64,000 nt of DNA from Pseudomonas sp. NFIX28 (GTDB lineage: Bacteria > Pseudomonadota > Gammaproteobacteria > Pseudomonadales > Pseudomonadaceae), in the NCBI RefSeq assembly GCF_900107395.1, contig NZ_FNPW01000008.1:62001-126000 (forward strand), written 5' to 3'. The position numbers and the translations under genes were made by a program. The notes beneath the pieces are model-generated. The model ran no database searches. It was not told where the DNA came from and saw only the letters and a program-made list of their open reading frames with translations. How positions within the stretch are numbered: the stretch's first letter is position 1; every line of letters begins with the position of its first letter. Shown piece after piece: positions 1 through 64,000 of this stretch.

Positions 1-276
1 CTGGGCCTCGCGCAATTGCAGCTTGAGGCGCTGGTTTTCCTGGCGCAGGCGGCCCAACTGGGCGCTTTCGCGCTCGCCGTCGGCAGCCTGCAATTGCCGG
101 GTCAGTTCTTCGCGTTGGCGCTCGCTGTCTTTCAGGCGCTGCTGCAATTCACTGATCTGGCTGCCGGCGCTCAGCGACAAGGGCGTCGAATACCCGGCGT
201 CCGTGGTTTCTTCGGCAGAGGCGCTCGCCCCGATCGTTAACATGACCAACAACAGGCACAACAGACCTTGGCGCAT
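1..276 (-). CDS. exported coiled-coil protein, N-terminal part only
   Basis: The gene runs off the left edge, so only its first 92 codons are visible. The ATG lies behind a good AGGAGT ribosome site. Residues 1 to about 21 look like a Sec signal peptide (MRQG, a run of Leu/Val, then ASASA before EETTD). From about residue 40 the chain is rich in Gln, Glu, Arg and Leu in heptad-like spacing (ISELQQRLKDSE, LRQENQRLKLQL), which predicts a coiled coil in the periplasm or at the inner membrane. Nothing catalytic is visible. Similar Pseudomonas proteins are often mis-annotated as a translation initiation factor, which this N-terminus does not support. Function unknown. Confidence 0.7.
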   Translation of the reverse strand, partial: MRQGLLCLLLVMLTIGASASAEETTDAGYSTPLSLSAGSQISELQQRLKDSERQREELTRQLQAADGERESAQLGRLRQENQRLKLQLREAQ

Positions 277-385
277 CGGAACTCCTGATTCCAATCGAGT
301 GTTGGGCAAGTTGTCGGCAGTCAAACGAGAATAATGAGCGATTGAGAGCACGATGAACCGATAAGGTTCACCGCGCGGGGAGGAT

Positions 386-685
386 CTACGGCAGGACTTG
401 CTTGAACGGCTTGACCAGAACACTGGCATAGACGCCGGCGGCAATATAGGGATCGGCATCGGCCCAGGCCTGGGCGGCGCTCAGCGAGTCGAATTCGGCG
501 ACGATCAGGCTGCCGGTGAAACCCGCGGCGCCAGGATCATTGCTGTCGACGGCAGGGTGCGGCCCGGCCAGTACCACGCGACCTTCGGCCTTGAGCTGCT
601 GCAACCGCTCCAGATGCGCCGGGCGGGCGGCCAGGCGGTTTTCCAGGGAGTTGGCGACGTCTGTAGCAATGATTGCGTAAAGCAT
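386..685 (-). CDS. yciI: YciI family protein
   Basis: This 99-residue protein matches the small YciI family (ferredoxin-like alpha/beta fold) along its whole length. It begins MLYAIIATD and carries the conserved His/Asp elements of the family, including RPAHLERLQ and the AGPHPAVDS stretch. Family members resemble muconolactone isomerase-like folds, and the biochemical role in most bacteria is not settled. The gene starts one base after the yciB stop on the same strand, so the two are co-transcribed, as in many gammaproteobacteria. Confidence 0.9.
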
Positions 686-686
686 G

Positions 687-1283
687 TCAGTCCTCGGTTT
701 TCGACGTGGTGGGTTCGGTGTCGTGGAGATGGCGCGACAGGTAGACGCCCTGGCCGACCAGGAACAGCACGGTCATGCCCAGGCTGCCGAAGACTTTGAA
801 GTCGACCCAGATGCTCTGGAAGGTGAAGGCCACGAACAGGTTGGCGGCGCCGCAGAACAGGAAGAAGGCGATCCAGGCGATGTTCAGGCGGGTCCAGACC
901 GGATCCGGCAGGCTCAGCGCGTGGCCCATGATGCGCTTGATCAGCAGGCGGTCGCCGATGAAATGGCTGCCGATAAAGGCCAGGGCGAACAACCAGTTGA
1001 CCACCGGCGCCTTCCATTTAAGGAAGGTTTCGCTGTGGAAGGCCAGGGTCAGGCTGCCGAACACCAGGCAGGCGACCAGGGTCAGCCACTGGCTCTTCTC
1101 CAGCTTGCGCTGGGAGATGAACAGCGCGCCATAGACCACCAGGGAACTGATGATCAGCACCGCCGTGGCGCTGTAGATACCGCCTACGGTCAATTGCTGA
1201 CCGGCAATGTCGACGACTCGGGGATCGATTTTGTAGACGATGAAAAACAGGAACAGCGGGATGAAGTCGATGAATTGTTTCAC
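687..1283 (-). CDS. yciB: inner-membrane septation protein YciB (IspZ family)
   Basis: The 198-residue protein is very hydrophobic, with about five or six membrane segments. It has the family start [17 protein letters not shown], the central [13 protein letters not shown] loop and the [10 protein letters not shown] segment near the C-terminus. YciB/IspZ is an inner-membrane protein linked to envelope integrity and septation. I chose the GTG at 1281-1283 because the protein then starts exactly where the family does; the upstream extension of the open frame is not family-like. The gene is followed immediately by yciI. Confidence 0.88.
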
Positions 1284-1370
1284 AGTGGCAGCCAGAAGCA
1301 GGATGTGCCGGCATAATAACAAACATCCATGGCAGCGAAAGCGCCAGCTGACTCGAGGTTGAACAGTCCC

Positions 1371-2234
1371 GTGAATGTTGATTTGCACTGCCACAGCACG
1401 GCCTCCGACGGCGCCCTGGCGCCCGCGGCTCTGGTTGCGCGTGCGTTCGAGAAAGGCGTGCGAGTCCTGGCCCTGACCGATCATGACACCCTGGAAGGCC
1501 TCGACGAGGCCCGCCTCGCCGCGCAGGAACTGGGCATGCAACTGGTCAATGGCGTCGAATTGTCCTGCACCTGGGGTGGGGCGACCATTCATGTGCTGGG
1601 TTACGGCTTCGACGTCAATGCGCCGTCATTGGTCGAGGCCATCGGCAAATTGCACGATGGCCGTTGGCTACGGTCCGAAGAAATAAGCCGCAAGCTCGCG
1701 CTCAAAGGCATGCCGGGCGCCCTCGAAGGGGCCCGGGCGATCCAGCAGGAGCTGGGCGACAGCGGCAATGCGCCGGCGCGGCCGCATTTTGCCGATTACC
1801 TGGTGCGCGCCGGTTTCGTGAAGGACCGCGCCGAGGCTTTTCGCAAGTGGCTGGGGGCCGGCAAGCTGGGTGACGTCAAGCAGCATTGGCCGACCCTCGA
1901 GGAAACCGTCGAGACGCTGCGCGCGGCGGGTGCCTGGGTCAGCCTGGCGCATCCCTGGCATTACGATTTCACTCGCAGCAAACGTCGCCGCCTGATTGCC
2001 GACTATATTCAAGCAGGTGGCCACGCGATCGAGGTGGTCAACGGCCATCAACCCGCCGAGCAGGTGGGCAGCCTGGCCATCCTTGCTCGGGAGTTCGGTC
2101 TGCTGGTGAGTGCCGGCAGTGATTTTCATGGCCCTGGGGGCTGGTCCGAGATAGGCGAATATCGCCCGGTTCCGGAGGATCTGCCGCCACTTTGGTGTCG
2201 GTTCAAACATGAGCCAATTATTGCCGCCGTCTGA
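1371..2234 (+). CDS. PHP-domain phosphatase/exonuclease, RNase AM type (YciV)
   Basis: The protein has the PHP metal-binding motifs in order: [11 protein letters not shown] at the N-terminus, LTDHDT, the Glu of [13 protein letters not shown], and [10 protein letters not shown] near the end. Members act as 3',5'-nucleoside bisphosphate phosphatases and as 5'-3' exoribonucleases maturing rRNA 5' ends in E. coli (RNase AM, gene rnm/yciV). I place the start at the GTG at 1371, because homologues begin at the metal-binding strand (NVDLHCHS). An in-frame ATG at 1329 has no ribosome site and adds a non-conserved tail. The yciO-type gene follows closely, as in E. coli. Confidence 0.85.
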
Positions 2235-2247
2235 ACAGGTAGAGAAT

Positions 2248-2877
2248 GTGAGTCAATTTTTCCAGATTCATCCGGAAAACCCGCAACTGCGCCTGATCAA
2301 ACAGGCTGTCGAAATCATCCGCTCGGGTGGCGTGGTGATCTATCCGACGGACTCGTCCTACGCCATTGGCTGCCAGATCGGCGACAAGAACGCGGTCGAG
2401 CGTGTGCGGCGTCTGCGCCAGCTGGATGACAAACACAACTTTGCGCTGATCTGCAGCGACCTGTCGCAGCTGGGCCTGTTCGCCAAGATCGATACCGGCA
2501 CCTTTCGCTTGCTCAAGGCCCATCTGCCCGGGCCTTACACCTTTATTCTCAACGCCACCCGCGAAGTGCCGCGGTTGTTGCTGCACCCCAAGAAACGCAC
2601 CATCGGCCTGCGGGTGCCGAGCCATCCGATTGCCCTGGCCCTGCTGGCCGAGCTCGGCGAGCCGCTGATGAGCGTCAGCCTGATCATGCCCGGCGAAACC
2701 GAGCCGATGAGCGATCCTTACGAAATGCGCCAACTGCTCGAGCATCAGGTCGACCTGATCATCGATGGCGGTTTTGGCGGCATCAAGGCCTCCACCGTGA
2801 TCAACCTGGCCGATGGCGAGCCGGAAGTGATCCGCGTCGGCTGCGGCGACCCGGCCCCCTTCATGGTCGAGGCCTAG
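2248..2877 (+). CDS. yciO: Sua5/YciO/YrdC family protein (YciO type)
   Basis: About 209 residues closely match E. coli YciO (MSQFF.IHP.NPQ start, GGVVIYPTDSSYAIGC, the KHNFALIC loop, PGPYTFIL and the RVPSHP motif). The fold binds ATP and threonine/bicarbonate to make threonylcarbamoyl-AMP for tRNA t6A. YciO is the weaker paralogue of TsaC, so its physiological role is less certain. The GTG at 2248 gives the family N-terminus and has an AGGTAGAG ribosome site. An ATG at 2209 would overlap the PHP gene by 26 bases. The gene ends directly before scpA. Confidence 0.85.
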   Translation: MSQFFQIHPENPQLRLIKQAVEIIRSGGVVIYPTDSSYAIGCQIGDKNAVERVRRLRQLDDKHNFALICSDLSQLGLFAKIDTGTFRLLKAHLPGPYTFILNATREVPRLLLHPKKRTIGLRVPSHPIALALLAELGEPLMSVSLIMPGETEPMSDPYEMRQLLEHQVDLIIDGGFGGIKASTVINLADGEPEVIRVGCGDPAPFMVEA

Positions 2878-3696
2878 ATGTCTGCAGTGGAACACGTTGA
2901 CGACCAGGCCGGAGCGCAGCAGGAGCTGCCCTTCGCGATGGTCTATGGCCAGGCGGTCATGGAAATGCCGCTGGACCTGTATATCCCGCCGGACGCCCTG
3001 GAGGTCTTTCTCGAAGCCTTCGAAGGCCCGCTGGACCTGCTGCTGTACCTGATCCGCAAGCAGAACATCGACATCCTCGACATCCCGGTGGCGGAAATCA
3101 CTCGCCAGTACATGGGCTATGTCGAACTGATGCAGTCGGTGCGCCTGGAACTGGCCGCCGAATACCTGGTGATGGCGGCCATGCTGGCCGAGATCAAGTC
3201 GCGCATGCTGTTGCCGCGTTCGGCCGAGGTGGAAGAGGAAGAGGAAGACCCGCGTGCCGAGTTGATCCGGCGCTTGCAGGAATACGAGCGTTTCAAGGCC
3301 GCCGCCGAAGGGATCGATGGCCTGAGCCGGGTCGGTCGCGACGTCATCGTGCCCAAGCTCGACGCGCCGGAGGCCCGGGCGCGCAAGCTGTTGCCGGATG
3401 TCGCCCTGGAAGAGGTGCTGATGTCCATGGCCGAGGTGCTGCGCCGTGGCGACATGTTCGAAAGCCATCAGGTCAGCCGCGAGGCGCTGTCCACCCGCGA
3501 ACGCATGAGCGATGTGCTGGAGCGCCTCAAGGGCGGCGGGTTTGTGCCTTTTGTCGAGCTGTTCACCGCGGAGGAGGGGCGCCTGGGAGTCGTCGTGACC
3601 TTCATGGCGATCCTCGAGCTGGTCAAGGAATCCCTGGTCGAGCTGGTACAGAATGAGCCTTTCGCGGCTATCCACGTGCGGGCGCGAGCCGAATAA
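2878..3696 (+). CDS. scpA: segregation and condensation protein A
   Basis: ScpA is the kleisin that bridges the heads of the SMC dimer; with ScpB it helps condense and segregate the chromosome. The 272-residue protein has the kleisin N-terminal domain (FEGPLDLLLYLIRKQNIDILDIP), an acidic linker (EEEEEDPRAELIRRLQEYERFK) and a C-terminal winged-helix end (FVELFTAEEGRLGVVVTFMAILELVKE). The start follows the yciO stop with no gap. scpB follows 12 bases after its stop, so these genes form one operon. Confidence 0.95.
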   Translation: MSAVEHVDDQAGAQQELPFAMVYGQAVMEMPLDLYIPPDALEVFLEAFEGPLDLLLYLIRKQNIDILDIPVAEITRQYMGYVELMQSVRLELAAEYLVMAAMLAEIKSRMLLPRSAEVEEEEEDPRAELIRRLQEYERFKAAAEGIDGLSRVGRDVIVPKLDAPEARARKLLPDVALEEVLMSMAEVLRRGDMFESHQVSREALSTRERMSDVLERLKGGGFVPFVELFTAEEGRLGVVVTFMAILELVKESLVELVQNEPFAAIHVRARAE

Positions 3697-3708
3697 CGAG
3701 CTGAAACA

Positions 3709-4770
3709 ATGAATCTGACTGAACCCCGCGAGCTGGCGCCACTGCTTGAAGCTTTTCTGTTGGCCTCGGGAAAACCGCAATCCATGGAACGCCTGTTCGA
3801 GCTCTTCGAGGACGGCGAGCGGCCGGACCCCGCGGTCTTCAAGAAAGCGCTGGCGATTCTTGGCAAGTCCTGCGAGGGGCGGGCCTTTGAACTCAAGGAA
3901 GTAGCCTCCGGTTATCGCCTGCAGGTGCGGGAAAAGTTCGCGCCCTGGGTCGGCCGTTTGTGGGAAGAACGGCCCCAGCGTTATTCCCGGGCGATGCTGG
4001 AAACCCTGGCGTTGATTGCCTACCGCCAGCCGATCACCCGGGGCGAAATCGAGGATGTGCGGGGCGTGGCGGTCAACAGCCAGATCGTCAAGACCTTGCT
4101 CGAGCGCGAGTGGATTCGCGTGGTCGGCTACCGTGACGTGCCAGGCAAGCCGGCGATGTTCGCCACCACCAAGGCGTTTCTCGATCATTTCAACCTGCAG
4201 AACCTCGACGACCTACCGCCGCTGGCCGAGCTGCGCGAAATCGAAACCGAGCCGGTCCTCGACTTCGACGACGCACCGGTGCCTGCCAGCCTGCAAGCTT
4301 TGGCCGACGCCAGCGCCGAGCCGGAAGAGCCCAAGGAAGAAACCAGTTTCCACACCTTGCTGCTGGAACTGGATTCGATGGAAGAGGGCATCAAGACCGA
4401 TTTCGACGATCTGCACCGCGACGGCGCGGTCGAGTCGCCCGCAGGCGACCTCGCCGTAGGCGCCGAGGGCGCTGCCGGATTCGATCCCGCAGCCGAAACT
4501 CCTGTCGAAGCCGAAGCCGAAGCCGAAGCCGAAGCCGAAGCCGAAGCCGAAGCCGACGCGCAAGCGCAAGCCGAGCCCGAAGCGGGCGCGGGCGACGAAC
4601 AGGAGCAGGCCGAGGAGGATGTGCTAGGCGTCGCCGAAGCCCGGGCCAAGCTGCTGGCCGCCGTAGCGGCGCTGGAGCCTCCTGCGCCGCAGCTGAGCGA
4701 TGAAGAGGCCGAGGCGCTGGCGCTGGCCGAGGCCATCGAAAACGAAAGACGCCTGCTCGAAGACGACTGA
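3709..4770 (+). CDS. scpB: segregation and condensation protein B with long acidic tail
   Basis: Residues 1 to about 170 are a normal ScpB with two winged helices (LLEAFLLASGKPQSMERLFELF; ETLALIAYRQPITRGEIEDVRGV; LLEREWIRVVGYRDVPGKPAMFATTKAFLDHF). From about residue 175 to 353 there is a long Glu/Ala-rich tail, nearly as long as the core, whereas many ScpB proteins are only about 200 residues. The tail contains a tandem GAAGCC codon repeat (4507-4554). The tail is probably disordered. The protein partners ScpA in the SMC complex. Confidence 0.93.
   Translation: MNLTEPRELAPLLEAFLLASGKPQSMERLFELFEDGERPDPAVFKKALAILGKSCEGRAFELKEVASGYRLQVREKFAPWVGRLWEERPQRYSRAMLETLALIAYRQPITRGEIEDVRGVAVNSQIVKTLLEREWIRVVGYRDVPGKPAMFATTKAFLDHFNLQNLDDLPPLAELREIETEPVLDFDDAPVPASLQALADASAEPEEPKEETSFHTLLLELDSMEEGIKTDFDDLHRDGAVESPAGDLAVGAEGAAGFDPAAETPVEAEAEAEAEAEAEAEADAQAQAEPEAGAGDEQEQAEEDVLGVAEARAKLLAAVAALEPPAPQLSDEEAEALALAEAIENERRLLEDD
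4507..4554 (+). repeat. hexanucleotide (GAAGCC)8 repeat inside scpB
   Basis: Eight perfect, uninterrupted copies of GAAGCC encode (Glu-Ala)8 in the ScpB tail. The unit is a multiple of three, so slipped-strand changes would alter tail length without a frameshift. Confidence 0.95.
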
Positions 4771-4800
4771 ACCCCGCCCGCTCCTACGGGGGGCGACAAG

Positions 4801-4844
4801 GGTGGCGCTGTCACCGGCCAGCGGAAAAACCGCTGGGCCGCCAC
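4801..4844 (+). other. hairpin after scpB (possible weak terminator)
   Basis: CCAGCGG at 4818-4824 pairs with CCGCTGG at 4830-4836 across an AAAAA loop, and the flanking GGTGGC/GCCGCCAC can extend the stem. There is no T-run, so intrinsic termination is uncertain. The rest of 4771-4984 shows no gene and should hold the rluB promoter. Confidence 0.45.
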
Positions 4845-4984
4845 TTATCGACTAGTCTCTGATGCGCAACCGGCGCCATGAGCGTATGATTCGCGACCCC
4901 TTTGGCGAACCCTTCGCCACAAGATCTGTTTTTACTACCGTTCAGGCCGCTCAAGCCTGAATCGACACACCGGGAGGTGCCCAG

Positions 4985-6199
4985 ATGAGTGAAGATCAGC
5001 AAGACCACCAGGAAATTGGCCCCGCAGGCGAAAAACTGCAGAAAGTCCTCGCCCGTATCGGCGTCGGCTCGCGCCGTGACGTGGAGTCCTGGATCAGCCA
5101 GGGCCGGATCAAGGTCAATGGCAAAGAAGCCACCCTTGGCCTGCGCGTCGACCTGCATGACGCCATTTCCATCGATGGCAAGGTCATCAAGCGCGAAGAG
5201 GCGTCCGAATCGGTCCGCCGCGTGATCATGTACAACAAGCCCGACGGCGAAATCTGCACCCGCGACGACCCGGAAGGCCGTCCGACCGTGTTCGACAAGC
5301 TGCCGCGTCCGCGAGAAGGCCGCTGGATCAATATCGGTCGCCTCGACATCAACACCACCGGTCTGCTGATGTTCACCACCGACGGTGAGCTGGCCAACCG
5401 ACTGATGCACCCGTCCTATGAAATGGACCGTGAATACGCGGTACGTGTGCGTGGCGAAGTCGACGACGAGATGATCGAGCGCCTGAAAGCCGGCGTGATG
5501 CTCGAAGACGGCCCGGCCAAGTTCACCGACATCCAGCAAGCGCCGGGTGGCGAAGGCTTCAACCATTGGTACCACTGCGTGGTGATGGAAGGCCGTAACC
5601 GCGAAGTGCGTCGCCTGTGGGAATCCCAGGGCCTGGTGGTCAGCCGTCTGAAGCGCGTGCGTTTCGGCCCGGTGTTCCTCAACTCCGACCTGCCGATGGG
5701 CCGCTGGCGCGAAATGAGCCAGTACGAAGTGGACGTCCTCAGCGCCGAGGTCGGCCTGACTCCGGTGGCGATGCCGCAACTCAACGCCAAGAGCAAGGAC
5801 AAGCTGGAGCGCATGCAGCGTAAATCCTCGCGCCCGGTGGGCAAGAGCGAGCGCGTGCGCACCCTGCGTCCGGCCCATGGCGCGTCAGCTGCCGGTGCTC
5901 CACGGCCGTCGCGCGAGCCGCAGATCGAAGGCGAGCGTCCGGGCCGCAAGCCTGCACCGCGCCAGGATGGCGAGCGTGCTCCACGGGCGCCGCGTCCGGC
6001 TGCCGGCCGTGGCGAGTCGGGCCGCGGTACGCCAGTGGCGGATCGTCCGAGCGACACCAAGCGCCCGGCCAAGCCAGCGCCGAAGTCCAAGCGTCCAGGC
6101 ATTGTCCTGGTCGACAAGGACGCGCCGTCGGGCAAGCGCCGTGGCGCTCCGGCCGGTTCCGGCCAGCGTCCGGGTTTCGGTCGCCGCAAGCCTGAGTAA
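4985..6199 (+). CDS. rluB: 23S rRNA pseudouridine(2605) synthase RluB
   Basis: The 404-residue protein has an N-terminal S4 RNA-binding domain (KLQKVLARIGVGSRRDVESWI), then the RsuA/RluB catalytic domain with the GRLDINTTGLLMFTTDG motif holding the catalytic Asp, and the family pattern EGRNREVRRLWE. It isomerises U2605 of 23S rRNA. From about residue 275 the tail is long, basic and low in complexity (Arg, Pro, Lys, Gly), probably disordered and RNA-binding. The start has a GGGAGGTG ribosome site. A clear terminator follows. Confidence 0.95.
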   Translation: MSEDQQDHQEIGPAGEKLQKVLARIGVGSRRDVESWISQGRIKVNGKEATLGLRVDLHDAISIDGKVIKREEASESVRRVIMYNKPDGEICTRDDPEGRPTVFDKLPRPREGRWINIGRLDINTTGLLMFTTDGELANRLMHPSYEMDREYAVRVRGEVDDEMIERLKAGVMLEDGPAKFTDIQQAPGGEGFNHWYHCVVMEGRNREVRRLWESQGLVVSRLKRVRFGPVFLNSDLPMGRWREMSQYEVDVLSAEVGLTPVAMPQLNAKSKDKLERMQRKSSRPVGKSERVRTLRPAHGASAAGAPRPSREPQIEGERPGRKPAPRQDGERAPRAPRPAAGRGESGRGTPVADRPSDTKRPAKPAPKSKRPGIVLVDKDAPSGKRRGAPAGSGQRPGFGRRKPE

Positions 6200-6216
6200 G
6201 GGCTGAGCCGGAAAGC

Positions 6217-6250
6217 AAAAACGCCAACCTCAGGGTTGGCGTTTTTTTTT
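6217..6250 (+). terminator. rho-independent terminator after rluB
   Basis: AACGCCAACC pairs with GGTTGGCGTT around a short TCA loop and is followed by nine T residues. The A-run before the stem would let it also serve the convergent gene to its right. Confidence 0.93.
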
Positions 6251-6257
6251 GCCTTTA

Positions 6258-6286
6258 TGTAGCCGCAGGCTGCGCCAGCGGCTACA
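6258..6286. repeat. REP-type palindrome
   Basis: TGTAGCCGC (6258-6266) and GCGGCTACA (6278-6286) are perfect inverted arms of the GTAGCCGC class of Pseudomonas REP element. It lies between two converging genes. A larger relative occurs at 16776-16905. Confidence 0.75.
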
Positions 6287-6289
6287 GGG

Positions 6290-7249
6290 CTAGAACACGA
6301 AGCGCCCATCGAACACCGGCTTGTCGTCCAGCGCCAGTACTCCGCTGGCAAAGATCAGGTCCAGGTGATGGCTGCCCTTGGCCCCGCCGCCCAGCCCCAG
6401 GTGCAGGCCGCAATGGCGCTCCTCGAAGCCCGAATTACGCGCGTACAGGTCTTTTACGCCTTCGTTGGTGCCGATCCCCAGCTCCTCGATGCGCCGGTTG
6501 GACGGGTTGGCATCCAGGTATTTGTTGAAATCGTCCGCCAGCCCCGGCACGTCGGTGGCGATCCGGTTGATGGTGGAGTTCTCGATCCACAGTTCCAGCG
6601 GCGATTGCAGCACGCCGTACTTGCGCGCGAAGGGGATGGTGCCGAGGAAGGTGCCGACGAATTTCACCCGGCCATTGATGGCCTCGCTGTGGCTGGCGAT
6701 TTCCCCCGGCGCCAGGTCGTAATTGCCCACGCCATTGATGTTCGTCCACTTCTTGATGCTGTCCAGCGGTGCTTCGAAGTACGAGCCGTGGTCGTCGCGA
6801 AAGCTCAGGGTGGTGGCCTCGGACATATGGCGGATCAGGGTCGCGTTGAGCTTGGCGATACGTTGCGGCTCGACGCTGAAGGTGTCGTAGAAGTAGTCGC
6901 CGTAGTCCTTGAACAGCAGCGACTTCTTCCAGTTTTCGGCCATCACGCCCTGCAGCGCCTGGATGAATTCAGGGCCTTGCGGACGGGGCGGCGAGAGGGT
7001 GGAGGAGTCGTAGAAGAAGATGTACAGATCGCAGTCTGCAATGGCCTGGGCCAGGGCCGGGGTGGGCTCGAGGTCGAGGCGCAGGGCGGTGAAGCTAAAG
7101 GGCTCGCCGGCCTGCTCGACGATGGCGGCGCTGGTGGCGGCGTATTCGGCGGTGTGGCCGATCAGGACCTTGGCGTCCTGGCGGTCGACCAGCGCCGGGT
7201 GGTGTTCGAGGTAGTAAAGGAAATGGCGGATGGCAGCGGTGTTGTCCAT
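6290..7249 (-). CDS. M29/NicX-like metalloenzyme (aminopeptidase-T fold)
   Basis: The 319-residue protein resembles the C-terminal two thirds of M29 aminopeptidases. Visible elements are the APGEIASHSEAINGRV strand, the EELGIGTN motif, LHLGLGGG and a late SHHLDLIF (H-x-D type) motif, so the metal ligands appear kept. It is shorter than classical M29 enzymes (about 400 residues) and its first 130 residues are divergent. The same fold also occurs in the iron dioxygenase NicX, so peptidase versus oxygenase activity cannot be decided. The ATG at 7247-7249 has a strong GGGAGGA site. A 45-residue peptide gene lies 71 bases upstream on the same strand, with a perfect hairpin between, which suggests that the peptide is its substrate. 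Confidence 0.7.
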   Translation of the reverse strand: MDNTAAIRHFLYYLEHHPALVDRQDAKVLIGHTAEYAATSAAIVEQAGEPFSFTALRLDLEPTPALAQAIADCDLYIFFYDSSTLSPPRPQGPEFIQALQGVMAENWKKSLLFKDYGDYFYDTFSVEPQRIAKLNATLIRHMSEATTLSFRDDHGSYFEAPLDSIKKWTNINGVGNYDLAPGEIASHSEAINGRVKFVGTFLGTIPFARKYGVLQSPLELWIENSTINRIATDVPGLADDFNKYLDANPSNRRIEELGIGTNEGVKDLYARNSGFEERHCGLHLGLGGGAKGSHHLDLIFASGVLALDDKPVFDGRFVF

Positions 7250-7276
7250 GGATCCTCCCTGGCGGACAGCGAGTGG

Positions 7277-7310
7277 AGGCGGGGAGCGACCGCCGGGTCG
7301 CTCCCCGCCT
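7277..7310 (-). other. 15-bp perfect intercistronic hairpin
   Basis: Bases 7277-7291 and 7296-7310 are perfect inverted repeats with a 4-base loop. It sits between the small peptide gene and the metalloenzyme gene. No T-run follows on the minus strand, so it looks like a stabilising or attenuating hairpin that would leave more peptide mRNA than enzyme mRNA. Confidence 0.7.
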
Positions 7311-7320
7311 GAAGGCCTTT

Positions 7321-7458
7321 TTACAAAGGCCACATCGCCGTGCCGAACGGCACCACCGCGTCGGCCTGCATCATTTCCACCGCGGCCTCGTGGGTCGCTG
7401 CTTCAAACCAATCGTCCAGTTGCAGTTCAGTGTCCAAGTCTTTTTCCAGTGCTTGCAT
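7321..7458 (-). CDS. 45-residue acidic peptide, possible precursor peptide
   Basis: The ORF encodes 45 residues with an AGGAG ribosome site seven bases before the ATG. The N-terminal half is acidic and helical in character (MQALEKDLDTELQLDD). The C-terminal half is quite different (ADAVVPFGTAMWPL), uncharged after Asp with Pro, Gly and Trp. That leader/core-like division, the hairpin after the stop and the metalloenzyme gene behind it resemble a ribosomally made, modified peptide cassette. There is no signal peptide or membrane segment. I do not recognise the family. It could instead be a small regulatory protein. Confidence 0.6.
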   Translation of the reverse strand: MQALEKDLDTELQLDDWFEAATHEAAVEMMQADAVVPFGTAMWPL

Positions 7459-7992
7459 CGTGAATCTCCTAGATGACTTTACGGATAAAAGCAGTCGGTA
7501 AGGCGCCTCGGGCATTCCGCGGGGGAGTACTACGCGGTGCGTGAAAACCCAGGCGGCTCAACGGGGCCGCTCGGCTTGCCGGCGCATGGCCTGGCAAGTG
7601 GCTGGAAACCTAGTCCAGGGTTTTTTGAAATGCAAAAAAATAATTGAAATATTTTTATTGAACTTTTTGTTCTGTTTTTGCGTGGGAAAATTCTCAAGGA
7701 AAAACAAAAAGCTGAGCGAAAGGACAGGTTAAAAAATACCGTCCGTCAATTTGCAGTCGCCGATCGGGCTGATCTGGAGTGGAAAAAATACGTTCCGCCT
7801 TGTAAAGAATTGCTTACGAAAAAACCGCTATTGCGTCATGGAATCGGCCCTTGTCCTGCGCTGTAAGAAAAACCTTCCGACGGCCGCCGAAGATTGCCCG
7901 CCAAGGGGCGCCAAGCCGCTTGTTCCGCGGCCTCAAGGCAGGTGTCATGCAGCCCATGCCTATGTGCAGGTGCATAACAAGAAGGAGGCGCA
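7459..7992. other. 534-base stretch without a recognised gene, AT-rich centre
   Basis: Bases from about 7620 to 7860 are rich in A and T runs, unlike the GC-rich surroundings. Open frames here lack ribosome sites and Pseudomonas codon usage. The left part should hold the promoter of the minus-strand peptide gene. I see no tRNA, palindrome or terminator in it. Confidence 0.6.
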
Positions 7993-8142
7993 ATGAACGC
8001 CGTGACTCACCTCAACCGATTCCCACCGAAGGGCGATTGCTGTCGTACCTTCGCCGACGACCCCGATGGGACCGTCCCGAACCTTGCCGCCGATGCCAGG
8101 CATCGAGCAGGCCCCGTGCGATTCCGGCACCCGACGCGCTGA
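7993..8142 (+). CDS. small ORF of 49 codons with strong ribosome site
   Basis: The ATG is preceded by AAGGAGG at ideal spacing, one of the best ribosome sites in the window. The product (MNAVTHLNRFPPKGDCC..., ending RFRHPTR) is Arg/Pro-rich with a Cys-Cys pair and no signal or membrane segment. I recognise no family. Codon use is not strongly biased, so it may be a leader ORF or chance; the ribosome site is the main support. Confidence 0.3.
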   Translation: MNAVTHLNRFPPKGDCCRTFADDPDGTVPNLAADARHRAGPVRFRHPTR

Positions 8143-8173
8143 TAAGCCGCGTCTGGCGGCAGGGAGTCAGGGG

Positions 8174-8181
8174 TGTACAAT
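8174..8181 (+). promoter_or_regulatory. possible -10 element upstream of aroP-type gene
   Basis: TGTACAAT (TACAAT with a preceding TG) looks like an extended -10 box on the plus strand. No good -35 box is visible. If used, transcripts would carry an untranslated leader of about 320 bases that includes the Trp leader ORF. Confidence 0.3.
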
Positions 8182-8386
8182 GCGCGGCGTTTTAACTGTG
8201 ACCCAACTGCGTATCCGCGCATTTTGCGCCCCAACGACTGTTTTCGCTGCGTGACGAGCCCAGGCTCGAATGTTCGAAACACGCTCCCAAGGCCAATAAT
8301 CTCAAGGCTATCCGCCTTGTTCACTCCGCCGCGCCACAAGCGTGGTGGGTTCGATTTCGTCACAGATAAAAACAAACAGGTGACGC

Positions 8387-8449
8387 ATGACCGTTAAACA
8401 AACGCTGGACTCCTGGTGCCTGCGCTGGGGTTTGATCCGCGCTGCTTAA
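8387..8449 (+). CDS. 20-residue Trp-containing leader peptide
   Basis: This short ORF reads MTVKQTLDSWCLRWGLIRAA and has an AGGTGA ribosome site. Two Trp codons (TGG at 8414 and 8426) flank Cys-Leu-Arg. It ends 58 bases before the start of an aromatic amino acid permease gene. Its position and Trp content suggest a ribosome-stalling or attenuation leader sensing tryptophan. No strong terminator hairpin with a T-run is visible between the ORF and the permease, so any mechanism would have to act on translation or Rho access. Confidence 0.5.
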   Translation: MTVKQTLDSWCLRWGLIRAA

Positions 8450-8507
8450 GCCTGCTGTCGGCTGCAACGTCTATCGAACATCATCAAACCTTGCGTGAGA
8501 CCCTTTC

Positions 8508-9929
8508 ATGAGTGGACAAAACTCGCATTCAGGCGAGCTGAAACGCGGCCTGAAAAATCGCCACATTCAACTGATCGCCCTGGGCGGCGCGATCGGTACC
8601 GGATTGTTCCTGGGCTCCGCCGGCGTGCTCAAGTCGGCCGGGCCGTCGATGATCCTCGGCTACGCCATCTGCGGCTTCATCGCCTTCATGATCATGCGCC
8701 AGCTGGGCGAGATGATCGTCGAAGAGCCGGTGGCCGGTTCCTTCAGCCATTTCGCGCACAAGTACTGGGGCGGTTTCGCCGGTTTCCTCTCGGGCTGGAA
8801 CTGCTGGATCCTGTACATCCTGGTGGGCATGTCGGAGCTGACCGCAGTCGGCAAATACGTGCACTACTGGTGGCCGGAGGTGCCGACCTGGGCCTCGGCC
8901 GCGGCGTTCTTCGTGCTGATCAACCTGATCAACCTGGCCAACGTCAAAGTCTTCGGTGAAGCCGAGTTCTGGTTCGCGATCATCAAGGTGGTGGCCATCG
9001 TCGGCATGATCGCCCTGGGCAGCTACCTGCTGGTCAGCGGTCACGGCGGCCCGCAGGCCTCGGTGAGCAACCTGTGGGAACACGGCGGGTTCTTCCCCAA
9101 TGGCGTCAGCGGCCTGGTGATGGCCATGGCGATCATCATGTTCTCCTTCGGCGGCCTGGAGATGCTCGGGTTCACCGCAGCTGAAGCCGACAAGCCGAAG
9201 ACCGTGATTCCCAAGGCCATCAACCAGGTGATCTACCGCATCCTGATTTTCTACATCGGTGCCCTGGTCGTGCTGTTGTCGCTGACCCCATGGGACAGCC
9301 TGCTGGTGACCCTGAATGCTTCCGGCGATGCCTACAGCGGCAGCCCGTTCGTCCAGGTGTTCTCGATGCTGGGCAGCGACACCGCGGCGCACATCCTCAA
9401 CTTCGTGGTCCTGACCGCGGCCCTGTCGGTGTACAACAGCGGCACCTACTGCAACAGCCGCATGCTGCTGGGCATGGCCGAGCAGGGCGACGCGCCGAAA
9501 GTCCTGGCGAAGATCGACAAGCGCGGCGTGCCGGTGATGTCGATCCTGGCCTCGGCGGTGGTGACCTTCGTCGCGGTGGTGCTCAACTACCTGATCCCGC
9601 AGCACGCGCTGGAGCTTCTGATGTCGCTGGTGGTCGCGACCCTGGTAATCAACTGGGCGATGATCAGCTACTCGCACTTCAAGTTCCGCCAGCACATGAA
9701 CCGCACGAAACAATCGCCGCTGTTCAAGGCGCTGTGGTACCCCTACGGCAACTACGTCTGCCTGGCGTTCGTGGTGTTCATCCTTGGCGTCATGCTGATG
9801 ATTCCGGGTATCCAGATCTCGGTGTACGCGATTCCAGTGTGGGTCGCCTTCATGTGGGTCTGCTACGGCATCAAGAACAAGCGCAGCGCGCAGCACGCGC
9901 TGCAGGTCGCCGGTTCTTCGGTGAAATAA
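8508..9929 (+). CDS. aroP: aromatic amino acid permease (AroP type, APC family)
   Basis: The 473-residue protein has about 12 membrane segments and the amino-acid permease signature at the N-terminus (LKRGLKNRHIQLIALGGAIG, TGLFLGS). The central FSFGGLEMLGFTAAEADKP region is typical of AroP/PheP/LysP-like proton symporters. Specificity for aromatic amino acids is inferred from resemblance and from the nearby phh genes. The gene stands alone, with a leader ORF upstream and an intrinsic terminator downstream. Confidence 0.85.
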   Translation: MSGQNSHSGELKRGLKNRHIQLIALGGAIGTGLFLGSAGVLKSAGPSMILGYAICGFIAFMIMRQLGEMIVEEPVAGSFSHFAHKYWGGFAGFLSGWNCWILYILVGMSELTAVGKYVHYWWPEVPTWASAAAFFVLINLINLANVKVFGEAEFWFAIIKVVAIVGMIALGSYLLVSGHGGPQASVSNLWEHGGFFPNGVSGLVMAMAIIMFSFGGLEMLGFTAAEADKPKTVIPKAINQVIYRILIFYIGALVVLLSLTPWDSLLVTLNASGDAYSGSPFVQVFSMLGSDTAAHILNFVVLTAALSVYNSGTYCNSRMLLGMAEQGDAPKVLAKIDKRGVPVMSILASAVVTFVAVVLNYLIPQHALELLMSLVVATLVINWAMISYSHFKFRQHMNRTKQSPLFKALWYPYGNYVCLAFVVFILGVMLMIPGIQISVYAIPVWVAFMWVCYGIKNKRSAQHALQVAGSSVK

Positions 9930-9947
9930 CACCGGCGCGGCAACGAC

Positions 9948-9973
9948 AAACCCGGCTTCGGCCGGGTTTTTTT
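9948..9973 (+). terminator. rho-independent terminator after aroP
   Basis: AAACCCGGC pairs with GCCGGGTTT around a TTCG loop, followed by a T-run. Confidence 0.93.
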
Positions 9974-9989
9974 GTGCCCGTCGCAACTT

Positions 9990-10080
9990 TGTAGGAGCGA
10001 GGCTTGCCCGCGATCCGCGAAGCGGCCATCTACCAGCGTTGCTGGAGCGGACGCCATCGCGGGCAAACCTCGCTCCTACA
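9990..10080. repeat. paired REP palindrome (GTAGGAGCGAG type)
   Basis: TGTAGGAGCGAGGCTTGCCC begins the left arm (9990-10014), and its near-perfect inverted copy ends the element (10056-10080). This is the common Pseudomonas REP sequence arranged as a head-to-head pair. A lone half copy is at 12455-12478. Confidence 0.9.
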
Positions 10081-10135
10081 GGAGAACGCGTGATTCGCGG
10101 TATCCTGAACGCCCTGAAAGCGGATGTCTTTTTCC

Positions 10136-10549
10136 ATGCTGGTGATTTCCAACAACGTGCATCTGCCGGATGCCGAGATCGAGTTGACCGCCATTCGCGC
10201 GCAAGGCGCGGGTGGGCAGAACGTCAACAAGGTTTCCAGCGCGGTGCACCTGCGCTTCGACATTCCGGCATCGTCGCTGCCGCCGTTCTACAAGGAGCGG
10301 CTGCTGGCGCTGCGCGACAGTCGCATTACCAGCGACGGGGTGATCGTCATCAAGGCCCAGCAATACCGCACCCAGGAACAGAACCGCGCCGATGCCCTGC
10401 AGCGGCTGGTGGAGTTGATCCTCAGTGCCATCAAGGTAGAAAAGAAACGCCGGCCGACCAAGCCGACCCTGGGCTCGAAGACCCGCCGCCTGGAGTCCAA
10501 GAGCAAGCGCGGCAATATCAAGGCGGGGCGCGGCAAGGTCGACTACTAG
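10136..10549 (+). CDS. arfB: alternative ribosome-rescue factor ArfB (YaeJ)
   Basis: The 137-residue protein matches E. coli ArfB from the first residue ([32 protein letters not shown]). The GGQ motif hydrolyses peptidyl-tRNA on stalled ribosomes. The Lys/Arg-rich tail ([21 protein letters not shown]) would enter the empty mRNA channel. I prefer the ATG at 10136 over the one at 10124 because family members start there. The gene sits between a REP pair and a convergent transporter gene. Confidence 0.93.
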
Positions 10550-10570
10550 GCTTTTGCGGCCAGCCCAGCC

Positions 10571-11770
10571 TTAGCGCTCGCTACGCTCCTCGCGATACTT
10601 CGGCGCCTGGCGGTACAGGTAGAGGCTCAGCAGCAGGCCGCTGCAGGCGGCGAGCGCGGCGAACAGGAAGATCGAGGCAAAGCCGAAGCCGGCGGCGATT
10701 GCCCCGGCCAGCGGTCCGGTAATCCCCAGCGACAAGTCGACGAACAACGAATAGGCCCCCACCGCCGCGCCGCGGCTGGATGCCGGCACCAGGTTGACCG
10801 CTTCCACTCCCAGTGCCGGGAATACCAGGGAGAAGCCGAACCCGCTCAGCGCCGCGCCGGCCAGGGCCCAATGGGCGTCCGGCGCCAGCCACAACAGCAG
10901 CAGGCCGAGGGTTTCCACCGACAGGCAGGCGATTGCCACGCGAAAGCCGCCGAGGCGGTTGATCAGGTTGCCGAACAACAGGCGCGCGCCGATAAAGCTG
11001 GCGCCGAACAGGCTCAGGCACAGCACGGCGTTGGACCAGTTCTGCGTGGCGTAATACAGGGTGATAAAGGTGGCGATGGTGCCAAAGCCGATCGAGCCCA
11101 GGGCCAGGCCGCAGCCATGGGGAAACACCCGGCCCAGCACGTGGATGAACGGCAAGCGCTCGCCGGCGACGATCGGTGCCGCCAGCTTTGGCCAGGCCAG
11201 CGCCAGGCCGAGAAGCGCCAGCAGGATGATGCTCAGTCCCATGCTCCACAGCCCCAGGTGATCCACCAGCCACACCCCCAGCGGCGCGCCCACGGCCAGT
11301 GCGCCGTAGCTGGCGATGCCGTTCCAGGAAATCACCTTGGCGGTGTTCTGCGCGCCGACGCGGCCGATGCCCCAGCCAATGGAGCCCGAGCCCACCAGGC
11401 TCTCGGCGCTGCCCAGCACCAGGCGGCCGATCAGCAGGCTGGCCAGGCTCAGCACCGGTAGGCTGTGCAGCCACGCCGACAGCAGCATGAACACCCCGCT
11501 CAGGCCGCAGCCGGCCAGGCCGTACATCACCGCGCGCTTGCTGCCCAGGTTGTCGATGATTTTCCCGGCATAGGGACGGCTGAGCAGGGTGGCCAGGTAT
11601 TGCACGCTGATCACCAGCCCGGCGATGACCGCGCCGAAGCCCAGCTCGCTGTGCACGTAGCCCGGCAGCACGGCCAGTGGAATACCGATGTTGAGGTAGC
11701 CGATAAAGGTGAAAAGGACGATGGAGACGACTTGCAGCGTGACCGCCAACGGGCGCTGGGTATCTGGCAT
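10571..11770 (-). CDS. MFS transporter (YhhS/YfcJ-like efflux family)
   Basis: The 399-residue protein has 12 predicted membrane helices. The loop after helix 2 carries the MFS motif ([16 protein letters not shown]) and helix 4-5 the [17 protein letters not shown] pattern seen in the YhhS/YfcJ group of small drug or sugar exporters. The substrate is unknown. It converges on arfB with a gap of about 20 bases. Two small-protein genes lie upstream on the same strand, but a gap of more than 100 bases suggests a separate promoter. Confidence 0.85.
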
Positions 11771-11881
11771 GGGAAAGGTCCACGGCGCGGCAGAATAGAT
11801 AGGCTGCTTATGATACCGAGGGTTGAAACGATTCAGGTGGAGAAATCGACGCTCAGGCGCAAGTTTTTGCGCTGGGCAGGC

Positions 11882-12064
11882 TCAGGCTTTTGCGGGGGCC
11901 AGCAATTGCGTGGTGACCAGGGCGGCCAGGGCGTTTTCCTGGGTGCCGAAGCGGGCCAGCAGGGCGGCCTGTTTTTCCGGAGTCAGGCGGTTCCAGATCT
12001 CGATCATCTTTTCGGCGGTGCCGATCAGCACGCTGGCTTGGGTTTCGCTGAAGGCGTCGGTCAT
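11882..12064 (-). CDS. small conserved-looking protein, 60 residues
   Basis: The product (MTDAFSETQASVLIGTAEKM..., ending TTQLLAPAKA) is a short, probably helical soluble protein with a WNRLTPEKQAALLARFG segment. It has a normal Pseudomonas amino-acid composition and no signal peptide or motif that I recognise. The ribosome site is weak (an AGAGA about 11 bases upstream). It follows a 43-residue ORF on the same strand across a perfect hairpin. Confidence 0.6.
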   Translation of the reverse strand: MTDAFSETQASVLIGTAEKMIEIWNRLTPEKQAALLARFGTQENALAALVTTQLLAPAKA

Positions 12065-12095
12065 GGGGAGGTTCTCTAAAGCGGGGTTTCAGGCG

Positions 12096-12129
12096 GTGTG
12101 GAAAGCGCATCAAAGAGCGCTTTCCACAC
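12096..12129. other. 13-bp perfect hairpin between two small genes
   Basis: GTGTGGAAAGCGC and GCGCTTTCCACAC are exact inverted repeats around an 8-base loop. No T-run follows on either strand, so processing or attenuation is more likely than clean termination. Confidence 0.7.
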
Positions 12130-12145
12130 GGTCTGGGTACTGCGG

Positions 12146-12277
12146 TCAGTCTTCGCTGTCGGCGCTATGGCCGGGTGCGGCTTCTTTCGGCTCGGGCTGT
12201 TGGGCGCCGGCTTGTTGCGGGGTTGTCTGCTCAGTTTCGTGCAGGCTTGGGAAGGGGAGATTAGGAATCTCGTGCAT
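12146..12277 (-). CDS. small acidic Pro/Glu-rich protein, 43 residues
   Basis: The ORF has a strong GAGGAG ribosome site and encodes MHEIPNLPFPSLHETEQ followed by a Gln/Pro/Glu/Ala-rich tail. The composition suggests a disordered cytoplasmic peptide. I do not recognise a function. It lies upstream of the 60-residue protein gene on the same strand. Confidence 0.55.
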   Translation of the reverse strand: MHEIPNLPFPSLHETEQTTPQQAGAQQPEPKEAAPGHSADSED

Positions 12278-12393
12278 GTTCGTTGCTCCTCGCAAAGTCT
12301 GTTTTTTAAATCGCTGGGTAGATCCGCGCTTTTAAAAAGCCTGGGCAGGATACAGCACTGCAAATGACAAAAAGATTTTTATCTGGGGTTTTG

Positions 12394-12413
12394 GGATGAA
12401 AGGTGTTTCATCC
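12394..12413. other. short palindrome downstream of phhC
   Basis: GGATGAAA and TTTCATCC are perfect 8-base arms around GGTG. It lies beyond the phhC stop and could be part of its 3' end, though without a clear T-run. The surrounding 12278-12486 holds no recognised gene. Confidence 0.4.
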
Positions 12414-12454
12414 GGCGGGGCGTTTTTTAAGCATCCCGGGCAAGCCTGCGCCCC

Positions 12455-12478
12455 GTAGGAGCGAGACTTGCCCGCGAT
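12455..12478. repeat. single REP half-element
   Basis: GTAGGAGCGAGACTTGCCCG repeats one arm of the REP pair at 9990-10080 and sits just after the phhC stop. Confidence 0.75.
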
Positions 12479-12486
12479 GTTTTTTT

Positions 12487-13683
12487 TCAGTCTTTGCAGA
12501 CTTCGGCGATGGCCTCGGCCAGCAAATCCAGGCGCGTGGCGTCGATACCGGCGACGTTGGCCCGGCCGGAGCTGACCATGTACACGCTGTGCTGGTCGCG
12601 CAATTTGCCCACCTGCGCCGGCGTCAGGCCGGTGTAGGAGAACATCCCGCGCTGCACGCCGATGTGCGCGAAGCGTTCGGCCAGGCCGAAGGGTTGCAGC
12701 GCTTCCACCAGGCCCGAACGCAGCTGGGCGATGCGCAGGCGCATGGCTTCCACTTCGTCGGCCCAGAGGCTTTTCAGCTCCGGGTCGCCGAGGATGGTCG
12801 CGACCACCGCGGCGCCGTGATCCGGCGGGGTGGACCACAGGTTGCGGGCGATATGGGCCAGCTGGCTGCGCACATCCAGAAGTTTTTCGGCATCGCGGGT
12901 GCAGACGATCAGCGCGCCAGTGCGGTCGCGATACAGGCCGAAGTTCTTCGAGCAGGAACTGGTGATCAGCAGCTCCGGCAGCTCGGCCGCGAACAGCCGT
13001 ACCGCCCAGGCGTCCTGCTCCAGGCCGTCGCCGAAGCCCTGGTAGGCGAAGTCGATCAGCGGCAGCAGGTTGCGGCTGCGCACCACATCCAGCACCCGGT
13101 GCCAGTCATCGTGGCTCAGGTCGAAGCCGGTGGGGTTGTGGCAGCAGGCGTGCAGCAGCACCACGTCGCCCTTGGGCACCTGGTTCAGGGTTGCCAGCAT
13201 GGCCTCGACGTCGAGGCGGTTGTCGCTGCCGACGTAAGGGTAATGGCTGACCTGGATGCCGGCGGCGGCAAAGATGGTTTCGTGGATCGGCCAGGTCGGA
13301 TTGCTCAACCACACGCCACGGCCCGGCAGGCAGTGGGCGATGAAGTCGGCGCTCAGGCGCAGCGCGCCGGTGCCGCCCGGGGTCTGGGTGGCGCCGGCGC
13401 GGCGTTCGGCGATCAGCTGCGAATCGGCGCCCAGCACCAGTTCGTTGATCACCTTGCCAAAGGCCGCGTCGCCGTGGCCACCGATGTAGATCTTGGTGGT
13501 CTGGCGGTCGACCAGGCGCTGCTCGGCCAGCTTGACCGACCGAGGGATCGGCGTCAGGCCCTGGGAATCCTTGTAGACACCGACGCCGAGGTCGAACTTG
13601 CGTGGGTTGCTGTCCGACGCATAGGCCTCCATCAGGCCAAGAATCGGGTCGCCGGGTACTCGGCCTATGGCGTCGAAATGCAT
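12487..13683 (-). CDS. phhC: aromatic amino acid aminotransferase
   Basis: The 398-residue class I aminotransferase has the aspartate/aromatic aminotransferase pattern: LGVGVYKDSQG near the N-terminus, HACCHNPTGFDLS, the PLP Lys in SSCSKNFGLYRDR, and a late Arg in SSGRANVAG. It converts tyrosine and phenylalanine to their keto acids, downstream of PhhA. Its start overlaps the phhB stop by one base. The order phhA-phhB-phhC matches the Pseudomonas phenylalanine operon. Confidence 0.93.
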   Translation of the reverse strand: MHFDAIGRVPGDPILGLMEAYASDSNPRKFDLGVGVYKDSQGLTPIPRSVKLAEQRLVDRQTTKIYIGGHGDAAFGKVINELVLGADSQLIAERRAGATQTPGGTGALRLSADFIAHCLPGRGVWLSNPTWPIHETIFAAAGIQVSHYPYVGSDNRLDVEAMLATLNQVPKGDVVLLHACCHNPTGFDLSHDDWHRVLDVVRSRNLLPLIDFAYQGFGDGLEQDAWAVRLFAAELPELLITSSCSKNFGLYRDRTGALIVCTRDAEKLLDVRSQLAHIARNLWSTPPDHGAAVVATILGDPELKSLWADEVEAMRLRIAQLRSGLVEALQPFGLAERFAHIGVQRGMFSYTGLTPAQVGKLRDQHSVYMVSSGRANVAGIDATRLDLLAEAIAEVCKD

Positions 13684-14039
13684 TACTTGCGTCCTTCTGC
13701 GGTCTTGGCCACTTCGTCGGTGCGGGCGGCCATGATGAAGTCGTTGCGGTGCAGGCCCTTGATGGAGTGGCTCCACCAGGTCACGGTGACCTTGCCCCAT
13801 TCGGTGAGCAGGCCAGGATGATGACCTTCTGCCTCGGAAATTTCACCCATTGCGTTGGTAAAGGCCAGGGCGAACTTGAAGTTTTTGAACAGGAAGACTT
13901 TTTCCAGTTGCATGACGCCATCGCGCACTTCGATGTTCCAGTCGGGGATCTGCTTGATCAGTACCGGCAGTTCTTCGTCGCTGACTTGTGGGGCATCGGC
14001 ACGGCAGGCTTCGCAATGGGCTTGGTTCAGAGCGGTCAT
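13683..14039 (-). CDS. phhB: pterin-4a-carbinolamine dehydratase
   Basis: The 118-residue protein has the family pattern with a conserved His-His-Pro ([21 protein letters not shown]) and PDWNIE. It recycles the pterin cofactor oxidised by PhhA, and in Pseudomonas it is also needed for normal PhhA levels. It lies between phhA and phhC on the same strand. Confidence 0.96.
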
Positions 14040-14109
14040 GGTGAGGTTCCTGAAATCGATTCTTGTTGGAAATTACGGGTTTTATGAGCGCCGCGCGAGG
14101 GCAGGGCGC

Positions 14110-14901
14110 TCAGGCCGCCTTGGGTTTGGGCGGAAACTTGGGTGCGTGCAGGCCCATCTGCATGCCCTGGTGCACCAGGGCCATGATGTCTTCATGGGCC
14201 AGGTCGAACAGGCGCTTGAGGTTGGGCAGCACAAAGTAGACCGGTTGCAGGATGTCGATGCGGTACGGGGTGCGCATCGCCTCCAGCGGGTCGAAGGCCT
14301 GGTGCTCGGGCACGTCCGACAGGCAGTAGACGGTTTCCTTCGGCGAGGAGAGGATGCCGCCGCCGTAGATGCGCTTGCCTTGCGGGGTGTCCAGCAGGCC
14401 GAATTCGATGGTCATCCAGTACAGGCGCGCCAGGTACACCCGTTCTTCCTTGGTGGCCTGCAGGCCGAGCTTGCCGTAGGTGTGGGTGAATTCGGCGAAC
14501 CAGGGGTTGGTCAGCAGCGGGCAGTGGCCAAAGATCTCGTGGAAGATGTCCGGCTCTTGCAGGTAGTCCAGTTCCTCGCGGGTACGAATGAAGGTCGCGA
14601 CCGGAAACTGTTTGCTGGCGAGCAATTCGAAAAAGGTCTGGAAGGGAATCAGCGCGGGCACCCGGGCGACCTGCCAGCCGGTGGTTTCGCCCAGCACCTT
14701 GTTGATTTCGCCCAGCTGCGGGATGCGGTCGTGGGGCAGGCCGAGTTTATCGATACCGTCCAGGTATTCCTGGCACGCACGGCCCTCGATCACTTTCAGT
14801 TGGCGGGTGATCAGGGTATTCCACACCGCGTGCTCTTCGTCGGGGTAGTGGATAAAACCTTGCGCGTCGGGCTCGCGGGCCACGTACTGCGTCTGTTTCA
14901 T
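14110..14901 (-). CDS. phhA: phenylalanine 4-monooxygenase
   Basis: The 263-residue enzyme hydroxylates phenylalanine to tyrosine using tetrahydropterin, O2 and Fe(II). The facial triad is visible as His121 and His126 in FHEIFGHCPLL and Glu166 in YWMTIEFGLL. The length is typical of the monomeric bacterial enzyme without a regulatory domain. It is the first gene of the phhABC operon and is divergent from phhR. The ribosome site GGAGAG precedes the ATG. Confidence 0.97.
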   Translation of the reverse strand: MKQTQYVAREPDAQGFIHYPDEEHAVWNTLITRQLKVIEGRACQEYLDGIDKLGLPHDRIPQLGEINKVLGETTGWQVARVPALIPFQTFFELLASKQFPVATFIRTREELDYLQEPDIFHEIFGHCPLLTNPWFAEFTHTYGKLGLQATKEERVYLARLYWMTIEFGLLDTPQGKRIYGGGILSSPKETVYCLSDVPEHQAFDPLEAMRTPYRIDILQPVYFVLPNLKRLFDLAHEDIMALVHQGMQMGLHAPKFPPKPKAA

Positions 14902-15205
14902 GCTGCTCTCCTGTCAGGGGCTGCGTTCTTGTTATCAGTTGACGCTAGAGATAACCCAAGGTTGCAGCCCGTGCAGCAGGTTGACGTGAACGTAATGGGC
15001 GTATTCGGCGGTAATTCGTAAAGTTTTCGTTACGAAAGCGCCGAAAGGCCGCTAATACTGAGAATAGTCGATTTGAAAAGGCCGGCGGCTGTCACATAAT
15101 CTTGACGATTATCTGCGCCACAGCGCAGAAAGTTCCTGCCAGGCGGTGCCATAAGTGCCGCTTTCTGGCGTTCACGCCCTCCATTCCTGTTTCGGGCCTT
15201 TCTTT
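14902..15205. other. phhA-phhR divergent control region
   Basis: This 304-base gap between divergent genes holds no ORF of note and should contain both promoters. An inverted repeat at 15015-15036 is the clearest candidate regulator site. Confidence 0.6.
15015..15036. promoter_or_regulatory. inverted repeat, candidate PhhR/TyrR-type operator
   Basis: TTCGTAA and TTACGAA are exact inverted arms separated by 8 bases. The site lies about 115 bases upstream of phhA and 170 bases upstream of phhR. It resembles the layout of TyrR-class boxes (paired GTAA/TTAC halves), but the assignment to PhhR is inference. Confidence 0.45.
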
Positions 15206-16771
<1,566 letters not shown>

Positions 16772-17060
16772 ATCCTGTAGCCGCTGCCGCAGGCTGCGAT
16801 CGGCTGCGCAGCAGGCGCCAGACCTTAAGTCTGCGATCGGGTCGAGGTCATGCGTTGCCCCTTGCGAGTCCTGCGGCCTCGATCGCCGCCAGCGGCAGCG
16901 GCTACGGGAGCTGCGGCGAGGCAGGGGAGTGCCCTGGAGGTCGAGGCTTGCCGTAAGCGGCATATCCGCGCCGGTTTTTCGTCTTTGACACAATCCCCCG
17001 ATTCCCTTCGAACGCCCTCAAGTTCCCGGATTTCCTGCCTCTTGCCGCCCGAAAAATAAG
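16772..17060. other. intergenic region with a large REP pair, no gene
   Basis: Between phhR and the flgF promoter I see only the REP pair at 16776-16905 and no credible ORF. The REP pair probably marks the end of phhR transcription. Confidence 0.6.
16776..16905. repeat. large REP pair (GTAGCCGCTGCCGC type)
   Basis: GTAGCCGCTGCCGC (16777-16790) and GCGGCAGCGGCTAC (16892-16905) are perfect inverted arms enclosing further GCAGGCTGCGATCGG-like sequence. This is a typical Pseudomonas REP doublet. Confidence 0.85.
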
Positions 17061-17078
17061 TTGGTGCGCTTATTGCTT
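17061..17078 (+). promoter_or_regulatory. sigma-54 promoter of flgF operon
   Basis: TTGGTGCGCTTATTGCTT has the -24 GG (17063-17064) and -12 GC (17075-17076) separated by exactly ten bases. It lies about 56 bases before the flgF start. FleQ-dependent activation is inferred. Confidence 0.75.
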
Positions 17079-17133
17079 ATGGCTCAGCAGTACAGCGGTG
17101 GACGGCAAACGTCCGACATGCAGAGGAAAGACT

Positions 17134-17874
17134 GTGGACAAGTACCTTTATGTGGCCATGACCGGTGCCAGCCAGAATGCGCTGGCGCAAAAGGCGCATG
17201 CCAACAACCTGGCGAACATCTCCACCAACGGTTTTCAGCGCGACCTGGAGCAGGCGCGCTCGATGCCGGTGTTTGGTGACAGCTTTCCGGCGCGGGCCTT
17301 TGCCATGTCCGAGCGGCCGGCAACCGATTTCACCCCGGGCTCGCTGGTGGAAACCGGCCGCGAACTCGACGTGGCGGTCAGCGGCAATGGCTGGATTGCC
17401 GTGCAGACTCCGGACGGCGGTGAAAGCTATGTGCGCACCGGCAGCCTGAACATCGACGCCCTGGGCGTGCTGCGCGCCGGCAACGGCATGCCGGTGATCG
17501 GCAACGGCGGCCCGATCGCCGTGCCGCCGGAGCAGCAGGTGGAAGTCGGCCAGGACGGCACCATCAGCATCCGCGCCATGGGCGAGGGCCCGCGGGTGAT
17601 GGCCGAGGTCGACCGCATCAAGCTGGTCAATCCGGACCTGAAGAACATGACCAAGGGCCTGGACGGTTCGATCCACACCAAGGACGGCCAGCCGGCGCCG
17701 GCCGACGCCAATGTGCAACTGGTCTCGGGGTTCCTCGAGTCGAGCAACGTCAATGCGGTCGAGGAAATGACCTCGGTGCTGGCGCTCTCCAAGCAGTTCG
17801 AGCTGCACATCAAGATGATGAACACCGCCAAAGAAGACGACCAGGCCATGGCTCGGGTCTTGCAGATCAGCTAA
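17134..17874 (+). CDS. flgF: flagellar basal-body rod protein FlgF
   Basis: FlgF is a proximal rod subunit. The 246-residue protein starts DKYLYVAMTGASQNALAQ and shows the rod/hook N-terminal pattern (NNLANISTNGFQRD) and the C-terminal helix (SSNVNAVEEMTSVLALSKQFELHIKMM). The GTG at 17134 gives the family N-terminus and has a GAGGAAAG ribosome site. It is the first gene of flgFGHIJKL here; flgBCDE are not next to it. Confidence 0.96.
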   Translation: MDKYLYVAMTGASQNALAQKAHANNLANISTNGFQRDLEQARSMPVFGDSFPARAFAMSERPATDFTPGSLVETGRELDVAVSGNGWIAVQTPDGGESYVRTGSLNIDALGVLRAGNGMPVIGNGGPIAVPPEQQVEVGQDGTISIRAMGEGPRVMAEVDRIKLVNPDLKNMTKGLDGSIHTKDGQPAPADANVQLVSGFLESSNVNAVEEMTSVLALSKQFELHIKMMNTAKEDDQAMARVLQIS

Positions 17875-17919
17875 TTACCAGTACGTCGCGCCGTAAAACA
17901 GGCGCACGAGGAGAATCGA

Positions 17920-18705
17920 ATGCTTCCGGCTCTGTGGGTTGCCAAAACAGGTCTGTCCGCCCAGGACACTAACCTGACCACCATTTCCAACAACCTGGCG
18001 AACGTTTCGACCACGGGTTTCAAACGTGATCGCGCCGAGTTCCAGGACCTGCTGTATCAGATCAAGCGCCAGCCTGGCGCCCAGTCGACCCAGGACAGCG
18101 AGCTGCCATCGGGCCTGCAGCTGGGTACCGGTGTGCGCATCGTCGGCACCCAGAAGAACTTCACCGCCGGCAGCCTGCAGACCACCGAGCAGCCGCTGGA
18201 CATGGCCATCAACGGCCGCGGCTTCTTCCAGATCCTGCAACCGGACGGCACCACCTCCTATACCCGCGACGGCACCTTCCACCTGGACTCCAACGGCCAG
18301 ATCGTCACCGCCAACGGCTTCACCCTGGAGCCTGCGATCGTCGTGCCGAACGATGCCCAGACCTTCACCGTGGGCCAGGATGGCACCGTCTCGATCACTA
18401 CCGCCGGCAACCCGGCCTCGCAAGTGATCGGCAACCTGCAGACCGCCGACTTCATCAACCCGGCCGGCTTGCAAGCGGTGGGCAACAACCTGTTCCTGGA
18501 AACCGCCGCCAGTGGCGCGCCGCAAGTCGGCACCCCGGGCCTCAACGGTTTCGGCACCACCCTGCAGAACACCCTGGAAACCTCCAACGTCAGCACCGTT
18601 GAGGAGATGGTCAACATGATCACCACCCAGCGCGCCTACGAGATGAACTCCAAGGTGATCTCCACCGCCGACCAGATGCTCTCGTTCGTCACGCAGAATC
18701 TGTAA
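17920..18705 (+). CDS. flgG: flagellar distal rod protein FlgG
   Basis: The 261-residue protein has the FlgG start (LPALWVAKTGLSAQDTNLTT), the NNLANVSTTGFKRDR rod motif and the C-terminal SNVSTVEEMVNMITTQRAYEMN. It forms the distal rod. It follows flgF with a gap of about 45 bases and an AGGAG ribosome site. Confidence 0.97.
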   Translation: MLPALWVAKTGLSAQDTNLTTISNNLANVSTTGFKRDRAEFQDLLYQIKRQPGAQSTQDSELPSGLQLGTGVRIVGTQKNFTAGSLQTTEQPLDMAINGRGFFQILQPDGTTSYTRDGTFHLDSNGQIVTANGFTLEPAIVVPNDAQTFTVGQDGTVSITTAGNPASQVIGNLQTADFINPAGLQAVGNNLFLETAASGAPQVGTPGLNGFGTTLQNTLETSNVSTVEEMVNMITTQRAYEMNSKVISTADQMLSFVTQNL

Positions 18706-18756
18706 TCAAGTCCTGGGGCGGCCCAGCGGCCGCCTGCAACACCATGAGGTAGGGTC

Positions 18757-19452
18757 ATGAATCGCTTTGTATCTGTTCTCGCACTGAGTGGGGTCGTCGT
18801 GCTCGCGGGCTGCGTGGCCCCGACGCCGAAGCCCAATGACCCGTATTACGCTCCGGTGTTGCCGCGTACTCCGTTGCCGGCCGCGGCCAACAACGGCTCG
18901 ATCTACCAGGCCGGCTTCGAGCAGAACCTGTACAGCGACCGCAAGGCGTTCCGCGTGGGCGACATCATCACCATCACCCTCAACGAGCGGACCCAGGCGA
19001 GCAAGAACGCCAACTCGCAAATCGACAAGAACAGCAAGGCCAATATCGGCCTGACCTCGTTTTTCGGTGGCGGCCTGAGCACCGAAGACCCGGTGGGCAG
19101 CGGCAATCTGAGCCTGGACGTCGGCTATGAGGGCGATCGCGCGACCAAGGGCGACAGCAAGTCCGGGCAGAGCAACAGCCTGACCGGCTCGATCACCGTG
19201 ACCGTGGCCGACGTGCTACCCAACGGCATCATCGCCGTGCGCGGCGAGAAGTGGCTGACCCTCAACACTGGCGACGAGCTGGTGCGGATCGCCGGCCTGG
19301 TGCGCGCCGACGACATCGCCACCGACAACACGGTTTCCTCGACCCGCGTCGCCGACGCACGCATCACCTACTCGGGCACCGGTGCCTTTGCCGATGCGAG
19401 CCAGCCGGGCTGGTTCGACCGTTTCTTCCTCAGCCCGCTGTTCCCTTTCTAG
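18757..19452 (+). CDS. flgH: flagellar L-ring lipoprotein FlgH
   Basis: The 231-residue protein has a lipoprotein signal with the lipobox LAGC (Cys at about residue 21). It continues with the FlgH pattern [21 protein letters not shown] and [16 protein letters not shown]-like text (here [19 protein letters not shown]). It builds the outer-membrane L ring around the rod. It directly precedes flgI. Confidence 0.97.
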
Positions 19453-20568
19453 GTGGCTACGTTGAATTTCAAACGCCTCATGCTGGCCGCGCTGTTGTTC
19501 TCGGCGGCCTGCAACGCTCACGCCGAACGGCTGAAGGACATCGCCAGCATTTCCGGCGTGCGTTCCAACCAGTTGATCGGCTACGGCCTGGTGGTCGGGC
19601 TTAACGGCACCGGCGACCAGACCACCCAGACCCCGTTCACCCTGCAAACCTTCAACAACATGCTGTCGCAGTTCGGCATCAAGGTGCCGCCGGGATCGGG
19701 CAACGTGCAGTTGAAAAACGTCGCGGCGGTATCGGTGAGCGCCGATCTGCCGGCGTTCGCCAAGCCGGGGCAGCAGGTGGATATCACCGTGTCGTCCATC
19801 GGCAACTCCAAGAGCCTGCGCGGCGGCACCTTGTTGCTGACGCCGCTCAAGGGTATCGACGGCAATGTCTACGCCGTCGCCCAGGGCAACCTGGTGGTGG
19901 GCGGTTTCGACGCCGAGGGGCGTGACGGTTCGAAGATCACCGTCAACGTGCCGTCGGCCGGTCGCATCCCTGGTGGTGCGTCGGTGGAGCGGGCGGTGCC
20001 GAGCGGTTTCAACCAGGGCAACAGCCTGACGCTGAACCTCAACCGTTCCGACTTCACCACGGCCAAGCGCATCGTCGACAAGATCAACGACATGCTCGGC
20101 CCGGGCGTGGCCCAGGCCATCGACGGCGGTTCGATCCGCGTCACCGCGCCGCTCGATCCGAGCCAGCGCGTCGACTATCTGTCGATCCTCGAGAACCTGG
20201 AAATCGATCCGGGGCAGGCGGTGGCCAAGGTCATCATCAACTCGCGTACCGGCACCATCGTCATCGGCCAGAACGTCAAGGTTTCGCCGGCCGCCGTGAC
20301 CCACGGCAGCCTCACCGTGACCATCACCGAAGACCCGATCGTCAGCCAGCCGGGCCCGTTGTCCAACGGCGAGACCGCGGTCGTGCCGCGCTCGCGGGTC
20401 AACGCCGAGCAGGAAGCCAAGCCGATGTTCAAGTTCGGCCCGGGCACCACCCTCGACGAGATCGTGCGTGCAGTGAACCAGGTCGGCGCCGCACCGGGTG
20501 ACCTGATGGCCATCCTCGAAGCCTTGAAACAGGCCGGCGCGCTGCAAGCCGACCTGATCGTGATTTGA
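19453..20568 (+). CDS. flgI: flagellar P-ring protein FlgI
   Basis: The protein has a signal peptide ending near NAHA, then the mature start [20 protein letters not shown], which is diagnostic of FlgI. It forms the periplasmic P ring. The GTG at 19453 immediately follows the flgH stop. A TTG at 19462 with AGGTGG in front is an equally plausible start and would shorten the signal peptide by three residues. Confidence 0.96.
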
Positions 20569-20578
20569 GGTAGAGGCC

Positions 20579-21862
20579 ATGGATATTCGCAAGAGCGGTC
20601 TGGTCAGCAGCGGTGATTCGGGTTCCTACTCGGACCTCAACCGGCTTAACCAGCTCAAGGTCGGCGACAAGAACAGCGACGCCAACATGCGCAAAGTGGC
20701 GCAGGAATTCGAGTCGCTGTTCCTTAACGAAATGCTCAAGTCCATGCGCTCGGCCACCGAAGCGCTCGGCAAGGACAACCCGCTCAACACCCCGGCGGCC
20801 AAGCAGTACCAGGAAATGTACGACCAGCAGCTGGCGGTTTCCATGTCGCGCGAGGGTGGCGGCATCGGCCTGGCCGATGTGTTGATGCGCCAGATGTCGA
20901 AGAACAAGGCCACCAGCCCGGCCGCGGCGGCGACCTTGCCTGGCGCCCAGGCCGAACAGGCGGCGACGGCGCAAAAGGTGGCTACGCCCACCGCTATCGC
21001 CGCCGGCACCACGGCGTTGGGCGGCCCGTTGTCGCGGGTCAATGGCCAGCGTCCGTTGTGGGCCTCCCGGGCGCTGGAGCCGCAGCGCGTTGCCGACAGC
21101 GCTGTGCATAACGATATGGCGCTGCTCAACCAGCGGCGCATTTCCCTGCCGAGCAAGCTGACCGATCGCCTGCTGGCGGGCATCGTGCCGTCGGCCGACA
21201 ACGCCGCGGCCAGCAATCGCGGCGCCTTGCCCGAGCGCACCACGGCGGCTACCGACGCGCTGCTCAAGAACAACTCGCGAAGCTTCGCCGCCGTGCCGCA
21301 CGGGCGCATGCAGGTCTACGGCCGCGCCGTGGCCCAGCCGCCGTTGGCGCCGGCGAAGAAAGCCTTCAGCTCGGCGGACGAATTCGTCGCCACCATGCTG
21401 CCGATGGCGCAACAGGCCGCCGACCGCATCGGCGTCGATCCGCGCTACCTGGTAGCCCAGGCGGCGCTGGAAACCGGCTGGGGCAAATCGGTGATGCGCC
21501 AGCAGGACGGCAGCAGCAGCCACAACCTGTTCGGCATCAAGGCCGGCAGCAGTTGGAAGGGCGACCAGGCGCGCGCCATCACCAGCGAATTCAGAAATGG
21601 GCAGATGGTCAAGGAGACGGCCGAGTTCCGTTCCTATGCCTCGTATCAGGACAGCTTCCACGACCTGGTGACCTTGTTGCAGAGCAACAATCGCTATCAA
21701 GAAGTGCTGAAGTCGGCCGATAACCCCGAACAGTTTGTACGCGAGTTGCAAAAGGCCGGGTATGCGACCGACCCGGACTACGCAAGCAAGATTTCGCAGA
21801 TTGCCAAGCAGATGAAGAGCTACGAAAACTACGCTGCGGCGGGCGTTTCCACGAATTTATAA
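20579..21862 (+). CDS. flgJ: flagellar rod-assembly protein/muramidase FlgJ
   Basis: The 427-residue protein has an N-terminal rod-capping domain (MRKVAQEFESLFLNEMLKSMRSATEALGK), an Ala/Thr-rich linker (about 120-250), and a C-terminal glucosaminidase domain (about 260-410; ADRIGVDPRYLVAQAALETGWGK with the catalytic Glu, SHNLFGIKAGSSWKG, YASYQDSFHDLV). It cuts peptidoglycan so that the rod can pass. The linker is long for the family. Confidence 0.96.
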   Translation: MDIRKSGLVSSGDSGSYSDLNRLNQLKVGDKNSDANMRKVAQEFESLFLNEMLKSMRSATEALGKDNPLNTPAAKQYQEMYDQQLAVSMSREGGGIGLADVLMRQMSKNKATSPAAAATLPGAQAEQAATAQKVATPTAIAAGTTALGGPLSRVNGQRPLWASRALEPQRVADSAVHNDMALLNQRRISLPSKLTDRLLAGIVPSADNAAASNRGALPERTTAATDALLKNNSRSFAAVPHGRMQVYGRAVAQPPLAPAKKAFSSADEFVATMLPMAQQAADRIGVDPRYLVAQAALETGWGKSVMRQQDGSSSHNLFGIKAGSSWKGDQARAITSEFRNGQMVKETAEFRSYASYQDSFHDLVTLLQSNNRYQEVLKSADNPEQFVRELQKAGYATDPDYASKISQIAKQMKSYENYAAAGVSTNL

Positions 21863-21872
21863 GGTTTGAATC

Positions 21873-23924
21873 ATGAGTTTGCTCAATATCGGGATGTCGG
21901 GGCTGTCAGCCAGCCAAACGTCGTTGATGACCACGGGTAACAACATTGCCAACGCCGATACCGCCGGTTATTCGCGCCAGCAGACCGTGCAGGGCAGCAA
22001 GGCTTCGAACCAGTACGGCAACGTCTTCATCGGCAGCGGCACGACCCTGGCCGATGTGCGCCGGGTGTACAACAGCTACCTGGATGCCCAGCTGCAGACC
22101 ACCACTTCGCTGAACAGCGACGCCGCTGCCTACCTGGGGCAAATCACCCCGGTGGACAAGCTGCTGTCGGACAGCGGCACCGGCATCACCGGCGCGCTGA
22201 CCAAGTTCTTTGCCTCGATGCAGAACGTCAACGCCAAGCCCACCGACGATGCCTCGCGCCAATTGCTGCTCAGCGACGCGCAAGCCCTGAGCAACCGTTT
22301 CAACTCGGTTTCCAGCCAGCTGAACGAACAGAACGCCAATATCAACGGCAACCTGAGCAGCATGGCCGACCAGGTCAACAAGCTGGCGGCGACCATCGCC
22401 CAACTGAACCAGAAGATTTCCGAAGTCTCCAGCAGCGGCGGCATGCCCAACGACCTGCTCGACGCGCGCAACGAGACGCTGCGCCAGCTGTCGACCTTCG
22501 TCAAAGTGGATGTCTCGGAGCGCGGCTCGAACATCGACCTGTACCTGGGCAGCGGCCAGCCGCTGGTCGTGGGCAACACTTCCAGCACCCTGGAAGTGGT
22601 CGCCGGCAAGACCGACCCGACCCGTTCCTCGCTGCAGCTCAATCGCGGTTCGAGCGTCATCGACGTGACCTCGGTGGTCACCGGCGGCGAGATCGGCGGC
22701 CTGCTGCGCTATCGCAACGAGGTGCTGGACCCGGCGATGAACGAACTGGGGCGCGTGGCCCTGGTGATCGCCGACCAGGTCAACAGCCAGCTCGGGCAAG
22801 GCATCGACAAGAACGGCGAGTTTGGCGCGGCGCTGTTCAACAACATCAACAGTGCGGCCCTGATCAGCCAGCGCAGCATTGCCAACGGCAACAACAGCGC
22901 CGGCTCGGGCAACCTCAATGTGACCATCAAGGACACCGGCAAGCTGACCATCAGCGATTACCAGGTGACCTTCACCAGCGCCACCGACTACACGGTCAAG
23001 CGCTCCGACGGCACCAGCCTGGGCGCATTCAGCACCACCACCACGCCGCCTCCGGTGATCGACGGTTTCACCCTGAGCCTCAACGGCGGGGCGATGAGCG
23101 CCGGCGACAGTTTCAAGATCACCCCGACCCGCAACGCGGCCACCACTATCAAGACCGAGCTGACCGACGCCAAGCGCCTGGCCATCGCCGCGCCGCTGAA
23201 TGCCGAGGTACTGCCGGGGGCCACTGGTTCGCTGTCGATTCCCGGCCTGCCGACGGTCAAGCCGGCGCTGGACATCTATAACCCGGCCGCCAACGCCGAG
23301 ATGCAGACCGCGATCAAGAACTCGGTACCGGTCAAGCTGGTCTTCGACGCTCCCGCGAGCGGCAGCCAGGGTTACAAGTATTACGATGCCAAGGGCACGT
23401 TGATGGGCACCGGTTCGATCGTTCCGGGGCAGAACAACACCCTGAACCTGCAGATCAAGATGGTCGATGCCAGCGGCAACCCGATCACCGACGGCGGCAC
23501 ACCGCCGGTGCAGAAAACCTTCACCGTGGAAATGAGCGTCGCCGGTTCGCCGAAGGAAGGCGAAGGGCTGAACGTCAAGTTCAATGGCGCCGGCTCCACC
23601 GACAACCGCAACGGCATCGCGCTGGCGGGCCTGCAGACCAAGCAGACGGTCGATACCGGTTCGGCCAGCAAGGGCATCACCCTGGTCGATGCCTACGGCA
23701 AACTGGTGGAGAGCGTGGGCGCCAAGGCCAGCCAGGGCAAGCTCGACAGCGCCGCCACCGAAGCGATCCTGGCCAACGCCAAGGGCGCGCGGGACTCGCT
23801 GTCCGGGGTCGACCTGGATGAAGAGACCGGCAACCTGGTCAAGTACCAGCAGTACTACACCGCGTCCTCGCAGATCATCAAGGCTGCGCAGGAAACTTTC
23901 GCCACCCTGATCAACAGCCTTTAA
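21873..23924 (+). CDS. flgK: hook-associated protein 1 FlgK
   Basis: The 683-residue protein has the FlgK N-terminus (LLNIGMSGLSASQTSLMTTG, NNIANADTAGYSRQQT) and a C-terminal helix (LVKYQQYYTASSQIIKAAQETF). It forms the first hook-filament junction layer. The central part (about 330-560) is Gly/Thr/Ser-rich and variable, as usual in Pseudomonas. It starts ten bases after flgJ. Confidence 0.97.
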   Translation: MSLLNIGMSGLSASQTSLMTTGNNIANADTAGYSRQQTVQGSKASNQYGNVFIGSGTTLADVRRVYNSYLDAQLQTTTSLNSDAAAYLGQITPVDKLLSDSGTGITGALTKFFASMQNVNAKPTDDASRQLLLSDAQALSNRFNSVSSQLNEQNANINGNLSSMADQVNKLAATIAQLNQKISEVSSSGGMPNDLLDARNETLRQLSTFVKVDVSERGSNIDLYLGSGQPLVVGNTSSTLEVVAGKTDPTRSSLQLNRGSSVIDVTSVVTGGEIGGLLRYRNEVLDPAMNELGRVALVIADQVNSQLGQGIDKNGEFGAALFNNINSAALISQRSIANGNNSAGSGNLNVTIKDTGKLTISDYQVTFTSATDYTVKRSDGTSLGAFSTTTTPPPVIDGFTLSLNGGAMSAGDSFKITPTRNAATTIKTELTDAKRLAIAAPLNAEVLPGATGSLSIPGLPTVKPALDIYNPAANAEMQTAIKNSVPVKLVFDAPASGSQGYKYYDAKGTLMGTGSIVPGQNNTLNLQIKMVDASGNPITDGGTPPVQKTFTVEMSVAGSPKEGEGLNVKFNGAGSTDNRNGIALAGLQTKQTVDTGSASKGITLVDAYGKLVESVGAKASQGKLDSAATEAILANAKGARDSLSGVDLDEETGNLVKYQQYYTASSQIIKAAQETFATLINSL

Positions 23925-23937
23925 GGAGTCGTAGTCC

Positions 23938-25512
23938 ATGCGTATTTCTACCGCCCAGTTTTACGAGTCCTCGGCTGCCAACTATCAGAAGAATTTCGCC
24001 AACGTGGTCAAGAGCAGCGAAGAGGCCAGCAGCCTGGTTCGCGTCAACACCGCGGCCGACGATCCGGTGGGCGCCTCGCGCCTGTTGCAGCTGGGCCAGC
24101 AGGCTTCGCTGTTGAGCCAGTACTCGGCCAACACCACCTCGATCAAGGCTTCCCTGGGCCAGGCCGAATCGGTCCTGACCAGCATCACCAGCGTCCTGGC
24201 GCGTGCCCAGGAACTGGCGAGCGGGGCCGGCAACGCCGGCTACACCGACGACGACCGCAAGGCCAACGCCGCCGAACTGGCACAGATCGAAGAGCAGTTG
24301 CTGAGCCTGATGAACACCCAGGACGAAAACGGCAAGTACATCTTTGCCGGTTCCCAGGGCGACACCGTGCCGTTCACCCGCAACTCCGACGGCACCTACA
24401 GCTACAACGGCGACCAGACCACGCTGAACCTGCCGGTGGGCGACACCATGTCCATGGCCACCAACACCACCGGCTGGGCCGCTTTCCAGCAAGCCATCAA
24501 TACCAGTCGCAGCCAGGTCACCATGACCGCGCCGGCGGTGGACGATGGCCGGGTGACGCTGTCCAACGGCCAGGTGTCTTCGAATCCGAAGTACAACAGC
24601 GAGTTCCGCAGCGGCGAGCCGTACACCGTTACCTTCCTCAGCAGCACCCAGTTCAAGATCACCGACAGCGCCGGCAACGACGTGACGTCCGAGGCCAGCC
24701 AGAACGGCTCCTTCAGCTCCAGCAAGGGCGCGGAAGCGCAGACCGTCAGCTTCCGTGGCGTCGACTTGCGCCTGAGCATCAACCTGAAGTCCGGCGATGC
24801 CACCCCACCTGACGCGGTGATCGCCGGCCACAGCTTCACCCTGGCGGCCAAGCCCGATTCCTTCAACGTCTCGCGCAGCCCGGGCAACCCGTCGACCGCG
24901 GTCGTCACCGGCGGCAGCGTCAGCGACAGCAACGCCTACAACGCCAGCTTCCCGAGCGGCGGCGCGATCCTCAAGTTCACCAGCGCCACCGACTACGAGC
25001 TGTACGCGTCGCCGATGACCGCCAACAGCAAGCCGGTTTCCACCGGGACCATGGCCGGCTCCACCGCCACGGCATCGGGCGTGGACTTCACCTTCAGCGG
25101 CACGCCGGCGGCGGGCGACCAGTATGTGGTGGCGGTCAACAACCACCAGACCCAGAACGTCCTCGACACCATCCACCAGCTGCGCACCGTGCTCGATACA
25201 CCAACCAACGGTGATCCGATCGCTATCCAGAAACTCAACGCCGGCCTGCAGGCGGGGATGGCCAACCTGGCCAGCGGCGCCAACCAGGTGGCGAGCGCGG
25301 TCAGCGACATTGGTGGACGCGGTTCGGCGCTGGATATCCAGAACGAAACCAACATGAGCCTGAGCACGGCCAACACCCAGACCCAGTCGGCGATCCGCGA
25401 TTCCGACCCGGCCGAGGTGATGACCCGCCTGACCCTGCAACAGACCATGCTGCAAGCCTCGCAACTGGCCTTCAGCAAGATTGCCCAGCTGGGCCTGTTC
25501 AACAAGGTCTGA
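23938..25512 (+). CDS. flgL: hook-associated protein 3 FlgL
   Basis: The 524-residue flagellin-like protein begins MRISTAQFYESSAANYQKNF and ends with the paired terminal helix (DSDPAEVMTRLTLQQTMLQASQLAFSKIAQLGLFNKV region). It forms the second junction layer below the filament. The middle is a long insertion compared with the E. coli protein (317 residues). It closes the flgF-flgL run and precedes the glycosylation island. Confidence 0.96.
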   Translation: MRISTAQFYESSAANYQKNFANVVKSSEEASSLVRVNTAADDPVGASRLLQLGQQASLLSQYSANTTSIKASLGQAESVLTSITSVLARAQELASGAGNAGYTDDDRKANAAELAQIEEQLLSLMNTQDENGKYIFAGSQGDTVPFTRNSDGTYSYNGDQTTLNLPVGDTMSMATNTTGWAAFQQAINTSRSQVTMTAPAVDDGRVTLSNGQVSSNPKYNSEFRSGEPYTVTFLSSTQFKITDSAGNDVTSEASQNGSFSSSKGAEAQTVSFRGVDLRLSINLKSGDATPPDAVIAGHSFTLAAKPDSFNVSRSPGNPSTAVVTGGSVSDSNAYNASFPSGGAILKFTSATDYELYASPMTANSKPVSTGTMAGSTATASGVDFTFSGTPAAGDQYVVAVNNHQTQNVLDTIHQLRTVLDTPTNGDPIAIQKLNAGLQAGMANLASGANQVASAVSDIGGRGSALDIQNETNMSLSTANTQTQSAIRDSDPAEVMTRLTLQQTMLQASQLAFSKIAQLGLFNKV

Positions 25513-25585
25513 GCATGAGCCGGCCGCGCTCCTGTGAGCGCAGCCGCACCGTCGAGCCGCCAGCCGTCTTCATTAAGCGGTTCCG

Positions 25586-25613
25586 GGGCCCGCGCCTGAC
25601 CAGGCCGGGCCCG
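25586..25613 (+). other. GC-rich hairpin after flgL
   Basis: GGGCCCG-CGCCT and AGGCCGGGCCC form a strong stem with one bulge. There is no T-run. It may slow transcription from flgL into the island. Confidence 0.35.
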
Positions 25614-25633
25614 CCGCTCGAGAGTTTCCCGCC

Positions 25634-28600
25634 GTGAATCAACGCCCTCTAGTCAGCATCGTCATTCCAGCCTTCAATCCGCGCTTCTTCAGCCAGGCGT
25701 TCGAGAGCGCGCTGGCCCAGACCTGGGAGCAGGTCGAAATCGTCATTTGCGACGACTCGGCCGGCGACGAGATCCGCGCGGCGGTCGAGGCCATCGCCCA
25801 GCCGCCCCATCCGGTGCGCTATGTGCGCAACCCGCAGCGCCTGGGCCTGCAGAAAAACCTGCTGCGGTGTGTCGAAGAGGCGCGCGGCGAGCTGATCAAG
25901 ATCCTCTGCGACGACGACCGCCTGTTCGCGCCGAGCATTGCCATGCAGGCGCAGGTGCTGGTCGATCATCCCGAGATCAACCTGGTGTGCGCCCTGCGCA
26001 TGTTGAGCGACGCCGGCAACTTCATTCTGCCGCCGCGGGTCGAGAACGCCCGGCTGTCGCCGAACGACGCCATGCTCAAGGGCGACGACATGCTGGCGAT
26101 CCTCGAGAGCACGCCGCGCAACTTCCTCGGCAATTTCAGTTCGACCCTGATGCGCCGCGCCGATGTGCTGGAGCTGCTGCCGGCCTTGACGCAAGAGGGC
26201 GCGGGGTTTGTCGCGCTGCTGGACCTGGCGCTGTTCGTGTGCCTGATGCGCCGCGGCAACCTGGCGTTGCTCAACACCGTGCTGAGTACCGAGCGCCTGT
26301 ATCCGGAGCGCTTGAGCAAGCAGCCGGAAATGCAGCGGGCGGAGAAGCTCGAATGGGACTGGCTGGCGCAGATGCTCGCCGCGCGCAGCGGCGAGTCGGC
26401 CCCGGCCTCGGGCTGGGTGCGTTGCGTCGACCTGGCAAAAATGTCCGAGCCATCCTGGCAGTGGGACGAACTCTGCGTGAGCCGTGTGCTCGGCAACCGC
26501 AATACGGTGGTCAGTGGTCGGGTCGGCGGCGAGAGCGAAAGCTACGCCGAGTTCTACCAGGAGTGGCTGGCCATCCGGCGTTTCAGCGAGACCGAGAAGC
26601 GCCACTTGCCGCAGCGCATCGCCAGCTGGCCGGTGCGGCCGCAGATCGTGCCCATCGTGATCGACCTGGACGCCGATGGCATGGCTTTGGAGTCGACCCT
26701 GCAGAGCTTGGGGCAGCAGTTGTATGCGCCGCAGGCGATCCTGGTCCTGTCCAATGCCGAATGCGCGGAGCACGAACGCGTGCTGCAACTGCCGCTGGAA
26801 ATGCAGTGGCCGCAGCAGCTCAATGCGCTGGTGCCGCAACTGGAAGGTTGCCACTGGTTTTACCTGCTGCGCGCCGGCGATACCTTGCAGGAATCGGCGC
26901 TGCTGATCCTCGCCGAACGCATCGCCGGCACCCCGGGCGCACTGTGCATCTACAGCGACGAGGGGGCGTTGGTCGAAGGCGAGCCGAGCGATCCGGTGTT
27001 CAAGCCCGATTTCAACCTGGACCTGATGCGCGGCTATCCCTATGTCGGCCGCACACTGGCGTTCGAACGCCAGCGCTTCATGGCCCTGGGCGGGTTCCAG
27101 GCGCATTTCGGCGAGCTGGCGCCCCACGACCTGCTGTGGCGCCTGGTGGAAGAGGCCGGGCCGCAGACCATCGAGCACATCGCCGAAATCCAGCTGCAAT
27201 CGCTGTTCAACTATGCCGACTGGCTGTCGCTGCCCGAGGTGATCGAGGGCAATGCCGGGCTGGTGGGCGCGCATCTGGAGCGGATCGGCGTGGAGCACCG
27301 CATCGGCCACGACGAGATGCCGCTGCTCAACCGCATCGACTACCTGCACCCGCGACGGCCGCTGGTCTCGATCATCATCCAGGCCGGGGATTCGCTGGCG
27401 GCGCTGCAGCATTGCACCGAGAGCCTGATCGAGAAAACCGCCTACAACCATTACCAGATCTTGATCGTCGACAGCGGCAGCCGCGACCCGGCCATGGCCG
27501 GCTGGCTGGAGGCCATGGCGCAGATGGGCACGGACATGCTGCAAGTGCTGCGTTTTTCCGGCGCAGGTGGCGCGGCGGCGATCGGCAATTACGCGGCGCA
27601 ACAGGCCCGTGGCGAATACCTGCTGCTGTTGAGCCCGAACAGCCTGATCGGCACGGGCGACTGGCTGGACGAAATGCTCAACCATGCCCAGCGTCCGGAG
27701 GTCGGCGTGGTCGGCGCGCGGATGCTTGCCCTGGACGGTTCGATCGTGCATGCCGGGTTGATCCTCGGCCTGGCCGGAGCGGCTAGCTCGCCGTTTTATG
27801 GCGAGGCCGCCAGCGCCCGCGGCTACATGCAGCGCCTGCAAGTGCCGCAGAGCTGGAGCGCGGTCAGTGGCGATTGCCTGATGGTGCGCAAGGAAGTGTT
27901 CGACAGCGTCGGCGGCTTCGATGAGGTCGAATACGTATACGGGCTGGGCGATGTCGACCTGTGTCTGCGGATCAATGACAACGGTTACCTGGTGGTCTGG
28001 ACGCCATACGCCAGCGTGCTCCAGAGCGCTCCTCGCGAAGTCTCGCAAGCGCCCGGCCAGCTAGCCTTGCAGGAGCGCGAGAACGAGACCTTCTACCGGC
28101 GCTGGATGCCGAAAATCGCCCGCGACCCGGCGTACAACCCGGCGTTGAGCCTGGGCTATTCCAGCTTCAGCCTGGAGGCCGGCCTGCGCAATAACTGGAA
28201 CCCGTTCTGCAGTCGCGCGGTGCCCTTGGTGCTGGGGCTGCCGGTCAACAGTTCAGCGGTGGGCCACTATCGGGTCACCGCGCCGCTGGCCGAGCTGGAA
28301 GCGACCGGCCGGCTGATCGGCCGGGTGGCCTACGAGTCGCCTTCGACCGTGGAAATCGAACGCATCGCCCCCGACTCGATCATCCTGCAATGCCGCTACA
28401 GCGACGGCGCGGTGAGCGACATCCTGCGCATGAAGAAATATTCCAGCGCGCTGCGGGTGTTCGAGCTCGACGACTATGTGGTCAGCGCGCCGAAGAAAAA
28501 CACCCACGCGCGCAACCAGCCAGTCAATACCGAGGCAATGCTGCGCCAGGGCATCGCCCTGTGCGACCGCGTGGTGGTGACCACCCAGCCGCTGGCCGAT

Positions 28601-29206
28601 GTCTTGTCGAGCATGCACAGCGATATCCGCGTGGTGCCGAACATGTTGCCGGCCGACCCCTGGGCCACGCTCACCAGTCGCCGCGGCACCTCGCGCAAGC
28701 CACGAGTGGGCTGGGGCGGTGGCACCAGCCATACCGGCGACTTGGAAATCATCGCCGAGACAGTGCGCGAGCTGGCCAACGAGGTCGACTGGGTGTTCTT
28801 CGGCATGTGCCCGGACGAGCTGCGTCCCTACGTGCATGAGTTCCATCCGGTGGTAGGCCTGCAGGCCTATCCGTTCAAGCTGGCGAGCCTCAACCTCGAC
28901 CTGGCCCTGGCACCGCTGGAATTCCATATCTTCAACGACTGCAAGAGCAACCTGCGCCTGCTGGAATACGGCGCCTGCGGTTATCCGGTGATTTGCACCG
29001 ACACCGAGGCCTATCGCGGCTATTTGCCGTGTACCAAGGTCGTAAGCAACAGCACCCAGGAGTGGATCGAGGCGATCCGCATGCACCTGGCCGACCCCGA
29101 CGCCAGCTACCGCATGGGCGATGCACTGCGCGAGGAAGTCCTGCGCGACTACATGCTGCGCGGGAACAACCTGAACCTGTGGATGCAGGGGTGGTTGCCC
29201 GACTGA
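25634..29206 (+). CDS. multidomain glycosyltransferase, flagellin glycosylation
   Basis: The 1190-residue protein holds several transferase modules. Residues 1-250 are a GT2 domain (VSIVIPAFNPRFFSQAFESALAQTWEQ, DDSAGDE, KILCDDDRLF). About 330-540 is a degenerate GT2-like module (IYSDEGALVEG, VFKPDFNLDL). About 575-840 is a second complete GT2 domain (PLVSIIIQAGDSLAALQHC, VVGARMLALDGSIVHAG, YGLGDVDLCLRINDNG). About 870-1190 is a GT1/GT4-like end (VGWGGGTSHTGDLEI, CKSNLRLLEYGACGYPVI). Such proteins between flgL and fliC attach or extend flagellin sugars (compare fgt genes of P. syringae). It starts at GTG and is followed by a terminator. Confidence 0.85.
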   Translation: MNQRPLVSIVIPAFNPRFFSQAFESALAQTWEQVEIVICDDSAGDEIRAAVEAIAQPPHPVRYVRNPQRLGLQKNLLRCVEEARGELIKILCDDDRLFAPSIAMQAQVLVDHPEINLVCALRMLSDAGNFILPPRVENARLSPNDAMLKGDDMLAILESTPRNFLGNFSSTLMRRADVLELLPALTQEGAGFVALLDLALFVCLMRRGNLALLNTVLSTERLYPERLSKQPEMQRAEKLEWDWLAQMLAARSGESAPASGWVRCVDLAKMSEPSWQWDELCVSRVLGNRNTVVSGRVGGESESYAEFYQEWLAIRRFSETEKRHLPQRIASWPVRPQIVPIVIDLDADGMALESTLQSLGQQLYAPQAILVLSNAECAEHERVLQLPLEMQWPQQLNALVPQLEGCHWFYLLRAGDTLQESALLILAERIAGTPGALCIYSDEGALVEGEPSDPVFKPDFNLDLMRGYPYVGRTLAFERQRFMALGGFQAHFGELAPHDLLWRLVEEAGPQTIEHIAEIQLQSLFNYADWLSLPEVIEGNAGLVGAHLERIGVEHRIGHDEMPLLNRIDYLHPRRPLVSIIIQAGDSLAALQHCTESLIEKTAYNHYQILIVDSGSRDPAMAGWLEAMAQMGTDMLQVLRFSGAGGAAAIGNYAAQQARGEYLLLLSPNSLIGTGDWLDEMLNHAQRPEVGVVGARMLALDGSIVHAGLILGLAGAASSPFYGEAASARGYMQRLQVPQSWSAVSGDCLMVRKEVFDSVGGFDEVEYVYGLGDVDLCLRINDNGYLVVWTPYASVLQSAPREVSQAPGQLALQERENETFYRRWMPKIARDPAYNPALSLGYSSFSLEAGLRNNWNPFCSRAVPLVLGLPVNSSAVGHYRVTAPLAELEATGRLIGRVAYESPSTVEIERIAPDSIILQCRYSDGAVSDILRMKKYSSALRVFELDDYVVSAPKKNTHARNQPVNTEAMLRQGIALCDRVVVTTQPLADVLSSMHSDIRVVPNMLPADPWATLTSRRGTSRKPRVGWGGGTSHTGDLEIIAETVRELANEVDWVFFGMCPDELRPYVHEFHPVVGLQAYPFKLASLNLDLALAPLEFHIFNDCKSNLRLLEYGACGYPVICTDTEAYRGYLPCTKVVSNSTQEWIEAIRMHLADPDASYRMGDALREEVLRDYMLRGNNLNLWMQGWLPD

Positions 29207-29223
29207 GGGCGGCGCAAACCCGA

Positions 29224-29254
29224 CAAGCCAGGCTTTCCACGCCTGGCTTTTTTT
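29224..29254 (+). terminator. rho-independent terminator after first glycosyltransferase
   Basis: AAGCCAGGC pairs with GCCTGGCTT around TTTCCAC and is followed by a T-run. Confidence 0.92.
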
Positions 29255-29538
29255 ATGGCGCTCATTGGCTGGCCGGCTGGGGTTGGAGAAGCGGGTTTTT
29301 CGCGGTTGCAGGCGTTCCTCGTTGTGCGGCCCTGCCAGGTGGTCCGGCTGCCCCCGGGCCGGGGGGGCGGGACCCAGGAGCTGGCGCGTTTCCTGCAAGC
29401 CCCCCTGAATATCGCCATAAAACGAGCGCTCGCCGCCTAATCGTGCAGCGCCGCCACCGGCACAAGGTTTTATCCAGAAGGCCCGCAAAAAGCTCGTTGC
29501 AGCTTGGCAGAGCCCTGTGACGTACAAGAGGGGAGACG
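29255..29538. other. intergenic region before the CDP-sugar operon
   Basis: This gap of 284 bases contains no credible gene. It must hold the promoter of the downstream operon, but I cannot point to a clear sigma-70, sigma-54 or sigma-28 site. Confidence 0.5.
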
Positions 29539-30312
29539 ATGAAGGCAGTTATTTTGGCGGGTGGCCTGGGCACGCGCATCAGCGAGGAGTCCCATCTCAA
29601 GCCCAAGCCGATGATCGAGATTGGCGGCAAGCCAATTCTCTGGCACATCATGAAGCAGTACTCCGCCCACGGCATTCACGACTTCGTGATCTGCCTGGGC
29701 TACAAGGGGTACGCGATCAAGGATTTCTTCGCCAACTACTTCCTGCACACCTCCGACGTCACCTTCGACATGCGGGAAAACCGCATGGACGTTCACCAGA
29801 ACTACAGCGAGCCCTGGCGCGTGACCCTCATCGACACCGGTGAGGAAACCATGACCGGCGGCCGACTGCGCCGCGCCGGGCGCTACCTGGAGAATGAAGA
29901 AGCCTTCTGCTTCACCTATGGCGACGGCGTGTCCGACCTGAATATCGGCGCCCTGGTGGATTTCCACCTGGCCCACGGCAAGCTGGCGACGGTCACGGCG
30001 GTGCAGCCGCCTGGCCGCTACGGCGCCCTGGAGCGCAACGGCGACAGCGTCCTGGGCTTCACCGAAAAGCCCCGCGGTGACGGTGGCTGGATCAACGGCG
30101 GGTTCTTTGTGCTGTCGCCCAAGGTGCTGCCGCTGGTGACCGCCGACGACACCGTGTGGGAAGCCGACCCGCTGACCACCCTGGCCCGGCAAGGCCAATT
30201 GCACGCCTTCCAGCACGACGGCTTCTGGCATCCGATGGACACCCTGCGTGACAAGAACCACCTGGAGCAGCTCTGGCAGAGCGGGGAGGCCCCATGGAAG
30301 CAATGGGACTGA
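29539..30312 (+). CDS. rfbF: glucose-1-phosphate cytidylyltransferase
   Basis: The 257-residue nucleotidyltransferase has the signature MKAVILAGGLGTRISEESHL with KPKPMIEIGGKPILWHIMK, and FTYGDGVSDLNI, which is diagnostic of RfbF rather than RmlA. It makes CDP-glucose from CTP and glucose-1-phosphate, the first step of CDP-6-deoxyhexose synthesis. It has a GAGGGGAGA ribosome site. rfbG overlaps its end by 19 bases. Confidence 0.95.
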   Translation: MKAVILAGGLGTRISEESHLKPKPMIEIGGKPILWHIMKQYSAHGIHDFVICLGYKGYAIKDFFANYFLHTSDVTFDMRENRMDVHQNYSEPWRVTLIDTGEETMTGGRLRRAGRYLENEEAFCFTYGDGVSDLNIGALVDFHLAHGKLATVTAVQPPGRYGALERNGDSVLGFTEKPRGDGGWINGGFFVLSPKVLPLVTADDTVWEADPLTTLARQGQLHAFQHDGFWHPMDTLRDKNHLEQLWQSGEAPWKQWD

Positions 30313-31376
30313 GCCCGCAGTTCTGGCGCGGCAAGCGCGTCCTGCTGACCGGCCACACCGGCTTCAAGGGCAGCTGGCTGACCCTGTGGCTGCAAAGCCT
30401 GGGGGCTGAGGTCAGCGGTTTTTCCCTGGACCCTGCGACCGAGCCCAGCCTGTTCGAGCTGGCGCGGGTGGCCGAGGGCATCAACGACCAGCGCGGCGAC
30501 TTGCGCGACCTCGGCGCCTTGCTGGAGCTGATCGCCGAGACCCAGCCGGAAATCGTCCTGCACCTGGCGGCGCAACCGCTGGTGCGCGAGGGCTATCGCG
30601 ATCCGCTGGGCACTTACTCCAGCAACGTGATGGGAACGCTGAACCTGCTGGAAGCGATCCGCCAGGTCGGCGGCGTGCGCGCCTGCGTGCTGGTGACCAC
30701 CGACAAGGTCTACGCCAACCAGGAATGGCTGTGGCCGTACCGCGAAAACGAAGCCCTGGGCGGGCATGACCCTTACAGCAGCAGCAAAGCGTGCTGCGAA
30801 TTGCTGGCGCAGTCCTACGCCGCCTCTTTCTTCCCGGCCGAGCGTTATGCCGAACATGGCCTGGCCCTGGCCACGGCGCGCGCCGGCAACGTGCTGGGCG
30901 GCGGCGATTTTGCTCCCGAACGGTTGATTCCCGATGTGCTCAAGGCCTGGTCGGCCGACGAGCCGGTGACCCTGCGCTACCCGCAGGCGGTGCGCCCATG
31001 GCAGCACGCCCTGGAACCGCTGGCCGGCTACCTGCAACTGGCCGCCGGGCTCTACGAGCAGGGGCCGCAGTTCGCCGGGGCCTGGAATTTCGGGCCGAGC
31101 GAAGCGGACATGTGCAGCGTCGGCGAAGTGGTCGAGCTGCTGGCCGCACGCTGGCCGGCGGCCCCCGGGCTGCGGATCGAACCGAGCGAACTGCACGAGG
31201 CCGGTTTGTTGCGCCTGGACAGCAGTCGCGCCCGCCAGTTGCTAGCCTGGCAGCCACGCTGGACGCTGCAGCAATGCCTGGCGCAAACCCTGGACTGGCA
31301 CCTGGCCTGGCAGCGTGGCGACGACATGCGCGCCGTCACCCTCGAGCAACTGGACCTGTATCGGGGGGCGCTGTGA
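30294..31376 (+). CDS. rfbG: CDP-glucose 4,6-dehydratase
   Basis: The 360-residue short-chain dehydrogenase has the NAD motif TGHTGFKGSW, the catalytic TTDKVYAN strand and the PYSSSKACCE Tyr-x3-Lys region. It produces CDP-4-keto-6-deoxyglucose. It overlaps rfbF upstream and the epimerase gene downstream (GTGA), so translation is probably coupled. Confidence 0.95.
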   Translation: MEAMGLSPQFWRGKRVLLTGHTGFKGSWLTLWLQSLGAEVSGFSLDPATEPSLFELARVAEGINDQRGDLRDLGALLELIAETQPEIVLHLAAQPLVREGYRDPLGTYSSNVMGTLNLLEAIRQVGGVRACVLVTTDKVYANQEWLWPYRENEALGGHDPYSSSKACCELLAQSYAASFFPAERYAEHGLALATARAGNVLGGGDFAPERLIPDVLKAWSADEPVTLRYPQAVRPWQHALEPLAGYLQLAAGLYEQGPQFAGAWNFGPSEADMCSVGEVVELLAARWPAAPGLRIEPSELHEAGLLRLDSSRARQLLAWQPRWTLQQCLAQTLDWHLAWQRGDDMRAVTLEQLDLYRGAL

Positions 31377-31933
31377 GCGAGTTTTCCTTGAAACAGCTGC
31401 CGCTGGCCGGGCTGTTCAGCGTCCAGCACAAGCGCTTCGAAGATCAGCGCGGACATTTCGCCCGGCTGTTCTGCGAAGGCAGCCTGAGTGCATTCGGCAG
31501 CGAGTTTCATATCCGTCAGATCAACCATTCCTGTACCCGCGAGAAGGGCAGTGTGCGCGGTCTGCATTACCAGAACGCCAATGCCCCGGAAGCCAAGCTG
31601 ATTACCTGCCTGCGCGGCGAGGTGTGGGATGTGGCGGTGGATCTGCGTCCGGACTCCGAAACCTTTCTGCACTGGCACGCCGAGTACTTGAAGGCCGGCG
31701 ATGGCCGTAGCCTGCTGATCCCGGCCGGCTTCGCCCACGGTTTTCAGACCCTCACCGACGACGCCGAGCTGCTCTACCTGCACAGCGCCGATTACGCCCC
31801 GGAGCATGAGGGCGGGCTGTCGGTGAACGATCCACGGCTGGCGATTGCCTGGCCGTTGCCTGTCAATAATCTGTCGGCCAGGGATGCCAGCCATCCCTGG
31901 CTCGATGCCGAGTTCGCTGGAGTGCGTCTATGA
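31373..31933 (+). CDS. dTDP-4-dehydrorhamnose 3,5-epimerase-like protein
   Basis: The 186-residue cupin protein has the RmlC pattern: FEDQRGHFARLF, INHSCTREKGSVRGLHYQ with the catalytic His, GEVWDVAVDLRP, and IPAGFAHGFQTL. In this operon it most likely epimerises the CDP-4-keto-6-deoxyhexose at C3, C5 or both. The GTG start lies inside the rfbG stop. The exact sugar specificity cannot be read from sequence. Confidence 0.88.
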   Translation: MSEFSLKQLPLAGLFSVQHKRFEDQRGHFARLFCEGSLSAFGSEFHIRQINHSCTREKGSVRGLHYQNANAPEAKLITCLRGEVWDVAVDLRPDSETFLHWHAEYLKAGDGRSLLIPAGFAHGFQTLTDDAELLYLHSADYAPEHEGGLSVNDPRLAIAWPLPVNNLSARDASHPWLDAEFAGVRL

Positions 31934-33156
31934 ACTGCCGCGGTTGTGGCACCCCGTTGAGCCTGCCCCTGATCGACCTGGGCACCTCACCGCCGTCCAA
32001 CGCCTACCTGCGGGCCGAGCAACTGGAGCAGGCCGAGCAGTGGGTGCCGCTGAAGGTCCAGGTGTGCCAGGCCTGCTGGCTGGTGCAGACCGAGGACTAC
32101 ACCCGCGCCGACAGCCTGTTCGATGCCGACTACGCGTATTTCAGCTCCTACTCCAGCACCTGGCTCAAGCATGCCGAGCGCTACGTGGCCGAGATGGTCG
32201 AGCGTTTCGCCCTGGGGGCCGACAGCCGGGTAGTGGAAGTCGCGGCCAACGACGGCTACCTGCTGCAATACGTGGCCGGGCGTGGCATCGCTTGCCTGGG
32301 CGTCGAGCCGACCCACAGCACGGCGCAGGCGGCGCGGCAGAAGGGCCTGGAGATTCGCGAACTGTTCTTCGGCCGCGAGGCCGCGCGCCAGTTGCGCGAA
32401 GAGGGCTGGGCGGCAGACCTGATGGCGGCCAACAACGTGCTGGCCCACGTGCCGGACATCAACGATTTCCTCGGCGGTTTCGCCAGCTTGCTCAAGCCGA
32501 CGGGCGTGGCCACCTTCGAGTTTCCACAGCTGCTGACGCTGATGGCCGGCCAGCAGTTCGACACCCTGTATCACGAGCACTATTCCTACCTGTCGCTGAG
32601 CGCGGTGCAGGCGCTGTGCGAGCGCAATGGCCTGGAAGTCTTCGACGTCAGCCAGTTGCCGACCCACGGCGGTTCGCTGCGGGTTTTCGTGCAGCGCAGC
32701 GACGGCCCGCGCCGCGCCGTGCAGGCCGCGGTGCAACAACAGTTGCAGCTCGAGCTGCAAGCCGGGGTCAAGACCGCCGAGTATTACGCGACCCTGGCGC
32801 CGGCCGCCGAGCGGATCAAGCATGAGCTGCTGCGCTTTTTGCTGCAGGCCAAGGCCGAAGGCAAGCGGGTGGTGGGCTACGGCGCCGCGGCCAAGGGCAA
32901 CACCTTGCTCAATTACGCCGGGATCAAGCCGGACCTGCTGGCCTGGGTCGCCGACGCCAGCCCGCACAAGCAGGGCAAGTTCCTGCCCGGCAGCAGGATT
33001 GCGGTGGTCGCGCCAGAGCGTATCGAGATTGAGCGCCCGGACTATGTCCTGGTGCTGCCGTGGAACCTGTTGCAGGAAGTCAGCGAACAGTTGGCGCATG
33101 TCCGGCAGTGGGGCGCGCGCTTCGTGATCGCCGTGCCCGAGTTGAAGCTGCTGTGA
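31930..33156 (+). CDS. sugar C-methyltransferase (TylC3/NovU-like)
   Basis: The 408-residue protein has three parts: a Cys4 putative zinc site (CRGC near the start and VCQAC around residue 50), a SAM-binding domain (VVEVAANDGYLLQY), and a C-terminal domain of the C-methyltransferase type (VVGYGAAAKGNTLLNYAGIKP, HKQGKFLPGS). The relatives C-methylate 4-keto-6-deoxy sugars at C3. This points to a branched, C-methylated sugar. Start and stop overlap the neighbouring genes by four bases. Confidence 0.85.
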   Translation: MNCRGCGTPLSLPLIDLGTSPPSNAYLRAEQLEQAEQWVPLKVQVCQACWLVQTEDYTRADSLFDADYAYFSSYSSTWLKHAERYVAEMVERFALGADSRVVEVAANDGYLLQYVAGRGIACLGVEPTHSTAQAARQKGLEIRELFFGREAARQLREEGWAADLMAANNVLAHVPDINDFLGGFASLLKPTGVATFEFPQLLTLMAGQQFDTLYHEHYSYLSLSAVQALCERNGLEVFDVSQLPTHGGSLRVFVQRSDGPRRAVQAAVQQQLQLELQAGVKTAEYYATLAPAAERIKHELLRFLLQAKAEGKRVVGYGAAAKGNTLLNYAGIKPDLLAWVADASPHKQGKFLPGSRIAVVAPERIEIERPDYVLVLPWNLLQEVSEQLAHVRQWGARFVIAVPELKLL

Positions 33157-34019
33157 CGGGCCTGAAGGTACTCGTCACCGGGGCCAGTGGTTTTGTCGGC
33201 CGGCACCTGGTCGCCGCCTTGCTGGCGCGCGGGTGCCAGGTCCGGGCGCTGGCCCGCGACCCGCAGAAGCTGGCCGGCATGCCCTGGGCCGCGGCGGTGG
33301 AGCAGGTGACGGCGGACGTGCATGGCGCCGACACCGATATCGCCGCCCTGGTCGACGGCGTCGATGCCCTGGTGCACCTGGCCTGGCCGGGCCTGCCGAA
33401 CTACAAGGCGCTGTTTCACTTTGAGCACAACCTGATGGCCGACTACCGGTTCATCAAGGCCGCGGTGGAGGCGGGCGTGGCCCAGGTCATGGTCACCGGC
33501 ACCTGTTTCGAATACGGCATGCAGAGCGGCCCGCTCGACGAGCAGGTGCCGGCGCAGCCGAGCAATCCCTACGGGCTGGCCAAGCACAGCCTGCGGCTGT
33601 TCCTCGAGAGCCTGCAGCAGCAAGTGCCTTTCACCCTGCAATGGGTGCGGCTGTTCTACCTCTACGGCGACGGGCAGAACCCCAACAGCCTGCTGGCCGC
33701 CCTGGACCGGGCGATCGACGCCGGCGATGCGGTGTTCGACATGTCCGCCGGCGAACAGCTGCGCGATTACCTGGCCATCGAGGACGCTGCCGCCAACCTT
33801 GCGGCGCTGCTGTTGCGGCGGGAGTTTTGCGGCGTGGTCAATTGTTCCAGCGGCCAGCCGATATCGGTGCGGGCGCTGGTCGAGCGGCGGGTGCGCGAGC
33901 GCGGCTCGATGATCCGCCTGAACCTGGGGCATTACCCTTATCCCACCCACGAACCCATGGCGTTCTGGGGGGCGAACCAGCGCCTGCAACAACTATTGGG
34001 AGCAGAACATGGGGCATGA
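33153..34019 (+). CDS. NAD-dependent epimerase/dehydratase, likely 4-ketoreductase
   Basis: The 288-residue SDR has the cofactor motif VTGASGFVGRHL, a TGTCFEYG active-site strand and the NPYGLAKHSLR Tyr-x3-Lys pair. In this operon it would reduce the 4-keto group of the CDP-sugar as the last step; this role is inferred. It begins at a GTG overlapping the methyltransferase stop and overlaps the next gene by 11 bases. Confidence 0.82.
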   Translation: MTGLKVLVTGASGFVGRHLVAALLARGCQVRALARDPQKLAGMPWAAAVEQVTADVHGADTDIAALVDGVDALVHLAWPGLPNYKALFHFEHNLMADYRFIKAAVEAGVAQVMVTGTCFEYGMQSGPLDEQVPAQPSNPYGLAKHSLRLFLESLQQQVPFTLQWVRLFYLYGDGQNPNSLLAALDRAIDAGDAVFDMSAGEQLRDYLAIEDAAANLAALLLRREFCGVVNCSSGQPISVRALVERRVRERGSMIRLNLGHYPYPTHEPMAFWGANQRLQQLLGAEHGA

Positions 34020-35079
34020 GTTGTATCGGGTCATGGACCTGCCGGTGCTGCAGAACCGCACCTTCGCCGACGCGCACAGCGCCAGGGCCTCGGCTTCGGC
34101 CGACATGGTGCTGGTGCAGGACGAGGAGAGCGGCCTGATCTTTAACCAGGCCTTCGACCCCGACAAGTTGAGCTACGACAGCGACTACCAGAACGAGCAG
34201 GCCCATTCGGCGCAGTTCCAGCGTCACTTGCAGGATGTCGAGGGCATCATCGCCCGGCATTTCAAGGGGCGCGAGCTGATCGAGGTCGGTTGCGGCAAGG
34301 GCTATTTCCTCGAGCTGTTGCGCGAGCAGGGCTACCGCATCACCGGCATCGACCCGGCCTACGAGGGCGATAGCGCCGACGTGATCAAGGCGCCGTTTAC
34401 CCGTGGCCTGGGCCTGTCGGCCGATGCCGTGGTGTTGCGCCATGTGCTGGAACATATCGCCGACCCGCGGGCGTTCCTGGCGGAGATGGCCGAGGCCAAC
34501 CAGGGCGGGCAGATCTACATCGAGGTGCCGTGCTTCGACTGGATTGTCGAGCACCGGGCCTGGTTCGACGTGTTTTACGAGCATGTGAACTACTTCCGCC
34601 TGGACGACCTGCGCCGCATGTTTGGCACCGTCCACGAAGCCGGCCATCTGTTCGGCGGCCAGTACCTGTACGTGGTGGCCGACCTCGGCACCTTGCGAGG
34701 GCCGGGCGAGACGCCGGTCGAGCGCCTCGAGATGCCGCGGGATTTCACCGCCAGCATCGAGCGCGCCAAGCAGATCATCCACGAGCAGCCCGAAGCCGGC
34801 TCGGCGATCTGGGGCGCCTCTTCCAAGGGCGTGATCTATTCGCTGTTCCTGCAGCGGGCGGGCGTCTCGGTGGACCAGGTAGTGGATATCAACCCGGCCA
34901 AGCAGGGCCGTTACCTGCCCCTGAGCGGCGCCCGCGTGTCGTCCCCCGAGGAGGTCATGGCGACCTTGCCCGCGGGCGCCAACCTGTTTGTGATGAATTC
35001 CAACTACCTCGAAGAAATCAAGCGCATGACCGATGGACGCTACGTCTATCACGCGGTCGACAGCGCTTCGTTCAAATGA
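34009..35079 (+). CDS. class I SAM methyltransferase with C-terminal C-methyltransferase-like domain
   Basis: The 356-residue protein binds SAM through LIEVGCGKGYFLELL and carries a second domain with GASSKGVIYSLFLQ and NPAKQGRYLPLSGARV, like the end of the preceding sugar methyltransferase. It lacks the N-terminal Cys4 module of that protein. It may methylate the same sugar at another position. The target atom is unknown. Confidence 0.78.
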   Translation: MGHELYRVMDLPVLQNRTFADAHSARASASADMVLVQDEESGLIFNQAFDPDKLSYDSDYQNEQAHSAQFQRHLQDVEGIIARHFKGRELIEVGCGKGYFLELLREQGYRITGIDPAYEGDSADVIKAPFTRGLGLSADAVVLRHVLEHIADPRAFLAEMAEANQGGQIYIEVPCFDWIVEHRAWFDVFYEHVNYFRLDDLRRMFGTVHEAGHLFGGQYLYVVADLGTLRGPGETPVERLEMPRDFTASIERAKQIIHEQPEAGSAIWGASSKGVIYSLFLQRAGVSVDQVVDINPAKQGRYLPLSGARVSSPEEVMATLPAGANLFVMNSNYLEEIKRMTDGRYVYHAVDSASFK

Positions 35080-35098
35080 CGTTTATTGAGACCCGACC

Positions 35099-35836
35099 AT
35101 GACCGACAACACCATCATCCAAGCGTTCGAAGCCGAGTGTCAGGAGCAGATCCGCGCCCAGGGCGAGGACCAGAAACTCAAGGGCCTGGCACGCGACTTC
35201 TTCAACGAGTCCGCCGGCCACAAGTACAGCTATCACTTCTCCTGGATGGGCCGCCCGATCATCCAGCTGCCCCAGGACATGATGGCCATGCAAGAGATCA
35301 TCTGGCGGGTCAAGCCGGACCTGGTGATCGAATGCGGTATCGCCCATGGCGGCTCGATCATCTACTACGCCTCGCTGCTCGAATTGCAGGGCCATGGCGA
35401 AGTGCTGGGCATCGACCTGGATATTCGCGCGCATAACCGCGAAGCCATCGAGAGCCATCCGATGAGCAAGCGCATCAAGATGATCGAAGGCTCGAGCATC
35501 GATCCGGCGATCGCCGAGCAGGTGCGCGCCGCGGCCGCGGGCAAGAAGGTCATTCTGGTGCTGGATTCCAACCACACCCATGAGCACGTGCTCGAAGAGC
35601 TGCGCCTGTATGCGCCGCTGGTGTCGGTGGACAGCTACTGCGTGGTGATGGACACGGTGGTCGAAGACATGCCGGCCGACTTCTTCCCGGACCGCCCATG
35701 GGGCCCGGGCGACAACCCGAAAACCGCGGTCTGGGCCTACCTGGAAGAGAACCGCGACTTCGAGATCGACTATCAGATGCAGAACAAGCTGCTGATCACC
35801 GTGGCGCCGGATGGCTATCTGCGTCGCGTTCGTTGA
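35099..35836 (+). CDS. CmcI-family (cephalosporin hydroxylase-like) methyltransferase
   Basis: The 245-residue protein matches the CmcI/rhamnosyl O-methyltransferase family: FSWMGRPIIQLPQDMMAMQEII, VIECGIAHGGSIIYYASLLE, and VLDSNHTHEHVLEELRLYAPLV. Despite the historical name, members have a SAM methyltransferase fold, and several methylate sugar hydroxyls. It probably O-methylates the flagellar glycan. It lies between sugar genes on the same strand. Confidence 0.83.
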   Translation: MTDNTIIQAFEAECQEQIRAQGEDQKLKGLARDFFNESAGHKYSYHFSWMGRPIIQLPQDMMAMQEIIWRVKPDLVIECGIAHGGSIIYYASLLELQGHGEVLGIDLDIRAHNREAIESHPMSKRIKMIEGSSIDPAIAEQVRAAAAGKKVILVLDSNHTHEHVLEELRLYAPLVSVDSYCVVMDTVVEDMPADFFPDRPWGPGDNPKTAVWAYLEENRDFEIDYQMQNKLLITVAPDGYLRRVR

Positions 35837-35886
35837 ATTAAATGGTTTGCAGGTAACAGCACTTTGCCGGTTGTGGGGAAACACTG

Positions 35887-38835
35887 ATGCAGGTTCAAGA
35901 CAAGGCTCAAAACACTAGCGCACCGTTGAGCGAGCGTTTCACGCTGGTGGTGATGTCCCACAATCGCAAGGCGTTCTTGCGCCGTACCTTGCAGTACTAC
36001 AGCACCTACCCCTGCAAGATCCTGGTGCTGGACTCCTCGCTGCACGCCGACGACAGCCTGGCCGGCCAGTTCCCCCGGGTCGATTACCGGCATCTGCCGC
36101 AATACACCTACAAGGGCCTGCAGGACAAGCTCACCTACGGCGTTGGCCAGGTGACCACGCCGTACATGGTGTTCGCTGCCGACGACGACTTTTTGCTCCA
36201 TGGCGCGCTCACCGAATCGGTGGAGTTTCTTGAAGCCAACCCCGACTACGGCCTGTGCCACGGCTACGGGATGATGTACCTGGCCCGTGCCGCCGAGGTG
36301 AACTACTACAAGCGCGATTGCCGGGTGATCGAGGACTACGCCTCGGAAGACGCCAGCGAGCGGGTCATGGCGTTCATGGGTCATTTCCTGCCGCCGTTCT
36401 ACGCCGTGACCCGCACCGACCTGCTGCAACAGTGGTACAGCCTGCTGCCGCCGGGGACCAGTTTCGAGTGGCAGGAAATCGGCCATACCTTCTTCCTGCT
36501 GGCGTCGGCCAAGGCGCGGATCCTGCCGATTCCCTTCGCCGTGCGCGAGGTCAACTACAACGCCTCGGAGCACAATACCGATGTGCTGACGGTGCTGACC
36601 TACGGCGACGCGAAGTCGGTGGCCCAGCGCGAGGCGTTCGCCGGGTTCCTGGCGTCGTTGCCCACCGGTTTGAGCGGCCTGGACCCGCAGCGGGCCAAAC
36701 AGATTGCCCTGGACAGCTTCACGGCCATGGCCGAGTGCCTGCTCACCGGTCGCTCGCTCAACGGCAAGATGATTTTCCGTTCGGCCTGGCTCGAGCCGGG
36801 GGCCGAGCCGGTGCGTTCGTTCGGCCCGGAACAGTTCGTCGAAATGCCGTTCTACAACAAGCCGATGTTCGATCTGTTGACCGAATTCGAATTCCTCATG
36901 CATGGGATGCCGGCCGGTCGCCTGCAACTGCAGGAGCTTGAAGGCGTGCTGCTCAAGCAGCAGGAGCTGATGCAGGTACAGCCCAACGACACCGAGCGTA
37001 CCCTGCGCAGCCGCCTGTGGGAGGCGCTGTCGTGCAACCTGTTCAACCTCGAAGTGGTCCGCCGCCTGGCGGCCTCGCTGCAGGCTTGCAATGGGCAAGA
37101 TCCCCAGGAGCTGGACGATGCCCGCAAGCTGCAGGCCTGGGCCGAGCGCCTGGAGTCGCTGCCTTTCCAGGACAGCCCGGCGCTGTTGGAAAACATGCCT
37201 TCGGGGCGCCTGCTGAAATGGCTGGAGGCGCGCAACCCCGAGGCGCAGCAGCTCAAGGCGATCAACGAGCACCTGGCGCGGCACAACGGCGGCCCGACCT
37301 TCGGCATCCTGCTGCTCGACCTCGAGGCCGACATGGTCAAGCTGCAGGCGACCTTCGACAGCCTGGTCAATGGCCATTGCCGGTCCTTCCAGGTGGTGGT
37401 CTTCACCACGGGCGACCTGCCGGCGACCACCAGCGCCCAGGACACCGTGCATTTCATCAAGGTCAGCACCGCCAACCATGTGGAGCGGATCAACCAGTTC
37501 GTCGTGCAATCTTCCCGCGACTGGTTGCTGCTGGCCCGTGCCGGCGAGCGTTTCACCGCCAGCGGCCTGCTGCGCGCCAGCCTCGAACTGCTCGGCGCGC
37601 AAGGGTGCCGCGCGGTGGCCATGGATGAACTCCAATACGGTGCCGATGGCGCGCTCAAGGATGTGTTCCGCCCGGGCGTCAACCTCGACCTGCTGCAAAG
37701 CGCGCCGGACCTGATGGCCGGCCACTGGCTGATTCGCCGGGAAGTGCTGGTGGCCGCCGGCGGTTATTCGACGGCGTTTGCCCAAGCCATGGAATACGAC
37801 CTGCTGCTGCGCCTGATCGAAGACGGCGGGCTGGCGGGCCTGGCGCACCTGGCCGAACCGCTGTTGATCGGCCAGGCCGCGACGACGGAGGAGAACCCTC
37901 AGCAAAGCCAGGCGCTGACCCGCCACCTGGGCCAGCGTGGCTATCGCGGCCAGGTCAGCGCGGCGCAGCCTGGGGTCTATCAGGTCAACTACGGCCATGC
38001 CGAACGTCCGCTGGTCTCGATCATCCTGCGCAGCGAAGACAACCTGGAGCAGTTGCAGCGCTGCCTGGTCAGCGTGCTGCAACGCACGCGCTACCAGCGC
38101 TACGAAGTGGTCATCGGCGATAACCACAGCCGCTGCGAAGAACTGGCGAACTGGCTCGCCAGCCTGGAGCAGAAGGGCGACCGCATCCGCGTGGTGCGCA
38201 GTCCGCAACGCCTGAGCGCCTCGGCGCTGTATAACGCAGCGAGCCAGGAAGCCCGGGGCGAGTACCTGGTGCTGCTGGCGGCCGATGCCGAAGTGGTCAA
38301 CGCCGACTGGCTGGAGAGCCTGCTCAACCAGGCGCAGCGGCCGGAAGTCGGGGTGGTCGGCGCGCGCCTGGTCGACGCCAAGGGCGCGACCACCTCGGCT
38401 GGCCTGGTTCTCGGCTTGAACGGGCATCTGGGGGCGGCGTTCGCCGGTGAGCCGAAAGGCGCCAGCGGCTACCTGAATGGCTTGCTCGCCGAACAGAACT
38501 ATTCGGCGGTCTCCGGTGCCTGCCTGATGATTGGCAAGGACGTCTACAACGCCGTCGGCGGCCTGGACGAAGAACACCTCGCCGAGGCATTCGCCGATGT
38601 CGACCTGTGCCTGAAGGTGGCCGATGCCGGGCTGTTGACGGTCTGGACCCCGCAGGTGCAGATCCTCCACCCGGGCACCCTGGCGGACAATGCCCAGGCC
38701 GCGGCGGCGCTGCGCGACAAATGGCAGGCCCGCTTCGAGCACGACGTGGCTTACAACCAGAACCTGAGCCTGACCGGCAAGGGTTTCACCCCTGGCGCTC
38801 CTGCCAGTGTCGACTGGGCACAGCTGCTTGCATAA
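35887..38835 (+). CDS. second multidomain glycosyltransferase of the island
   Basis: The 982-residue protein begins with a TIGR00180-type transferase domain (LVVMSHNRKAFLRRTLQYYS, FAADDDFLLHGAL, NYNASEHNTDVLT; residues about 15-260). After a linker come a degenerate GT2-like module (about 475-680) and a complete C-terminal GT2 domain (PLVSIILRSEDNLEQLQRC, VVGARLVDAKGATTSAG, FADVDLCLKVADAG). The last two modules resemble the middle modules of the 25634-29206 protein, so the two are partly paralogous. It probably builds the flagellin glycan. Confidence 0.83.
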   Translation: MQVQDKAQNTSAPLSERFTLVVMSHNRKAFLRRTLQYYSTYPCKILVLDSSLHADDSLAGQFPRVDYRHLPQYTYKGLQDKLTYGVGQVTTPYMVFAADDDFLLHGALTESVEFLEANPDYGLCHGYGMMYLARAAEVNYYKRDCRVIEDYASEDASERVMAFMGHFLPPFYAVTRTDLLQQWYSLLPPGTSFEWQEIGHTFFLLASAKARILPIPFAVREVNYNASEHNTDVLTVLTYGDAKSVAQREAFAGFLASLPTGLSGLDPQRAKQIALDSFTAMAECLLTGRSLNGKMIFRSAWLEPGAEPVRSFGPEQFVEMPFYNKPMFDLLTEFEFLMHGMPAGRLQLQELEGVLLKQQELMQVQPNDTERTLRSRLWEALSCNLFNLEVVRRLAASLQACNGQDPQELDDARKLQAWAERLESLPFQDSPALLENMPSGRLLKWLEARNPEAQQLKAINEHLARHNGGPTFGILLLDLEADMVKLQATFDSLVNGHCRSFQVVVFTTGDLPATTSAQDTVHFIKVSTANHVERINQFVVQSSRDWLLLARAGERFTASGLLRASLELLGAQGCRAVAMDELQYGADGALKDVFRPGVNLDLLQSAPDLMAGHWLIRREVLVAAGGYSTAFAQAMEYDLLLRLIEDGGLAGLAHLAEPLLIGQAATTEENPQQSQALTRHLGQRGYRGQVSAAQPGVYQVNYGHAERPLVSIILRSEDNLEQLQRCLVSVLQRTRYQRYEVVIGDNHSRCEELANWLASLEQKGDRIRVVRSPQRLSASALYNAASQEARGEYLVLLAADAEVVNADWLESLLNQAQRPEVGVVGARLVDAKGATTSAGLVLGLNGHLGAAFAGEPKGASGYLNGLLAEQNYSAVSGACLMIGKDVYNAVGGLDEEHLAEAFADVDLCLKVADAGLLTVWTPQVQILHPGTLADNAQAAAALRDKWQARFEHDVAYNQNLSLTGKGFTPGAPASVDWAQLLA

Positions 38836-38865
38836 GCCTGGCTGACAGGTAAAAGGACTCAACGC

Positions 38866-39030
38866 ATGTTTAATGGCAAATCGATTTTCATCTCAGGCGG
38901 CACCGGCTCGTTCGGGCGCAATTTCATTCGGCGTCTGCTGGAGCAGTACCAGCCCAAGCGGGGTGCGAGTAATCCGCATTTCCTTTTGCTTGGTCAGGTC
39001 GTCGGGCTGTATACCGAGTCATCGGTATGA
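38866..39030 (+). pseudogene. pseB: pseB remnant with in-frame internal deletion
   Basis: The 54-codon frame starts exactly like PseB, the UDP-GlcNAc 4,6-dehydratase/5-epimerase (MFNGKSIFISGGTGSFGRNF, then IRRLLEQYQPKR). It then jumps to what looks like the family's C-terminal NPHFL motif (GASNPHFLLLGQVVGLY) and stops in an ATGA overlap with pseC. About 280 of about 330 codons are missing, including the catalytic residues, so the product cannot be an active enzyme. The ribosome site (AAAAGGA) and the overlap with pseC remain, so it may still serve translation coupling. Confidence 0.8.
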
Positions 39031-40199
39031 TTCCTTATGCACGCCAGAGTATTGACCAGGCTGATATTGACGCTGTGGTGGCGGTGCTGCAGTCAGATTG
39101 GTTGACTCAGGGGCCGACCATCGAGCGCTTCGAGCAGGCCATGGCCGCCCGCTGTGAGGCCGGTCATGGCGTGGCGGTGTGCAACGCTACGGCAGCTCTG
39201 CACATTGCTTGCCTGGCCGCCGGTCTGGGACCGGGAGACCTGCTGTGGACCACGCCCAACACCTTTCTGGCCTCGGCCAATTGCGGACGCTATTGCGGTG
39301 CCGACGTGGACTTCGTCGATATCGACCCCCATACCTGGAATATGGATGCCCGGGCGCTGGCCGATAAGCTTGAAGCCGCCGAACGTATGGGCCGCTTGCC
39401 TAAAGTGGTGGTGGCTGTTGCGTTTTCTGGGCAAAGCTGCGACATGCGGGCCATGGCGCAACTGGCACAGCGGTATGGCTTTGTGCTGATTGAGGACGCA
39501 GCTCACGCAGTGGGAGCATATTATGCCGGGCGCCCAGTAGGCTGTGGCGAGTTTGCGGCGATGACGATCTTCAGTTTCCATCCGGTGAAAATCATCACTA
39601 GCGCCGAGGGCGGTATGGTGATGACCAACAACCCACAGCTGGCGAACCGTTTGCGGCGTTTGCGTAGCCACGGCATGACCCGTGATCCGGCGCAAATGAC
39701 TGAGCCCAGTCAAAGTTTCTGGTACTACCAGCAGATCGAGTTGGGCTTCAATTACCGGATCACCGACCTGCAGGCTGCGCTGGGGCTATCCCAGCTGGAC
39801 AAGCTCGATGGTTTCCTTGCCAGGCGCCAGCAACTTGCTGCTCGTTATGACCGCTTGCTGGCCGACTTGCCGGTAACCTTGCCGCAGGCTCAAGATCAGG
39901 CACAGTCATCGTGGCATCTGTACGTGGTGCGTCTGCAGTCCAACCGTATCCGTCGCTCTCGCGCTGCAGTGTTCGAGGCGTTGCGTGAGGCTGGGGTTGG
40001 GGTAAACGTGCATTATATTCCGGTACATCTGCAGCCGTATTATCGCGACCTGGGGTTCGCTGCTGGCGATTTTCCCGAGGCTGAGCGTTACTACGCCGAG
40101 GCAATCAGTTTGCCGATGTTTCCTGCGCTGGATGACAAACAGCAGGAGTACGTAGTCGAGCAATTACGCCAGCTTGTTTTGGAGCATGTCGAGTCTTGA
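39027..40199 (+). CDS. pseC: UDP-4-amino-4,6-dideoxy-AltNAc transaminase
   Basis: The 390-residue DegT/DnrJ/EryC1 aminotransferase begins MIPYARQSIDQADIDAVVAVL, as PseC does, and carries the PLP Lys188 in FSFHPVKIITSAEGG. It aminates the PseB product in pseudaminic acid synthesis. The codon use is visibly richer in A/T at third positions than in the upstream and downstream genes. Its substrate would have to come from another PseB, because the adjacent one is deleted. Confidence 0.92.
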   Translation: MIPYARQSIDQADIDAVVAVLQSDWLTQGPTIERFEQAMAARCEAGHGVAVCNATAALHIACLAAGLGPGDLLWTTPNTFLASANCGRYCGADVDFVDIDPHTWNMDARALADKLEAAERMGRLPKVVVAVAFSGQSCDMRAMAQLAQRYGFVLIEDAAHAVGAYYAGRPVGCGEFAAMTIFSFHPVKIITSAEGGMVMTNNPQLANRLRRLRSHGMTRDPAQMTEPSQSFWYYQQIELGFNYRITDLQAALGLSQLDKLDGFLARRQQLAARYDRLLADLPVTLPQAQDQAQSSWHLYVVRLQSNRIRRSRAAVFEALREAGVGVNVHYIPVHLQPYYRDLGFAAGDFPEAERYYAEAISLPMFPALDDKQQEYVVEQLRQLVLEHVES

Positions 40200-40903
40200 G
40201 TGCCATCGCAATCATTCCCGCCCGAGGTGGCAGTAAGCGTATAGCTAGTAAAAACCTCAAACCCTTTAACGGCATACCGATGCTTGCCCGTTCAATTGCC
40301 ACGGCCCGGGCATCGGGGCTATTTGATCAGGTGCTGGTTAGTACCGACGATCCGGAAATCGCCAAGTTGGCCAAGGCTTGTGGCGCGACAGTACCATTTA
40401 CACGTCCGGCAGAGCTGGCGAATGATTTCATCGGCACAGCGCCTGTGATCGTGCATGCCTTGAATGTACTGCAGGAGCGTGGCGAAGTATTCGATTACGC
40501 CTGCTGCATCTACGCCACTGCTCCCTTGTTGCAGGCACGTTACTTGCGGCAAGGCTTCGTGGCGCTGGATACTCATCCAGGAAAATCATTTGCCTTTTCT
40601 ATCTGTAGCTTTCCTTTCCCTGTGCAGCGGGCCCTAGTCTTCGACGAGCAGGGCTCATTAACGGCGCTCCATCCAGAATTTAGCGGTACCCGCTCCCAGG
40701 ACCTGCCGCCGGCCTATCAGGACGCCGGGCAGTTCTATTGGGGGCGCAGCGAGGCCTGGTTGCGCGGCGACCTGATGTTTTCTCCCCTCAGCCTGCCGGT
40801 GATCCTGCCACGCCATCTGGTCCAGGACATCGACACCGAAGAAGATTGGCTGCGTGCGCAATATCTCTACAGGGCACTTAAGGCCGGTGGAGAGCTGGAG
40901 TGA
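40196..40903 (+). CDS. pseF: pseudaminic acid cytidylyltransferase
   Basis: The 235-residue protein has the CMP-sugar synthetase start (AIAIIPARGGSKRIASKNLKPF), and the pattern STDDPEIAKLA and CIYATAPLLQA. It activates pseudaminic acid to CMP-Pse. The only in-frame start is a TTG at 40196 overlapping the pseC stop (TTGA). The first two thirds share the A/T-rich codon use of pseC; from about 40,680 on the codons are GC-rich again. Confidence 0.92.
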   Translation: MSAIAIIPARGGSKRIASKNLKPFNGIPMLARSIATARASGLFDQVLVSTDDPEIAKLAKACGATVPFTRPAELANDFIGTAPVIVHALNVLQERGEVFDYACCIYATAPLLQARYLRQGFVALDTHPGKSFAFSICSFPFPVQRALVFDEQGSLTALHPEFSGTRSQDLPPAYQDAGQFYWGRSEAWLRGDLMFSPLSLPVILPRHLVQDIDTEEDWLRAQYLYRALKAGGELE

Positions 40904-42033
40904 GGGTGCTGATCCGGGCCGATGCCTCGCCGGCCATTGGCAGCGGCCATATCGCCCGTTGCCTGACCCTGGCCAGGGCGTTGAGCGAGCAGGGCGCCAC
41001 CGTGGCTTTCGCTTGCCGAAGCCTGCCCGGGCAGCCATTGGATCGCCTGGTCGAACTGGGTTTCCAGACCTTCGCCCTGCCGGCGAGTTATCCAGGCGAG
41101 TGCGCAGGGGACATCGAGGCGCCGCTGCCCTGGCAGGCGGATATCGCCGCCTTGCAGGTAGCGTTGCAGGAGCAGCCGCGATTCGACTGGGTGCTGGTCG
41201 ACCATTACGGCCTCGACTGGCAATGGCAGCAGGCGGCGCGGCAATGGGCGCCGCGGATTGCCGCCATCGATGACCTGGCCAACCGGCGACATGCGGCCGA
41301 CCTGTTGCTCGACCAGAACTTCAGTGGCACGCCGCAGGCCTATGCCGGCCTGATCAAGGCGGATTGCCGGGCGTTGCTGGGGCCGCATTTCGCCCTGCTG
41401 CGCGAGGAGTTCCGCCGCCCGCCGATTGCCATTCGCGAGCAGGCGCGCCGGGTCCTGGTGAATTTCGGTGGTTTCGATGCCGCCAGCCAGACGTACAAAG
41501 CGATGCAGGCGTTGAGCGCTTTCGACGCGCTGCAAGTGGATTTCGTCGCCGGGGCCGACAACCCGGCCTGGGCGCAGATGCAGGAACTGGCCGCCGCTCG
41601 CGAACACTGGCGCTTGCAGGCTTATGTCAGCGATTTTTCTCGCTTGATGAGCGAAGCGGACCTGTTTATCGGTGCCGGTGGCGGCACCAGCTGGGAACGC
41701 GCCGCGCTGGGCCTGCCGACCCTGTGCATCAGCGTGGCCGGCAACCAGGAGGCCAACGCCCGGCTGTTGGCCGAGGCGGGCATGCATGTCTACCTGGGGC
41801 CCAGCGAGCAGGTGAGCGTCGAGCAACTACGCCAGGCAGTCGCGGCGCTGATGGGCGATTACCCGCTGCGCCGGAGCCTGGCGCAGCGCTCCCGGCAGTT
41901 GGTCGACGGGCAGGGCGCATCGCGGGTGGCGGCAGCCCTGTTGGAGATGACCGGCAACCCATTACGCCGCGCCGGTGATGCACCGGCCCCCGGCGAATTT
42001 ACGCGTGAATCGAAGGAAACCCCCAATGACTAG
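40900..42033 (+). CDS. pseG: UDP-2,4-diacetamido-2,4,6-trideoxy-altropyranose hydrolase
   Basis: The 377-residue GT-B fold protein starts VLIRADASPAIGSGHIARCLTLA and has the GGGTSWERAALGLP nucleotide-binding region, as PseG does. It removes UDP from the pseudaminic acid precursor. It starts at a GTG overlapping the pseF stop. The C-terminus runs into the pseI start and is 10-20 residues longer than usual. Confidence 0.9.
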   Translation: MRVLIRADASPAIGSGHIARCLTLARALSEQGATVAFACRSLPGQPLDRLVELGFQTFALPASYPGECAGDIEAPLPWQADIAALQVALQEQPRFDWVLVDHYGLDWQWQQAARQWAPRIAAIDDLANRRHAADLLLDQNFSGTPQAYAGLIKADCRALLGPHFALLREEFRRPPIAIREQARRVLVNFGGFDAASQTYKAMQALSAFDALQVDFVAGADNPAWAQMQELAAAREHWRLQAYVSDFSRLMSEADLFIGAGGGTSWERAALGLPTLCISVAGNQEANARLLAEAGMHVYLGPSEQVSVEQLRQAVAALMGDYPLRRSLAQRSRQLVDGQGASRVAAALLEMTGNPLRRAGDAPAPGEFTRESKETPND

Positions 42034-43078
42034 TTTCAAGATCGGCTCGCGCTCGATTGGCGCAGGCTCGCCGCCGTTCATCATTGCCGAGATGAGCGGC
42101 AACCATAACCAGTCGCTGGACGTTGCCCTGCAAATCGTCGAAGCCGCGGCCAAGGCCGGCGCCCATGCCTTGAAGTTGCAGACTTATACCGCCGACACCA
42201 TGACCCTGGACCTGGACCACGGCGAGTTCTTCATCAAGGATCCGGCCAGCCTGTGGGCCGGCTCTTCACTGTATGCCCTGTATGAAAAGGCCCATACGCC
42301 CTGGCAGTGGCACGCGCCGATCTTCGCCCGTGCCAGGGAATTGGGAATGCTGGCGTTCTCCACGCCGTTCGACGAGAGCGCCGTGGACTTTCTCGAAAGC
42401 CTCGATGTGCCGGCCTACAAGATCGCCAGTTTCGAAAACACCGACCTGCCGCTGATTCGCCGGGTGGCGGCCACCGGCAAGCCGCTGATCATTTCCACCG
42501 GCATGGCCAGCATCGCCGAGCTGGACGAAAGCGTGCGCGCGGCCCGCGAGGCCGGCTGCAAGGACCTGGTGCTGCTCAAGTGCACCAGCACCTACCCGGC
42601 CTCGCCGGAAAACAGCAACATCCTGACCATCCCCCATCTGCGTGAACTGTTCGGCTGCGAAGTCGGTTTGTCCGATCATTCCATGGGCGTCGGGGTATCG
42701 GTGGCCGCGGTGGCGCTGGGCGCGACGGTGGTGGAAAAACACTTCACCCTCGACCGCGCCGCCGGCGGGGTGGATGCGAGTTTTTCCCTGGAGCCGGCGG
42801 AGCTGCACAGCCTGGTGGTGGAAACCGAGCGCGCCTGGCAGGCCCTGGGCCAGGTGCGATACGGCGCGACCGAGGCCGAGCGGCAGTCGGTGCTGTACCG
42901 CCGCTCCCTCTACGTCACCCGTGACATGGCGGCGGGAGAGGTGTTCAGTTGCGAGAATGTCAGGGCCATTCGTCCGGGTCTGGGGCTTGCCCCCAAGCAC
43001 ATCGACGCAGTCCTCGGGCGCTGCGCGCGCCAGGCCCTCAAGCGTGGTACCGCACTGGATTGGGCGTTTGTCGAATAG
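42026..43078 (+). CDS. pseI: pseudaminic acid synthase
   Basis: The 350-residue protein has the NeuB/PseI barrel (PFIIAEMSGNHNQSLDVALQIVEAA, LKLQTYTADTMTLD) and a C-terminal SAF antifreeze-like domain (RRSLYVTRDMAAGEVFSCENVRAIRPGLGL). The EMSGNHN form favours PseI over NeuB. It condenses phosphoenolpyruvate with the six-carbon precursor. The ATG at 42026 has an AAGGAAA site and overlaps pseG by eight bases. No pseH acetyltransferase gene is adjacent. Confidence 0.92.
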   Translation: MTSFKIGSRSIGAGSPPFIIAEMSGNHNQSLDVALQIVEAAAKAGAHALKLQTYTADTMTLDLDHGEFFIKDPASLWAGSSLYALYEKAHTPWQWHAPIFARARELGMLAFSTPFDESAVDFLESLDVPAYKIASFENTDLPLIRRVAATGKPLIISTGMASIAELDESVRAAREAGCKDLVLLKCTSTYPASPENSNILTIPHLRELFGCEVGLSDHSMGVGVSVAAVALGATVVEKHFTLDRAAGGVDASFSLEPAELHSLVVETERAWQALGQVRYGATEAERQSVLYRRSLYVTRDMAAGEVFSCENVRAIRPGLGLAPKHIDAVLGRCARQALKRGTALDWAFVE

Positions 43079-43301
43079 CCGTTTGTATGGCTGATTCGGC
43101 AAAATCGCGTGACCTGCGAGTCATAACGCGCATCTTCACTGTATTGTATTGACCGGAAAGATGGCGCCTGGCCGGTAAACGGTGCAGTGATAGCCTTCTG
43201 TTCTTTCCGCTGTCGCCCCCCGGGGCGGCAGAACGTCTGTTTATCGGCAGCCCTGGTCAAGGTGGTCGGGGTATTCAGCTGTCTATTATTGGGAAGCCGT
43301 A

Positions 43302-44228
43302 ATGATTGGCATAAAGAGCATTGCGAGCTACGTGCCTGTAGCCGGCGTAGACAATTACGCACAAGGTGCAAAATTCGAGAAGGATGAAGAATTCATCCTG
43401 GGCAAGATCGGTTCGGCCTTCCTGCCGCGCAAAGACGCCGCGCAGGAAACCTCGGACCTGTGTGTCGAAGCAGTCAATGCGCTGTTCGCCAATAACCCGC
43501 AACTGTCGCGCGAGTCGATCGACGCGCTGATCGTCGTCACCCAGAACGGCGACGAAGAAGGCCTGCCGCACACCGCGGCCATTGTCCAGGACAAGCTGGG
43601 CCTGCCGACTCACGTCGCGGCCTTCGATATTTCCCTGGGCTGCTCCGGTTATGTCTACGGCATCTACGCGCTCAAGGGCTTCATGGAAGCCGCGGGCCTG
43701 AAGAATGGCCTGCTGGTCACCGCCGACCCATATTCGAAGATCGTCGATCCGGAAGACCGCAACACCACCATGCTGTTTGGCGACGCGGCGACCGCTACCT
43801 GGATGGGCGTGGATGCTCCCTGGCAGTTGGGCAAGGCCAAGTTCGGCACCGACGGTTCCGGCGCTCCGCACCTGAAAGTCACCGATGGCGTGTTTTTCAT
43901 GAACGGTCGCCAGGTGTTCAACTTTGCCCTGCTGAAAGTCCCGGCGCACTTGCAAGAGCTGCTGGACGAGTCTGGCCTGCAGGCTGAGCAGATCGATGCA
44001 TTCTGCATCCACCAGGGCAGCGCGGCGATTGTCGACGCCGTGGCGCGCCGTTTCGAAGGCGAGCCGGAGAAGTTCATCAAGGACATGGTCGAGACCGGCA
44101 ACACCGTGTCGTCGAGCATTCCGCTGCTGCTGGAAAAGCACGTTCTCGAATCGAAGTGGCAGCGCGTAGCCCTGAGTGGCTTTGGCGTGGGGCTGTCCTG
44201 GGGCTCGGCGATTATCTATCGCCCATGA
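43302..44228 (+). CDS. 3-oxoacyl-ACP synthase III-like protein (FabH family)
   Basis: The 308-residue thiolase-fold protein keeps a KAS III triad: Cys114 (DISLGCSGYVYG), His237 (FCIHQGS) and Asn267 (TGNTVSSSIPL). The usual HQAN motif reads HQGS, so it differs from housekeeping FabH. KAS III-like genes occur in Pseudomonas flagellar glycosylation islands, where they probably supply a short 3-hydroxyacyl group for an amino sugar. That role here is inferred from position. Confidence 0.85.
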   Translation: MIGIKSIASYVPVAGVDNYAQGAKFEKDEEFILGKIGSAFLPRKDAAQETSDLCVEAVNALFANNPQLSRESIDALIVVTQNGDEEGLPHTAAIVQDKLGLPTHVAAFDISLGCSGYVYGIYALKGFMEAAGLKNGLLVTADPYSKIVDPEDRNTTMLFGDAATATWMGVDAPWQLGKAKFGTDGSGAPHLKVTDGVFFMNGRQVFNFALLKVPAHLQELLDESGLQAEQIDAFCIHQGSAAIVDAVARRFEGEPEKFIKDMVETGNTVSSSIPLLLEKHVLESKWQRVALSGFGVGLSWGSAIIYRP

Positions 44229-44245
44229 GTTGATCCCGCGGCATC

Positions 44246-44289
44246 CAAAATAGCGCTCAGGGTGTAGTACCCTGAGCGCTATTTTTTTT
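44246..44289 (+). terminator. rho-independent terminator after KAS III-like gene
   Basis: AAATAGCGCTCAGGGT pairs with ACCCTGAGCGCTATTT around GTAGT, followed by a T-run. Confidence 0.95.
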
Positions 44290-44311
44290 GCATGAAGATA
44301 GGCGAGGCAGC

Positions 44312-45604
44312 ATGAGCGACAGCTTTGAGGGCAATGCCCAGGCAATACGGGCTCGCTGGCCGCGACTGCTCGAGCGGTTGCTGGCGGAGGACAGTGCTGC
44401 GTTGCAGGCGGATCTGGTCGAAGGCCTGGGTTCGACCTTGAGTATTTCCGGCATCCAGCTCACCAGCCGTCATGATCGCGCGGCGGAGGCGCGGACCCAG
44501 GCGGCAAGCCTGCCGGCCGACAGTCCGGTGATCCATCTGTATGGCACCGGCTTGGGCGACTTGCAGCATGTGCTGCTGAAAAATCCCGCGCTGCAACGCT
44601 TGCATGTGCACATCCTCAACGGCGCGGTCTTTGCGCTGGTGCTGCAATTGCTCGATCAGCAAGACTGGTTGAACGATCCTCGAGTCGAGCTGGGGTTTGC
44701 CGGCGACCTGGCGGAAATCCAGTTGCCATTTTTCGCCTTGCCCTCCGAGCTGGTGCTGGCGGATGACTACAACGCCAAGATCCGTGATCGCCTGGTCAGT
44801 GAAGTGCACCTGGCTTTCAATAACCGGGATTTCGTCGCCGATTCCCCGGAAGTCGCCCAGCGCCTGCAATCGAGTGCCGGGCTGGTGGCCAGCGACAACG
44901 ATGTGGCGCAACTGTTCGGCACCCAGCCAGCAAGCGAAGTCTTCGTGATCGCCACCGGGCCGAGCCTGGAGCGGCATTTCGAGCGTTTGCGCGAAATTCG
45001 CGCGCACAGCCAGCGTCCTCTGTTTATCTGTGTCGATACCGCCTACCGGCCATTGCGCAAGCAAGGGATCGAGCCGGATATCGTGATCAGCATCGATCAC
45101 CGGATTTCCAGCCTGCACTTGCCCCCTGAAGATTCCGCAGCCATTACCCTGGTCTATCTGCCGATGGTCGATCCGCAGATCCTGGCGCTCTGGCAGGGGC
45201 CGCGTTACGTCGGTTATTCCGCCAGCCCGATTTACACACAGATGCGCGAACGGCTGCCCAAGGCGCAGCTGTATGTCGGCGGCAGTGTGATTCATCCAGC
45301 GGTGGACCTGGCGGTGAAAATGGGCGCCGGGCAGGTCACCTTGTTCGGTGCCGACTTCGCCTTCCCGATGAACAAGACTCATGCCGGCTGGCTCGACGGT
45401 GAGCTCGGGCCGCAACTGGGAGCGGCCCGGCACTGGGTGCTGGACGGCCATGGCCAGCGGGTCAGGACGCAACTCAATTTCCGCAGCTACCTGTGCGAGC
45501 TGGAGCGTTTTATCGCCGGTCATCCGCAGGTGCGCTTCTATAACAGCAGCCGGGACGGAGCGATGATTGCCGGGACGACTTACCATCCGGAGTTCAGCCA
45601 ATGA
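44312..45604 (+). CDS. Maf-type motility-associated glycosyltransferase (DUF115)
   Basis: The 430-residue protein carries the DUF115/MptE-like core: VIATGPSLERHFERLRE, PLFICVDTAYRPLRKQGIEPDIVISID, and FGADFAFPMNKTHAGW. In Campylobacter, Aeromonas and Helicobacter, Maf proteins transfer nonulosonic acids such as pseudaminic acid onto flagellin. It is therefore the likely transferase partner of the pse genes. I chose the ATG at 44312 (GGCGAGG site) over one at 44288 inside the preceding terminator. Confidence 0.85.
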   Translation: MSDSFEGNAQAIRARWPRLLERLLAEDSAALQADLVEGLGSTLSISGIQLTSRHDRAAEARTQAASLPADSPVIHLYGTGLGDLQHVLLKNPALQRLHVHILNGAVFALVLQLLDQQDWLNDPRVELGFAGDLAEIQLPFFALPSELVLADDYNAKIRDRLVSEVHLAFNNRDFVADSPEVAQRLQSSAGLVASDNDVAQLFGTQPASEVFVIATGPSLERHFERLREIRAHSQRPLFICVDTAYRPLRKQGIEPDIVISIDHRISSLHLPPEDSAAITLVYLPMVDPQILALWQGPRYVGYSASPIYTQMRERLPKAQLYVGGSVIHPAVDLAVKMGAGQVTLFGADFAFPMNKTHAGWLDGELGPQLGAARHWVLDGHGQRVRTQLNFRSYLCELERFIAGHPQVRFYNSSRDGAMIAGTTYHPEFSQ

Positions 45605-45870
45605 ACGCGATCGACGGGCTGATCGCCCGCTTGCAGCAATGTGCCGAGGGCTTTCGCCTGGGGCACGATGTCGAGATGGCCATGACCATGGTGCAGTTGA
45701 TGGGGGCGATCCAGCCGCTGATCGATACCGCGCAGCCAGAGCAACGCCAGGACTGGGAGACTTTGCTTGGCCTGATGTTCGAATGCCAGCAAGGGCAAAA
45801 CTGGTTGGCCCTGGCCGATTACCTGCAATACGAATGCGTTGAAGTGCTGCGCTCCGTCTCCGCCGCCTGA
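45601..45870 (+). CDS. 89-residue protein of unknown function, coupled to Maf gene
   Basis: The ORF starts in an ATGA overlap with the Maf gene stop. The product is predicted all-helical (MNAIDGLIARLQQCAEGF, EQRQDWETLLGLMFECQQ, LALADYLQYECVEVL), with two Cys and no signal peptide. The size and helical nature resemble small flagellar chaperones such as FliT, but there is no convincing match. The coupling suggests a partner of the Maf glycosyltransferase. Confidence 0.75.
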   Translation: MNAIDGLIARLQQCAEGFRLGHDVEMAMTMVQLMGAIQPLIDTAQPEQRQDWETLLGLMFECQQGQNWLALADYLQYECVEVLRSVSAA

Positions 45871-45978
45871 AACACTCCTCTGCTTGCCCGGGCGGTTTGG
45901 CGCCCGGGGCCTCTGCGGCATTTTCCTGGCGTCATTTTTCTACTGCTTAAAGTCGGCAAGCCCTTGATTTACGAGGGG

Positions 45979-45994
45979 TGGCACGCTGATGGCA
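45979..45994 (+). promoter_or_regulatory. candidate sigma-54 site upstream of fliC
   Basis: TGGCACGCTGATGGCA has GG (45980-45981) and GC (45992-45993) exactly ten bases apart and a perfect TGGCAC half. It lies 20 bases upstream of the sigma-28 site. It may be used, or be a coincidence. Confidence 0.5.
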
Positions 45995-46013
45995 AATTTT
46001 TTTGAAAATGCCC

Positions 46014-46040
46014 TAAAGCAACTTGCCTTCGCGACGATAA
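46014..46040 (+). promoter_or_regulatory. sigma-28 (FliA) promoter of fliC
   Basis: TAAAG (46014) and GACGATAA (46033-46040, seven of eight matches to GCCGATAA) start 19 bases apart, the standard FliA spacing. It lies about 80 bases before the fliC start. Confidence 0.8.
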
Positions 46041-46120
46041 CTATTACGAAGGTTCTCTAGGCCATACCCGGCGGTTGCCAGGGCCGGAAGCCGCAGTACC
46101 CAACCAACGAGGAATTCGTC

Positions 46121-46972
46121 ATGGCTTTAACAGTAAACACTAACGTCACATCGTTGAACGTTCAGAAGAACCTGAACCGCGCTTCCGACGCTCTGTCGAC
46201 TTCGATGACTCGCCTGTCTTCCGGCCTGAAAATCAACAGCGCAAAGGACGACGCCGCCGGCCTGCAAATCGCTACCCGCATGACTTCGCAGATCCGTGGT
46301 CAGACCATGGCGATCAAAAACGCCAACGACGGTATCTCCATCGCTCAGACCGCTGAAGGCGCGATGCAGGAATCCACCAACATCCTGCAACGTATGCGCG
46401 AACTGGCTATTCAATCGCGAAACGACTCCAACGGTACCGCTGACCGTGTTGCACTGAACAAAGAATTCGCTTCGATGTCGGACGAGCTGACTCGTATCGC
46501 CAAGTCGACCAACCTGAACGGCAAGAACCTGATCGACGGCAGTGCTGGCACCATGACCTTCCAGGTCGGTTCCAATACCGGTGCTACCAACCAGATCACC
46601 ATCACTCTGGCCAGCGGCTTCGACGCTGCAACCCTGAGCGTAGGTTCTGCAACCATCGCCATCACCGGTAACAGCAGCGCCACCGCCGAAGCCAGCACCA
46701 AGGCTTCGATCGACGCAATCGAAAAGGCCCTGGCAACCATCAACTCCAGCCGTGCTGACCTCGGTGCTGCACAAAACCGTCTGACCAGCACCATTTCCAA
46801 CCTGCAGAACATCAACGAAAACGCCAGTGCTGCACTGGGTCGCGTACAAGATACCGACTTCGCTGCTGAAACTGCGCAGATGACCAAGCAGCAGACTCTG
46901 CAACAAGCTTCCACCGCAGTTCTGGCTCAGGCCAACCAACTGCCGTCCGCTGTACTGAAACTGCTTCAGTAA
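46121..46972 (+). CDS. fliC: flagellin FliC
   Basis: The 283-residue filament protein begins MALTVNTNVTSLNVQKNLNR and has conserved D0/D1 helices at both ends (TRLSSGLKINSAKDDAAGLQ; the C-terminal helix ends ANQLPSAVLKLLQ). The central variable region (about 145-200) is very short and rich in Ser, Thr and Ala, giving candidate O-glycosylation sites for the upstream island. It has an AACGAGGAA ribosome site. flaG follows. Confidence 0.98.
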   Translation: MALTVNTNVTSLNVQKNLNRASDALSTSMTRLSSGLKINSAKDDAAGLQIATRMTSQIRGQTMAIKNANDGISIAQTAEGAMQESTNILQRMRELAIQSRNDSNGTADRVALNKEFASMSDELTRIAKSTNLNGKNLIDGSAGTMTFQVGSNTGATNQITITLASGFDAATLSVGSATIAITGNSSATAEASTKASIDAIEKALATINSSRADLGAAQNRLTSTISNLQNINENASAALGRVQDTDFAAETAQMTKQQTLQQASTAVLAQANQLPSAVLKLLQ

Positions 46973-47044
46973 TAGCTGACTAAGCTTTGGCGGGGGAGTG
47001 CGCTGGTCGTGCTCTCTCGCTTTTTACTTTTAGAGGTGATGGAC

Positions 47045-47410
47045 ATGGATATGAGCGTGAAGCTGAACTTGTCTTATCCAGCGGCCAAGCCGGCAACGCC
47101 TGTTGCTGACAAGCCTGTGGAGAAGCCTCAAGCGGACGTTGTGGCGCTGTCGACTGTCAAGGAAGAGAGTAAGAGTGCGCAAACCGAGCAGGACAAACTG
47201 AAAATGGCCATTCAGGAAATTGAAAAGTTTGTGCAGTCGGTCAAACGTAATCTGGAATTCTCTATCGACGAACCTTCTGGCAAGGTCGTCGTCAAGGTCA
47301 TTGCCAGCGACTCCGGTGAGGTGATTCGTCAGATCCCCAACGAAGAAGTCCTGAAGTTGGCCAATAGTTTGAATGATGCGAGCAGCTTGTTGTTCAGCGC
47401 TAAAGTCTGA
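47045..47410 (+). CDS. flaG: FlaG family protein
   Basis: The 121-residue protein has a Pro/Ala-rich N-terminal part and the FlaG core (KRNLEFSIDEPSGKVVVKVIASDSGEVIRQIPNEEVLKLA). FlaG affects filament length in Pseudomonas and other genera. I chose the ATG at 47045, because the AGAGG site at 47032-47036 is well spaced for it; ATGs at 47039 and 47051 are alternatives. Confidence 0.92.
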   Translation: MDMSVKLNLSYPAAKPATPVADKPVEKPQADVVALSTVKEESKSAQTEQDKLKMAIQEIEKFVQSVKRNLEFSIDEPSGKVVVKVIASDSGEVIRQIPNEEVLKLANSLNDASSLLFSAKV

Positions 47411-47492
47411 CAGCTGGCATGAAATTTGTTGCTATGTTCTTTTGGGCGTTGTAATGGTCAAAAGACCGGCGACACACTGAAGGGAGATCTCC

Positions 47493-48911
47493 ATGGCAAG
47501 TCCAATTCTACCGGGTACCGGTCTAGGCTCCGGCCTCGATACCGGTGCTATCGTCAAAGCCTTGGTAAACGCTGACAAAGCGCCCAAGCAAGGTCAGATC
47601 GACCGGGGAACTGCGAACAACACCGCAAGCATCTCCGGCATCGGCACCTTGAAGTCTTTGTTGTCGACCTTTCGGACCACCATTACCGAGCTCAGCAGCA
47701 AGACCAATCCGCAATTTCCCGGCTATGCCGCCACCACTTCCGACAACAAGTATGTAACGGCGGTCGCTGGCAACACCGCGGTCAACGGCAATTATGTCGT
47801 CTCGGTCGGCAATCTTGCGAGCGCCTCGAAAGTCACCAGTGCTGCCTTCGCTGGCGGCACTACAAGTGCTATTCCGACTGGTACCCTCAAAATCAGTCAA
47901 AATGGCTCTAACTACAATCTCGATATAAAAGCCGGCGCTACCCTGCAGTCGGTGCGTGACTCGATCAACGCCGATGCATCGCTCAAGGGCGCAGGTATCA
48001 GCGCGAACATCGTGACCGACTCCTTTGGGTCGCGCCTGGTGGTGGGTTCGACCACTACCGGTGCGGGGTCCGATATTTCTCTTAGTGGTATTGCCGGTCT
48101 GGAAATCAACGGTAGCAACGTCGTGGGGGCTTCCGGTTCGCCGATGACCGCCACTTCCGCCGGTTCCATTGGTGCCCTGGCCAAGGATGCCAATTTCACT
48201 GTTGACGGCATGGCCTTGACCAGCAAGAGCAACGCCGTGGACAAGGCGGTTTCCGGGATGACCTTCAATCTGGTCGCTCCAGGCACCTCGACCATTACCG
48301 TCGCGGCCAACACCGATGGCTTGAAGGCTTCGATCCAGAAGTTCGTTGACGCCTACAACGCGGTGGCCAACAGTGTGACCGCGCTGACCAAGCCGTCCCT
48401 GGATGACAATGGCAAGCTGACTATCCCGGCGCAGCTGACCGGCGACTCGTTGCCGCGTTCGATCCTGGCGGCCATTCGTGCGCCGCTGTCTGAGGTCGGG
48501 TCTGGTGACAAGCTGACCGTTCTGTCGCAATTGGGGGTTACCACCAACCCGAAGACCGGTGCCCTGGATTTCGATTCCACCAAGTTCACCGCGGCGATGA
48601 ACGACAAAAAGCTCGGTGGCGAGGTGCAGACCCTGTTCACCGGTGAAAACGGCCTGCTAAGCCGCATGGACGACGCCATCAAGCCTTTTGCCCAGACTGG
48701 CGGTGTTCTCGATCAGCGCACCACTGAGCTGAACAAGGCCAAGGCCAAGCTGACCCTGGATCAGGAGGCCCTGGATCGTCGTATCGAAACTCTGACGACG
48801 GTACTGACCAAGAAGTACAACGACATGGATACTTTGGTGGGCAAGTTGAAAGCCACCGCCAGCAACATTACCTCGATGTTCGAGGCGTTGACTGCGCAAC
48901 AGAAAGGCTGA
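47493..48911 (+). CDS. fliD: filament cap protein FliD
   Basis: The 472-residue HAP2 protein has the N-terminal pattern ILPGTGLGSGLDTGAIVKALVNAD and a C-terminal coiled-coil end (LDRRIETLTTVLTKKYNDMDTLVGKL, TSMFEALTAQQKG). It caps the growing filament and promotes flagellin folding. It has an AAGGGAGA ribosome site and is followed by an intrinsic terminator. Confidence 0.97.
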   Translation: MASPILPGTGLGSGLDTGAIVKALVNADKAPKQGQIDRGTANNTASISGIGTLKSLLSTFRTTITELSSKTNPQFPGYAATTSDNKYVTAVAGNTAVNGNYVVSVGNLASASKVTSAAFAGGTTSAIPTGTLKISQNGSNYNLDIKAGATLQSVRDSINADASLKGAGISANIVTDSFGSRLVVGSTTTGAGSDISLSGIAGLEINGSNVVGASGSPMTATSAGSIGALAKDANFTVDGMALTSKSNAVDKAVSGMTFNLVAPGTSTITVAANTDGLKASIQKFVDAYNAVANSVTALTKPSLDDNGKLTIPAQLTGDSLPRSILAAIRAPLSEVGSGDKLTVLSQLGVTTNPKTGALDFDSTKFTAAMNDKKLGGEVQTLFTGENGLLSRMDDAIKPFAQTGGVLDQRTTELNKAKAKLTLDQEALDRRIETLTTVLTKKYNDMDTLVGKLKATASNITSMFEALTAQQKG

Positions 48912-48925
48912 TTGATGCAAGTGCC

Positions 48926-48962
48926 AAAAGCCCGGCAACGTTCGTAGCGTTCCGGGCTTTTG
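48926..48962 (+). terminator. rho-independent terminator after fliD
   Basis: AAAAGCCCGG pairs with CCGGGCTTTT, with further pairing of ACG/CGT inside the stem, and the T-run continues the arm. Confidence 0.88.
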
Positions 48963-48972
48963 GCTTTTGATC

Positions 48973-48999
48973 TAAAGTTTTTTGACGCGGCGTCGATAC
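48973..48999 (+). promoter_or_regulatory. sigma-28 promoter of fliST
   Basis: TAAAGTTT (48973-48980, a perfect -35) and GTCGATAC (48992-48999, six of eight matches at -10) are separated by exactly 11 bases. It lies 40 bases before fliS and just after the fliD terminator. Confidence 0.8.
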
Positions 49000-49038
49000 G
49001 CTGGTTATACGAACCCTTGAGTTTTGATGAGGTAGAAC

Positions 49039-49434
49039 ATGAATCCGATGTTAGCCCTTCGGCAATACCAGAAAGTGGGTGCCCAGGCGCAGACTTCCGA
49101 AGCCAGTCCCCATCGTCTGGTGCAGATGCTGATGGAAGGCGGCCTGGATCGTATCGCCCAAGCCAAAGGGGCGATGGAACGCAAGGATATCCCCAACAAA
49201 GGTGTGTTCATCAGCAAGGCCATCGGCATCATCGGCGGCTTGCGCGAAGGGCTCGACCTGGAAAATTCAGCCGATACCCTGGGTGACCTGGACGGCTTGT
49301 ACACCTACATGATGACGCGCCTCACCGAGGCGAACATCAAGACCGATCCAAAGATTCTCGACGAGGTCGCCGACCTGCTGCGCACCGTCAAGGAAGGCTG
49401 GGACGCTATCGCTGAGCCGGGCCCGCAGTTCTAA
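49039..49434 (+). CDS. fliS: flagellin export chaperone FliS
   Basis: The 131-residue helical protein has the FliS start (MNPMLALRQYQKVGAQAQTSEASPHRLVQMLMEGGLDRIAQA) and the internal Tyr/Met-rich helix (LDGLYTYMMTRLTEAN). It binds the C-terminus of flagellin and delivers it to the export gate. fliT follows ten bases later. Confidence 0.97.
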   Translation: MNPMLALRQYQKVGAQAQTSEASPHRLVQMLMEGGLDRIAQAKGAMERKDIPNKGVFISKAIGIIGGLREGLDLENSADTLGDLDGLYTYMMTRLTEANIKTDPKILDEVADLLRTVKEGWDAIAEPGPQF

Positions 49435-49444
49435 GGAGATCACC

Positions 49445-49741
49445 ATGAGTCTTGTATTGCAGCGCATCGAAGAAACCCGTGAAGCATTGGTCGCCGCACT
49501 GGCCGAGCGTAACTGGGAAGCGATTGGCCAGTTGGACCTGGCCTGCCGTTCCTGCATGGAAGACATCTTGAGTGAAACTTTGGAAGATGAGGCGGCGCTG
49601 CGCGAGAACCTGCAGGAATTGCTGGGGGTTTATCGGCAGTTGCTTGAAGTGACGACAGGGGAGCGACAGGCGATAGTCGACGAGATGTCACAGATCCATC
49701 AAGCACAGAACGCGGCAAAGGTTTACCATCTGTTCGGTTAA
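49445..49741 (+). CDS. fliT: FliT-like flagellar chaperone
   Basis: The 98-residue protein is all-helical and acidic (LVLQRIEETREALVAALAERNWEAIGQLD) and sits directly after fliS with an AAGGAGA ribosome site. The position and size fit FliT, the FliD chaperone. Sequence identity between FliT proteins is low, so the assignment leans on context. Confidence 0.8.
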   Translation: MSLVLQRIEETREALVAALAERNWEAIGQLDLACRSCMEDILSETLEDEAALRENLQELLGVYRQLLEVTTGERQAIVDEMSQIHQAQNAAKVYHLFG

Positions 49742-49914
49742 TTAACCCTCTAAGTTAATCCGAATCCAGTGCGCCATAAATTTGACTGTGCACGCTTTTT
49801 TGACTTAACTAGTGGCTGTTTTCAGATTTCAGACGTCTATCAGGCTCAAAATGCCTACAAGCGTCTAGCTTGCCTGATTCCGGGCATTGAGTTGACTAGG
49901 GAAGTTGCTATTGC

Positions 49915-51390
<1,476 letters not shown>

Positions 51391-51408
51391 CGCCTGTTTT
51401 TTAACCTG

Positions 51409-51430
51409 TTGAAAACCGGGCGGTTTTTTT
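51409..51430 (+). terminator. terminator after fleQ
   Basis: AAAACCG pairs with CGGTTTT around GG/CG bases and is followed by a T-run. It directly precedes the fleS promoter. Confidence 0.8.
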
Positions 51431-51447
51431 TCGGCACGGGTATTGCT
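51431..51447 (+). promoter_or_regulatory. sigma-54 promoter of fleSR
   Basis: TCGGCACGGGTATTGCT has GG (51433-51434) and GC (51445-51446) ten bases apart and close consensus flanks. It lies about 54 bases before fleS. Confidence 0.85.
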
Positions 51448-51500
51448 AAGTCTCTCTCAACGTTCCGTTTAACTGACGGTCAGCCACGCGAGAGAGCACG

Positions 51501-52712
51501 ATGCCCCAAGCCGCCCAGATGTCTCCTGTTCCTGAAATCCAGGGGCAAACGTCGTCCGTAGAGCAGGCAAGCCGGCTTGGCCTTGAGCAGGCGTTCGCCT
51601 TGTTCAACCAGATGTCGAGCCAGCTTACCGATTCCTACAGCATGCTTGAGGCTCGGGTGACCGAGCTCAAGGGCGAACTGGCTGTGGTCAGCGCCCAGCG
51701 AATGCAGGAACTGGCGGAAAAAGAGCGTCTGGCCAACCGTCTGCAAAACCTCCTCGATCTGCTGCCGGGCGGCGTCATTGTCATCGACGCCCAGGGCATT
51801 GTCCGCGAAGCCAACCCTGCCGCCTGCGACCTGCTCGGCCTGCCCCTCGAGGGCGAGCTGTGGCGGCATGTCATTGCCCGTTGCTTTGCGCCGCGAGAAG
51901 ACGACGGCCATGAGATTTCCCTGAAGGACGGGCGACGCTTGTCGATCGCCACTCGTTCGCTGGATGCCGAGCCTGGCCAGTTGGTGCTGCTCAACGACCT
52001 GACTGAAACCCGTCATTTGCAAGACCAACTGGCCCGTCATGAGCGCCTGTCGTCCCTTGGGCGCATGGTGGCGTCCCTGGCGCATCAGATCCGTACTCCG
52101 CTGTCCGCCGCGCTGTTGTATGCCAGTCACCTGACCGAGCAGGAATTGCCCGTCGCCACCCAGCAGCGTTTTGCCGGGCGGCTGAAAGAGCGGCTGCATG
52201 AGCTGGAGCATCAGGTCCGCGACATGCTGGTGTTCGCCCGGGGCGAGCTGCCGCTGACCGACCGCGTGACACCCAAGGCGCTGCTGCAATCGCTGCAGGC
52301 GGCGGCCCTGACCCATGTGCAGGATGTGCCGGTGCGCTGGCAGTGCGACAGCCATGCCGGCGAGTTGCTGTGCAACCGCGACACGCTGGTGGGGGCCGTG
52401 CTCAACCTGATCGAGAACGCGATCCAGGCCAGTGCTGGCCAGGTGCGTCTGAAAGTCCATCTTTATACCCGCGGCAACAGCTTGCGGCTGTGTGTCAGCG
52501 ATAGCGGCAGCGGTATCGATGCGGCGGTGCTGGCGCGCTTGGGCGAACCGTTTTTCACCACCAAGGCCACCGGAACCGGCCTTGGGCTGACGGTCGTCAA
52601 GGCGGTGGCGCGTGCCCATCAGGGAGAGTTGCTGCTGCGCTCGCGTCCTGGGCGCGGTACCTGCGCGCTGGTGGTTCTGCCACTGTTCTGCGGCGCTCAA
52701 GGAGTGGAGTGA
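51501..52712 (+). CDS. fleS: two-component sensor kinase FleS
   Basis: The 403-residue kinase is cytoplasmic, with no membrane segment. It has a coiled-coil start, a PAS domain (about 85-170, LLPGGVIVIDAQGIVREANPAA), the H-box ASLAHQIRTPLSAALLYASH (His195) and the ATPase motifs NLIENAIQAS, DSGSGID and GTGLGLTVVK. It phosphorylates FleR to switch on class III flagellar genes. fleR follows with a five-base gap. Confidence 0.96.
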   Translation: MPQAAQMSPVPEIQGQTSSVEQASRLGLEQAFALFNQMSSQLTDSYSMLEARVTELKGELAVVSAQRMQELAEKERLANRLQNLLDLLPGGVIVIDAQGIVREANPAACDLLGLPLEGELWRHVIARCFAPREDDGHEISLKDGRRLSIATRSLDAEPGQLVLLNDLTETRHLQDQLARHERLSSLGRMVASLAHQIRTPLSAALLYASHLTEQELPVATQQRFAGRLKERLHELEHQVRDMLVFARGELPLTDRVTPKALLQSLQAAALTHVQDVPVRWQCDSHAGELLCNRDTLVGAVLNLIENAIQASAGQVRLKVHLYTRGNSLRLCVSDSGSGIDAAVLARLGEPFFTTKATGTGLGLTVVKAVARAHQGELLLRSRPGRGTCALVVLPLFCGAQGVE

Positions 52713-52717
52713 AGGTA

Positions 52718-54127
52718 ATGGCAATCAAGGTTCTACTGGTTGAAGACGATCGCGCCCTGCGCGAGGCCCTGGCGGATACGCTGTTGCTGGCCGGTCATGA
52801 CTACAAGGCGGTCGGCAGCGCGGAAGAAGCGCTGGAGGCGGCGTCTGGCGAGTCGTTCAGCCTGGTGGTCAGCGACGTCAACATGCCCGGCATGGACGGT
52901 CATCAGTTGCTGGGCTTGCTGCGTGCGCGCCAGCCGCAATTGCCGGTGTTGCTGATGACCGCCCATGGCGCGGTCGAGCGAGCGGTCGAGGCCATGCGTC
53001 AAGGCGCCGCCGATTATCTGGTCAAGCCCTTCGAGCCCAAGGCCCTGCTGGATCTGGTGGCGCGACATGCCCTGGGTTGCCTGGACGCGGCCGAGGGCGA
53101 AGGGCCGGTGGCATTCGAGCCGGCCAGCGCGCAGTTGCTCGAGTTGGCGGCGCGGGTGGCGCGCAGCGATTCCACGGTGCTGATTTCCGGCGAGTCCGGC
53201 ACCGGCAAAGAGGTGCTCGCGCGGTACATTCACCAGCAGTCGCCGCGTGCCAGCCAGCCCTTTATTGCGATCAACTGCGCGGCGATTCCGGACAACATGC
53301 TCGAGGCCACGCTGTTCGGCCACGAAAAGGGCTCCTTTACCGGCGCCATCGCCGCCCAGCCCGGCAAGTTCGAACAGGCCGATGGCGGCACCTTGCTGCT
53401 GGACGAGATTTCCGAAATGCCCCTGGCCCTGCAGGCCAAGCTGTTGCGGGTGCTGCAGGAGCGTGAAGTCGAGCGGGTGGGGGCGCGCAAGCCCATCGCC
53501 CTGGATATCCGGGTGGTGGCGACCACCAACCGCGACCTGGCCGGCGAAGTGGCGGCGGGGCGGTTCCGTGAAGACCTCTACTATCGCTTGTCGGTATTTC
53601 CGCTGGCCTGGCGCCCATTGCGCGAGCGTACCGCCGATATCCTGCCGCTGGCCGAGCGCCTGCTGGCCAAGCACGTCAATAAAATGAAACACGCTGCGGC
53701 CCGCTTGTCGGCCCAGGCGCAGGCGTGCCTGCTGGGTTATCCGTGGCCGGGCAATGTGCGCGAGCTGGATAACGCCATCCAGCGCGCGTTGATCCTGCAG
53801 CAGGGCGGCTTGATCCAGCCGGAAGATTTCTGCCTGGGCGGACCGCTGGCCTGTGCGCCGCTGCCGACTGTGGCGCCGGCCGTGGCGGCAGCGGTGCGCA
53901 GTGCGCCGGTGGAGGCCGAGATGCCGCCAGCCGAGTCGGCGGGAGCCCTGGGCGACGATCTGCGGCGGCGGGAATTCCAGATGATCATCGACACCTTGCG
54001 GGCCGAGCGTGGCCGACGCAAGGAGGCGGCCGAGCGCCTGGGTATCAGCCCGCGCACCTTGCGCTACAAGCTGGCGCAGATGCGGGATGCCGGAATGGAT
54101 GTCGAGGCTTATCTGTTTGCAACATGA
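52718..54127 (+). CDS. fleR: sigma-54 response regulator FleR
   Basis: The 469-residue protein has a receiver domain with Asp53 in VVSDVNMPGMDG and Lys103. Its AAA+ domain has Walker A GESGTGKE (158-165) and the sigma-54 loop as GSFTGA (205-210). It ends in a Fis-type helix-turn-helix (RKEAAERLGISPRTLRYKLAQM). It activates class III flagellar genes after phosphorylation by FleS. I chose the ATG at 52718 to match the family start MAxKVLLVEDD; a GTG lies at 52709. Confidence 0.96.
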   Translation: MAIKVLLVEDDRALREALADTLLLAGHDYKAVGSAEEALEAASGESFSLVVSDVNMPGMDGHQLLGLLRARQPQLPVLLMTAHGAVERAVEAMRQGAADYLVKPFEPKALLDLVARHALGCLDAAEGEGPVAFEPASAQLLELAARVARSDSTVLISGESGTGKEVLARYIHQQSPRASQPFIAINCAAIPDNMLEATLFGHEKGSFTGAIAAQPGKFEQADGGTLLLDEISEMPLALQAKLLRVLQEREVERVGARKPIALDIRVVATTNRDLAGEVAAGRFREDLYYRLSVFPLAWRPLRERTADILPLAERLLAKHVNKMKHAAARLSAQAQACLLGYPWPGNVRELDNAIQRALILQQGGLIQPEDFCLGGPLACAPLPTVAPAVAAAVRSAPVEAEMPPAESAGALGDDLRRREFQMIIDTLRAERGRRKEAAERLGISPRTLRYKLAQMRDAGMDVEAYLFAT

Positions 54128-54179
54128 AGGGTGTGGGACGACAGCCCATGCCGGCTTTTGTTCGGTGTCTTCATGGAGC

Positions 54180-54195
54180 TGGCACCCTTGTTGCT
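54180..54195 (+). promoter_or_regulatory. sigma-54 promoter of fliE operon
   Basis: TGGCACCCTTGTTGCT matches the sigma-54 consensus TGGCAC-N5-TTGCW at every position. It lies about 62 bases before fliE. Confidence 0.92.
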
Positions 54196-54256
54196 AACAC
54201 CTCACTAACCGCTGCGTGAGTGTCAAAAAATTGCGGGTCGTCGGAGAGAGTAGACC

Positions 54257-54583
54257 ATGAGCCAAGGTATTGAATTTAATCGGTTGATGTTGGACATGCG
54301 GGCCATGCAAATGGACGCCATGGCCCAGCCTAAATCGGCCGCGGTGCCGCAGGTGAGCGGCAGCAGTTTTTCCGACATGCTTGGGCAGGCGGTGAACAAG
54401 GTCAACGACACTCAGCAGGCGTCCAGCCAGCTGGCCGGTGCCTTCGAGATCGGCAAGAGCGGGGTCGACCTGACCGACGTGATGATTGCCTCGCAGAAGG
54501 CCAGCGTGTCCTTCCAGGCATTGACCCAGGTGCGCAACAAGCTGGTTCAGGCGTACCAAGACATCATGCAGATGCCGGTTTAA
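54257..54583 (+). CDS. fliE: flagellar hook-basal body protein FliE
   Basis: The 108-residue protein has the FliE pattern [18 protein letters not shown] and the C-terminal [35 protein letters not shown] region. It joins the MS ring to the rod. It is the first gene of fliEFGHIJ and follows a consensus sigma-54 site. Confidence 0.97.
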
Positions 54584-54598
54584 GGACGAGATTGAGTC

Positions 54599-56386
54599 AT
54601 GGCAGAAGCAGTCGCCGATAACGTACCGGCCAAGGCCACTCCGACAGAAGGCAAACCGCCGCTGTTCGGGTTGTCTTTTCTGGAAAACCTCTCCGAGATG
54701 ACCATGTTGCGTCAGGTTGGCCTCATGGTCGGCCTGGCTGCCAGCGTGGCGATTGGTTTTGCCGTGGTGTTGTGGTCCCAGCAGCCCGATTACCGTCCCT
54801 TGTACGGCAGTCTTGCCGGCATGGACGCCAAGCAGGTCATGGACACCCTGGCCTCCGCGGATATTCCCTACACCGTCGAACCCAACTCCGGTGCCTTGCT
54901 GGTCAAGGCCGACGATTTGCCGCGCGCGCGTCTCAAGCTGGCGGCCGCCGGCGTGGCCCCGGGCGACGGCAATATCGGGTTCGAGATTCTCGATAAAGAG
55001 CAGGGCCTGGGCACCAGCCAGTTCATGGAAGCGACCCGTTACCGTCGCGGCCTGGAAGGCGAACTGGCTCGCACCATTTCCAGCCTGAACAACGTCAAGG
55101 GCGCGCGCGTGCACCTGGCGATTCCGAAAAGCTCGGTGTTCGTGCGCGACGAGCGCAAGCCCAGCGCTTCGGTATTGGTCGAGCTGTATTCCGGTCGTTC
55201 GCTGGAGCCGGGCCAGGTGGTGGCCATCGTCAATCTGGTGGCGACCAGCGTTCCCGAGCTGAGCAAGTCGCAGATCACCGTGGTCGACCAGAAGGGCAAC
55301 CTGCTCTCCGACCAGGCGGAAAACTCCGAACTGACCATGGCCGGCAAGCAATTCGATTACAGCCGCCGCATGGAAAGCATGCTGACCCAGCGTGTGCATA
55401 ACATCCTGCAGCCGATCCTCGGCAACGACCGCTACAAGGCCGAAGTGTCCGCCGATGTGGACTTCAGCGCCGTCGAGTCGACGTCCGAGCAGTTCAACCC
55501 GGACCAGCCGGCCTTGCGCAGCGAGCAGTCGGTCAACGAACAGCGCTCCAGCAGCCTGGGTCCGCAAGGCGTGCCTGGCGCCCTGAGCAACCAGCCGCCG
55601 TCACCGGCCAGCGCGCCGCAGACCACCGGTGGCGCCACCGCTGCCGCCGGCATGGTGCAGCCAGGCCAGCCGCTGCTGGACGCCAACGGCCAGCAGATCA
55701 TGGACCCGGCCACCGGCCAGCCGATGCTGGCGCCGTACCCGAACGACAAGCGTCAACAATCCACCAAGAACTTCGAACTGGATCGTTCCATCAGCCATAC
55801 CAAGCAACAGCAGGGTCGTCTGAACCGGTTGTCGGTGGCGGTGGTGGTGGACGATCAGGTCAAGGTCAACCCGGCCAACGGCGAAACCAGCCGTGCGCCG
55901 TGGAGCGCCGACGAATTGGCGCGCTTTACCCGCCTGGTCCAGGACGCCGTGGGCTTTGACGCCAGCCGTGGCGACAGCGTCAGCGTGATCAACGTGCCGT
56001 TCTCGGCCGATCGCGGTGAAGTGATCGCCGATATTCCGTTCTACTCGCAGCCCTGGTTCTGGGACATCGTGAAGCAGGTCCTGGGCGTGCTGTTTATCCT
56101 GGTCCTGGTGTTCGGCGTGCTGCGCCCGGTGCTCAACAACATCACCGGCGGCGGCAAGGGCAAGCAACTGGCGGGGCTCGGCAGCGATGTCGAGCTCGGC
56201 GGCATGGGCGGCCTGGATGGCGAGCTGGCCAACGATCGCGTCAGCCTCGGCGGCCCGCAGAGCATCCTGCTGCCTAGCCCGAGCGAAGGCTATGACGCGC
56301 AGTTGAACGCAATCAAGAGTCTGGTGGCAGAAGACCCGGGCCGAGTGGCCCAGGTCGTGAAAGAGTGGATTAACGCAGATGAGTGA
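54599..56386 (+). CDS. fliF: flagellar MS-ring protein FliF
   Basis: The 595-residue protein has two membrane segments (about 38-60 and 483-505) flanking the periplasmic ring-building region (YRPLYGSLAGMDAKQVMDTL, FMEATRYRRGLEGELARTI). The C-terminal cytoplasmic tail (LVAEDPGRVAQVVKEWINAD) binds FliG. It forms the MS ring. fliG overlaps its stop by eight bases. Confidence 0.97.
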   Translation: MAEAVADNVPAKATPTEGKPPLFGLSFLENLSEMTMLRQVGLMVGLAASVAIGFAVVLWSQQPDYRPLYGSLAGMDAKQVMDTLASADIPYTVEPNSGALLVKADDLPRARLKLAAAGVAPGDGNIGFEILDKEQGLGTSQFMEATRYRRGLEGELARTISSLNNVKGARVHLAIPKSSVFVRDERKPSASVLVELYSGRSLEPGQVVAIVNLVATSVPELSKSQITVVDQKGNLLSDQAENSELTMAGKQFDYSRRMESMLTQRVHNILQPILGNDRYKAEVSADVDFSAVESTSEQFNPDQPALRSEQSVNEQRSSSLGPQGVPGALSNQPPSPASAPQTTGGATAAAGMVQPGQPLLDANGQQIMDPATGQPMLAPYPNDKRQQSTKNFELDRSISHTKQQQGRLNRLSVAVVVDDQVKVNPANGETSRAPWSADELARFTRLVQDAVGFDASRGDSVSVINVPFSADRGEVIADIPFYSQPWFWDIVKQVLGVLFILVLVFGVLRPVLNNITGGGKGKQLAGLGSDVELGGMGGLDGELANDRVSLGGPQSILLPSPSEGYDAQLNAIKSLVAEDPGRVAQVVKEWINADE

Positions 56387-57398
56387 TAACCGAGCCGCTA
56401 CCGCCAAACTGACCCGGGTCGACAAGGCCGCGATTCTGCTGCTGTCCCTGGGTTCGACCGATGCCGCGCAGGTGCTGCGCCACATGGGCCCCAAAGAGGT
56501 CCAGCGAGTGGGCGTGGCCATGGCGCAGATGGGCAACGTGCATCGTGAGCAGGTCGAGCAGGTGATGAGCGAGTTCGTCGACATCGTCGGCGACCAGACC
56601 AGCCTGGGCGTAGGCTCCGACGATTACGTGCGCAAGATGCTCACCCAGGCCCTGGGCGAGGACAAGGCCAACGGCCTGATCGACCGCATCCTGCTGGGCG
56701 GCAACACCAGCGGCCTGGACAGCCTGAAATGGATGGAGCCGCGTGCCGTGGCGGACGTGATCCGTTACGAGCACCCGCAGATCCAGGCGATCGTGGTGGC
56801 CTACCTCGACCCGGACCAGGCGGGCGAAGTGCTCGGCAACTTCGACCACAAGGCGCGCCTGGACATCATTCTGCGGGTTTCCTCGCTCAATACCGTGCAG
56901 CCAGCCGCCCTGAAAGAACTCAACCAGATCCTCGAGAAACAGTTCGCCGGCAACTCCAACGCCTCGCGTACCACCCTGGGCGGTATCAAGCGCGCTGCCG
57001 ACATCATGAACTTCCTCGACAGCTCGATCGAAGGCCAGTTGATGGACTCGATCCGCGAAGTCGACGAAGACCTGTCCGGTCAGATCGAAGACCTCATGTT
57101 CGTGTTCAACAACCTCGCCGATGTCGACGACCGCGGCATCCAGGCGTTGCTACGCGAAGTGTCTTCCGACGTGCTGGTCCTGGCCCTCAAGGGTTCGGAC
57201 GAAGGCGTCAAGGAAAAGATCTTCAAGAACATGTCCAAGCGGGCTGCCGAACTGCTGCGCGACGACCTCGAGGCCAAGGGGCCGGTGCGCGTCAGCGATG
57301 TGGAAACCGCGCAGAAGGAAATCCTCACCATTGCCCGCCGTATGGCCGAAGCCGGAGAAATCGTTCTCGGCGGGAAGGGCGGCGAAGAAATGATCTAA
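56379..57398 (+). CDS. fliG: flagellar motor switch protein FliG
   Basis: The 339-residue protein has the FliG domains in order, with KAAILLLSLGSTDAAQVLRHM at the start, the EHPQIQAIVVAYLD middle domain and the torque helix (LMFVFNNLADVDDRGIQALLREV) with its charged residues. It couples the stator to rotation. Confidence 0.98.
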   Translation: MSDNRAATAKLTRVDKAAILLLSLGSTDAAQVLRHMGPKEVQRVGVAMAQMGNVHREQVEQVMSEFVDIVGDQTSLGVGSDDYVRKMLTQALGEDKANGLIDRILLGGNTSGLDSLKWMEPRAVADVIRYEHPQIQAIVVAYLDPDQAGEVLGNFDHKARLDIILRVSSLNTVQPAALKELNQILEKQFAGNSNASRTTLGGIKRAADIMNFLDSSIEGQLMDSIREVDEDLSGQIEDLMFVFNNLADVDDRGIQALLREVSSDVLVLALKGSDEGVKEKIFKNMSKRAAELLRDDLEAKGPVRVSDVETAQKEILTIARRMAEAGEIVLGGKGGEEMI

Positions 57399-57407
57399 GG
57401 TCGCGTT

Positions 57408-58235
57408 ATGTCGTCCAGCAGTGATGAAACCCCCAGCGACCTGATTCGCGCTCGGGACGTCGGTGGTTTCGACGTCTGGGCGCTGCCCAGTTTCGACCCC
57501 CATGTGCCTGAGCCCGAGCCTGAGCCGGAACCGGTTGAAGAACCGCCGGCGGAGATCGAGGAAGTGCCGCTGGAGGAAGTCCAGCCGCTGACCCTCGAAG
57601 AGCTCGAGAGCATTCGCCAGGAAGCCTATAACGAAGGCTTCGCCACGGGCGAAAAGGAAGGTTTCCACAGCACCACGCTCAAGGTCCGCCAGGAAGCCGA
57701 AGTGGCCCTGAACGCCAAGCTGGCCGCGTTGGAAACCCTGATGGGCAATCTGTTCGAACCCATCGCCGAGCAGGACACGCAGATTGAAAAAGCCCTGGTC
57801 AACCTGGTGCGGCACATGACGCGCCAGGTGATCCAGCGCGAGCTGGCCATCGACTCCAGCCAGATCGAGCATGTCATGCGCGAAGCCCTCAAGCTGCTGC
57901 CGCTGGGCGTGGGCAATGTGCGCCTGTACATCAACCCGCAGGACTTCGCCCAGGTCAAAAGCCTGCGCGAGCGCCATGAGGAAAGCTGGCGCATCGTCGA
58001 GGACGAGGCCATGTTGCCGGGCGGTTGCCGGGTCGAGACCGAGCACAGCCGTATCGACGCGACCATGGAAACCCGGATCGCCAAGATCATGGACAAACTC
58101 TCCGACCAGCTTCACGAGCAGGCTTTGCATCCCGCCGAATCGGACCTGAGCGTCGAGCTGGGGGCCGCCACGGGCAAGCCCGCCGCGGATGTCGACCCTG
58201 TCGACCTCGCGCAGGACCCCGCCGATGCGCCTTGA
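57408..58235 (+). CDS. fliH: flagellar export ATPase regulator FliH
   Basis: The 275-residue protein has an N-terminal Pro/Glu-rich tail ([14 protein letters not shown]), a GxxxG-type helix ([17 protein letters not shown]) and a C-terminal domain for FliI binding ([33 protein letters not shown]). It regulates FliI and docks it to the export gate. It overlaps fliI by 11 bases. Confidence 0.95.
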
Positions 58236-59583
58236 CCGCACCAGCTTCGGCAAGCGCCTGAGCAGCTACGCCGAAGCCACCGAACTGCCGAACCAGCCGA
58301 TTCTCGAAGGCCGCCTGCTGCGTATGGTCGGCCTGACCCTGGAGGCCGAAGGCCTGCGGGCGGCCATGGGCACGCGCTGCATGGTGGTCAACGACGACAG
58401 CTATCACCCGGTGCAGGTCGAGGCCGAGGTGATGGGCTTTTCCGGCAGCAAGGTGTTCCTGATGCCGGTTGGCAGCGTCGCCGGGATTGCGCCCGGTGCC
58501 CGGGTGGTGCCATTGGCCGATACCGGTCGCCTGCCGATGGGCATGAGCATGCTCGGACGGGTCCTCGACGGTGCTGGCCGTGCGCTGGACGGCAAGGGCG
58601 GGATGAAGGCCGAGGACTGGGTGCCGATGGACGGTCCGACCATCAACCCGCTCAAGCGCGACCCCATCAGCCGGCCGCTGGACGTGGGCATTCGCTGCAT
58701 CAACGGATTATTGACGGTGGGCCGCGGCCAGCGCCTCGGCCTGTTCGCCGGTACCGGCGTGGGCAAGAGTGTGCTGCTGGGCATGATGACCCGCTTTACC
58801 GAGGCCGACATCATCGTGGTCGGGCTGATCGGTGAGCGGGGCCGCGAGGTCAAGGAATTCATCGAGCACATCCTCGGTGAAGAGGGCCTCAAGCGCTCCG
58901 TGGTGGTGGCATCGCCGGCGGACGATGCGCCGTTGATGCGCCTGCGCGCAGCCATGTACTGCACGCGTATCGCCGAATATTTTCGCGACAAGGGCAAGAA
59001 CGTCCTGTTGCTGATGGATTCCCTGACCCGTTTCGCCCAGGCCCAGCGGGAAATCGCCCTGGCCATTGGCGAGCCGCCGGCGACCAAGGGTTATCCGCCG
59101 TCGGTCTTCGCCAAGCTGCCCAAGCTGGTGGAGCGTGCCGGCAACGCCGAAGCCGGCGGTGGTTCGATCACGGCCTTCTACACCGTGCTGTCCGAAGGCG
59201 ACGACCAGCAGGACCCGATCGCCGACTCCGCGCGTGGCGTGCTCGACGGACACATCGTGCTGTCGCGGCGCCTGGCGGAAGAGGGGCATTACCCGGCCAT
59301 CGATATCGAGGCCTCCATCAGCCGGGTCATGCCGGCGGTGGTGACCCCGGATCACATGACCCGCGCGCAGTATTTCAAGCAGCTGTGGTCGCGTTACCAG
59401 CAGGCGCGCGACTTGATCAGCGTCGGCGCCTACGTGCCGGGCGGCGACCGCGAGACCGACACCGCCATCTCGCTGCAGCCCTCGATGGTCGCGTACCTGC
59501 GCCAGGGGCTCAACGACAGCATCAGCCTGGGCGAAAGCGAAGCCCACCTGGAGATGGTGTTCGCTCCGGCGCCGGGCGGTTAA
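58225..59583 (+). CDS. fliI: flagellar protein export ATPase FliI
   Basis: The 452-residue F1-like ATPase has Walker A AGTGVGKS (175-182), Walker [19 protein letters not shown], and the family motif [14 protein letters not shown]. It powers export of flagellar subunits. I chose the ATG at 58225 as the family start ([12 protein letters not shown]); the frame extends further upstream inside fliH. Confidence 0.97.
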
Positions 59584-59589
59584 CCGCTC

Positions 59590-60039
59590 ATGGCCAGCAG
59601 CCGTGCCGCGCGCCTGGCGCCTGTGGTCGACATGGCCGAAAGCGCCGAGCGCACCGCCGCCCAGCGCCTGGGGCATTTCCAGGGCCAGGTGCGCCTGGCG
59701 GAAAGCAAGCTGGGGGACCTGGAGCGCTTTCGTGCCGAATACCAGCAACAGTGGATCGAGCGAGGCAGCAGCGGGGTTTCCGGCCAGTGGCTGATGAACT
59801 ACCAGCACTTCCTCAATCAGCTGGAAACCGCCGTGGGGCAGCAGCGGCAAAGCCTGGCCTGGCACCAGAACAACCTCAACCGCGCCCGGGAAACCTGGCA
59901 GCAGGCCTATGCCCGGGTCGAGGGCTTGCGCAAACTGGTGCAGCGCTACATCGACGAAGCCCGCCAACTGGAAGACAAGCGCGAGCAAAAGCTGCTCGAC
60001 GAGCTGTCCCAGCGCCTGCCGCGCCAGGATCCGTACTGA
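59590..60039 (+). CDS. fliJ: flagellar export chaperone FliJ
   Basis: The 149-residue protein is a long antiparallel coiled coil (RLAPVVDMAESAERTAAQRL, WHQNNLNRARETWQQAYARVEGLRKLVQRY), as in FliJ. It links the FliI ring to FlhA. It ends the fliEFGHIJ run. Confidence 0.95.
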   Translation: MASSRAARLAPVVDMAESAERTAAQRLGHFQGQVRLAESKLGDLERFRAEYQQQWIERGSSGVSGQWLMNYQHFLNQLETAVGQQRQSLAWHQNNLNRARETWQQAYARVEGLRKLVQRYIDEARQLEDKREQKLLDELSQRLPRQDPY

Positions 60040-60156
60040 TTGCATCCCGTTCGTCGCCGCCAGGCGGTCGCCAGCGACGCTTCGGCGGTTCGGGTTGCCC
60101 AGGCCTGTACGGGGTGCTAAACCTTGTACAGATTGCAATCACAAGGAAGCGATGTC

Positions 60157-60462
60157 ATGTCAGTCGTTACTGAAGTATCCCCAGATGGGCAAAAACTGAC
60201 GATTTCGATCAAGGGGCGTTTCGATTTCGGCCGTCATCAGGAATTTCGCGAGTCTTACGAGCGGCTCAACAAAAGGCCCGACTCCATCGTGGTGGACCTC
60301 AAGGACGCCACTTACCTCGACAGCTCTGCGCTGGGCATGCTCCTGTTGCTACGCGATCATGCCGGCGGCGACGATTCCGACGTGCGAGTGATCAACAGCA
60401 ACTCGGACGTGCGCAAGATTCTCGCCATTTCCAATTTCGACAAACTGTTCGATATCAGTTGA
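60157..60462 (+). CDS. hsbA: anti-anti-sigma factor HsbA (STAS domain)
   Basis: The 101-residue STAS protein has the SpoIIAA-type loop ATYLDSSALGMLLLLRDHA with the phosphorylatable Ser56 position. In P. aeruginosa, HsbA binds FlgM or HsbD depending on its phosphorylation by HsbR, switching between swimming and biofilm. The ATG at 60157 has an AAGGAAG site. hsbR follows directly. Confidence 0.9.
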   Translation: MSVVTEVSPDGQKLTISIKGRFDFGRHQEFRESYERLNKRPDSIVVDLKDATYLDSSALGMLLLLRDHAGGDDSDVRVINSNSDVRKILAISNFDKLFDIS

Positions 60463-60467
60463 CCGAC

Positions 60468-62171
60468 ATGCAGCCGATCGAGGCGCCTCTGTGCGTGTTG
60501 ATCGCCGAGGACGGTGCGACCGACCGCATGCTGCTGTCGAGCATTGTCCGGCGCCAGGGGCATGAGGTGCTGACGGCAAGCAATGGCGCCGAGGCGGTGG
60601 AATTGTTTGTCCGGCAGCGGCCGCACCTGGTGCTGATGGACGCGATGATGCCGGTGATGGACGGTTTCGAGGCTGCCCGGCAGATCAAGCGTCTGGCGGG
60701 CGAAGCGCTGGTGCCGATCATTTTCCTGACCTCGCTCACCCAGAGCGAGGCGTTGGCGCGCTGCCTGGAAGCCGGTGGCGACGATTTTCTGGCAAAACCC
60801 TACAGCCCGGTGATCCTGGCCGCCAAGATCAAGGCCATGGATCGCTTGCGGCGCCTGCAGGAAACCGTGCTGCAGCAGCGCGACCAGATCACCCAGCATC
60901 ATGACTACCTGCTCAACGAGCAGCGGGTGGCCAAGGCGGTGTTCGACAAGGTGGCGCATTCCGGGTGCCTGAGCGCACCGAACATTCGCTACCTGCAATC
61001 GCCGTATGCGCTGTTCAACGGCGACTTGCTGCTGGCGGCCTTTACCCCGACCGGCGACATGCACGTCCTGCTGGGCGATTTCACCGGCCACGGCTTGCCG
61101 GCGGCCGTGGGCGCGATGCCCCTGGCGGAGGTGTTTTACGGCATGACGGCCAAGGGTTACGGGCTGCCCGAAACCCTGCGCGAGATGAATGCCAAGCTCA
61201 AGCGCATCCTGCCGGTGGGCATGTTCTGTTGCGCGACCCTTTTGTGCCTGAGCTTCCAGCGGCGGGCGGTGGAGGTGTGGAACGGCGGCATGCCGGACGG
61301 CTACCTGCATCGCCTGGCAAGCGGCGAGCGGGTGCCGCTGGTGGCGCAGCATTTGCCGCTGGGCGTACTGGGCGCCGAGGCGTTCGACGATCGCACCGAG
61401 GTCTTGCCCATGGCCCTGGGCGACCGGGTTTTCCTGTTGTCCGATGGCGTGATCGACACCTGCGACGCCAACGATCAGTTGTTCGGTGTCGAGCGCTTGC
61501 AGCAAGTGTTTGCCGCCAACCGCGAGCCCGACCTTTTGTTCGAGGAAATCCAGCAGGCCCTGGGCGAGTTCCGCGGCCAGGTGCGCGACGATGTGAGCAT
61601 GGTCGAGGTCAGCCTGAGCGAGGCCCGGCTGACGCCGCCGGTGCTGGTGTACTCCGACAGTGGCCAATCCTGCCCGCTGGACTGGTCGGTGAGCTTCGAG
61701 TATCGCGCCGCCACCCTCAAGCGCTTCAACCCTTTGCCGTACCTGCTGCAATTGCTGCTGGAAGTGCACGGCCTGCGCACGCAGAGCGGGGCGCTCTACA
61801 GCGTGCTGTCCGAGCTGTATTCCAATGCCCTGGAGCATGGCGTACTCGGCCTGGACTCAAGCCTCAAGCGCGACGCCCAGGGGTTTTCCCGCTATTACCG
61901 GGAGCGCGCGGTACGCCTGGAGGCGTTGCAGGAAGGTTTTGTGCGGGTGCACCTGCAGGTGGAGCCTCAAGGCGCCGGCGGTCGGTTGCTGATCCGGGTC
62001 GAGGACAGCGGCCATGGTTTCGATGTCGGGCGAGTGCTGGCGCGGCCTGTCGACAGCGACCGCCTGTCCGGTCGCGGTGTCAGCCTGATCCGGCAGCTCA
62101 GCCGGCGCGCCAGCTGGTCGGACGATGGCCGCAGTGCCTGCGTGGAGTTTTCTTGGGAGCCTCTGGCATAA
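60468..62171 (+). CDS. hsbR: response regulator with PP2C phosphatase and kinase domains (HsbR)
   Basis: The protein of about 567 residues has a receiver domain (LIAEDGATDRMLL, Asp58 in LVLMDAMMPVMDGF), a SpoIIE/PP2C phosphatase domain (LLLAAFTPTGDMHVLLGDFTGHGLPAA, DRVFLLSDGVIDT, RDDVSMVEV) and a C-terminal HATPase anti-sigma kinase domain (LSELYSNALEHG, VEDSGHGFD). This is the HsbR layout: it phosphorylates or dephosphorylates HsbA under HptB control. A TTG at 60459 overlapping the hsbA stop is an alternative start. Confidence 0.92.
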   Translation: MQPIEAPLCVLIAEDGATDRMLLSSIVRRQGHEVLTASNGAEAVELFVRQRPHLVLMDAMMPVMDGFEAARQIKRLAGEALVPIIFLTSLTQSEALARCLEAGGDDFLAKPYSPVILAAKIKAMDRLRRLQETVLQQRDQITQHHDYLLNEQRVAKAVFDKVAHSGCLSAPNIRYLQSPYALFNGDLLLAAFTPTGDMHVLLGDFTGHGLPAAVGAMPLAEVFYGMTAKGYGLPETLREMNAKLKRILPVGMFCCATLLCLSFQRRAVEVWNGGMPDGYLHRLASGERVPLVAQHLPLGVLGAEAFDDRTEVLPMALGDRVFLLSDGVIDTCDANDQLFGVERLQQVFAANREPDLLFEEIQQALGEFRGQVRDDVSMVEVSLSEARLTPPVLVYSDSGQSCPLDWSVSFEYRAATLKRFNPLPYLLQLLLEVHGLRTQSGALYSVLSELYSNALEHGVLGLDSSLKRDAQGFSRYYRERAVRLEALQEGFVRVHLQVEPQGAGGRLLIRVEDSGHGFDVGRVLARPVDSDRLSGRGVSLIRQLSRRASWSDDGRSACVEFSWEPLA

Positions 62172-62201
62172 TTCGCCGATTCTTGATCAAGGAGTGAGCA
62201 A

Positions 62202-62546
62202 GTGGCTGAGATTCATCTGGATCACGAGGTGCTGAACGCGTTGCAGGAGGTGATGGAGGACGAGTATCCGTTGTTGCTCGACACCTTCCTCTGTGACTCC
62301 GAAGAACGTTTGCGCCAATTGCACAAGGTCGACGATCCCCGTCAACTTGTCGCCACTGCCCATAGCTTCAAAGGCAGCAGCAGCAACATGGGGGCGATTC
62401 GCCTGGCCGAGCTCTGCCATCAGCTGGAGCAGCGTGCCCAGGGCTCGTCCCTGCGCGGTATCGAGCAGCTGGTCGGTGAAATCGACGGTGAATTCGCGAT
62501 TGTCCGGCAACTGTGCGAACAGGAGCGACAGCGTTTTCACTGCTGA
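62202..62546 (+). CDS. hptB: histidine phosphotransfer protein HptB
   Basis: The 114-residue Hpt domain protein has the phosphorylated His54 in ATAHSFKGSSSNMG. In P. aeruginosa, HptB relays phosphate from hybrid sensors to HsbR. It starts at GTG with an AAGGAG site, 30 bases after hsbR. The gene order hsbA-hsbR-hptB is conserved but often described in another order (hptB-hsbR-hsbA). Confidence 0.88.
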   Translation: MAEIHLDHEVLNALQEVMEDEYPLLLDTFLCDSEERLRQLHKVDDPRQLVATAHSFKGSSSNMGAIRLAELCHQLEQRAQGSSLRGIEQLVGEIDGEFAIVRQLCEQERQRFHC

Positions 62547-62589
62547 ATCCGCGCTGCAACCCGGGCTTTTCCCTGCGAGCCAGCAAAGC

Positions 62590-62605
62590 TGGCTCGACCT
62601 TTGCA
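62590..62605 (+). promoter_or_regulatory. sigma-54 promoter of fliK
   Basis: TGGCTCGACCTTTGCA has GG (62591-62592) and GC (62603-62604) exactly ten bases apart. It lies about 52 bases before fliK. Confidence 0.8.
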
Positions 62606-62656
62606 CACAAGTCTTCCAACTGTACCTACGATTCCAGTGCAGCGGAGACCGTCTTC

Positions 62657-64000
62657 ATGCCCCTTACCCCGAACATGCTGCTTCAGGCCGCTTCCCAGGC
62701 CAAGACTCAAGCGGCTTCCGCCACCCCCCAGGCGAGCGCCGCCGAGCCCGGGGATAAAGGCGCAAGCTTCGCCCGGGTGTTCGCCAAGGAAGCACTCGGC
62801 AAGCCGGTAGCGGCCGCCGACGGCCCGGCCAAGCCGGCCCGCGACAAGGGTGTCGAGGCCGCAGCCACGGCCGGTCCGGGCAAGAGCAAGGCTGCCGCCA
62901 GCGAGCCGGCGGTTGCCGATAGCGGCAAAACCTTGCCTGCCGACAAGGCCGCGACCAGCGACGACAAGGTTGCCGATGAGCAAGCAGCGAGCAGCGAGCA
63001 ACCGCTGGCGGACGGTGCGCCGGTCGATCCCGCGCTCGATCCGGCGCTGATGCAGGCGACCCAGCCGGTGCCGTTGCCGACCCCAGAGCCGCAAGTGGCG
63101 GCAACGCCGGCTCCGACGCAGCCACAGCCGCAAGCGCAGCCGGTTGCCCCGGTGCTGGCCGGTAGCGCGGTGCCGGTGCCGGTCGACCCTGAATTCGACC
63201 CCGAGGCCGACCCGCTGGATGCCTTGCCGGTGGTGCGCCTGGCCATGGAGCAGAGCGGCCATGTGTCGGCTTCCAGCCAGGCCCAGGGCAAGGCGGCGCC
63301 GACCGTGGTGGCCGATGATGGGCCGACTTCGGCGCAGACCTTTGTCAGTGGCATGGCCAACATGCTGGACTTGCAGGTGGACAAGGACAGCACCGAGCAG
63401 GGCGGCGAAAAGGCTTTCAGCGGCTTGCTCGATGACGGCCTCAAGGACCTCAAGGGCGCAGCCAGCGACACCCGCGTCGATGATTTCGCCAACCGCCTGG
63501 CGGCCCTGACTCAGGCGGCCACGCCCAAGACCGCCAACGCCGTCCCGGTGAACCAGCCGCTGGCCATGCATCAGAGCGGCTGGACCGAAGAGGTGGTCAA
63601 CCGGGTCATGTACCTGTCCAGCGTCAATCTGAAGTCCGCCGAGATCCAGTTGCAGCCGGCCGAGCTGGGGCGCCTGGACATTCGCGTGAACATGGTGCCG
63701 GACCAGCAGACCCAGGTGACCTTCATGAGCGCCCACGTCGGCGTGCGCGAAGCCCTCGAAGGGCAGATGCATCGCCTGCGGGACATGTTCCACCAGCAAG
63801 GCATGGGGCAGGTGGACGTCAACGTCTCCGACCAGTCGCGCAGCTGGCAGGGCGGCCAGGAGCAGGCGCAGCAGGGCCAGCATCGCAGCAACGGCACCAG
63901 CGCCAGCGGTGGGCGTGTGGATGGCGTGGATGAGGAGCTGGCCCCGAGCGTGGCTGAAGTCGCCGCCAACACCGGCACGGTCATCGGCACCAGCGCCGTC
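62657..64000 (+). CDS. fliK: flagellar hook-length control protein FliK, 3' end cut by window
   Basis: The frame is open to the right edge (448 codons visible). Residues 1-290 are low-complexity, rich in Ala, Pro, Gln and Asp, as expected of the ruler part. The FliK C-terminal domain is visible (WTEEVVNRVMYLSSVNLKSAEIQLQPAELGRLDIRV, VTFMSAHVGVREALEGQMHRLRDMF), so most of the protein is present. It sets hook length and switches export specificity. Confidence 0.93.
   Translation, partial: MPLTPNMLLQAASQAKTQAASATPQASAAEPGDKGASFARVFAKEALGKPVAAADGPAKPARDKGVEAAATAGPGKSKAAASEPAVADSGKTLPADKAATSDDKVADEQAASSEQPLADGAPVDPALDPALMQATQPVPLPTPEPQVAATPAPTQPQPQAQPVAPVLAGSAVPVPVDPEFDPEADPLDALPVVRLAMEQSGHVSASSQAQGKAAPTVVADDGPTSAQTFVSGMANMLDLQVDKDSTEQGGEKAFSGLLDDGLKDLKGAASDTRVDDFANRLAALTQAATPKTANAVPVNQPLAMHQSGWTEEVVNRVMYLSSVNLKSAEIQLQPAELGRLDIRVNMVPDQQTQVTFMSAHVGVREALEGQMHRLRDMFHQQGMGQVDVNVSDQSRSWQGGQEQAQQGQHRSNGTSASGGRVDGVDEELAPSVAEVAANTGTVIGTSAV

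Follow-up and report, generated by a model that had tools for sequence, protein, structure and literature searches.

An in-frame pseB remnant in Pseudomonas sp. NFIX28 and the recurrent reduction of pseB in genomes carrying a WbjB/FnlA-type dehydratase

Introduction

The pseudaminic acid locus of Pseudomonas sp. NFIX28 raises the question of how a pse operon can be kept when its first gene, pseB, has lost most of its codons, and of what may stand in for the missing enzyme. The window, by which we mean the whole stretch of 64,000 nucleotides analysed here, covers positions 62001-126000 of contig 24 in a genome of 6.73 Mb and 42 contigs (G000). All features described below lie on its + strand. 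The operon comprises pseC, encoding the UDP-4-amino-4,6-dideoxy-N-acetyl-beta-L-altrosamine transaminase (39027..40199; TIGR03588, 568.4 bits, cut-off 423.5), the pseudaminic acid cytidylyltransferase gene pseF (40196..40903; TIGR03584, 314 bits, cut-off 205.7), the UDP-sugar hydrolase gene pseG in a short form of 377 aa (40900..42033; TIGR03590, 307.1 bits, cut-off 153.55), and the pseudaminic acid synthase gene pseI (42026..43078; TIGR03586, 495.4 bits, cut-off 340.25), whose start was set at the ATG where the TIGR03586 match begins. All four of these genes, which a preliminary description of the locus had called intact, score over the cut-offs of their NCBIfam models. Further downstream are a gene for an MptE-like (Maf-type) protein (44288..45604; PF01973, 112.4 bits), a candidate flagellin glycosyltransferase, a role that we assume from the Maf type, and a flagellin gene (46121..46972; PF00669 and PF00700).

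Two known situations serve as references for what follows. Non-orthologous gene displacement, or enzyme sharing, is marked by two enzymes for the same step that occur in complementary sets of genomes. Translational coupling through leader ORFs is marked by a Shine-Dalgarno (SD) sequence and a start upstream, an overlapping stop and start (ATGA), and a downstream gene without an SD of its own.

Results

The gene before pseC is pseB reduced in frame to its two ends

Directly before pseC lies an ORF of 54 codons (38866-39030), which is pseB reduced in frame to its two ends. It is preceded by the SD-like AAGGA of the former gene, read from the sequence (38853..38857). Codons 1-32 (38866..38961) match positions 1-32 of the PseB family model TIGR03589 with 39.5 bits, well under the cut-off of 407.75. 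They are followed by nine bases at the join (38962..38970), without clear source in the alignment to G360, the nearest intact locus, and by a 3' remnant of about 19 codons with the TGA stop (38971..39030). The final 22 residues of the stub (NPHFLLLGQVVGLYTESSV) align with residues 311-332 of a relative's 333-aa PseB (NPHFLSVGQIADLHAELSA) at 50% identity. The stop shares the ATGA at 39027..39030 with the pseC start, an overlap of pseB and pseC that is found in 91 of 91 intact loci. As the PseB of relatives is typically 333 aa long and ends in the same overlap, 279 of 333 codons are missing net from the stub. An in-frame loss of about 280 internal codons, sparing the first 32 residues, a C-terminal motif and the ATGA overlap, had been proposed in the preliminary description, and the alignments bear it out.

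The stub thus retains from PseB the start, the first 32 codons, the last codons, the place before pseC and the ATGA overlap, while the body holding the catalytic residues is gone: the motif T-x9-Y-x3-K (125, 135 and 139 in G360 PseB numbering) falls within the missing part. We also considered a second true PseB elsewhere in G000 and rejected it, as none of the eight PseB-model matches in the genome, one of which is the stub itself, scored over the cut-off. The best of these matches was a 344-aa WbjB/FnlA-type protein encoded on contig 30.

In the alignment to G360, similarity on the 5' side extends up to 38961 and begins again at 38971; no short direct repeat explaining the join was seen there by eye, and a search for a plasmid-borne copy of the join gave no match. 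By eye, pseB of G360 (L138) carries CAAGCGGGTGG twice in the same frame, at codon 31 and 648 bases further on, a repetition that could favour in-frame deletions and that alone does not give the join of the window. As a separate observation, bases 38978-39008 of the stub have 29-base, 90% matches elsewhere in more than 10 genomes of the genus (E about 1e-3), perhaps through chance likeness to a conserved gene.

The length of pseG also varies among the loci. The 377-aa form is shared by the window and G360. Among 79 loci where pseG was matched, 20 have short forms of 341-377 aa, and the other 59 encode proteins of 476-502 aa. In six of the eight genomes inspected, the pse locus has an ORF of 514-608 aa that contains a weak PseH-like match, one of these ORFs having an internal stop; PseG and PseH may therefore be fused in the long form. 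Separate PseH-model matches over the cut-off are present elsewhere in G000 (contig 9, 140 bits) and in G360, and also in G325, where such a match exists besides the fusion.

A possible origin of the window's own stub

Compared with G360, synonymous divergence (dS) was 0.38 in the gene upstream and 0.45 in pseB codons 1-32, reached 1.03 in pseC and 1.06 in pseF, and returned to 0.57 in pseG and 0.45 in pseI. The pseC-pseF segment (39027-40903) therefore shows about twice the synonymous divergence of its flanks. Its GC3 is also lower (0.66 in pseC and 0.62 in pseF, against 0.83 in pseC of G360), and identity to G360 drops from about 0.9 to about 0.8 near 38960. The 32 retained pseB codons differ from those of G360 by 1 nonsynonymous and 8 synonymous changes. 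These features are consistent with the import, by recombination, of a pseC-pseF segment without pseB from a relative outside the sample, the crossover lying near codon 32 of the resident pseB, and such a segment would explain why the 5' part of the stub is still PseB-like and its 3' part half changed. Against import, no donor was found, G000 still joins G360 in the pseC tree, and relaxed codon bias could also raise dS; we consider the arguments for and against to be evenly balanced. This reading concerns the origin of the stub only and is compatible with the explanation that we prefer below. The suggestion that the deletion was a very recent event was not supported, considering both the divergence of pseC-pseF and the mere 50% identity of the C-terminal remnant to PseB.

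Reduction of pseB is recurrent in the genus

We then examined the stretch upstream of pseC in 115 genomes, selected from 398 Pseudomonas genomes searched because their PseC is at least 68% identical. A full pseB precedes pseC in 91 of the 115 and is reduced or gone in 24. Two further reduced loci came from a second collection (L054, and L056 from Pseudomonas koreensis DSM 16610), bringing the total to 26. In-frame stubs that begin at the pseB start range from 21 codons (G211) to 103 codons (G399). On a pseC tree of 117 rows, of which 24 are based on 585-669 bases of pseC only, the state of pseB requires 12 changes, and well-supported branches force 10 of these. Reduction of pseB is therefore recurrent and not an oddity of one strain.

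Five clusters (G025, G177, G187, G259 and G262) have pseC, pseF, pseG and pseI together with pseB absent, and no stub before pseC was seen in them by eye. In these clusters, wbjB lies about 8-10 kb away in three cases and 18-19 kb away in two, and we take them to be O-antigen clusters.

A WbjB/FnlA-type enzyme accompanies the loss of pseB

The preliminary description had called the first pathway enzyme missing. The reading that no enzyme takes this step is not supported, as G000 carries the WbjB/FnlA-type enzyme mentioned above and every reduced locus examined belongs to a genome with such an enzyme or, in a single case, with a second PseB. On contig 30, the 344-aa protein is encoded in the O-antigen locus, with genes for a WbjC-type reductase and a wecB-like epimerase after it. 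It matches the FnlA model over positions 1-337 of 337 with 680.2 bits, under the cut-off of 730, and its best PDB relative is 4j2o, a UDP-GlcNAc 4,6-dehydratase/5-epimerase (611 bits). The adjoining WbjC scores 680.6 bits with NF047837 (cut-off 500), a model whose name describes a reductase of the PseB/WbjB product. In an alignment of PseB, two WbjB types and WbpM, the contig 30 enzyme contains the catalytic motif T-x9-M/Y-x3-K, in the form given in the consulted part of PMC7439481, with Met where PseB has Tyr. According to the same part of PMC7439481, CapE, WbjB and PseB all perform the 4,6-dehydration and C5 epimerisation of UDP-GlcNAc and yield the same product. The WbjB/FnlA/CapE enzymes of O-antigen and capsule pathways, one of which stands beside wbjC in G000, are thus reported to share their intermediate with PseB, whereas they belong to another pathway and are about 40% identical to PseB.

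Two types of candidate substitute were distinguished. Type 1 is 87-94% identical to the WbjB of the window's genome and has wbjC alongside, which is the L-FucNAc arrangement. Type 2 is about 70% identical to it, has no wbjC match in the fetched stretch and, in the two examples annotated (L255 and L273), is flanked by rmlD-like and wecB-like genes and scores 562-565 bits with the FnlA model. We take this second arrangement to resemble that of L-QuiNAc. Since the scores of both (680 and 562-565 bits) fall under the FnlA cut-off of 730, the products of these enzymes are putative. WbpM was also considered as a substitute and rejected: a further match in the WbpM score range (152-178 bits) is present in 115 of 115 genomes whatever the state of pseB, and cannot therefore explain the pattern.

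The distribution of the WbjB/FnlA type across the genus was complementary to that of PseB. PseC was called in 142 of the 398 Pseudomonas genomes (E up to 1e-110), and PseB scored over the cut-off in 114 of them; this set includes 27 more distant pseC genomes that were counted only here, 22 with PseB and 5 without. A WbjB/FnlA-type enzyme is present in 28 of the 28 pseC genomes without PseB over the cut-off and in 2 of the 114 with it (Fisher p of about 1e-27, kinship ignored). A match of this type is also present in at least 83 of the 256 genomes that lack pseC. As the 398-genome scan scored five candidates per genome, the WbjB counts in the genomes without pseC and in the distant pseC genomes are lower bounds, while all candidates were scored in the 115 close genomes. 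There, 23 of the 24 reduced loci are in genomes with the WbjB/FnlA type, the sole exception being G268, whose second pse operon encodes a full PseB; the combination of an intact pseB and a WbjB/FnlA-type enzyme occurs in only 2 of 91 genomes (G006 and G334). L054 and L056, examined once the hypothesis had been formed, were WbjB-type genomes without full PseB, as predicted.

We also asked whether this link could reflect ancestry or O-serotype linkage only, with PseC using another substrate such as the WbpM product. Reduced loci are indeed clustered on the pseC tree (12 changes against 23.7 in shuffles), and a WbpM-range match is available in every one of the 115 genomes. However, this match is equally present with intact pseB, and pairing on the tree gave 10 independent pairs in which the dehydratase differed the same way 9.6 times on average and the opposite way never (median p 0.002). 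That the one exception, G268, has a second PseB also argues against mere linkage. Moreover, the pattern recurs outside the genus. Of 369 genomes, 47 were over the PseC cut-off including the window's own; the other 46, all Gammaproteobacteria, were tested, and G468, just under the cut-off, was left out. PseB is present in 43 of the 46, and the three without it (G547, G669 and G678) each have a match of 306-308 bits, in the FnlA range, while 2 of the 43 with PseB carry an additional weaker match of 276-285 bits. We consequently judge ancestry or linkage alone to be an improbable explanation, in favour of pseB having been made dispensable by the enzyme of the other pathway.

The genes downstream of reduced pseB are mostly maintained

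A different possibility is that the pseudaminic acid pathway is decaying, pseB having gone first and the other genes being about to follow. Several loci could be read in this sense. In G071 (L205), pseG and pseI are missing between pseF and a ketoacyl-ACP-synthase-like gene. G159 (L179) and G301 (L202) have altered downstream genes, with a divergent pseI (53-55% identical) and pseF (46-49%) and no pseG match downstream of pseC; the same divergent pseI and pseF without a pseG match occur in G128 (L141), where pseB is intact, and this operon variant is perhaps for a different nonulosonic acid. The odd synonymous divergence of pseC-pseF in the window's genome could also be counted here. On the contrary, pseG and pseI matches stand behind pseC in 23 of the 26 reduced loci, and pseC is under purifying selection at reduced loci: dN/dS was 0.04-0.08 in nine reduced-locus pairs and 0.03-0.10 in nine intact pairs, all hand-picked as near neighbours on the pseC tree, so that it is as low as at intact loci even after synonymous divergence of up to 0.9. 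Decay would also not predict WbjB in all 28 PseB-less pseC genomes, and we find it unlikely, slightly more so than ancestry or linkage.

The frame into pseC is mostly kept, and in a group of old stubs the peptide drifts

Selection for translation of the downstream genes, at which the preliminary description had hinted, finds support across the relatives. At intact loci, an SD core precedes 85 of 91 pseB starts and only 13 of 91 pseC starts, near the background of 10%. Considering also the ATGA overlap, pseC appears to depend on ribosomes finishing pseB. Reduced loci are similar, as an SD core is found at 4 of 25 pseC starts, the pseC of the window being among those without. If pseC mostly has no ribosome-binding site and depends on the translation of pseB, this would explain why an ORF from the pseB start runs in frame to the ATGA in 22 of the 26 reduced loci. 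An SD-like core is present in 20 of the 22, and where erosion is strongest the start is assigned to pseB by its position only. The stub of the window has the SD and start upstream and a stop overlapping the pseC start, as coupling leader ORFs do, and from these signals it is predicted to be translated and to couple to pseC.

The four remaining loci differ among themselves. In G319 (L209), the 5' remnant of pseB shares one frame with pseC and no stop separates the two, possibly giving an N-terminal extension of PseC. G130 and G332 retain only a C-terminal PseB remnant, in the frame of pseC, and a 38-codon ORF of another frame ends in the overlap, which was excluded from the 22 of 26. In G328, the ORF from the pseB start stops after 20 codons. 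When the reduced loci were grouped into hand-drawn lineages, 10 of 13 were in frame (binomial 0.0016), a rough value because the tree itself needs only 10-12 changes and not 13 lineages.

Nine old stubs of one group were all in frame, with 24-25 codons. Ungapped pairwise comparison of the seven with 25 codons gave 226:226:231 differences by codon position, or 0.45 per site, while pseC in the same comparison showed 0.13, 0.09 and 0.45; the old stubs thus change at the rate of pseC third positions. This suggests that in the old stubs the peptide is free and the frame is kept. It is a result for the relatives and not for the stub of the window, whose 5' codons are still PseB-like. With shuffled stub bases, the probability that all nine are open is 8e-5 as a product if they are independent, and 0.0016 for six deep lineages, meaning that nine neutral stubs with open ORFs are unlikely but possible by chance.

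Could the stub instead encode a short functional peptide, for example a regulator? An ORF kept open for long in many lineages would agree with this, and the equal divergence of the seven old stubs at the three codon positions, as fast as pseC third positions, together with translations across lineages that look unrelated by eye, makes it very unlikely. A conserved RNA element as the role of the stub was also rejected, as no Rfam match was found in 38700-39200 and the seven equal-length old stubs differ by 0.45 per site at every codon position. Finally, an assembly or sequencing error is most improbable as the source of the stub: the join is clean, the C-terminal remnant has diverged, and 26 assemblies drawn from two collections show reduced loci of several kinds.

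Discussion

Taken together, we consider it likely that an enzyme of another pathway made pseB dispensable and that the gene then eroded until only a translational coupler was left. In the mechanism that we propose, WbjC, the reductase of the O-antigen pathway, would use the WbjB intermediate, and PseC would probably draw the same intermediate from a shared pool. Because the product reported for WbjB is also that of PseB, one pool could feed both branches; in this strain, the gene content suggests that WbjB makes the PseB product and feeds PseC. If the O-antigen dehydratase feeds both pathways, pseB would for that reason be dispensable, and flagellin could still receive a pseudaminic-type sugar without PseB. 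As there is mostly no ribosome-binding site before pseC, whose start codon overlaps the pseB stop, pseB deletions would survive mainly when they keep the SD, the start, the frame and the overlapping stop. In old lineages, the stub peptide would then drift freely at 24-25 codons with the frame kept.

A broader proposition is, in our opinion, somewhat favoured by the data, with less confidence than the explanation above: acquisition of an O-antigen with a 5-inverting UDP-GlcNAc dehydratase would make the flagellar pseB redundant, and erosion of pseB would repeatedly leave a coupling stub of about 25 codons in which the frame is locked and the peptide does not matter, so that the O-antigen type decides which first enzyme is kept. 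If this is true, two major surface antigens depend on a single enzyme and a single pool of intermediate, and a strain of this kind could lose its flagellar glycan on changing its O-antigen.

The pattern departs in some respects from the known situations that it resembles. In contrast to other cases of non-orthologous displacement, the displacing enzyme here still serves its original pathway and is encoded at another site in the genome, and what is left of the displaced gene is a stub that is maintained. The pseB stubs share with coupling leader ORFs the SD and start upstream, the overlapping stop and a downstream gene, pseC, without SD, whereas the leader here is an eroded enzyme gene, made repeatedly by in-frame deletions. 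The consulted portion of the open-licence PMC literature gave no description of a shared dehydratase or of pseB loss in Pseudomonas, which is weak evidence of absence, and the consulted part of a Clostridium paper (PMC13317340) described no pseB-less operons.

These loci offer numerous natural repeats in which one pathway would have ceded its first step to the enzyme of another, the old gene surviving only as a path for ribosomes. The stubs are also a natural system for measuring what coupling needs, as start, frame, length and stop appear to be kept. Genomes without pseB should not be called unable to make pseudaminic acid. Moreover, the predicted metabolic link between O-antigen and flagellin glycan implies that the two may not switch independently.
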